From a virus: a DNA stretch of 25,689 nt. The position numbers were made by a program, and so were the translations under genes. The stretch lies in IMG/VR virus record IMGVR_UViG_3300025674_000343, positions 1-25,689 of that record; one strand, written 5' to 3'. Below are positions 1 to 25,689 of this stretch, piece by piece. The notes under the pieces were generated by a model. That model was not told the DNA's origin and ran no database searches. It saw nothing but the letters and a program-made list of their open reading frames with translations. The stretch's first letter is position 1, and the number at the start of each line of letters is the position of its first letter.

Positions 1-1
1 A

Positions 2-85
2 CGCGGAGAAGTGAGAGACGGGCAAACACATGGCCTCTATTGGGCCGAAGGTATACCGTCACCTTTAGACTATGGCGAAGACTAG
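2..85 (+). CDS. C-terminal end of an upstream gene (partial)
   Basis: An open frame enters from the left edge in frame 2 and stops at TAG 83-85, giving 27 residues that end in SPLDYGED. It overlaps the start of the next gene by 14 nt, matching the tight overlaps elsewhere in this phage. The terminase small-subunit start has no good Shine-Dalgarno of its own, so coupling to an upstream reading frame would explain how it is translated. The fragment is too short to assign a family. The other two frames also stay open briefly or are closed, so the call rests on context only. Confidence 0.3.
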   Translation, partial: RGEVRDGQTHGLYWAEGIPSPLDYGED

Positions 86-371
86 AGCGCAACGTGAAAG
101 AGGTATCAGACAGGACGAGCTACGGGCTTATTTAGCCGAGAGAGGTCGAGTCGATTACGTCTTTGATAACATTGAGAAAATCGAAGAGCTAGACCCAGAG
201 ACTGAGCAGTATTTCGACAAGCGTCTGCAACAGCTAAAAATTGCAAACGAGCAACGCATCAGACTGCTTAACAAGTACCTGCCAGACATGAAGGAAGAGC
301 AGACCGAAGTCACTGACCTGCCGCCAGTTGTCATCCAGCTAACGAATGCAACTGACACCACCACAGTCTGA
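72..371 (+). CDS. Terminase small subunit (probable)
   Basis: A 99-aa, charged, mostly helical protein lies directly before the large terminase and overlaps it by 26 nt. In siphoviruses this is where the DNA-recognition subunit of the packaging motor is encoded. It would bind the packaging site and load the large subunit onto concatemeric DNA in the cytoplasm. The N-terminus is basic (MAKTRAQRERG), the middle is an acidic coiled-coil-like segment (about residues 28-70), and the C-terminus is hydrophobic and Thr-rich, where small terminases often contact the large one. No helix-turn-helix is obvious by eye, so the call rests on size, position and character. There is no strong ribosome binding site before ATG 72; AAGGT lies about 20 nt upstream. 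Confidence 0.65.
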   Translation: MAKTRAQRERGIRQDELRAYLAERGRVDYVFDNIEKIEELDPETEQYFDKRLQQLKIANEQRIRLLNKYLPDMKEEQTEVTDLPPVVIQLTNATDTTTV

Positions 372-1557
372 CATTTTCACTTGTCCTAACCGCTTCCGTG
401 TTGTCGTCGCTGGCAGGCGTTTCGGTAAGACATTCCTAAGCACAGCAGAGCTACTCAACAGGGCATTGCGTCAGCCTGACCAGAACGTCTGGTATGTGGC
501 TCCTACTTACAAGGCGGCTAAAGAGATTGCATGGGATATGCTGACTAGCCAGATACCTCGTGAGTACATTGACAGGACAAATGAGACGGCCCTGACCATT
601 AACTTTAAGAATGGCTCTAGCATATCGCTTAAGGGTGCTGAGAAACCTGATAACTTACGAGGCCGTTCACTAGACTTCGTTGTGCTGGATGAGTTTGCCG
701 ATATGCGTAAGGAGGCGTGGTTTGAGGTGATACGACCTAGCCTATCTGACAGGCAAGGCGGCGCACTGTTTATCGGTACGCCTAAAGGCCGTAATCATTT
801 CTATGACCTGTATGGAAAAGGACTCGACGACGATGAAGGCTGGAAGTCTTACCAGTACACGACCATTCAGGGGGGTAATGTCCCGCCAGATGAGATTGCG
901 AGCGCAAGAAGCGACTTGGATGAACGTACCTTCCAGCAAGAGTACGAAGCCGCCTTCGTGTCATACCAAGGAATTATTTACTACTCGTTCAAGCGTGAGG
1001 AATCTGTCAGAAGACACACTGATGACCGTCATGTCATACACGTCGGCATGGACTTTAACCTAGACCCGATGTCTGCTGTGCTGATGACGCGCAAGGGCGA
1101 CACGCTCCACGTCTTCGACGAGATTGTGATGTTTGGGTCTAATACCGACGAGATGGTCGCAGAGCTTCGCGAACGCTACGGAAATGGTACAATAGTGATA
1201 TACCCTGACCCTGCGAGTCGTCAACGTAAGACAAGCGCAGGTGGCAGGACAGACCTGTCTATATTGCAGAACGCGGGTTTCGAGGTACGCGTCCGAAACT
1301 CTCATGCGGCAGTACGAGACAGAATTAACGCGGTAAACAGTCGCCTACTATCGAACGATGGACAGCGGCGGTTATACGTTGACCCTAAGTGCAAGAAGGT
1401 GATTGAGTCATTGGAACGCCATACCTACAAGGAAGGCACCAGTCAGCCCGAGAAGGATGGCTTTGACCACATGAACGACGCACTTGGTTATGCGGTGGAG
1501 TATCTATTTCCAATTAGAAAGGCAAACGCGCCGCAAGCCCCGCAGAGGTGGACGTAA
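346..1557 (+). CDS. terL: Terminase large subunit (ATPase-nuclease)
   Basis: A 403-aa packaging motor that cuts concatemeric DNA and pumps it into the prohead through the portal. The N-terminal ATPase shows Walker A AGRRFGKT at residues 22-29, Walker B FVVLDE at 111-116 with the catalytic glutamate, and a coupling motif FIGTPKG at 142-148. The C-terminal RNase H-like nuclease shows acidic residues D236 in GMDFN, D288 in YPDPA, and D374 and D378 in DHMNDALGY, as expected for a metal-dependent headful or site-specific nuclease. The length is short but normal for this family, and both domains are intact. The start lies inside the small-subunit gene, which implies coupled translation. The stop TAA is followed directly by the portal ATG. 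Confidence 0.96.
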   Translation: MQLTPPQSDIFTCPNRFRVVVAGRRFGKTFLSTAELLNRALRQPDQNVWYVAPTYKAAKEIAWDMLTSQIPREYIDRTNETALTINFKNGSSISLKGAEKPDNLRGRSLDFVVLDEFADMRKEAWFEVIRPSLSDRQGGALFIGTPKGRNHFYDLYGKGLDDDEGWKSYQYTTIQGGNVPPDEIASARSDLDERTFQQEYEAAFVSYQGIIYYSFKREESVRRHTDDRHVIHVGMDFNLDPMSAVLMTRKGDTLHVFDEIVMFGSNTDEMVAELRERYGNGTIVIYPDPASRQRKTSAGGRTDLSILQNAGFEVRVRNSHAAVRDRINAVNSRLLSNDGQRRLYVDPKCKKVIESLERHTYKEGTSQPEKDGFDHMNDALGYAVEYLFPIRKANAPQAPQRWT

Positions 1558-3066
1558 ATGTATTACGAAGACATTGAATACCAGCACCCCGATTACGAAA
1601 ACAATATCGACCGCTGGGAGTTTTACCTCCGAAGCTACATGGGTGGGCAAGACTACCGCGACGGGTCATACCTGACCAGCTACCTTAACGAAGACAAGAA
1701 CGCTTACAGCAGACGACTAGCACTGACGCCGCTAGACAACCATTGCCGTAATGTCGTGCATGTCTATAGCTCGTTCCTGTGGCGCGTACCCCCTACACGT
1801 AACTATCAGCAGATGGAAGGCAGTGCCGACCTTGAGGCGTTTTTGAAAGACAGCAACCTCGACGGGCAGAGCTTTAACAGCTTCATGCGTGAGGCGCAGA
1901 TATGGTCAAGCGTATACGGTCACGTCTGGATTATGCTTGATAAGCCGCAGTCAACAGCAGGCACGCGCGCAGAGGAACTAGCACAAGAGATTAGGCCATA
2001 CGTCACGCTGATTACGCCTGAGAATGTCTACGACTGGAAGTACGAGCGAATGCCTAGCGGTCGCCATGAACTGACCTACATGAAAGTCAGGGAGTCGGTA
2101 AACCGTATCGACGGCACAACGACCGAAACGTATTTCCGTATCTGGACGCGAGAGACAGTACAGCTAGTGCGCTACCACGGTGACGAGGCTAACGTCATCG
2201 AGACTATTGACAACCCCATCGGCAAGATTCCCGCAGTACATCTACCCTCTAACCGCTCAGTAGTTCGGGGTATTGGCATTAGCGACATTAGTGACATCGC
2301 CTACATGCAACAGGCTATCTACCAAGAGCTATCGGAAATCGAGCAACTGATTCGCATCTCTAATCACCCGACACTGGTTAAGACCTATGACACCGACGCT
2401 AGTGCTGGCGCAGGTGCGGTGATTAACATCAGCGACGATATGGACGGCGCACTCAAGCCGTACCAGATGCAACCCTCTGGCGCTAACCTAGACGCCATAC
2501 GCGCCTCTATCGAGGACAAAATTGAGTCTATCAACCGCATGGCACACATGGGCGCAGTACGTGGCACAGAGGCAATCACGCAGTCAGGCGTTGCGATGCA
2601 GACAGAGTTCCAAATGCTCAACGCTAAACTGGCTGAGAAGGCAGACATCTTAGAGTTAGCAGAAGAGCAGTTATGGCAGTTGTGGTGTACATGGCAGGGT
2701 CATCCGTTGCATGAGGTAGAGATTGACTACCCTGACAGCTTCGACATTCGTGATTACGAGTCAGAGCTTAACTTCCTACAGAAGACACGCTCTAGTGGCG
2801 TCAAGTCTGTGACCTTGCTTCGTGAGATTGACAAGAAGATTGCTGACCTCATACTGGATGACAATGTACTTGCACAGGCGCATGAGGAGATTGAGACAGC
2901 TACAACAGCGGTTGGTGACTTCGCTAAAGAGACGCAGATTTATAAGTACCACATTGATAGCGGCCTAGTGACACCTAACGAGGTGCGCGAGAAGATTGGC
3001 CTCGATGAGATTGCTGGCGGCGACCAGTTAGTCGAGCCAGTGCAAACGCTGACTGATGGACAGTGA
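1558..3066 (+). CDS. Portal protein
   Basis: A 502-aa protein between the large terminase and the head morphogenesis protein, the classic portal position and a normal portal length. The portal is the dodecameric ring at one capsid vertex through which DNA enters and leaves, and it nucleates capsid assembly with the scaffold. Visible traits fit: an N-terminal region rich in Tyr and Trp followed by a segment on handling of Arg-Val-Pro-Pro, a long central alpha/beta region, and a helical segment around residues 320-400 (MAHMGAVRGTEAITQSG, then long Glu/Leu-rich helices) resembling the portal stem and crown. The start follows the terminase stop without a gap. The stop overlaps the next start by 11 nt. 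Confidence 0.85.
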   Translation: MYYEDIEYQHPDYENNIDRWEFYLRSYMGGQDYRDGSYLTSYLNEDKNAYSRRLALTPLDNHCRNVVHVYSSFLWRVPPTRNYQQMEGSADLEAFLKDSNLDGQSFNSFMREAQIWSSVYGHVWIMLDKPQSTAGTRAEELAQEIRPYVTLITPENVYDWKYERMPSGRHELTYMKVRESVNRIDGTTTETYFRIWTRETVQLVRYHGDEANVIETIDNPIGKIPAVHLPSNRSVVRGIGISDISDIAYMQQAIYQELSEIEQLIRISNHPTLVKTYDTDASAGAGAVINISDDMDGALKPYQMQPSGANLDAIRASIEDKIESINRMAHMGAVRGTEAITQSGVAMQTEFQMLNAKLAEKADILELAEEQLWQLWCTWQGHPLHEVEIDYPDSFDIRDYESELNFLQKTRSSGVKSVTLLREIDKKIADLILDDNVLAQAHEEIETATTAVGDFAKETQIYKYHIDSGLVTPNEVREKIGLDEIAGGDQLVEPVQTLTDGQ

Positions 3067-3796
3067 GGAACTTACACGCGCACTAGAACGGGCGACCTCG
3101 GAGCATGAGCGTCGCCTTTTGCTTGCTATGGAATCGTTACGTCGTAGGCTTACAGATGCGCTTGCTGGCCTACCTTTACGCGACGGCCAACTGTTTGACC
3201 TAGATGCCGCACTAGCCCTAAGAACTCAAATAGACGGCCTTGTGCGCGATGAATACCTGAGCGTCATAGACGACATTATCCGCGAGTACCCTGACGCTGT
3301 AGCACTAACCCGAGAGTTTATGGAGCAGTTCGCCGACTTCCGTGTACCGCAGTCAGTCATCGGACAGCTTCAGCAGTTTAGCTTCACAGGCCATGAGGCA
3401 TTAGCTGACGACTTTGCAGAGGCGCTGTATCAGCAGGTCTACAACAACACGCTCGCAGGAACACCATTCAGCGCAAGCCTAGGGGAACTAAACAATCTGC
3501 TAGACGCTGACCTGCAACGCTACTCTAAGACCATGTTACATGATGCGCTGTTTGAGTTTAGCTCTTCGGTACAGCAAGCGGCGGCGGCAGAGGCAGGCAT
3601 TACCAAGTTTCGCTACGAAGGTGATACGATTGAGACAACACGGCCCTTCTGTCAGCGTCATGTAGGTAACGAGTACACGACTGACGAGATATACGAGATA
3701 TGGGGCGATAGCTGGGCTGGCAAGCGCTCTGGCGACCCGTTCCGTGTAAGAGGTGGTTACAACTGTCGGCACTGGTGGGTGCCTGTACCTGAATAG
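3056..3796 (+). CDS. MuF/SPP1 gp7-type minor head protein
   Basis: A 246-aa protein that overlaps the portal gene and has a helical N-terminal two-thirds. Its C-terminus carries the conserved Cys/His features of MuF-like head morphogenesis proteins: RPFCQRHVG at residues 196-204 and GGYNCRHWW at 233-241. Proteins of this family bind the portal, are packaged inside the head, and in some phages influence DNA ejection. The Cys/His pair pattern may hold a metal. At 246 aa it is shorter than many MuF proteins but covers the whole conserved C-terminal domain. I see no extra toxin-like or ADP-ribosylating domain fused to it. Confidence 0.85.
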   Translation: MDSEELTRALERATSEHERRLLLAMESLRRRLTDALAGLPLRDGQLFDLDAALALRTQIDGLVRDEYLSVIDDIIREYPDAVALTREFMEQFADFRVPQSVIGQLQQFSFTGHEALADDFAEALYQQVYNNTLAGTPFSASLGELNNLLDADLQRYSKTMLHDALFEFSSSVQQAAAAEAGITKFRYEGDTIETTRPFCQRHVGNEYTTDEIYEIWGDSWAGKRSGDPFRVRGGYNCRHWWVPVPE

Positions 3797-3804
3797 GAGG
3801 ACGT

Positions 3805-3855
3805 ATGCCGTACCACAAGAAAGACAAGCGCAAGAAAAAGCGCAAGTCACGCTAA
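3805..3855 (+). CDS. 16-aa Lys/Arg-rich micro-ORF
   Basis: Reading ATG 3805 to TAA 3855 gives MPYHKKDKRKKKRKSR, with 10 of 16 residues Lys or Arg. The ribosome binding site TAGGAGG ends 5 nt before the ATG and is the strongest Shine-Dalgarno seen in the window. It fills the gap between the MuF protein and the scaffold gene exactly. A near-ideal initiation site on so short a frame argues for real translation. A basic peptide of this kind could bind DNA or RNA, or the acidic scaffold, inside the prohead; that is inference. It is too short for most gene callers. Confidence 0.6.
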   Translation: MPYHKKDKRKKKRKSR

Positions 3856-3857
3856 TT

Positions 3858-3866
3858 TGATACAAT
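3858..3866 (+). promoter_or_regulatory. Extended -10 promoter candidate before scaffold and capsid
   Basis: TGATACAAT matches the extended -10 pattern TGnTATAAT with a single mismatch. It sits 28 nt before the scaffold start, with no good -35 at 16-18 nt. The same TGnTA(C/A)AAT pattern recurs upstream of other genes here (6941, 21364, 22031). Transcription would start near 3873, just before the Shine-Dalgarno AAAGAGGA. It could raise expression of the two most abundant head proteins. Confidence 0.4.
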
Positions 3867-3893
3867 TAACCTACTCGAAAGAGGATTCGTAAC

Positions 3894-4562
3894 ATGAGCG
3901 ATGAAATCATGGCAGACGCGGTAACTGAAGCCGCAGTGGAAACACCAGAAGTTCAGGACTTAAAGACGTTCACGCAAGAAGAGTTAGACCGCATAGTGGC
4001 TGACCGTGTTGCTCGCACTAAGCGACAGTACGAGAAGAAGCTAGACGGTATTGACCTCGAAGAGGCTAAGACGCTTTTACAACGTCAGCAAGAAGCTGAA
4101 ATTGAGAAGCAGAAAGAGCGCGGAGAGTTCGAGGCAATTCTGAAGCAGACCGTCGAAAAGAAAGACCAAGAGATTAGGACCTACAAGCAACGTCTCGAAA
4201 GCCAGTTAGTCGATGGAGCTTTGCTCACGGCGGCGAGTAGGAACAACGCAGTATCGGCAGAGCAGGTTGGTCAGTTGCTACGTGGTTCGGTTCGGCTGTC
4301 TGAAGACGGCACAGCAGAAGTTGTAGATGCGAACGGGACACCACGATACAACGACAGCGGCGACCCGTTAAGCGTTGATGAGCTTGTCGGCGATTTCTTG
4401 TCAACAAACCCGCACTTCGTTAAGGCGTCCGCTGGTGGCGCTGGCTCGCAAACTGCGGTAGGTGGTTCCACGTCGAAACCTATGTCGGCGGTCGAAATGG
4501 AGGCTAACTGGAACAACGGGGGCAAAGAGGCTTACCGAGCAATGATGTTAGCTAAGAAATAA
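3894..4562 (+). CDS. Capsid scaffolding protein
   Basis: A 222-aa acidic protein directly before the major capsid gene. Residues 25-105 are a highly charged, Glu/Lys/Gln-rich coiled coil beginning TFTQEELDRIVADR, a typical start of the scaffold family often annotated as DUF4355. The C-terminal third is Gly/Ser-rich and flexible (AGGAGSQTAVGGSTSKP) and ends with a short helix bearing Lys, the part that in known scaffolds touches the coat protein. Scaffolds copolymerise with coat protein and portal to form the prohead, then leave or are degraded. No prohead protease domain is fused here or encoded nearby, so exit without proteolysis is likely. The start has the Shine-Dalgarno AAAGAGGA. Confidence 0.88.
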   Translation: MSDEIMADAVTEAAVETPEVQDLKTFTQEELDRIVADRVARTKRQYEKKLDGIDLEEAKTLLQRQQEAEIEKQKERGEFEAILKQTVEKKDQEIRTYKQRLESQLVDGALLTAASRNNAVSAEQVGQLLRGSVRLSEDGTAEVVDANGTPRYNDSGDPLSVDELVGDFLSTNPHFVKASAGGAGSQTAVGGSTSKPMSAVEMEANWNNGGKEAYRAMMLAKK

Positions 4563-4587
4563 ACCGCTTACTTAGGAGACTTCAATC

Positions 4588-5421
4588 ATGGCGGCAACTA
4601 CTAGTTCAACTTTAGACGACCTGTTTGCAAACATCATCATGCAGGCACGTTTCACAGCCGAGGAGCAATCGCTCATGGCTGGCCTTATCACTCGTTACGA
4701 CATCGGCGACGTTGCTGGTACTACTATCCAAGTACCAAAGTACCCAGCAGTCACTGCGGCTGATTTAACTGAAGGCACTGATATGTCCTCTACTACTGTC
4801 AGCACATCTGGTGTCACTGTTACTGTCGGCGAAGTTGGTGCGCAGGTATTGCTCACTGACATGGCGGCAATGGGCGCTGGCAACCCTGCACAGGAGCTTG
4901 GCACTGTCCTCGGTAACTCTATCGCTACTAAGATGGACACGGACATCATCGCTTTGTTCGATGGTTTCTCTACTTCATTGGGTGCGGCGGCACAAGAAGT
5001 TACTGTTGCAGACCTTTTCAAGGCGGCGGCAACACTTCGTGCGGCTAAGGTTACTGGCCCAATCTACGCGGTTGTTCACCCATATCACGCGTACCAGTTG
5101 TCAGCGAACCTGACTAACACCTTCGCTAACCCCAACGGCGGCGACCTACAGAACGAAGCAATGCGTAACGGCTTCGTAGGTTCTGTTGGTGGTATCGACG
5201 TATTCCAGTCAGCAAACATCACTGTTGACGGGAATGGCGATGCGAAAGGCGCAGTCTTTGCTCCAGAAGCACTGTGTATCGCTATGAAGCGTGACTTCAA
5301 CCTTGAGACAGAGCGCGACGCATCTAACCGTGCATTCGAGCTTAACGCTACTGCCGTATACGGTGTTGGTGAGCTTGATGACAGCTACGGTGTTGAGATG
5401 TTCTTCGACGCTACACTCTAA
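4588..5421 (+). CDS. Major capsid protein, HK97 fold
   Basis: A 277-aa protein after the scaffold with Shine-Dalgarno TAGGAG. It has the Ala/Thr/Gly-rich, strand-heavy character of phage coat proteins. The stretches VGEVGAQVLLTDMAA (about residues 75-90), YAVVHPYHAYQLSA (about 161-174) and GGIDVFQSANI (about 205-215), followed by AVFAPEALCIAMKRDFNLE, are the typical layout of an HK97-type coat in which a late 'capsid-protein present in position' motif precedes the final strand. It builds the icosahedral shell. The N-terminus is short, with no long delta domain, which fits the separate scaffold gene and the absence of a protease. A stable hairpin follows within 10 nt of the stop. Confidence 0.9.
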   Translation: MAATTSSTLDDLFANIIMQARFTAEEQSLMAGLITRYDIGDVAGTTIQVPKYPAVTAADLTEGTDMSSTTVSTSGVTVTVGEVGAQVLLTDMAAMGAGNPAQELGTVLGNSIATKMDTDIIALFDGFSTSLGAAAQEVTVADLFKAAATLRAAKVTGPIYAVVHPYHAYQLSANLTNTFANPNGGDLQNEAMRNGFVGSVGGIDVFQSANITVDGNGDAKGAVFAPEALCIAMKRDFNLETERDASNRAFELNATAVYGVGELDDSYGVEMFFDATL

Positions 5422-5428
5422 GATATAT

Positions 5429-5446
5429 GCGGCCCTTCGGGGCCGC
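5429..5446 (+). terminator. UUCG-loop hairpin after the capsid gene
   Basis: GCGGCCC and GGGCCGC form a perfect 7-bp GC-only stem closed by TTCG, an exceptionally stable tetraloop. It begins 8 nt after the capsid stop. Only TTTA follows, so it is a weak intrinsic terminator at best. A partial terminator, or a 3' stabiliser that protects the abundant capsid mRNA, are both reasonable. It is the clearest hairpin in the late region. Confidence 0.7.
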
Positions 5447-5463
5447 TTTACTCTGAGGTTTAT

Positions 5464-5742
5464 ATGGCGATCAATTACCGAGGTGAGCGGTTCGAGGATT
5501 ACAACGTGCCAAAGCGCACGCCACGTCATCCCTCTAGTTCGCACGCGGTTCTAGTTCGCTACAAAGGTGCAATCAAGCTAGTTCGATTTGGCGCTCAGGG
5601 CGCGAAGACTTATCCTCCTAGAGATGGTGAGTCTGCACGCGACAAGGCTATGCGAGCGGCTTGGTACGCAAGACACGAAAAGAATCTACGCAATGCAACA
5701 CCACTAGATGCTGTCTATTGGTCTGCTAGGGTTAAATGGTGA
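5464..5742 (+). CDS. Small basic phage protein of unknown function
   Basis: A 92-aa basic protein between the capsid gene and the neck genes. The C-terminal half shows a pattern I recognise from small marine phage proteins: VRFGAQGAKTYPPRDGES, then ARHEKNL, and an end in VYWSARVKW. In those genomes it is usually annotated hypothetical and lies among structural or replication genes. The N-terminus has many Arg, Pro and Tyr residues. The function is unknown, but the net positive charge would allow DNA or capsid contact. It starts at ATG 5464 after the capsid hairpin with a weak GAGG-type site. Its stop is 4 nt before the next ATG. Confidence 0.8.
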   Translation: MAINYRGERFEDYNVPKRTPRHPSSSHAVLVRYKGAIKLVRFGAQGAKTYPPRDGESARDKAMRAAWYARHEKNLRNATPLDAVYWSARVKW

Positions 5743-5746
5743 TTAA

Positions 5747-6160
5747 ATGGCGTTTAGTGAAGATAGCAACCTGACCGAATTAGTGCCAGACATCCTAGAC
5801 TTTGGCATTGCTTCGTTTAGCGATGAGCACGCTAGAGCGCAGGCAGACATAGAGCGTGAGATTCGTAACCGCTGGTGGCACCGTAAAGGCATACAAGGTG
5901 AGATGGAGGTTACGTACCTCACCGACTCTCAATGGACGCGAGCGGCGTCGTATCTTGTGTTGTGGAAGTACGCGTTACCCCAACTGACTAACTGGGTAGA
6001 TGACGACCGCTTCTTAGCAATGATCGACTTCTACAAGGCGCGTTACGGTGAAGAGCTAGACGCAGTATTTCAGGATGGCGTTGAGTATGACGCTGACAAC
6101 GATGGGACGGTAACAGACAAAGAAAAAGAGCCTGTGCCGCTGAATCGCCTCGACCGATGA
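5747..6160 (+). CDS. Head-tail connector-like protein with EF-hand loop
   Basis: A 137-aa protein in the place of the head-tail adaptor (gp6/gp15-type connector) that forms the ring under the portal after packaging. It is largely helical (residues 8-105), with aromatic segments around RNRWWHRKG and WKYALPQLTNW. Near the C-terminus, residues 115-126 read DADNDGTVTDKE, an exact fit to the 12-residue EF-hand calcium loop (acidic or Asn at 1, 3, 5; Gly at 6; hydrophobic at 8; Glu at 12). This loop is followed by a Pro-containing basic tail. Assignment to connector is by size and position; the calcium loop is direct sequence evidence. The ATGA overlap at 6157 couples it to the next gene. Confidence 0.65.
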   Translation: MAFSEDSNLTELVPDILDFGIASFSDEHARAQADIEREIRNRWWHRKGIQGEMEVTYLTDSQWTRAASYLVLWKYALPQLTNWVDDDRFLAMIDFYKARYGEELDAVFQDGVEYDADNDGTVTDKEKEPVPLNRLDR

Positions 6161-6588
6161 TTACTATAAACATAGACACCAAGCCGCGTGACCTTCGTAA
6201 GATGGTGGAGAAGCTAGGGCGCACCTTTACGCAAAACCACAAGCGTGCAATGCGACGAGCGGCGGCAGAGGGTGTCAACAGGATTAACAAGCGGACGACG
6301 CTTGGCCTTGATGTGAACGAGCAACCGTTTCGACCTTACTCGGATAGTTACAAGGCGTTTAGGAAAAGCAAAGGCAGAGACACCGATAAGGTAAAGCTGA
6401 TCTTTACAGGCAGAATGCGCGGCGCTTTAACGTCGGGGCTACAAGGGCAAGACGGTCTTATCTTTTTTAGCAGTCGAGCAGAGTCACGCAAAGCCGCACA
6501 GAACAATCGCACGCGTCAGTTCTTTGGGCTTAATCGCGGTGACACTCGTGCTATCCGTGATGTGTACTTTAAGGGGCTTAGACTATGA
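6157..6588 (+). CDS. Head-tail joining / virion morphogenesis protein
   Basis: A 143-aa basic protein with long amphipathic helices at the N-terminus (RKMVEKLGRTFTQNHKRAMRRAAAEG) followed by NRINKRTTLGLDVNEQPF. This resembles the Mu gpG-like / HK97 gp10-like family of tail-completion or neck proteins. The segment GLDVNEQPFRPYSDSYKA is the family's typical 'phage virion morphogenesis' region, and FTGRMRGALTS and QFFGL near the C-terminus fit it too. It would join the finished tail to the filled head. Overlaps on both sides (ATGA) imply coupled translation with the connector and tail terminator. Confidence 0.75.
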   Translation: MITINIDTKPRDLRKMVEKLGRTFTQNHKRAMRRAAAEGVNRINKRTTLGLDVNEQPFRPYSDSYKAFRKSKGRDTDKVKLIFTGRMRGALTSGLQGQDGLIFFSSRAESRKAAQNNRTRQFFGLNRGDTRAIRDVYFKGLRL

Positions 6589-7016
6589 GCGTTAGAGAAA
6601 ACATCGCCGCAAATATAGTGACGGCACTAACCGCTATCTCTACGCCTAACGTAAAGAAAGTAACACGCGAGCCATTCGACTTTAACAAGCTGTCTAACGC
6701 GCAGTTTCCAGCGATCTTAGTACGCACAGCAAACGAGACACGCGAAGATGCCAGCATGGGTGGCAGTTCTACGAGCAGGCACGGCACCATTGACTATGAG
6801 CTAGTCTGTTTCGTTAAACACAAGAATATCGACACAGCCCGCAATCAAATTGCAGAGGCTATCGACGAAAAGCTCGACGAGGATAGAACGCGTGGCGGTC
6901 ACGCTATTGATACGCAAGTTATTAGCGTTGAGGTGGATGATGGTACAATAGACCCTATTGGCGGCGTCATTGTCACCGTTCAGATTCTTTATCAATACAC
7001 ACGCGGTGACGCGTAA
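6585..7016 (+). CDS. Tail terminator protein (probable)
   Basis: A 143-aa protein directly before the tail tube gene. This is the normal site of the tail terminator (lambda gpU-like), which caps the tube and forms the surface for head joining. It starts with an amphipathic helix (VRENIAANIVTALTAIS), continues with strands in ALSYELVCFVKHK-type order (FPAILVRTA, IDYELVCFVKH), then a helix (ARNQIAEAIDEKLDED) and a last strand pair (VIVTVQILYQY). This alpha/beta order fits gpU-like folds. The assignment is from position, size and pattern rather than a diagnostic motif. An extended -10-like site lies inside it at 6941. Confidence 0.7.
   Translation: MSVRENIAANIVTALTAISTPNVKKVTREPFDFNKLSNAQFPAILVRTANETREDASMGGSSTSRHGTIDYELVCFVKHKNIDTARNQIAEAIDEKLDEDRTRGGHAIDTQVISVEVDDGTIDPIGGVIVTVQILYQYTRGDA
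6941..6949 (+). promoter_or_regulatory. Extended -10-like site before the tail tube gene
   Basis: TGGTACAAT lies inside the tail terminator gene, 80 nt before the start of the major tail protein. It matches the TGnTA(C/A)AAT pattern also seen at 3858, 21364 and 22031. No clear -35 is visible. It could be a chance coding match; an identical 9-mer also occurs at 1185 inside the terminase gene. Confidence 0.25.
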
Positions 7017-7028
7017 GGGAGAAATTTC

Positions 7029-7430
7029 ATGGCTACACATAAAGGCTCAAGCGGTTCAGTAAAAATCGCCGCTTCTGGTGGATCAGTCACAGCAGTTGGC
7101 GAGGTTCGTTCTTATTCTATCGACGAGGTAGCAGACACTATCGAAGATACGGTTATGGGCGATACAGTCAAAACCTATCTGCCCAGCCTCAAAGATGCGA
7201 CGTTGACTATTGACGCGCTTTGGGACGACGCAGACGCACAGCAGTTAGTTGCTGACACGAGTGCTGAGATTGACTGGGAGATTCATCCTACTGGCACAGG
7301 CGCTGGTGAGAAGTATTACTCAGGCTCTGGCATCGTAACTGCCAAGACTATCTCTGCGTCTTATGACGGCCTTGTCGAGGCATCATTCTCGGTTCAGGTA
7401 TCAGGCGCAATCACTGAGTCATCTAACTAA
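7029..7430 (+). CDS. Major tail (tube) protein
   Basis: A 133-aa Ser/Thr/Ala-rich protein with strong Shine-Dalgarno AAGGGAG. It begins MATHKGSSGSVKIA and continues with strand-rich segments such as GEVRSYSIDEVADTIEDT, a very common layout for siphovirus tube proteins with a single tube domain. Hexamers of this protein stack into the non-contractile tail tube through which DNA passes. Position after the terminator and before the chaperone and tape measure genes agrees. There is no Ig-like C-terminal decoration domain; the protein ends soon after SFSVQVSGAITE. Its TAA overlaps the next ATG (TAATG). Confidence 0.88.
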   Translation: MATHKGSSGSVKIAASGGSVTAVGEVRSYSIDEVADTIEDTVMGDTVKTYLPSLKDATLTIDALWDDADAQQLVADTSAEIDWEIHPTGTGAGEKYYSGSGIVTAKTISASYDGLVEASFSVQVSGAITESSN

Positions 7431-7777
7431 TGGGACTCGCTAAGGAATTACGTGCGCGACGCAAGCAGTCTCGCCGTAGGATAGAGGTTGCGGAGTGGGC
7501 CGACGATCAGGGGGCGTTTGTTCTCTATTGTCGCCCACTAACTTGCTACGACCTTAACGAGCTTCAGAAGAAGCACCCGCAGGTTATGCAGAACCCTAGC
7601 ATTGCCGCGATGGTCGATTTAATTGTCATGAAGGCAGAGAGCAAGGATGGCGAAAAGCTGTTTACCTCTGCTGAAGACAAGATTGACTTGATGGGGGAAG
7701 AGACGACCATTGTGTCTGGTATTGCTAACGAGATGTTTAGCACTATCGACCCATTTGAGGAAGTCGAAAAAAACTAA
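7430..7777 (+). CDS. Tail assembly chaperone, short form (gpG-like)
   Basis: A 115-aa protein lying between tube and tape measure genes, the position of the lambda gpG family. These chaperones coat the tape measure protein and recruit tube subunits during tail assembly, and they are absent from the virion. It begins with a basic segment (KELRARRKQSRRRIE) and continues with EWADDQGAFVLYCRPLTCYDL, a pattern common in this family. It ends in KN at a slippery AAAAAAC followed by TAA, which is the zero-frame end. The long frameshifted form is described separately. Start by TAATG coupling with the tail tube gene. Confidence 0.85.
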   Translation: MGLAKELRARRKQSRRRIEVAEWADDQGAFVLYCRPLTCYDLNELQKKHPQVMQNPSIAAMVDLIVMKAESKDGEKLFTSAEDKIDLMGEETTIVSGIANEMFSTIDPFEEVEKN

Positions 7778-7923
7778 AGGCCGATCAGTCTCGGATGAAC
7801 TTAATTGCCTTGGCTGATCGGTTACACAAGACTATCGAAGAAGTCGAGCAGATTTCGGTCAATGAGTTTCAGGAATGGCTCGCGTACTTCAAGATAATGA
7901 GCGAGTCTAAAGATGGCGACTGA
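7430..7923 (+). CDS. Tail assembly chaperone, -1 frameshift form (gpGT-like)
   Basis: A -1 shift at 7768-7774 moves reading from the G frame into an open frame that runs to TGA 7921-7923, adding 49 residues from CTA 7774 for about 164 aa in total. The added part contains NLIALADRLHKTIEEVEQ and ISVNEFQEWLAYFKIMSES. The EF-x-EWLAYF motif is typical of the T half of siphovirus GT chaperones, which binds tube subunits. The T frame has no good ribosome binding site of its own before ATG 7795. The end overlaps the tape measure start (7913) by 11 nt, as in lambda-like tails. The reading frame and motif are seen directly; the efficiency of shifting is unknown. Confidence 0.85.
7768..7774 (+). promoter_or_regulatory. 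-1 ribosomal frameshift slippery heptamer
   Basis: The zero-frame codons are GAA AAA AAC, giving A AAA AAC, a canonical X XXY YYZ heptamer. The zero-frame stop TAA follows immediately at 7775-7777. Slipping back by one lets both tRNAs re-pair with AAA and continue at CTA 7774. It stands exactly where lambda-like tail chaperone genes shift. Confidence 0.9.
7779..7823 (+). promoter_or_regulatory. Frameshift-stimulating stem-loop
   Basis: CCGATCAG at 7781-7788 pairs perfectly with CTGATCGG at 7814-7821, and G-U pairs (7779-7780 with 7822-7823) can extend it to 10 bp. The loop is 25 nt. The stem begins 4-6 nt after the slippery heptamer, the usual distance for a structure that makes the ribosome pause. 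I see no clear pseudoknot partner. Confidence 0.75.
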
Positions 7924-9775
7924 AACCGTAAGCATTGTAATTAAGGCGTTCGACCAAACGCAAAAAGCCTTGCGCGGTATACAAGCCGCCTTCCGCAAAC
8001 TCTCCAAAGTTTTCTTCAACTTTAAAACAGCTCTGATTAGTGCAGTGGGTGGGGCTGGTCTTGGCTTGCTTATCACTAAGAGCCTTCAAGCCACAGATGC
8101 CCTAGCAAAAACATCAGCCCGAATTGGCACGACCACCGATCAACTTAGCAAGTTGCAGTTTGCAGGATCGCTCGCAGGGGTCGAAACCAATACGCTAAAC
8201 ATGGCAATGCAACGCTTTGTGCGACGTACCGCAGAGGCGACGCAAGGCACAGGCGAGGCTGTACGTGCTTTCCAACAGCTAAAGATTGACGCAAAAGAAA
8301 TACAGGAATTGCCTCTCGCAGAGCGCATGAAGGTTTTGGCAGGCGCGTTTGGAGAGCTAAAAACCGAAGAAGAAAAACTGGCTGTTGCGTTTAAGCTGTT
8401 TGACTCTGAAGGTACTGCTGTTCTCAATATGCTTCGTCAGTCTGGCGATGAAATGGAGGCGGTATTCCAAGAAGCGCAAAAGCTCGGCATTGTAATGTCG
8501 CAAGATGCGGCAAAAGGTGTCGAAGATGCTAACGACGCATTCACTCGATTGCTCGCTATTGGTAAAGGTCTTACAAACCAATTTACAGCGGCGCTCGCTC
8601 CAGCACTGACTACTTTAGTTACTACCTTTAAAGATTACATTCTTCAACAATCCGAGGCGTATGGCGGCATCGAAAACTTTGCACGCTTCATTGCAGGCGA
8701 GTTTATCGAAAATATCCGATCTGCCTTAGTTGGATTACAAGCACTGACTAACGCAGGAATCGACATAGTTAATACGTTCAATTCTGCACGTCGTAGCTTG
8801 TCTGCGGCTTTCGCTATTGGCAAGGCCGATCCTAATGATGTGGCGGCGCTAGAAGCGGAGCTTGCCGAAATAGATCAGATGCTGAAAGGCGGCTTCTTTA
8901 ACGATTTAGGCAAAATTCGCTTGTTTAGTGATAAAGGCGTCATTGACATCCTTTCAGACGAAGAGATATTGGCAGAACGTGAGCGCATCGTTAATAGGCT
9001 TGAACAGCTCGGGGTTGAGATCAACGAAGCTATACCGTATGTAAATTTTGCCGATCGACTGGCAGTGCCTTTAGCAGAGGCGGCAGAGGCGGCAAAAGCC
9101 CCCATAGAAAGCCTAAAAAACACCTTAGAAGAAGTAAAGGTGGTCGCGCAAGCGCCTTGGTATATGCCTTTAATTGACGGGTTTAAAAAGTTCGGTAATG
9201 CCATTGATAATGTTATCGAAAAAATGCCCAACATAGATCAGGCACTAGAGCAGTTTACACAAGGTGCGATGAATAATTTCACGCAGGCTTTTGTTGATGG
9301 CGTGACGGGCGCTAAGAATTTTGGTGAAGCTATTAGAAACTTAGCGAAAAGCGTCGTGGATTCGCTAATTAAAATGCTCGTTCAGTATTACATTACTAAG
9401 CCGTTGTTTGACGCAATTAGTGGCGGTATCTCAAGTGCGTTTGGTGGCGGTTCAACAACGTCAACGGGTGGCGGTTCTGCTCTACCGACTTTTGCAAGCG
9501 GTGGTGTAGCAACTGGCGGCAGACCTGCAATAGTAGGCGAGCGCGGCCCTGAATTATTCATACCAAGCACAACAGGGCGAGTAGTTCCTAATGACCAGCT
9601 TGGCGGCGGCGGTGTAGTAGTCAATCAGACAATCAACGTCACCACAGGCGTACAGCAAACTGTACGTGCTGAGATTGCTAACCTACTACCTCAGATTAGT
9701 AACGCGGCCAAGTCAGCGGTAGCAGATGCTAGAATGCGAGGCGGTGGTTTCAGTAAGGCAATGGTGGGTGCATAA
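7913..9775 (+). CDS. Tail tape measure protein
   Basis: A 620-aa protein that sets tail length and is ejected with DNA. The N-terminal half is helical, with a hydrophobic stretch at about residues 38-60 (FKTALISAVGGAGLGLLITK) that could insert in the host membrane. A second helical region runs from 130 to 480 with many Ala, Glu and Gln residues. The C-terminus has a Gly/Ser/Thr-rich hinge and the family motif VGERGPELFIPSTTGRVVPN around 545-565. With the usual 0.15 nm per residue, the tail would be about 93 nm. No lysozyme or peptidase domain is embedded, unlike in some tape measures. It overlaps the chaperone long form and is TAATG-coupled to the next gene. Confidence 0.92.
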   Translation: MATETVSIVIKAFDQTQKALRGIQAAFRKLSKVFFNFKTALISAVGGAGLGLLITKSLQATDALAKTSARIGTTTDQLSKLQFAGSLAGVETNTLNMAMQRFVRRTAEATQGTGEAVRAFQQLKIDAKEIQELPLAERMKVLAGAFGELKTEEEKLAVAFKLFDSEGTAVLNMLRQSGDEMEAVFQEAQKLGIVMSQDAAKGVEDANDAFTRLLAIGKGLTNQFTAALAPALTTLVTTFKDYILQQSEAYGGIENFARFIAGEFIENIRSALVGLQALTNAGIDIVNTFNSARRSLSAAFAIGKADPNDVAALEAELAEIDQMLKGGFFNDLGKIRLFSDKGVIDILSDEEILAERERIVNRLEQLGVEINEAIPYVNFADRLAVPLAEAAEAAKAPIESLKNTLEEVKVVAQAPWYMPLIDGFKKFGNAIDNVIEKMPNIDQALEQFTQGAMNNFTQAFVDGVTGAKNFGEAIRNLAKSVVDSLIKMLVQYYITKPLFDAISGGISSAFGGGSTTSTGGGSALPTFASGGVATGGRPAIVGERGPELFIPSTTGRVVPNDQLGGGGVVVNQTINVTTGVQQTVRAEIANLLPQISNAAKSAVADARMRGGGFSKAMVGA

Positions 9776-10311
9776 TGGCGGCATTTCCAAATGTAGGCAT
9801 ACAATCAATGACCATGCGGTTGCGCTCTGCAACGGCTATCAGTCAGTCGCCTTTTACCTATGACCAGCAGGTTTACCAGCATCAGGGTGTGAGGTGGGAG
9901 GCAGAGGTCACATTGCCGCCAATGAAGCGCGCAGACGCGAAGCAGTTAGAGGCTTTCTTTGCTTCTCTAAGGGGCCAAGCTAACACCTTTACCCTTGGCA
10001 ACCCTTTGCACAATACGACCGCCACAGGGACAGGCACGGGCGCTATCAACGCAACTACGCTGACAGGCTCGTTTACTGGCGCTGTTGCTGGGGACTACTT
10101 CGAGATAAATAGTGCGCTTTACATCGTCACCGAAGTAAATAGTTCATCGTCTATTGATATCATGCCGCCGCTCAGGGTCGCGGCCTCCAGTGCCGCACTA
10201 GACTTTACATTGCCTAAAGGGACATGGCGGCTTGCCTCTAATGAAATCGGATGGAGCATCAATCAGGCTAGTCTGTACGGTTTCACTTTTGCTTGCGTTG
10301 AGGCTATATGA
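9775..10311 (+). CDS. Distal/minor tail protein
   Basis: A 178-aa strand-rich protein after the tape measure gene. It begins AFPNVGIQSMTMRLRSATA and has SPFTYDQQVYQHQG followed by RWEAEVTLPPMKRADAKQLE, a pattern I recognise from a phage tail family located between tape measure and hub. These proteins usually form the ring at the tail tip (Dit or lambda gpM-like role) that links tube and hub. A Thr/Gly-rich insert at about residues 80-95 lies in the middle. The assignment is based on pattern and place. ATGA coupling to the next gene. Confidence 0.7.
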   Translation: MAAFPNVGIQSMTMRLRSATAISQSPFTYDQQVYQHQGVRWEAEVTLPPMKRADAKQLEAFFASLRGQANTFTLGNPLHNTTATGTGTGAINATTLTGSFTGAVAGDYFEINSALYIVTEVNSSSSIDIMPPLRVAASSAALDFTLPKGTWRLASNEIGWSINQASLYGFTFACVEAI

Positions 10312-10925
10312 GCAGGTCATTGACATCGGGGATGCAAACGGCAGTTACCGCCGACTTGGTCCGCCCAATAGTCCTCGTCCAGTGTGCATTCGATTCAGGC
10401 AACCTGAACCTCTGGAACGGCATCGGTACGCTGACTGTTAGCAGTGTCGACTACGTTGGCGCTGGCACATTGCTGTCTATCGGCGAGATTGCAGAGTCAT
10501 CAGAGCTACAAGCCAACGGACTTACTGTCACCCTGTCAGGCATCACTGACCCGCTGTTAGCAAAGGCGCGTGACGAGGATTACCAAGGCCGTGAGCTAAA
10601 AGTATTGCTTGGCGCTATGGACGCAAGCAACGGTGTCATCACTAGCCCTGTCGTCGTCTTTAGCGGCTTTATGGACACGATGGTCATCAATGACTCGTCT
10701 GACACTGCGACGATACAGGTGGCCGTGGAAAACCGCCTCATTGAGTTTGAGCGCACCCGCGTAAGACGTTACACAGCCGAGGACCAAAAGATTGATTACC
10801 CAAATGACAAAGGTCTTGAGTTTGTTGCTGAGATGGCTGAAAAAGAAATTGTTTGGGGCAGAAGTGGCGTTATGACTTACTCAAGTCAAGATGATGAGCG
10901 CGACCCCAGCAATATGGGCAGATAA
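10308..10925 (+). CDS. Tail tip/hub-associated protein (DUF2163-like)
   Basis: A 205-aa protein starting at an ATGA overlap. The N-terminal part reads LVRPIVLVQCAFDSGNLNLW, then DYVGAGTLLSIGEIAESSEL and ANGLTVTLSGI, typical of the DUF2163-type baseplate family. A later segment, TATIQVAVENRLIEFERTRVRRYT, and the end region VAEMAEKEIVWGR are also family-typical. Such proteins sit at the tail tip between the distal ring and the J-like hub (roles comparable to lambda gpL). I do not see the Fe-S cysteine set of lambda gpL; only one Cys is present. Confidence is high for a tail-tip role and moderate for the family name. Confidence 0.7.
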   Translation: MSRSLTSGMQTAVTADLVRPIVLVQCAFDSGNLNLWNGIGTLTVSSVDYVGAGTLLSIGEIAESSELQANGLTVTLSGITDPLLAKARDEDYQGRELKVLLGAMDASNGVITSPVVVFSGFMDTMVINDSSDTATIQVAVENRLIEFERTRVRRYTAEDQKIDYPNDKGLEFVAEMAEKEIVWGRSGVMTYSSQDDERDPSNMGR

Positions 10926-10937
10926 GAGGGCGACAAA

Positions 10938-11387
10938 ATGGAATTTGCATTAGAAAACTTAGCGAAGGTACGGCGCGAGATTGAGCCACTGCTTGAAGAG
11001 CATTGGAAAGAAATAGCTCTGAACAAAGAAATCATCAAGCTAAACCCCGATTGGGAAGGCTATGCACGACTGGATGGCATCAATGCGTTACGAATCTACA
11101 CAGCGCGCAAGGATGACAAGCTCGTGGGCTACTTTGTAGTCATCGTCAACAAGTCACTGCACTATCGCGACCATCTGTTTGCCAACAACGACATTATTTT
11201 CCTAAGCAAGTCTGCACGTAAAGGCTTGGCAGGTATGAAGCTGATTAAGTATGCCATTGACTCACTAGCGGCAGAGGGCATCACAAAGCTACACGTAAAC
11301 ACAAAAGCGCACCAACCCTTTGACGCAATCCTTGAGCGATTGAACTTTGAAGAGATTGAGCGCGTTTACTCTTTAGTATTGAGGTAA
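10938..11387 (+). CDS. GNAT-like acetyltransferase-fold protein in the tail module
   Basis: A 149-aa protein with Shine-Dalgarno GAGGG. The fold pattern is GNAT: N-terminal helices, strands with ALRIYTARKDDKLVGYFVVIV (strands 2-4), an acceptor-loop region with FLSKSARKGLAGMKLIKYA (the usual acetyl-CoA pyrophosphate-binding turn and following helix), then a strand HVNTKA and C-terminal helix FDAILERLNF with a last strand YSLVLR. GNAT enzymes move an acetyl group from acetyl-CoA to an amine. Between the tail hub genes, lambda-like phages normally encode a peptidase and gpI-type chaperone, so this protein may be an assembly factor, a modifier of tail proteins, or an anti-host enzyme. The target is unknown. 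A strict Q/RxxGxG motif is degenerate (RKGLAG), so catalytic activity is not certain. Confidence 0.75.
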   Translation: MEFALENLAKVRREIEPLLEEHWKEIALNKEIIKLNPDWEGYARLDGINALRIYTARKDDKLVGYFVVIVNKSLHYRDHLFANNDIIFLSKSARKGLAGMKLIKYAIDSLAAEGITKLHVNTKAHQPFDAILERLNFEEIERVYSLVLR

Positions 11388-11391
11388 GTAA

Positions 11392-14300
11392 ATGGCCGTA
11401 AGTGCTATAGCAGGTTTAGTCAGCGCAGTAGCAGGCGGTATTGCCACTGGATTTGCGCTCGGCACATTTTTAACTAGCTTTGCAATCGGTGCTGGCTTGT
11501 CAATGGTGTCTCGTGCGCTTGCACCAAAGCCCAACATCGGCGAGCAAATGCGGGGTTTAACTCAAACGACGCGCAACCCTGCTGACACCCGCAAAATTAT
11601 TTACGGAAAAATGCGAGTTGGCGGCAATGTCGTTTTCATCGCGCACTCTGGTAGTGATAACAAATATCTGCACTTGGCTGTCGTGTTTGCTACGCATCGG
11701 ATTACTGCATACGATGAGGTATGGTTTAACGACAACAGGATTTGGACTGCGGCAGGTGGGTTTCAAGGTGACTGGGGTACATACGTCACAATGGACACTA
11801 CTAAGCTCGGCACTGCAGGACAAACTGCTTCGACCGTACTTACGCCTATTACCGAGTGGACAGCAAACCATAAGCTAAGTGGCATCGCCTATATAGCCTT
11901 TAAGCTAGAGTGGAATCAGGATAAGTTTCCGCAAGGCGTTCCAAACATTACAGCAGTCATTAGGGGTAAGCCTGTATTTGACCCGCGCACTGATGTTACT
12001 GGCTACAGCACAAACCCTGCGCTTTGCTTGCGCGACTACATGCTTGACCAAGACTATGGGCTAGGTGAAAGCAACGTAAACATTGACTCAACTGCGCTAG
12101 AAGCGGCGGCTGACCTTTGCGATGAGCAGGTATCGCTAAACGCTGGCGGCACACAAGACCGCTACCAGTGCAACGGCGTCATAGACACGGCAAACCAAAT
12201 CAAAGCCAACATCGAGCAACTGCTCGCGTCTATGGGCGGCAAGCTGACCTACTCAGGCGGCAAGTATTTTGTAGACGGCGCAGAGTACAAAACGCCAACG
12301 CACACGTTTACAGAGGCAGACGTTATTAGCGAGATACAGACGCAGACTAAGCAGTCGCGCAGAGGCATCTACAATGGCGTCAAAGGCATCTTTGTATCGG
12401 AAGAGAAAAACTACAAGGTACTAGACTACCCTGCGCAGATTAGCTCTACATACGCCACAGAGGACGGCGACCCTCTTTACCTAGATATGCCTTTGCCTTT
12501 TGTGACCAATAACCTACAGGCACAACGGCTGGCAAAAATTGCACTGCTGAAGTCACGTCAGCAAGTCGTCATAACAATGACAGTAAACCTAAAGGGCTTG
12601 CAGATTAAGGTCGGCGACACAATACAGGTCACTAACGACCGTCTTGGCTATAGCTCTAAAGTATTCGAGGTTATCGACTACTCATTAGCAATTGGCGATG
12701 GACAGGCATTGGCGGTCAATCTTGTTTGTATCGAGACGGCCTCTGCTATTTACGACTGGACGACCTCAGACGAGGCGGACTTTTTGTCGGGCGGTGAACT
12801 GGACTTATACGACGGTAGAACGGTCGATAACGTCACTAGCCTCACACTTACTGAGATTGGTTTACGCGGTCCAGACGGTGGCGTTAGCTCGTCTGTGCAG
12901 TTGGCATGGACAGCGCCTGACGACGCGTTTATCGAGTTCTACAAGATACGCTACAACAAGAACGGCACCACTGATTACTTTGAGGTACAGAGCCGCGAGA
13001 CTAACGTGCTTATCTCTGGACTCGACATTACCTCTAATTACGATTTTCGTGTACAGGCAGAAAACCTGCTGGGCGTAACTAGCACAGGCACAACATTAAG
13101 CAATCAAGCACTAAATGGGGACACGACTGCACCAAGCGCACCAACAGGGGGCGCGGCTACAGGCGGGATACAGACAATAACCGCAGAGTGGACTAATCCT
13201 AGTGACATAGACTTTAAGCACGTCGAGGTTTTCGTCAATACGAGCGACTCGATACCTGCGTCACCTACTGCTGTAGTTGATGGTGAGGAGTATGTGGTCA
13301 CTGGCTTGTCAGGCGCTGTGACGCGTTATTTCTGGCTTAAGGCCGTCGATTTCTCTGGCAATAAGTCAGCGGCGACTGCCAGCTTCAACGGCACGTCAGT
13401 AGTGGCAGGCTCTACTGATATTGCAGACGATGCGATAGGCGCTGATGAAATCAACGATGATGAGGTTTTGCATGAGGTGCCGTCTGAGGGGCTTACTTAC
13501 TATTGGCCCTGTAACTCAATCGCAGATGTTAGCGGTAGCGGCAATGAAGAATTACAAGAGGTAGTGGCTGGAAAGACGGGCATACACAGTGGCTCGACAG
13601 CGCCGACACTTAGCACTGACTCGCCGACAGGTAAGTCAATAGTCAATGGCACTGACAATAGCGGATGGACGCTTCTCAGCGACACTGATGCAGATGCGCT
13701 TGAAGGTGCTAATGGTTTTGCGTGGTCGCTTTGGTTTAAGTCTGATACGACCTCTGGCGACGGTGCGGCGCGTATTATTGGGCGTGATGCTTCAGACGGA
13801 TGGGCTGTCGTCATCGATCAAAGCGCAAGCGGCAATCAAGCGGTCACGCTGTACGGCGAGCCAAGCACTGAAGCAATGGGTTCGCTCGCACAGGGCGAAT
13901 GGCATCACTTCTGCCTGAGCGAGGACGGTAACGGCACGATCTCAGGATACGTCAACGGCGAGCTTGTCAGCACAGAGTCATATACACCTGTTGATTCGTC
14001 GCGGCCAGTTGTTATTGCGTGTAACACTGAGACAGCAATTAACACAGCCTCAAGTGTGTTCGAGGGCAAGCTAACAGAAATACGTGCTTACAACAGAGCG
14101 TTGACAGCACAGGAAGTGCGCGGTCTGTATAAAGTCCCAGCGGCGAGTGCGCCAGCGGAAGTCGACGGCGACATGATTATCGACGGCAGTTTAGTCGCGG
14201 CCAAAATAACTGTCGCTAACCTTGCAGAAATAAATGACAACGTTGGAACGATTACGGGCGGCTCAGTCGGTGGTGTAACCATTACATCTACCAAGCTGTA

Positions 14301-17300
14301 TCAAGGTACTGGCACGTTCAACAACAGCAACACAGGCTTTTATCTTGATAACACTGGTCAGTTTAGCCTTAAGGACAAGCTGTCTTTTAACGGAACCACC
14401 CTAAGCGTAAGCGGTGCAATCACAGCAACCAGCCTCACTCTAAGCGGTACGTCAATCGCTGAGTCTCAGCTTGCGTCAGGTGTGCAGTCTAGCCTTGGCC
14501 TTGCTGATAGCGCACTACAGGATGGCGACACAAGCGTTAACCTCGGGCTAGACGATGGCTCTATAGCTGGGATTAACATCACATCAACTAAGCTATACGC
14601 GGGTACGGGTGATTGGGGTAATTCAAATACGGGCTTTTATCTCGACAACACGGGCAAATTTAGCCTCAAAGACAAGATCTTTTTCAACCCTTCAAATAGC
14701 TTGCTCACCGTTGACGGCAATATCACAGCGGACATCATTACAGCTAAAGAAAACCTCGTCGTCCTTGGTGATCTTGAGGCTAGTAGTATGGCGGCGGGAT
14801 CTATCACGCGAGCGATGTTCTCACAGGACGCACTCGACGAGATATATGGCGCATTGGCAACGTCTGTTGGCGGCTCTAATGGTGACTACAAAGAGGCGTC
14901 GGGGAACTTCACGACATCAGGCGGCACGGTAACGGTAGGCACATCATCAGATAAGTTTGACCACGGCACTGCTGACGTAGTGGTTGAGTTCCTAGCTAAT
15001 CACTACTTCTATGCGACTACGAACTACACGACGGCACAGGCACAAGCAACGCTTAACTTTGAGGTGTCGGCTGACGGTACGTTTACGGATCTGACCTCAG
15101 CGACAAAGACTCAGACACTTCAGTTCGAAGAATATGACCTGTCGAGCTATTACGGCACCACGACTCTCGTTTACTCCTTTAACGGTGAGCACAGCAAGAC
15201 GTTTACGACGGGATCGGGTAACGACATACCCGACAGCACAGAGCTACAGTTCCGTGTTCGCGTTACAGGCGTCGGTACGGCATTCACTGGGCAGACAGTA
15301 CCCTTCACCGTAGAGGCTAACGAGGGCGTCACAGGCGTCGTCTCAACAGGCGGTAACGCTGACACCCTAGATAACCTCGACTCGACCAAGTTCTTACGCT
15401 CTGACGTTAACGACACGTTTGACGCTGACCTAACGATTACGGGCGACCTGTCACTGCAAGGCGCTCTGAATATCACGGGCGATATAAACAGCTATAACGT
15501 CACCGACCTAGACGTGACCGACAAGACGATAACCGTCAACTCAGGAAATACGCAGTCACTATCTGACGGCGCTGGCCTTATCGTAGATCGCGGCACTGCA
15601 AGCGATGCCAGCCTTACTTGGGATGAGACAAACGACAAGTTTGATTTTAGCCACCCAGTACAGATACAGAAATCGACTATCGGCGGCGAGTTGTTGCATC
15701 TGCGTAACTCATACAACGGCGGATATCGTGACGATCTAATCATCGAAAACACTAACGATCGTGACGCTGGCCTAACCATTAAAACTGCTGGCGGCCAGTA
15801 TGAAATGTGGGTTGATTCGAACGGCGATGACAGCCTGATTTTCTCAGCGGGTGATAACACTACCAATATCACCATGGAGCTGTATCAGAACAAAAACGTC
15901 GATATAGGCGGCGACTTAGACGTTACTGGTGAGATTGACACGTCGAAGGGCCTGACGTTTAACCCTAACGGCTATGATATTAACGGCGATAGTGACGGCA
16001 ACCGCACTCTTTTTACGTTTACTCGAAGCGGCGCGGCAAGCTGGCAGATATGGCACAACGCTAACCAAGACCTAAACTTTATACCGAACAACACCTCGTA
16101 CAAACTTCAATGGAACGGCAACGATCTTTTGTATAGTGGCGCAAATATTTCGGTCGGCACCATCAGCTCGGGCGCTATCACTAGCAGTACAGGCACAAGC
16201 TCGTTTTATGAACTCACGTTAACTGGTGACTCTGACGACCTAACCTTCACCACAACGGGCGGCGACTGGTCAATACTCAACGCGCAACAGAGTAATGGCT
16301 TAGTAATTTACGACGGCACTAGCGGCGTTACTGTTTTATATAACAATGCAGAGGTCGGACAATTTGACAATAGCGGCTTTGATGTAGTTTCTGGCGCGTT
16401 ACAGGTAGGTGGTACTACAAGAATTTCATCGGCTGGCGCTGGCACATTTACAGACGTAACGCTGAGCGATATATCCCCTGAAATAATTCTATCGGACACT
16501 AACAGTGGCGGAGGCGGTGGCGCTTTTGGAAGAATCCTTTTTCAAAATACTGCTGGTAACGCAATCGGCATTGGCTATACACCAGACTCAATTGACGACT
16601 CTGACTTAATAATCAGCACGAATGCGGCGGGTACTTATGGCGGGTATATGAGTCTCGACGCGGCGGCAATCGCTGACACTCAAGCAGACATCATCCTTGA
16701 GCCAAAAACCAATGTCCGTATCGCTACAGGTGGCCTGAAGATCGGAACCACAACTTTCGTGGATTCCAGCCGCAACATTACCGCAGGCACTATAAGCAGT
16801 GGGGCTATCACTAGCACTGGCCGTATAACATCAGATTCTTCCGACATCGACGGCTTTGTGCTGGAGAACTCGGCTCATCGTAGCGGCGTGTTAAATATAC
16901 CGCAACGTGATGCCGCCGACTCATATACGGGCATTATGCTGAAGCGTGATGATGGCGATCGTTGGGCGGTCATGGCCAGTGACACCCTTTTTGGTATTTA
17001 TGACGACATCAATGATGATTGGGCATTACAAGCGTCAGAACTTGGCGGAGTGCGGCTCTACTATGCTGGGGCAGGTAAGCTGGAAACGCTTGATGACGGG
17101 GTGCAAATCACAGGTCGCGTTACTGCCGCCGCCACCAACATCGACAACGCTTACAATTTTCAGTTTACCGATAGCGACGCAGACAACTCATATTCAGGGA
17201 TGCGTATTGATTACAACGCATCCGATAATACAACTCTGACGGCTGACAGGAATCATATCGCTTTTGAAGTTGACTACGATGTGACCTCAACAGGCGGTGA

Positions 17301-20256
17301 TACGTCAAATGAGTATCGAGCTTATGGGATATCTGTAGACGTTAGAGGTAGCGGTGATACTGATATTCGTAGGGGCATTTACTCTTACAGCGAAACTCAG
17401 CATAGCGCTGGGACTGTATCCGAAAACATAGCTATTTATGGCTATGCGGTAGCAGATGAGACTGGAACAGGCAGAACGACGAACAACTATGGCGGTTATT
17501 TCCTCGCATTCGAAAATGGCACTGGAACGGGCGGCACTGCAACCCACTATGGTGTGTTTTCGAAAGCTCAAGCGACTAGCGCGGCGGATAAAAATATTGG
17601 CTCAATGTACGGCGTTTACTCTGAGGTTGAATACGACACAACGGGAGCCACTACTGCAATATCAACTATTTATGGCGTTAGCTCGATAATAGATAACGAC
17701 AGCACTGACACTACCGTAACAAATAGCTATCTGTTTCACGGGTCTTATCAGGGAACTATCAACGCAACAAACGCTTATGGTCTTTACATAAGTGGCAATG
17801 TTGAAAACTACTTTGCGGGACACGTCAGAGCAGACCAAGGCTACAAGGTTGGATCAAGCACGATAATTGACGCTAGTGCCAATATGAGCAACATAGGCAC
17901 TATAGGATCAACAGGCGATATAACCGTTACTAACGGAAGTTTCAACCTAAGCAGTGGCTACAATATTCAATGGGGCGGCTCTTACAGTTCGGGCTTTCCC
18001 ACTATCTTTGCAAATTCCTCACAAAAAGTTTTACGCTTCGCGCCTAACGGAAGTACGACTGGCACAGTTTTAGAAATAGATAGTGGTGGTCTTGACCTAA
18101 AGGTCGGCGGTTATGAAATTGACGGCACCACCGTCATCGACTCTAGTAGCAATATAACGGCTGGCACCATCTCCTCGGGCGCTATCACAACTAGCGGAAC
18201 TCTCGACTTCACGGCGAACCCAGCTTACATCCGCAACGATCAAGATGCTTCAGGCCAAATTGTTATAAGTGCCAAAAACTCGGCTTCTCAAACCCAGCAG
18301 GTTCGATGGGATGCGGCAAATAACACGGCTGGCGCATGGCGACCTGAGACGACTAATATCAGCGATTTAGGTTTGACCGATAAAATCTGGAATACGCTTT
18401 ACATCAATCTGATTAAACATGGCGCGTCTAATGATACGTTCCTAGATCAGAACCGAAACGTCACGGCTAACGACGTGCTGGTCTTAGGTGATCTCGACAT
18501 TCAAAACAGGCTGCGGCACAACGGCAACACAGACACGTACATCGAATTTACAACCGATCAGATCGATCTTAGAACGACCCTTACATCTCGACTGACTATC
18601 ACTGACGACGTGACTGTGAATACTGATCTGATCGTCGAAGCAATGTCGCCTTCTATTAGTATCAGAGACGGTAATAACGGCGGAAGCGGTAACGCAGAAG
18701 GCAAAATACTATTTAAAAACACAGGCGGCAACGCGATTGGTATAGGCTATACAGCCGATGTTCTAACTGATTCTGACCTAATAATTAGCACAGACGCGGG
18801 CGGCACTTATGGCGCATATTTGGGACTTGATGCGCTGGCGATTACTGATACTCAATCGGACATTATCTTAGAGCCGAAAACTAGCGTCCGTATTGCTAGC
18901 GGTGGGTTAAAGGTAGGAACAACAGAAGTTATCTCATCCGTAGGCCGCTTTTACAGCACTTCTAGCACAGTAACCAAACCTGCTTTCTCGTTCGATGGTG
19001 ATTCAAATACTGGTATGTACCACATGGGCGCAGACCAGATCGGCTTTACAATCGGCGGAAGTAACAAGGTTTATATTGAAGACAGCACTTATGTGTTAAA
19101 TGTTCTGGGTGCCGCTTATATTACAAGCGACCTCGATGTGGCAGGCGATCTTGCCGTAGGAGGTAACATAACCTCGGGCGGTAGTACGCTTTTAACGTCC
19201 GATGATTATGACACGCAAGTATGCCACTTAAAAACAAACGTCAGCGCGGCGGTAGATCAAGGCGTAGCAAATGAATTTACTGTCAACTTCAACCTAGAGG
19301 AGCATAACGACAGCACGACGTTCTCTCATTCCAGCGGCGTGGTTACTGTCGCAACGGCAGGCTGGTATCGCGTTTATGCCAACATGGTGTATCAGAATGG
19401 CTCAGCCTCTGCTCGTAACACAGTACGCGCTTATGTAGAGAAAAACGGCACAGAGATCACTAGCACCGCAACCTATGATTATGATCGTGGTAGCTCATAC
19501 GGCGAGTTCTCAAACAACAAGATTGAGACCATGCTGTATTTAGCCGCTAACGATACCATCGGCATCGGTAACTACGCAGAGAATGAGGACGGCGTAATTA
19601 CCATTGAGGCGGCTGAGTGTGAATTCATAGTCTCATCGGTGAGCGCTACAACAACGACCACCAACGCCGACACAGTTGATGGTCTTCACGCCTCTTCATT
19701 TATCCGTAGTGATGCGTCTGATACCGTCTCTGGTGCGATTACGTTTAACTCTGATGTTTATGTCAGCAATCGAATTTACCATGCTGGCGATACAAACACA
19801 TACCTAGATTTTTTAGACGATAGGGCTCGCATCATTAGCGGCGGCATCGAAATGATCGACTGCGTGGAGGGTGCTACAGATTACGTTGATATTGTTGATC
19901 GTGTTCGTGTCACGGCTGGTGGCGACTTAGAGTGTGAGGGAAATATTACCGCCTACACAAGCACCAGCATTTCGGACATCAACCAAAAGGAAAATATCCA
20001 ACGCATCGAATCGCCCATTGAGAAAATTAAGGAAATCTCGGGCTACACATTTGATTGGAAGCAGTCGGGCGAGCATTCAGGCGGCGTCATTGCTCAAGAG
20101 ATCGAGCAGGTTATGCCCGACATCGTGAAAGAGAAGAGTATACGAGACGGCGAAAAGATGAAGGCCGTGGATTATCAGGCAATCATCGGACTGCTTGTCG
20201 AGACAGTCAAAGACCTCAATAAACGTATTGAGGATTTAGAGAATGGCGATGACTAA
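11392..20256 (+). CDS. Giant J-like hub + tail fibre + S74 chaperone fusion, 2954 aa
   Basis: The largest gene, about a third of the window. Residues 1-46 are hydrophobic and Gly/Ala-rich. Residues 60-475 resemble the lambda J-like tail hub (RKIIYGKMRVGGNVVFI, then LCLRDYML and NLKGLQIKVGDTIQVTN). Two fibronectin-III-like domains lie at about 485-580 and 583-668, then a LamG/concanavalin-like domain at about 698-917. Fibre modules follow: 37-aa repeats at 964-1000 and 1063-1099, a strand-rich domain at 1157-1316, LDNLDSTKFLRSDVNDT at about 1323, duplicated 97-aa blocks at 1694-1790 and 2418-2514, a YG-anchored repeat region at 1974-2136, a C1q-like jelly-roll at about 2605-2750, and a terminal S74 intramolecular chaperone from 2861 with Ser2861 and Lys2866. 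It would form the trimeric central fibre that recognises the host. Start has SD GAGGTAA. Confidence 0.9.
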   Translation: MAVSAIAGLVSAVAGGIATGFALGTFLTSFAIGAGLSMVSRALAPKPNIGEQMRGLTQTTRNPADTRKIIYGKMRVGGNVVFIAHSGSDNKYLHLAVVFATHRITAYDEVWFNDNRIWTAAGGFQGDWGTYVTMDTTKLGTAGQTASTVLTPITEWTANHKLSGIAYIAFKLEWNQDKFPQGVPNITAVIRGKPVFDPRTDVTGYSTNPALCLRDYMLDQDYGLGESNVNIDSTALEAAADLCDEQVSLNAGGTQDRYQCNGVIDTANQIKANIEQLLASMGGKLTYSGGKYFVDGAEYKTPTHTFTEADVISEIQTQTKQSRRGIYNGVKGIFVSEEKNYKVLDYPAQISSTYATEDGDPLYLDMPLPFVTNNLQAQRLAKIALLKSRQQVVITMTVNLKGLQIKVGDTIQVTNDRLGYSSKVFEVIDYSLAIGDGQALAVNLVCIETASAIYDWTTSDEADFLSGGELDLYDGRTVDNVTSLTLTEIGLRGPDGGVSSSVQLAWTAPDDAFIEFYKIRYNKNGTTDYFEVQSRETNVLISGLDITSNYDFRVQAENLLGVTSTGTTLSNQALNGDTTAPSAPTGGAATGGIQTITAEWTNPSDIDFKHVEVFVNTSDSIPASPTAVVDGEEYVVTGLSGAVTRYFWLKAVDFSGNKSAATASFNGTSVVAGSTDIADDAIGADEINDDEVLHEVPSEGLTYYWPCNSIADVSGSGNEELQEVVAGKTGIHSGSTAPTLSTDSPTGKSIVNGTDNSGWTLLSDTDADALEGANGFAWSLWFKSDTTSGDGAARIIGRDASDGWAVVIDQSASGNQAVTLYGEPSTEAMGSLAQGEWHHFCLSEDGNGTISGYVNGELVSTESYTPVDSSRPVVIACNTETAINTASSVFEGKLTEIRAYNRALTAQEVRGLYKVPAASAPAEVDGDMIIDGSLVAAKITVANLAEINDNVGTITGGSVGGVTITSTKLYQGTGTFNNSNTGFYLDNTGQFSLKDKLSFNGTTLSVSGAITATSLTLSGTSIAESQLASGVQSSLGLADSALQDGDTSVNLGLDDGSIAGINITSTKLYAGTGDWGNSNTGFYLDNTGKFSLKDKIFFNPSNSLLTVDGNITADIITAKENLVVLGDLEASSMAAGSITRAMFSQDALDEIYGALATSVGGSNGDYKEASGNFTTSGGTVTVGTSSDKFDHGTADVVVEFLANHYFYATTNYTTAQAQATLNFEVSADGTFTDLTSATKTQTLQFEEYDLSSYYGTTTLVYSFNGEHSKTFTTGSGNDIPDSTELQFRVRVTGVGTAFTGQTVPFTVEANEGVTGVVSTGGNADTLDNLDSTKFLRSDVNDTFDADLTITGDLSLQGALNITGDINSYNVTDLDVTDKTITVNSGNTQSLSDGAGLIVDRGTASDASLTWDETNDKFDFSHPVQIQKSTIGGELLHLRNSYNGGYRDDLIIENTNDRDAGLTIKTAGGQYEMWVDSNGDDSLIFSAGDNTTNITMELYQNKNVDIGGDLDVTGEIDTSKGLTFNPNGYDINGDSDGNRTLFTFTRSGAASWQIWHNANQDLNFIPNNTSYKLQWNGNDLLYSGANISVGTISSGAITSSTGTSSFYELTLTGDSDDLTFTTTGGDWSILNAQQSNGLVIYDGTSGVTVLYNNAEVGQFDNSGFDVVSGALQVGGTTRISSAGAGTFTDVTLSDISPEIILSDTNSGGGGGAFGRILFQNTAGNAIGIGYTPDSIDDSDLIISTNAAGTYGGYMSLDAAAIADTQADIILEPKTNVRIATGGLKIGTTTFVDSSRNITAGTISSGAITSTGRITSDSSDIDGFVLENSAHRSGVLNIPQRDAADSYTGIMLKRDDGDRWAVMASDTLFGIYDDINDDWALQASELGGVRLYYAGAGKLETLDDGVQITGRVTAAATNIDNAYNFQFTDSDADNSYSGMRIDYNASDNTTLTADRNHIAFEVDYDVTSTGGDTSNEYRAYGISVDVRGSGDTDIRRGIYSYSETQHSAGTVSENIAIYGYAVADETGTGRTTNNYGGYFLAFENGTGTGGTATHYGVFSKAQATSAADKNIGSMYGVYSEVEYDTTGATTAISTIYGVSSIIDNDSTDTTVTNSYLFHGSYQGTINATNAYGLYISGNVENYFAGHVRADQGYKVGSSTIIDASANMSNIGTIGSTGDITVTNGSFNLSSGYNIQWGGSYSSGFPTIFANSSQKVLRFAPNGSTTGTVLEIDSGGLDLKVGGYEIDGTTVIDSSSNITAGTISSGAITTSGTLDFTANPAYIRNDQDASGQIVISAKNSASQTQQVRWDAANNTAGAWRPETTNISDLGLTDKIWNTLYINLIKHGASNDTFLDQNRNVTANDVLVLGDLDIQNRLRHNGNTDTYIEFTTDQIDLRTTLTSRLTITDDVTVNTDLIVEAMSPSISIRDGNNGGSGNAEGKILFKNTGGNAIGIGYTADVLTDSDLIISTDAGGTYGAYLGLDALAITDTQSDIILEPKTSVRIASGGLKVGTTEVISSVGRFYSTSSTVTKPAFSFDGDSNTGMYHMGADQIGFTIGGSNKVYIEDSTYVLNVLGAAYITSDLDVAGDLAVGGNITSGGSTLLTSDDYDTQVCHLKTNVSAAVDQGVANEFTVNFNLEEHNDSTTFSHSSGVVTVATAGWYRVYANMVYQNGSASARNTVRAYVEKNGTEITSTATYDYDRGSSYGEFSNNKIETMLYLAANDTIGIGNYAENEDGVITIEAAECEFIVSSVSATTTTTNADTVDGLHASSFIRSDASDTVSGAITFNSDVYVSNRIYHAGDTNTYLDFLDDRARIISGGIEMIDCVEGATDYVDIVDRVRVTAGGDLECEGNITAYTSTSISDINQKENIQRIESPIEKIKEISGYTFDWKQSGEHSGGVIAQEIEQVMPDIVKEKSIRDGEKMKAVDYQAIIGLLVETVKDLNKRIEDLENGDD
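13484..14140 (+). other. LamG-like domain within the fibre gene
   Basis: Residues about 698-917 of the giant protein begin GLTYYWPCNSIADVSGSGNE and end with LTEIRAYNRALTAQEVRGLY. The pattern (W-F-K-S-D, AARIIGR, GEWHHFCLS, GTISGYVNGELV, E-x-R-AYNRALT-x-E) is that of laminin-G or concanavalin-like sugar- or protein-binding folds. In a tail fibre it is a candidate receptor-binding or side-fibre domain, mounted between the FN3 pair and the shaft. Confidence 0.75.
14281..14689 (+). repeat. Two copies of a 37-aa fibre module
   Basis: Residues 964-1000 and 1063-1099 share ITSTKLY, GTG, NSNTGFYLDNTG and FSLKDK. I count 30 of 37 identities. The copies are 99 residues apart, so the unit is a whole fibre-shaft module. 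The module is known in phage fibres, where each copy adds a strand layer. Confidence 0.85.
16471..18933 (+). repeat. Duplicated 97-aa fibre block (two distant copies)
   Basis: Copy A is 16471-16761 (residues 1694-1790) and copy B is 18643-18933 (residues 2418-2514). They align without gaps, 66 of 97 identical by my count. Shared runs include GNAIGIGYT, DSDLIIST, and DIILEPKT. The DNA of the two copies has diverged at many codon positions, so the duplication is old or was acquired by module exchange. The 724-residue offset frames the YG repeat region. Confidence 0.88.
17311..17799 (+). repeat. YG-anchored repeat region in the fibre
   Basis: Residues about 1974-2136 contain nine spaced hydrophobic strand anchors, each centred on Y-G or a close variant: RAYGI, RRGIY, IYGYA, YGGYF, HYGVF, MYGVY, IYGVS, SYLFHG and AYGLY. 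Spacing is about 17-25 residues, with Thr/Gly/Asp-rich turns between. This looks like a repeating strand-turn shaft, such as a beta-helix or triangular beta-prism, typical of trimeric fibre knobs or shafts. Confidence 0.7.
19204..19644 (+). other. C1q/TNF-like jelly-roll domain in the fibre
   Basis: Residues about 2605-2750 show VNFNLEEHNDSTTFSHSS, GVVTVATAGWYRVYANMVYQ and AYVEKNGTEIT, followed by YLAANDTIGIGNYAEN. The 'TVATAGWYRV' and 'LAANDTIGI' elements match the usual C1q-type pattern of a strand ending in AGxYxF/V and a later 'L..GD.I.v' strand. It forms trimers in known proteins, which fits a fibre tip just before the S74 chaperone. Confidence 0.6.
19972..20253 (+). other. S74 intramolecular chaperone (auto-processing) domain
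   Basis: The last 94 residues, 2861-2954, begin SDINQKENI and contain IKEISGYTFDWKQSGEHSGG and VIAQEIEQVMPDIV, then a terminal helix KDLNKRIEDLENGD. This is the Peptidase_S74 family found at the C-terminus of endosialidases and T5 and other fibres. The dyad Ser-x4-Lys (S2861 and K2866) is intact, so cleavage just before S2861 is expected after trimer folding. Confidence 0.92.
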
Positions 20257-20281
20257 GACATACGCGGTGTGGACTGACTAA
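20243..20281 (+). CDS. 12-codon overlap ORF at the fibre gene end (doubtful)
   Basis: ATG 20243 reads MAMTKTYAVWTD and stops with TAA 20279-20281, whose last base starts the next gene (TAATG). GAGG at 20230-20233 gives a ribosome binding site 9 nt away. It could be a coupling leader that carries ribosomes from the fibre stop (20254-20256) to the next start, which has no clear site of its own. It is probably not a functional peptide. Confidence 0.25.
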   Translation: MAMTKTYAVWTD

Positions 20282-20862
20282 TGGGCTTACAGACATCAGG
20301 CGCTATCTCGCTCAACGATATACACGTTGAAGCGGGTGGCACCTCTGGCACACAGGCCAGCATTAGCGACGCGGACATACGGGGCTTAATCGGTAAAACC
20401 CCTGCCACTATGTCGTCTTTTAGCGAGTGGTATGGCGCAAGCGCAAGCACGGCTTTTGTAGTGACGCAAGGCACCCTGTTGCAACAGTTTTCTACCAAGC
20501 GCGGATTCGTATACGATACAAGCACTGGGTCGGTATCGCCTACCAATTTAAATAGTGCCACCAAGACAGGAATGGCCATTATGGAATGCGCTAGGGTCAA
20601 CGCATCGTCAGGAATGTTTTTTCAGTTCGAATTAAGTTATTCGAGTGCTATTGCCGCTGACGAATTTACTTCGCTTTTTTTTACAGCCAATAGCGCTTCG
20701 ACAGTGCTTTTTACATCTGAAGCATCTACAACCTCCACTCGCGGAGGCTTTGGACGGCGATGGACGTGGAGTAGCTCAAACGGGCTAAACAGCACTGAGA
20801 TAAGCAACATTACTACCGAATGGGATGGCTCAGGCAATATAACGGTAACGTTTAGCCCATGA
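20281..20862 (+). CDS. Small tail-fibre-like structural protein
   Basis: A 193-aa protein. The first 50 residues (SGAISLNDIHVEAGGTSGT, then ASISDADIRGLIGK and MSSFSEWYGAS) are a common N-terminal module of marine phage fibre and virion proteins, in which a small domain repeats 'SLNDIH.E.GG' before a tip domain. The C-terminal part is Ser/Thr-rich and strand-rich with several aromatics (SMFFQFELSYSS, RRWTWSS). It probably decorates the fibre or tail tip and may bind a receptor. It has a weak ribosome binding site and is likely coupled through TAATG. It ends with an ATGA overlap into the next gene. No enzyme motif is visible. Confidence 0.75.
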   Translation: MGLQTSGAISLNDIHVEAGGTSGTQASISDADIRGLIGKTPATMSSFSEWYGASASTAFVVTQGTLLQQFSTKRGFVYDTSTGSVSPTNLNSATKTGMAIMECARVNASSGMFFQFELSYSSAIAADEFTSLFFTANSASTVLFTSEASTTSTRGGFGRRWTWSSSNGLNSTEISNITTEWDGSGNITVTFSP

Positions 20863-21092
20863 GGGAGCTAATCTACGACACGCCAGCGGATGATGCTACA
20901 CACCTTGAGGGCGAAGTGCGATCACCTGCGATAACTCAAGAAACACCCGTGACGTTTAGGGTTCCAATCATTCGAATAAACGGCACTATAGATATGGATG
21001 CAACCGTGGCTTTGGTTCACGAAATGGAAGATCGTATAGATGAAGACATTGCAGACGGAATGCTAATTGCGAGAGTGCCGCAAGACCCTTGA
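20859..21092 (+). CDS. Hypothetical acidic protein, 77 aa
   Basis: A 77-aa acidic protein sharing ATGA with the fibre-like gene. It contains LEGEVRSPAITQETPVTFRV, then strands PIIRINGTIDMDATVALV and an acidic helix HEMEDRIDEDIADGM. The small alpha/beta pattern has no match I can name. Its tight coupling to the fibre-like protein suggests a chaperone or a small accessory tail protein, but that is only context. No transmembrane segment or signal is visible. Confidence 0.65.
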   Translation: MRELIYDTPADDATHLEGEVRSPAITQETPVTFRVPIIRINGTIDMDATVALVHEMEDRIDEDIADGMLIARVPQDP

Positions 21093-21146
21093 AAAACAAA
21101 TATGTTGACACCACAATACTGTTACCACTAACAGAAAGGGTGATTT

Positions 21147-21356
21147 ATGTCAGAACAGCAACAAGTAACCGAAGAGCAGTTTGTATTAGCTCAACGAATG
21201 GAGTCATTAGCACGTCAGAACGCACAGCAGGCACTTAAAATCGCAGACTTGGAGGCGCAGATCGCCCTTATCCATGCCAAAACACAACAAGCACAGCCCG
21301 AAGAACAGGGCGACACCGAAGCCGAGCCAGTAGACGGGGAACTCGTCGAACACTAA
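21147..21356 (+). CDS. Gln-rich coiled-coil small protein, 69 aa
   Basis: A 69-aa protein with ribosome binding site AAAGGGTG. It is Gln/Glu/Ala-rich throughout: EQQQVTEEQFVLAQRMESL, then AQQALKIADLEAQIALIHAK, with heptad-like Leu/Ile/Ala spacing that predicts a coiled coil over residues 8-48, and a disordered acidic tail. It is not secreted. Similar short coiled-coil proteins occur in many phages without known function. A TTGACA hexamer (21105-21110) lies 36 nt before the start, but no matching -10 is visible. Confidence 0.6.
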   Translation: MSEQQQVTEEQFVLAQRMESLARQNAQQALKIADLEAQIALIHAKTQQAQPEEQGDTEAEPVDGELVEH

Positions 21357-21363
21357 ATCCGCA

Positions 21364-21372
21364 TGGTAAAAT
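21364..21372 (+). promoter_or_regulatory. Extended -10 promoter candidate
   Basis: TGGTAAAAT matches TGnTATAAT with one mismatch and lies 15 nt before the ATG at 21388. It stands in a gap between genes, with no good -35. The Shine-Dalgarno AAGGGGG begins 7 nt after it, so a transcript would have a very short leader or start near the ribosome binding site. Confidence 0.35.
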
Positions 21373-21387
21373 GCCTTAAGGGGGCGC

Positions 21388-21573
21388 ATGGATACCATCG
21401 TCCTCTTTCTCATTCTCGAGAGTAGTACAGTCAGATATGTGGGGTATCGCGTCGTTCCACATACGATGTGCGTCTACAGGCAACAAGGCACCGACAAGAA
21501 ACACGTCTACTACGTAGCCTCTGCTATCTATAGATGCCCATCAATCATCCGATTGCGTGGGGGTGCAGGGTGA
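21388..21573 (+). CDS. Hypothetical small protein, 61 aa
   Basis: A 61-aa frame with a strong site AAGGGGG 3 nt before ATG. The N-terminus MDTIVLFLILES is hydrophobic and could anchor in the membrane or be a short signal. Two Cys residues (residues 28 and 50) and several Tyr follow. It overlaps the start of the next gene by 4 nt if that gene starts at GTG 21570. I do not recognise the family. The strong ribosome binding site argues for real translation, but the sequence itself offers little support. Confidence 0.45.
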   Translation: MDTIVLFLILESSTVRYVGYRVVPHTMCVYRQQGTDKKHVYYVASAIYRCPSIIRLRGGAG

Positions 21574-22025
21574 TAGATCCAATCTCAGCGGCGGCTCTTG
21601 CCACAAGATGTTATTCGACGGTCGTCGCGCTAGTACAGGCGGGTCGTGAGGCACATGATGTGATGGGTCAGATCGGTCAATGGTACGGTGCCGCAAGCGA
21701 TGTCCTATACGCCGAGAAGAAAGCCAAGAACCCCAACCCTTTTAAAAAGCTAGTATTCAGCAAGTCGGTAGAAGCTGAAGCTGTACAGTTGTTTGCGCTC
21801 AAAAAAAAGATGCAGGCGCAACAGCGAGAGATTTTAAACCTCATAAACTTGGCTTATGGCGCTCAGGGATTGGAGGAGTTTAGAAACATTCGCAAGCAAG
21901 TTGCTAAGGAAAGGCAGGACGCCGTATACCGTCAGATAGAAATGCGCCAGCAAATAGCGCAGGGATTTTTACTGGTTGTTTTGTTAAGCGCGTTGATTGC
22001 ACTAATCGCACTCATGCTGTCCTGA
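21570..22025 (+). CDS. Conserved phage protein with C-terminal membrane segment
   Basis: Starting at GTG 21570 gives 151 aa (M-IDPISAAALATRCYSTVV...), with the pattern IDPxSA...GxxxGQWYGAASDVLYAEKKAKNP and EAEAVQLFALKKKM that I recognise from marine phage genomes, where these proteins also begin with IDP. A start at ATG 21534 adds 12 residues but has no ribosome binding site, whereas GGGGG precedes the GTG. The middle is a charged helix (FRNIRKQVAKERQDAVYRQIEMRQ). The last 20 residues (GFLLVVLLSALIALIALMLS) are a clear single transmembrane helix, so the protein is tail-anchored in the inner membrane. A lysis or superinfection role is possible given the holin and endolysin downstream. Confidence 0.8.
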   Translation: MIDPISAAALATRCYSTVVALVQAGREAHDVMGQIGQWYGAASDVLYAEKKAKNPNPFKKLVFSKSVEAEAVQLFALKKKMQAQQREILNLINLAYGAQGLEEFRNIRKQVAKERQDAVYRQIEMRQQIAQGFLLVVLLSALIALIALMLS

Positions 22026-22030
22026 CTCTG

Positions 22031-22039
22031 TGGTAAAAT
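22031..22039 (+). promoter_or_regulatory. Extended -10 promoter candidate
   Basis: TGGTAAAAT, identical to the site at 21364, lies 27 nt before the ATG at 22066 and just after the preceding stop. No good -35 is seen. Confidence 0.35.
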
Positions 22040-22065
22040 ACGGTAACGACTACGGGGTGAGGCAC

Positions 22066-22251
22066 ATGGAACTTGCAGAAAAGGCTCTTGAAAAATTGGC
22101 ACATCATGAAAAGCTGTGCGAAGAACGTCTGCGAAGATTGGACGAAAAGATTGACGCGGCTCATAAAGACATCGCCACAAACCGCACTGCTGTGTTCGCT
22201 TTGTATCCTTTTATTTTTGGCGCTGTTGTTTTAGCGGATTACCTTAAATAA
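22066..22251 (+). CDS. Small membrane protein, 61 aa (holin-like candidate)
   Basis: ATG 22066, with Shine-Dalgarno GTGAGG 3 nt before it, gives 61 aa beginning MELAEKALEKLAHHEKLCEE, followed by charged helix RRLDEKIDAAHKDIA and the C-terminal hydrophobic segment AVFALYPFIFGAVVLADYLK. The MELAEKALEKL start and coiled-coil-plus-one-TM plan match small conserved phage proteins. A start at GTG 22030 (12 more residues) is possible but lacks a ribosome binding site and would pre-date the promoter-like site. The coiled coil with a single C-terminal TM is like class III or accessory holins or antiholins. TAATG couples it to the next gene. Confidence 0.7.
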   Translation: MELAEKALEKLAHHEKLCEERLRRLDEKIDAAHKDIATNRTAVFALYPFIFGAVVLADYLK

Positions 22252-22973
22252 TGTACCAGTTTCACACTGACCACCCTACCCCAAACGTTTATCTTGACGT
22301 TGCTCGTGGCTCAATTAGCAACTCAAAGATAGTTCACAAGTTTGGCGCTAATTTCGATATTGACCAAATCACTACACCAGAAACCGTATGGAGTGCGGGC
22401 GGCTTGTATCCGTGGTCATCCCTAGCAACGGCACAGACCATCTACTGTATTAGTACGAGTGCCAGCGATACGGCTGTACTTACAATCGAGGGCTTGGACG
22501 CTAACTACAACGAGCAGATAGAAACAGTCACGCTGACAGGCACAACAGCAGTAGCGACTAGCAACACGTTTATCCGCGTATTCCGCATGACCTATGAAGA
22601 CGGTGCAAATGTAGGAACGATTACAGCACGTGTCACAAGCGGCACAGGAACCGTTGTGGCGCAGATAGACATCGGCTATGCACAAACACTCATGTCTGTG
22701 TACACTGTCCCTGCGGGTTATACAGCGTACATGGTGACGACTGACTGCACGATTGATTCGCGCAAAGACTGTCAGATACTTATGTACCATCGACTGTTTG
22801 GCAAGCCGTTTAGGATTGCTCACGTTGCAGAGGCTACTGGTCATTATCGGTATGACTTCTATGCGCCACTCCGCGTCCCTGAAAAAACAGACATCGACAT
22901 TCGCATTGATAACGTCAGTGGCAACGACTCACGCGTAACTGCTAACTTTGACCTCGTGCTTATTAAGGACTGA
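22251..22973 (+). CDS. Putative virion structural protein
   Basis: A 240-aa strand-rich protein. Residues 25-60 contain NSKIVHKFGANFDIDQ and ETVWSAGGLYPWSS, and the later part has LTIEGLDANYNEQIETVTLTG, AVATSNTFIRVFRM and QTLMSVYTVPAGYTAYMV. I recognise these features from a family widespread in marine phages and annotated as virion structural or hypothetical. It has a repeated beta-sandwich look and no enzyme motif. Probably a capsid or tail decoration protein. It is unusual that it sits inside the lysis block rather than with other virion genes. The start is TAATG-coupled. Confidence 0.7.
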   Translation: MYQFHTDHPTPNVYLDVARGSISNSKIVHKFGANFDIDQITTPETVWSAGGLYPWSSLATAQTIYCISTSASDTAVLTIEGLDANYNEQIETVTLTGTTAVATSNTFIRVFRMTYEDGANVGTITARVTSGTGTVVAQIDIGYAQTLMSVYTVPAGYTAYMVTTDCTIDSRKDCQILMYHRLFGKPFRIAHVAEATGHYRYDFYAPLRVPEKTDIDIRIDNVSGNDSRVTANFDLVLIKD

Positions 22974-22975
22974 TT

Positions 22976-23374
22976 ATGTTGCAGGCACTAGTTGGCCCAG
23001 TTGCTGGACTGCTGGACAAGTTCATCGAGGACAAAGACCAGAAGGCAAAGCTCGCGCACGAAATTAGCACGATGGCTGAGAAGCACGCGCAGGAGCTTGC
23101 GAAAGCACAGCTAGAGGTCAACAAGGTAGAGGCGGCACACAAGTCGCTATTCGTCTCGGGCTGGCGTCCTGCTGTAGGCTGGTGCTGTGTTTTGGGAATG
23201 ACTGGCAACTTCATGGTCATACCCTTTACTAACTTTGTGCTGGCACTGCTGTCGATAGATGTGACCATCCCACTGATTGACCTAGAGACAATGATGCCTG
23301 TCCTTATGGGTATGCTAGGCTTAGGCGCTATGCGAAGCTACGAAAAGACCAAAGGCGTATCTAGAGAGAAATGA
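22976..23374 (+). CDS. Holin, 3TM superfamily
   Basis: A 132-aa protein with an N-terminal amphipathic helix (residues 1-55; LDKFIEDKDQKAKLAHEIST then a charged coil) and the holin family motif SGWRPAVGWCCVLGMTGNF at 61-79. Transmembrane segments lie at about 66-92 and 104-120 (LMGMLGLGAMRSYEKTKG). The WRPAVGW...LGLGAMRSYEK pattern is typical of the Holin_3TMs family. It would oligomerise in the inner membrane and release the endolysin encoded directly downstream. The stop overlaps the endolysin start by 4 nt (ATGA). Confidence 0.9.
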   Translation: MLQALVGPVAGLLDKFIEDKDQKAKLAHEISTMAEKHAQELAKAQLEVNKVEAAHKSLFVSGWRPAVGWCCVLGMTGNFMVIPFTNFVLALLSIDVTIPLIDLETMMPVLMGMLGLGAMRSYEKTKGVSREK

Positions 23375-23721
23375 GCTACAAGTATTTTCACGAGTCAGAG
23401 TTTCGCTGTCGAGAGACTGGCGAGAATCGAATGAAGCCAGAATTCATAACTATGCTTGACGAGCTACGCGAGCGGTGCGGGTTTAGCTTCGTTATCACGT
23501 CGGGCTATCGCTCTAAACAGCACACGGCAGAGCGAAGCAAAGAAAAGGGCGGCACTCATACTTTAGGTATTGCAGTAGACATTGCAGTATCTAATGGCGA
23601 GCAGAGAATGAAAATCGTGCGGGAAGCCCTAGAGATGGGCTTTGGCGGAATAGGCGTAGCGCGTACATTCGTACACGTCGATATGCGGGCAACTACGCCT
23701 GTAATGTGGACTTACGGCTGA
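23371..23721 (+). CDS. Endolysin, M15-type peptidase
   Basis: A 116-aa single-domain peptidase of the M15_3 family (D-alanyl-D-alanine carboxypeptidase/L-Ala-D-Glu endopeptidase fold). The sequence ITSGYRSKQHTAERSKEKGG is followed by GTHTLGIAVDI, which holds H63 and D70, and TFVHVDMR, which holds H102 and D104. These match the zinc ligands and catalytic acid of the family. It cuts peptide crosslinks or stems in peptidoglycan. There is no signal peptide, so it depends on the holin for exit. The length is normal for the family. No spanin pair is recognisable nearby. Its 3' end overlaps the convergent leftward gene by 10 nt. Confidence 0.93.
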   Translation: MSYKYFHESEFRCRETGENRMKPEFITMLDELRERCGFSFVITSGYRSKQHTAERSKEKGGTHTLGIAVDIAVSNGEQRMKIVREALEMGFGGIGVARTFVHVDMRATTPVMWTYG

Positions 23722-23957
23722 ACCTTTAGAAACTCGCTGACACTACCGTCGAACTGACTAGCCCTCTCGTTAAACGCCACGAGGTCACGCATGTATAGCT
23801 GATACGGCAAGACGCCGATATGCTGTGCCATGCTGATGACCTGTTGCCAGTCATCGTCCGAACAGTTGACCAACGCACTGCGGGCAACCCTGTCCCAGAT
23901 ACGCACTTTGCGAGTGTCAAACTTGACGACTCTATCCCTTTCTCTAAATCGCTTCAT
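23712..23957 (-). CDS. Leftward hypothetical protein, 81 aa
   Basis: Read leftward from ATG at 23957, with site GAGGGG 8 nt upstream. The 81-aa protein is basic at its N-terminus (MKRFRERDRVVKFDTRKVRIWD) with an Arg/Asp-rich helix, then DDDWQQVISMAQHIGVLPYQ and a helix VAFNERASQFDGS. I recognise no family. It lies behind the 97-aa leftward gene with a 25-nt gap and is likely co-transcribed from the promoter at about 24340. The 3' end overlaps the endolysin, meaning transcripts collide. Confidence 0.65.
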   Translation of the reverse strand: MKRFRERDRVVKFDTRKVRIWDRVARSALVNCSDDDWQQVISMAQHIGVLPYQLYMRDLVAFNERASQFDGSVSEFLKVQP

Positions 23958-23982
23958 GTCATACCCCTCTATAAAGGGCCGC

Positions 23983-24276
23983 TTATGCGACCTGTTTCAG
24001 TATATGCTGAGGCACTTTAGAGCCACAGCAATAGTGCGACTCGATAGTCATGTCGTCTAAATTGACGTAAGCATAACCGCGATAGTGCAAGCCGTTATCC
24101 TCATCGCCTACGCCTCTGATGCTGGCAACCTCTACGCAGTCACAACCCTCAGTTGTAAGCCATGAATCTCGCGCTGTCATAGCCTGTGCAAAGGAATCCC
24201 AATGTGAAACATCTTGTATGTCTCCGTGACCGTCCACTTGTTCGATGACCCACTCATAAAACACCTTGCCTGTCAT
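23983..24276 (-). CDS. Leftward conserved hypothetical protein, 97 aa
   Basis: Starts at ATG 24276 with ribosome binding site AGGAG about 8 nt upstream. It begins MTGKVFYEWVIEQVDGHGDI and QDVSHWDSFAQAM; proteins with the 'YEW..E..D..GDI.D..HWDSF.EA' pattern occur in many marine phages without known function. It has four Cys residues, two in EGCDCVE and two in HYCCGSK, which could hold a metal, and a Trp-rich N-terminal half. It is the first gene of the leftward unit and is transcribed from the TATAAT promoter upstream, so it is likely an early gene. Confidence 0.75.
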   Translation of the reverse strand: MTGKVFYEWVIEQVDGHGDIQDVSHWDSFAQAMTARDSWLTTEGCDCVEVASIRGVGDEDNGLHYRGYAYVNLDDMTIESHYCCGSKVPQHILKQVA

Positions 24277-24313
24277 TGCCCTTCTCCTAATCTCCTCTCA
24301 GTTGACAAGTACT

Positions 24314-24341
24314 ATTATACACAATGGTTAAACATAGTCAA
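24314..24341 (-). promoter_or_regulatory. Leftward sigma70-type promoter
   Basis: On the minus strand, -35 TTGACT (24341-24336) is separated by 16 nt from a perfect -10 TATAAT (24319-24314). Transcription would begin near 24307, 31 nt before the ATG of the 97-aa leftward gene. It is the best promoter in the window. Confidence 0.75.
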
Positions 24342-24384
24342 GCATTGATTTAACAAAAAAAGTAAAATATTTATCTCATAGGTG

Positions 24385-24412
24385 TTGACACTTGCCTGTA
24401 AAGGGCTAATAT
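24385..24412 (+). promoter_or_regulatory. Rightward sigma70-type promoter
   Basis: A perfect -35 TTGACA (24385-24390) and a -10 TAATAT (24407-24412) with 16-nt spacing give a start near 24419, before the 105-aa gene. An alternative -10, TATAGA (24410-24415), has a 19-nt spacer. It drives the early operon. Confidence 0.6.
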
Positions 24413-24418
24413 AGATGT

Positions 24419-24434
24419 TGTTCCATGTGGAACT
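24419..24434 (+). promoter_or_regulatory. Palindromic operator resembling parS
   Basis: GTTCCATGTGGAAC at 24420-24433 is a perfect inverted repeat except for the central TG. The 16-mer TGTTCCATGTGGAACT matches the parS-type TGTTCCACGTGGAACA at 14 of 16 positions, differing at one central base and the last base. It spans the predicted rightward start point, where a bound protein would block transcription. Confidence 0.5.
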
Positions 24435-24450
24435 TTGAAGGGAGAAAGCC

Positions 24451-24768
24451 ATGCAAATTGCTATCAAAATAAGCAAGCAGGTTAATGACTGGGATGCGTT
24501 TGTCGATGAGCTAGAGGGCATCGAGCGCACCGCAGTCGCAGACGACTACGACGAAGACACTCAAGTAGTCACACTGCTTGTTGACCGTGAATCAATCGAC
24601 GATTACTACCATCCTGTCGGCGGTCGTTATCCGATTGAGTACGAAGGGCGCACAGAGTGGGTCGAAGAGGTCGGCGTCTGTGTGCATTCATGTAAGTGGC
24701 ACGACCACAACATCATCAACGCAGAGCAAGTCTGCTCAGAACTAGAGGGGTTTACCTATGTCGAGTAA
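24451..24768 (+). CDS. Early hypothetical protein, 105 aa
   Basis: The first gene of the early rightward operon, with Shine-Dalgarno AAGGGAG 6 nt before ATG. The 105-aa acidic protein opens MQIAIKISKQVNDWDAFVDE. It continues with DYDEDTQVVTLLVDRESIDDYY and GRYPIEYEGRTEWVEEVG, and ends with a Cys/His-rich part VCVHSCKWHDHNI that could bind metal. I do not recognise the family. Small acidic early proteins often block or redirect host enzymes, but that is inference. Its stop overlaps the next start by 11 nt. Confidence 0.75.
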   Translation: MQIAIKISKQVNDWDAFVDELEGIERTAVADDYDEDTQVVTLLVDRESIDDYYHPVGGRYPIEYEGRTEWVEEVGVCVHSCKWHDHNIINAEQVCSELEGFTYVE

Positions 24769-25045
24769 TGAATTTTTACCGCCAAAGCTTATCAAGTCAG
24801 ACATCATTGAGGAGCTTGATTCGCTGGTAGGTCAGTTGCGTGACCTGACGGCAATGAAGCCAAAGCACCCGCAAGAGGCTCAAATGGATGCGCGTCTAGC
24901 GGACTTCCTAGAGCTTGCCGAGCAAGACTTTATTCGCGGCTGGACTGACTGGGAAGAAGGTATCCAGCACAAAAAGGGGCAGTCGGAGGCGTACAACGCT
25001 GGCTATGCTGACTGCTACGAGTACGAAAACAGAGGAGGTCAGTAA
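24758..25045 (+). CDS. Early hypothetical protein, 95 aa
   Basis: A 95-aa protein with a GAGGGG site before ATG 24758. It is helical: KLIKSDIIEELDSLVGQLRD, then DARLADFLELAEQDFIRGW, and an acidic, aromatic end (YNAGYADCYEYENRGG). It contains no motif I can assign. It overlaps both neighbours (11 nt upstream, 1 nt TAATG downstream), so it is clearly part of the operon with the putative annealing protein and may work with it. Confidence 0.7.
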   Translation: MSSNEFLPPKLIKSDIIEELDSLVGQLRDLTAMKPKHPQEAQMDARLADFLELAEQDFIRGWTDWEEGIQHKKGQSEAYNAGYADCYEYENRGGQ

Positions 25046-25632
25046 TGACTGAAGGGATAGTGCCGATACACGGCAAGCAATACAAAACGGTCGCGTACCG
25101 CGTTAATGAGTTTAGGGCGCAATACCCTGAGTACACCGTCAGCACGGAGCTAGTAGAGGCTAACGACACGCTGGTAGTCATGAAGGCAAGCATCAGCAAC
25201 GAGCAGGGTCGTTTACTAGCCACAGGTTTTGCAGAAGAGGTCAGGGCGGCGAGTAAGATTAATCGCACCTCTGCGCTAGAGAATGCCGAAACGTCTGCCG
25301 TAGGTCGCGCACTGGCCGCACTAGGGTTAGCTGGTACTGAGTACGCATCTGCGGATGAGGTGGCAAATGCCATTACTCAGCAGGAGGACTTTTTGGGGTT
25401 TATGGAAACAGTCCGCGAGAATTTTGACTGGGTCATGTATGCCAAGACCGCAATCGCCAACGAAGATTGGCATGACTTAGCGGGTATCTGGGGTGACATT
25501 GACCACGAGACAATGGCAACGCTATTCAGAGCGCCGACTAAGGGCGGCATTTTTACCACCGAAGAACGTGCGGCTTGCAAAGGCAATGACGCATTTAACA
25601 AAGCAAGAAAGGAGTTAGCTAATGGAGTATGA
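25045..25632 (+). CDS. Putative single-strand annealing / recombination protein
   Basis: A 195-aa protein with strong ribosome binding site GAGGAGG. The N-terminal half has the strand-rich plan of phage annealing proteins: YKTVAYRVNEFRAQYPEYTV, VVMKASISNEQGRLLATGFA, then the conserved helix-turn motif TSALENAETSAVGRALAALG (about 75-94) followed by ASADEVANAI. This 'EnaETSAvGRALa.LG......aSadEv..A' signature occurs in phage proteins annotated as single-strand annealing or hypothetical recombination proteins related in layout to Rad52/Erf/Sak proteins. The C-terminal part is acidic with several Trp. It would pair ssDNA during replication or recombination. Family name uncertain. Confidence 0.55.
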   Translation: MTEGIVPIHGKQYKTVAYRVNEFRAQYPEYTVSTELVEANDTLVVMKASISNEQGRLLATGFAEEVRAASKINRTSALENAETSAVGRALAALGLAGTEYASADEVANAITQQEDFLGFMETVRENFDWVMYAKTAIANEDWHDLAGIWGDIDHETMATLFRAPTKGGIFTTEERAACKGNDAFNKARKELANGV

Positions 25633-25689
25633 CAACACTAACCGAGGTGTCTTGTTCAAAAACAATGACAAGGCAAAAGAGACTGACCC
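25622..25689 (+). CDS. Truncated conserved small phage protein (starts at edge)
   Basis: ATG 25622 overlaps the previous gene and reads MEYDNTNRGVLFKNNDKAKE, continuing off the right end (22 complete codons). The 'YDNTNRGVLFKN' start is familiar from small conserved proteins of marine phages, sometimes linked to DUF736-like families and located among replication genes. Only the N-terminus can be seen. Confidence 0.7.
   Translation, partial: MEYDNTNRGVLFKNNDKAKETD

Follow-up and report, generated by a model that had tools for sequence, protein, structure and literature searches.

A tail assembly chaperone pair of the lambda gpG/gpGT kind, arising through -1 slippage of ribosomes on the heptamer A AAA AAC, is predicted in the virus record analyzed in this study, which comes from a marine tailed phage (25,689 bases; this whole stretch is referred to as the window). 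The slip is probably boosted by two flanking elements, a Shine-Dalgarno-like GAGG and an RNA stem-loop. We put the probability of this reading, which is drawn from sequence comparison, at about 90%. A gpG/gpGT-type frameshift had been proposed in the original prediction and is strongly supported by the conserved heptamer, the conserved -1 frame, the gene order and the fold of G. The account given there of the signal itself was incomplete, as both the GAGG element and the covarying hairpin were overlooked.

Two overlapping frames, G and T, are located on the plus strand between the genes of the tube and tape measure proteins, both identified by PHROG and Pfam. The gene of the major tail (tube) protein (7029-7430; PHROG major tail protein, 4.9e-16; Pfam Phage_tail_2) lies directly 5' of G, and its product is the presumed partner of the T domain. 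The tape measure gene (7913-9775) matches PHROG tape measure families up to 1.6e-44 and Pfam Tape_meas_lam_C. G (7430-7777) encodes 115 aa and closes, as originally described, with GAA AAA AAC TAA at 7766-7777. The slippery heptamer (7768-7774) is in the X XXY YYZ phase and adjoins the stop codon of G (7775-7777), which is TAA in the window and TGA or TAG in relatives. The -1 frame of the T domain (7774-7923) runs from CTA at 7774-7776 to TGA at 7921-7923; it has the 49 codons counted earlier and ends 11 nt inside the tape measure gene, whose ATG begins at 7913. It translates as LKADQSRMNLIALADRLHKTIEEVEQISVNEFQEWLAYFKIMSESKDGD, and the gpGT fusion has 164 aa with the junction ...EKN-LKADQ....

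Other genes of the window were also identified. One tail gene (11392-20256), covering about a third of the window, encodes 2954 aa with a tail-tip-like N-terminus (Phage-tail_3, fn3), a Laminin_G_3 lectin domain and a C-terminal Peptidase_S74 endosialidase chaperone. A GTA_holin_3TM holin (22976-23374; Pfam 7.7e-20), of a family named from gene transfer agent release, adjoins an M15 peptidase (23371-23721).

The joined 164-aa G-T sequence was used as the query for relatives and matched 279 stretches of viral contigs, of which 80 were kept. Further loci were obtained with an alignment query and a roseophage query, 80 from each, and some contigs recur among them. The 249 loci reported below are those that have a readable G end and could be placed, and codon-use tests were performed on 54 clusters with less than 85% identity in G. 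Homologues in cellular genomes were limited to two partial matches. In the roseophages CRP-811, 821, 822, 823, 831 and 406 and the pelagiphages HTVC026P, 111P, 112P and 202P, G-T is homologous at 36-44% identity with T in the -1 frame, and all roseophage and pelagiphage isolates examined retain a heptamer. The isolate relatives include roseophages of siphovirus morphology (PMC12629253), described in a paper that does not mention frameshifting. By terminase comparison, pelagiphages and phage DSL-LC06 are the isolates nearest to the window, sharing 51-53% identity with it.

A total of 12 annotated phage records were found among the relatives, and eight were examined for annotation of T. T is unannotated in seven of the eight; in Sinorhizobium phage phi3LM21, the eighth, just part of it was called, as a separate hypothetical protein. 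In annotated roseophages and pelagiphages (loci L082-L087), T has no annotation though the -1 frame extends for 50-60 codons without a stop. The expectation that gene callers without a frameshift model miss T is thus borne out, and gpGT is invisible in the genomes of these isolated phages because its T half is unannotated.

An open frame of 49 codons is expected by chance at about 9% under a Markov model of the window. This makes its length weak evidence on its own, so that relatives are needed, and with them the open -1 frame becomes decisive. T lies in the -1 frame in all 249 loci. The first 45 codons of this frame are open in each of 108 distinct sequences, and both other frames contain stops in all of them. 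Sequence differences fall at codon positions 1, 2 and 3 of the -1 frame in proportions of 27, 19 and 53% in the same 108 sequences, and the third-position excess persists beyond the hairpin region. The third-position differences, together with the stops in the other two frames, indicate that T is translated and selected as a protein; as far as alignments can establish it, we regard the T frame and the selection on it as established. Overlapping frames beside a homopolymer often stem from errors, and the pair could accordingly be read as one longer gene split by an indel, through faulty sequencing or assembly or true gene breakage. The relatives refute this, with the identical frame break at the identical place in 249 loci including isolate genomes, and leave it a negligible probability.

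The motif EF-x-EWLAYF, which had been taken for a known T-domain signature, is a conserved core of the family, but no Pfam family covers it. Against PHROG, the window's protein gives only weak matches to 'tail protein' and 'tail assembly chaperone', which do not establish the motif as a known signature. The structure predicted for T consists of three helices (pLDDT 86).

Homologues were checked for a normal start before T, and they have no conserved one. A separate T protein starting at ATG 7795 would be compatible with the presence of this ATG, T codon 7, in the window as well as in roughly half the relatives, and with the portion of T annotated as its own gene in phi3LM21. We reject this explanation as very improbable: the first 20 T codons contain no ATG in 50 of 115 distinct sequences and none of ATG, GTG or TTG in 19 of the 115, conserved T residues precede codon 7, and the slip codons are free of synonymous variation. 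Since start codons are often absent and conserved residues lie before codon 7, T is most simply made as a fusion to G. The tryptic peptide predicted at the G-T junction is NLK; at three residues it is so short that mass spectrometry with trypsin would fail, and Glu-C or a similar protease is needed. The predicted Glu-C junction peptide of gpGT is KNLKADQSRMNLIALADRLHKTIE. In the roseophage CRP-823 the predicted junction sequence is ...EKN-LKGDPFR.

A strong bias in Glu codons was also observed inside T at 7837-7848 (T codons 21-24), for no obvious reason. The counts there are GAA 55/57, GAA 63/66 and then GAG 64/69 (37/41 in the CRP clade). The stretch 7837-7848 gave no signal of a fold, and the biased codons are perhaps another cis element.

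Codon use at the slip site is strongly skewed. The A-site codon is AAC in 53 of the 54 clusters and AAG in one (p 1e-15 against AAC/AAT use), with AAC and AAT about equally used elsewhere in G. At the P-site, AAA is found in 47 clusters, GGA in seven and AAG in none (p 8e-22), yet AAG is the commoner Lys codon in G. In every case the base preceding the P-site codon agrees with it, being supplied by GAA, GCA, GTA, ATA, AAA or ACA, or by GAG or CAG at G GGA AAC. Neither slip codon shows synonymous variation within either clade, whereas Asn and Lys codons elsewhere in G do vary. Lack of conservation of the heptamer had been named as a point against the frameshift; A AAA AAC is in fact kept, or swapped for the slippery G GGA AAC. 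This swap occurs in one subclade, requires at least two changes on the tree and, judged from the heptamers, alters the amino acid yet leaves the site able to slip. The heptamer of Pelagibacter phage HTVC111P is A AAA AAG. The slip site and its selection are, at this comparative level, established as well. In four relatives the stop codon of G is shifted 3 to 12 nt downstream, and the spacing between heptamer and hairpin is unchanged.

The site in the window also holds seven consecutive A (7767-7773), on which RNA polymerase could slip and yield the fusion during transcription. However, relatives with GGGAAAC, which contains no A run, or with just six A have T in the same -1 frame, and it is the strict-phase ribosomal heptamer that is conserved instead, no long homopolymer being common to all members. 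We consider polymerase slippage highly unlikely and reject it in favor of ribosomal slippage on the heptamer. As a negative control, a second in-phase A AAA AAC in the window (9115-9121, in the tape measure gene) has 18 open -1 codons; it is neither conserved nor followed by a stable fold. An in-phase A AAA AAG at 21803-21809 (gene 21534-22025) has a -1 frame of 24 codons and no stable downstream fold. Both are probably chance occurrences.

The heptamer had further been described as strong. A AAA AAC ranks among the slipperiest heptamers for mammalian ribosomes, but E. coli is much less prone to shift on it than on A AAA AAG (PMC5009743), so the description fails for bacteria. The lambda site G GGA AAG is highly shift-prone in E. 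coli (PMC5009743).

A putative 5' stimulator, GAGG (7757-7760), was found 7 nt 5' of the heptamer. Of 115 distinct sequences, 102 carry it in this position, with both clades represented. The Glu codon at the site is GAG in 45 and GAA in seven cases, compared with 245 GAG and 280 GAA codons in the rest of G (54 clusters; Fisher p 1.9e-8), and both GAG and GAA occur at the other conserved Glu positions of the gene. To judge from this codon choice, GAGG is kept beyond the need of the protein. In dnaX and many IS elements, internal Shine-Dalgarno-like sequences act as stimulators of -1 shifts, the reported effective distance being 9-14 nt (PMC5009743). The spacing of 7 nt is slightly under that range, and the role of GAGG is for this reason less sure than that of the hairpin; a function as frameshift stimulator is likely but not settled.

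The putative 3' stimulator is an RNA hairpin of 12 bp (7779-7823), also recognizable as an inverted repeat, that starts 4 nt after the heptamer. Its conserved core arms are CCGATCAG (7781-7788) and CTGATCGG (7814-7821). Across relatives the stem has 8-12 bp and starts 4-6 nt past the heptamer. For the 56 nt following the heptamer in the window, the folding energy is -20.7 kcal/mol (z -4.36). Within the window's clade, z averages -4.87 over 69 distinct relatives and is below -2 in every one of the 69; control stretches of the same loci have a mean z of about 0. The subclade with G GGA AAC retains the hairpin, and nine of its distinct sequences carry one A-C mismatch in the stem.

Covariation in the alignment supports pairing of the two arms. 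Pairing holds for 86.8% of alignment cells and drops to 17-48% if the partner is displaced along the alignment; both sides are changed in 49 cells, compared with 27 in shuffles. Columns 34 and 74 hold C-G in 73 and G-C in 38 of 111 rows without any mismatch. On a tree built without the hairpin columns, this flip takes six changes and has no intermediates, a count to be read with the weak support of many tree forks and with recombination, which could inflate it. Other arm pairs in relatives include GCGGTCAG/CTGACCGC and CCTCTCAG/CTGAGAGG. Partner changes in the 3' arm are often synonymous (Arg CGG/CGC/AGG, Asp GAT/GAC), and constraint on the protein alone is therefore no sufficient explanation. 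We take the hairpin and selection on it to be established by this covariation.

Several other structures and roles were searched for. No 5-bp helix for a pseudoknot between the hairpin loop and downstream sequence was common to more than 25 of the 69 sequences, and the control stretches gave no signal of a second structure further downstream. Rfam returned nothing at the gathering threshold, RybB on the opposite strand reaching half its threshold. No terminator-like site was found on this strand, and no T run follows the stem.

The nearest sister clade, formed by the CRP roseophages, has no shared or consensus hairpin and keeps both the heptamer and GAGG. Because this clade manages without it, the hairpin is not essential to the mechanism. 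In HTVC111P a short stem of its own follows the heptamer, a single fold that is suggestive only. In phage DSL-LC06, a distant relative, A AAA AAC precedes a long-range stem, GAGGATGCT ... AGCATCCTC, that extends over about 80 nt; this differs from the hairpin in structure though not in place, and is likewise suggestive only as a single fold.

It could be argued that the frameshift is real and that the hairpin and GAGG do not stimulate it, the arms being driven by the protein or the hairpin serving another role, such as mRNA protection, insulation of the tape measure start or transcription termination. Both arms overlap conserved T residues (D-Q and A-D-R), and the sister clade works without a hairpin, as this explanation would allow. 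However, the synonymous Arg and Asp positions track changes in the other arm, the spacing to the heptamer is kept where the stop codon moves, and the search for a terminator was negative. We consider this explanation unlikely, though less so than the alternatives discussed above, and retain stimulation of the frameshift as the probable role of both elements.

The AlphaFold model of G (pLDDT 81) has as its best match among solved structures the HK97 tail assembly chaperone 2OB9 (Foldseek E 2.2e-3, TM 0.53-0.58), a match of moderate strength. Sequence search of solved structures gave nothing meaningful, and G of the window gave nothing above threshold in Pfam and NCBIfam. Relatives of G reach 3.9e-10 in their matches to PHROG tail assembly chaperone families; the protein of the window matches them weakly, its PHROG matches being low-scoring and either unnamed or of tail function. 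The T frame at -1 everywhere, the kept slip site, the lack of a conserved T start and the HK97-like fold of G together place the pair in the lambda gpG/gpGT kind.

Lambda gpG is a binding partner of the tape measure protein, and the scarcer gpGT (about 1 in 30) uses its T part to recruit the tube protein (PMC5009743). From the features described above we infer that slipping occurs, that GAGG and the hairpin raise its rate and that the products act as chaperones. Most ribosomes would terminate at TAA 7775 and release gpG of 115 aa. In a minority, the P-site tRNA-Lys on AAA and the A-site tRNA-Asn on AAC would slip by -1 on A AAA AAC, and translation would continue to TGA 7921 and produce gpGT of 164 aa. 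GAGG would pair with the 16S rRNA of the translating ribosome, and the stem-loop 4-6 nt downstream would resist unwinding, each probably boosting the slip. It is plausible that the two elements lift a weak heptamer to the required rate, and they probably set the frequency of slipping. By analogy with lambda, gpG would coat the tape measure protein, a few gpGT molecules would recruit the tail tube protein via T, and both would leave the finished tail.

A -1 frameshift in tail chaperone genes, conserved among long-tailed phages, is textbook knowledge since lambda. The possibly novel features are the presence of a two-part stimulator at such a site and its turnover from one relative to another; a search of open-access papers turned up no account of stimulators of this type in tail chaperone genes. 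We lean slightly toward the view that a marine tailed-phage lineage added a dnaX-type GAGG and a covarying stem-loop to the chaperone frameshift, driving a heptamer that is weak in bacteria. If this is true, the gene family is a natural series for studying how phages tune the gpG:gpGT ratio, with members that have the heptamer without the hairpin or G GGA AAC with it. The natural variation in hairpin presence, heptamer and covarying arms offers ready-made constructs on how the chaperone ratio is set, and bears on whether bacterial ribosomes require assistance to slip on A AAA AAC.

The locus shares with lambda the order of tube protein, G, T in the -1 frame and tape measure, and a slip site at the end of G. 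The T/tape-measure start overlap is 8 nt in lambda and 11 nt here, and T has 49 codons here, compared with a lambda T reading frame annotated as 144 aa. At the lambda slip site, G GGA AAG, the next 55 nt fold unremarkably (z 0.68) and the sequence immediately 5' lacks GAGG, in contrast to A AAA AAC with GAGG and a covarying hairpin. HK97 gp13/gp14 is similar in that the G model matches the gp13 structure 2OB9 and the longer HK97 product also comes from a -1 frameshift. It differs in having at most 17% identity over the aligned part and no sequence-level match, and a strict heptamer scan of HK97 found no in-phase site. The g-t frameshifts of the haloarchaeal viruses HCTV-1 and HCTV-2 occur in genes of this kind and use the slip sites G GGA AAC and A AAA AAC (PMC5009743); their hosts are archaea, and the likeness is one of slip sites and gene kind. 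The tail chaperones of CRP roseophages differ by working without the hairpin. The signals of E. coli dnaX and IS elements share the three-part layout of Shine-Dalgarno-like element, heptamer and stem-loop, the functional stem of dnaX having 11 bp (PMC5009743, PMC3711429). dnaX differs in gene and purpose, and it combines A AAA AAG with a Shine-Dalgarno element 10 nt upstream, whereas here A AAA AAC or G GGA AAC is combined with GAGG 7 nt upstream.

Follow-up and report, generated by a model that had tools for sequence, protein, structure and literature searches.

The position between the hub-like and J-like tail genes is an exchangeable slot whose content has been swapped more than once in marine phages, and GNATs of a single PHROG entered this slot in three J lineages. 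We analysed a stretch of 25,689 nucleotides of viral DNA (the window; positions 1 to 25,689 of IMG/VR record IMGVR_UViG_3300025674_000343), in which the slot protein is a PHROG_1249 GNAT-fold protein. A sequence-only reading of the window had already pointed to a GNAT-like protein here, and the history of slot swaps is what is new relative to it. The features on which the analysis rests are as follows.

7913..9775, plus strand: tape measure protein (Tape_meas_lam_C in Pfam; several phrog tape-measure families)
9775..10311, plus strand: distal tail protein (phrog_1302 'distal tail protein', E 7e-24; weak DUF2460)
10308..10925, plus strand: lambda-L/hub-like tail protein, 205 aa (phrog_2048, E 1.5e-50)
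10938..11387, plus strand: GNAT-fold slot protein P0001, 149 aa (ORF, PHROG_1249, AlphaFold2, solved GNAT chains)
11157..11192, plus strand: LHYxDHxxAxxD stretch, residues 74-85 of P0001, beta3-beta4 loop and beta4 (alignment, AlphaFold2 secondary structure)
11217..11234, plus strand: altered CoA (pyrophosphate) loop, residues 94-99 of P0001, R-K-G-L-A-G (family alignment)
11392..20256, plus strand: J-like tail-tip protein fused to giant fibre, 2954 aa (PHROG and Pfam matches)

Gene order in the window was tape measure, distal tail protein, hub/L-like protein, GNAT and J-like/fibre protein. The slot ORF starts with an ATG 12 bases past the end of the upstream tail gene and ends 4 bases ahead of the J-like gene. 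Relatives of the hub-like protein were annotated as tail protein or minor tail protein L. The N-terminal part of the J-like ORF matched phrog_5616 (E 3e-102), phrog_31 'central tail fiber J' (E 1e-81) and Phage-tail_3 (Pfam), further Pfam matches in this ORF were to fn3, and its C-terminus is a Peptidase_S74 intramolecular chaperone (E 4e-12). The J-like part, a giant repetitive fibre and the Peptidase_S74 end are all contained in one ORF. No peptidoglycan hydrolase domain was detected in the tape measure protein, and no NlpC/P60, gpK or gpI protein was found among the scanned window ORFs. Further downstream, a GTA-type 3TM holin (22976-23374; PF11351, E 8e-20) is followed by an M15 peptidase (23371-23721) that is likely the endolysin. 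The protein at 22251-22973 had no Pfam match and its sole strong PHROG match was to phrog_8198 (unknown function, E 2.5e-54).

The sequence-only reading had expected both gpK and gpI between L and J. This is the arrangement of lambda, where the order is L-K-I-J, but not of the nearest cultured modules, those of Roseobacter phages CRP-6, CRP-406 and CRP-811 (J about 35-41% identical to that of the window), in which a single gene, DUF6950, fills the hub-J slot. The missing gpI is therefore not peculiar to GNAT phages. DUF6950 was also found in the slot of Acinetobacter phage Loki.

Against Pfam, P0001 gave a weak result (Acetyltransf_1 at E 6.6e-4, its 20.4 bits falling just short of the 20.7 cut-off), and 23 of 58 family members reached Acetyltransf_1 at E 0.01, the best at 5e-8. 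The match to PHROG_1249, 'acetyltransferase', was clear (E 1.2e-12, residues 50-146). AlphaFold2, run on a 58-sequence alignment, returned a full GNAT fold over the whole chain with a mean pLDDT of 89.1, and the nearest solved structures to this model were GNAT acetyltransferases, led by 7n1l_K (Z 16.7, 2.5 A, 141 residues aligned). The nearest predicted viral structures, where named, were phage GNATs, among them proteins of VpV262 and Roseobacter phage CRP-4. The GNAT-like protein noted from the sequence alone is thus confirmed. P0001 had no NlpC/P60 or papain-like domain, with Pfam returning GNAT families only and PHROGs no peptidase, and it had no Pfam or PHROG match to gpI families and no match to PF02794 (HlyC acyltransferase).

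The IMG/VR search found 104 relatives of the window GNAT, 80 of which were kept. Median dN/dS was 0.044 over 85 usable pairs (400 pairs sampled from 53 window-family sequences, with pairs outside the dS limits dropped). Together the 104 relatives and the low dN/dS indicate that the slot ORF is not a chance reading frame. No close DNA relative of the window was found among named phages, and a scan of genome contigs for a prophage or host of the family gave 65 pattern matches and no relatives.

We assessed the CoA loop in a register set by HMMER alignments to 3fyn and 7n1l. GNAT motif A reads [Q/R]-x-x-G-x-[G/A]. The loop of the window family departs from it and reads R-x-G-x-x-G across 68 distinct siphophage sequences, with R94, G96 and a Gly or Ala at 99 in 68/68 and Gly at canonical position 97 in 0/68. 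A Tyr in alpha-4 is usual in GNATs, and at the corresponding residue, 132, it was present in none of the 68. When sipho- and podophage members were combined (19 sequences), the Arg was kept in 19/19, Gly at the third place in 16/19 and Gly at the fourth place in 2/19. The degenerate loop seen in the window is therefore real and a property of the family. Disappearance of the CoA site from every homologue, which the sequence-only reading had named as evidence against itself, was borne out only by half: the canonical Gly is absent from all 68 siphophage sequences and from 17 of the 19 in the mixed set, while the altered loop is conserved. Retention of the Arg and the shifted Gly under strong purifying selection argues that the alteration is held rather than decaying, and conservation of the altered loop itself suggests that the ligand site may have been changed rather than abandoned. 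The missing Gly and alpha-4 Tyr suggest that catalysis may be lost.

Invariance extended beyond the loop. In the LHYxDHxxAxxD stretch, L74, H75, Y76, H79, A82 and D85 were invariant in the 58-sequence alignment and again in 68/68, and the wider set of invariant residues comprised H22, N36, P37, W39, Y42, L74-H75-Y76, H79, D85, K123, H125 and F128. These map to alpha1, the alpha1-alpha2 loop, alpha2, the beta3-beta4 loop, beta4 and the beta5-alpha4 region, pocket positions in P0001 being taken from secondary structure and alignment. These elements line the acceptor and cofactor in GNATs, and the LHYxDHxxAxxD stretch probably forms the acceptor side of the cleft.

Slot content was surveyed in 325 records (324 loci and the window). 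A J match was obtained in 310, 18 loci were incomplete, and a slot ORF, defined as the longest ORF with its end anywhere from 80 bases inside J to 300 bases ahead of the J start, was assigned in 292. The survey was seeded with chosen queries (three J queries, one Pthi1 GNAT query and the window GNAT query), and the Pthi1 loci and IMG/VR window-GNAT loci were retrieved by their GNAT, so that slot content there is by selection and the following are not population frequencies: window-type GNAT in 129 loci, DUF6950 in 75, HlyC in 59, none in 17, Pthi1-type GNAT in 11 and L269-type GNAT in 1. As 34 of the 292 loci repeat an identical stretch, merging left 258 distinct loci (98 window-type GNAT, 74 DUF6950, 58 HlyC, 17 none, 10 Pthi1-type and 1 L269-type). 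HMMs run on six-frame fragments found two modelled families (window-type GNAT, DUF6950, HlyC and Pthi1-type GNAT) together in none of the 292 loci, and none of the four in 18, which were the 17 empty loci plus L269. In a set of 139 J-bearing loci the GNAT directly adjoined J in 126; of the other 13, 6 were reference phages whose slot carries a different protein, 6 were incomplete and 1 had a wider gap.

The HlyC proteins belong to the family of RTX-activating lysine acyltransferases and were found in the slot of Pelagibacter phage HTVC026P (PF02794, E 7e-13) and its relatives (L096:4567-4977 and 58 further loci). Kinship of the window GNAT with these proteins was considered and set aside, as the profiles do not align. 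The pelagiphage set comprised 77 loci with a readable slot, 59 with HlyC, 1 with a GNAT and 17 empty, the last being related loci without any slot gene. In the empty loci the hub was picked as the slot ORF, with its stop -3 to +24 bases from J, and the four modelled families were absent from the rest of the stretches searched. That the hub abuts J in 17 of 77 loci suggests that the slot product is dispensable there.

The slot protein of Paracoccus phage Pthi1 is an unannotated 133-aa protein (L098:3573-3974) with like genes in IMG/VR contigs L155-L164. It is a GNAT by structure (AlphaFold2 pLDDT 80.8; Z 15.6 to 9mh3_A) and matched phrog_1249 at E 1.8e-10 with no match in Pfam. Three separate GNAT types, the window, Pthi1 and L269 types, thus occupy the slot, all matching phrog_1249. 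A relative of the Pthi1 type lies directly before the tail needle gene in Pseudanabaena phage Pam1 (L338:4998-5417), whose annotation includes needle and injectosome genes.

Slot states were mapped on a J tree of 104 representatives, obtained as 90% clusters of 269 usable rows. The tree required 10 slot-state changes, against a least possible number of 5 and a mean of 51.9 after shuffling. L188, which carries a window-family GNAT, was nested within a DUF6950 clade (fork 100*), and its distal tail protein, hub and J are laid out as in the DUF6950 locus L184. In both L188 and L189 a GNAT is found where the modules closest in J carry DUF6950, which bears out one part of the earlier interpretation, that a GNAT stands in place of a tail peptidase-type gene; none of the results pointed to fibre or hub as a substrate of the GNAT. 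Of 6 loci with an L188-type GNAT, 5 have it in the slot, and in the remaining one (L337) it follows a large tail-type protein in surroundings like those of podophages. The L269 GNAT locus fell inside the HlyC clade of the J tree, and of 8 loci followed up for the L269-type GNAT, 7 have it immediately ahead of J, while the gene in L331 is unrelated. Among representatives with a window-type GNAT, 38 of 39 stayed with one J lineage. That the hub-J gap is a hotspot taking any small cargo gene, the GNAT having no link to the tail, would fit the very different folds and empty slots at one place, but given this fidelity and the 0/292 loci with two modelled families we consider it very improbable.

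We give an about even chance to the explanation that the GNAT serves the tail tip or ejection, its conserved cleft binding or transferring an acyl-type ligand by way of the altered acyl-CoA loop. The GNAT would stand in for the gpK, RcGTA-g14 or DUF6950-type protein in a single exchangeable slot and would be made together with the tail genes. One possibility is that it travels inside the tail lumen, close to the end of the tape measure, and leaves the particle upon infection, which is the proposal made for g14; another is that its targets are the tape-measure, hub or J proteins while the tip is being assembled. Adjacency to J in 126/139 loci, the exclusivity of slot families, the 10 slot changes, the three GNAT types in the slot, podoviral relatives beside tail/ejection genes, the position and deletion phenotype of RcGTA g14, the invariant loop and cleft residues and the dN/dS of 0.044 all argue for a role in the tail tip or ejection. 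A binding surface common to all slot proteins is hard to square with the unrelated folds found there. The tail-tip explanation is itself weakened by the empty pelagiphage slots, the loss of the canonical CoA Gly and alpha-4 Tyr, the position of the BPP-1-type GNAT after terminase and an HlyC-like gene of HTVC103P near replication genes. The latter, a distant HlyC-like relative (L340:4974-5423), lies beside single-strand-binding and primase genes, away from the tail genes.

Reuse of the GNAT fold without enzymatic activity, as an assembly chaperone or tail-tip plug comparable to the scaffold that T7 gp13 has been proposed to be, is in our view rather unlikely. It accords with the non-canonical CoA loop and lack of the alpha-4 Tyr in 68/68, and the alternative slot protein DUF6950 also looks inactive. 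DUF6950 aligned weakly with lambda gpK around the catalytic Cys (E 0.009, 35 columns), and in an alignment of 33 of the 60 distinct DUF6950 slot proteins, which are marine, the Cys was kept in 33/33, with A, G or S in 33/33 at the place where the peptidase motif expects a His. The marine DUF6950 proteins may therefore be a pseudo-peptidase family of siphophage tail tips, judging by their sequences; DUF6950 gave no match to solved structures. T7 gp13, a 'probable scaffold' in Pfam, sits at a comparable place in T7, and RcGTA tails need g14 (PMC7296036). A purely structural protein is harder to reconcile with invariance concentrated at cleft and loop positions, with empty slots and with the lack of profile kinship to T7 gp13. 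A direct relationship to gp13 in sequence was tried and rejected (hhalign, run against 7 gp13 proteins, gave a probability of 0.5% over 24 columns), leaving a positional analogy only; gp13 belongs to phrog_308 and not to phrog_1249.

We also consider it unlikely that the GNAT is a host-directed acyltransferase, a moron-like gene product with host proteins or metabolites as targets of acetylation or other acylation, active late in infection or after injection into the next host, whose gene merely happens to lie in the late tail operon. The immediate adjoining of J, replacement rather than addition over 292 loci, entry of GNATs of one PHROG in three J lineages and the presence of podoviral relatives in virion modules as well all speak against it. 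The conserved cleft residues would nonetheless suit an enzyme, the slot can be empty, the HlyC-like relative of HTVC103P lies outside the tail region, and host regulation has been suggested for podophage GNATs (PMC6918029).

An extension of the tail-tip explanation, which we regard as quite doubtful, is that phages repeatedly traded a peptidase-type tail-tip protein for acyl-transferring proteins and that self-acylation of the virion helps genome entry. The three GNAT types and the HlyC type would then acylate or ligand-tune tail-tip or ejection proteins, for example the tape-measure end or the membrane-inserting N-terminus of J, and the podophage GNATs beside ejection genes would do likewise.

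The small protein between hub and J or megatron is a poorly understood part of long-tailed phages, and no GNAT in this slot is described in the excerpts of CC-licensed PMC papers that formed the literature searched. The natural swaps between DUF6950, GNATs, HlyC-type proteins and nothing, with related flanks, supply natural pairs in which the function of the slot could be studied, and they connect the tips of siphophage tails with GNAT genes that have been noted, though not explained, next to podophage ejection proteins.

In named phages the window family was represented by 27 records, all below 60% identity, and gene surroundings were viewed in 10 of these with annotation and in 1 without. 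In PfAn1 the GNAT lies ahead of internal-virion proteins, and in Vibrio phages 1.264.O, 1.209.O and 1.293.O and in GP100 and KZY1 it lies ahead of large late proteins without a name. The genes on its other side in these six are tail, connector or unnamed late genes, and the setting in ct2os315 was similar. In BPP-1 and ctEw122 it comes right after terminase. Limnohabitans phage DC33 was annotated solely with hypothetical proteins; its record (L089, PQ492659.1) is placed in Inoviridae yet is 39 kb long with a podophage-like phrog_1249-type GNAT, and the taxonomy line looks wrong. A 19-row tree of sipho- and podophage GNATs gave split support of 45/87, too little to orient transfer between the two groups. 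A search of IMG/VR for the Zobellviridae-type GNAT gave 6 pattern matches and no relatives.

Compared with known systems, the slot protein of the window shares its gene position, from L/hub to J/megatron, with RcGTA g14, the peptidase of roseophage R4C and lambda gpK; these are peptidases, whereas the window protein has a GNAT fold. In PMC7296036, the RcGTA g14 peptidase is 150 aa long, against 149 aa for the window GNAT, and is tentatively fitted to density that separates the iris of the megatron from the ends of the tape measure, a placement in the map that is uncertain, while its deletion gives empty heads without tails. In R4C an unmodelled peptidase is noted near the distal tape-measure ends (PMC10276861). 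DUF6950 (PF22262, phrog_2134) occupies the same slot but is a different sequence family. The HlyC-type pelagiphage acyltransferase (PF02794) likewise has the slot in common with the window GNAT and is separate in sequence family, though HlyC proteins presumably have a GNAT-like fold. The closest likeness in sequence family, fold and, for most members, R-x-G loop is to the PHROG_1249 GNATs of podophages (Zobellviridae, PfAn1 and BPP-1 Bbp24), which in most podophages viewed adjoin tail/ejection genes. These lie before internal virion proteins or after terminase, whereas the window GNAT lies in the hub-J slot of a siphophage-type module. T7 gp13 (PF11090) resembles the podophage GNATs in size and in its place before ejection proteins, and in the published statement that comes nearest among the literature searched, SIO1 pc40, a GNAT, could correspond to it (PMC6775973). 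Podophage relatives can stand between tail and ejection genes, while the window protein stands in a siphophage-type module without such ejection genes.
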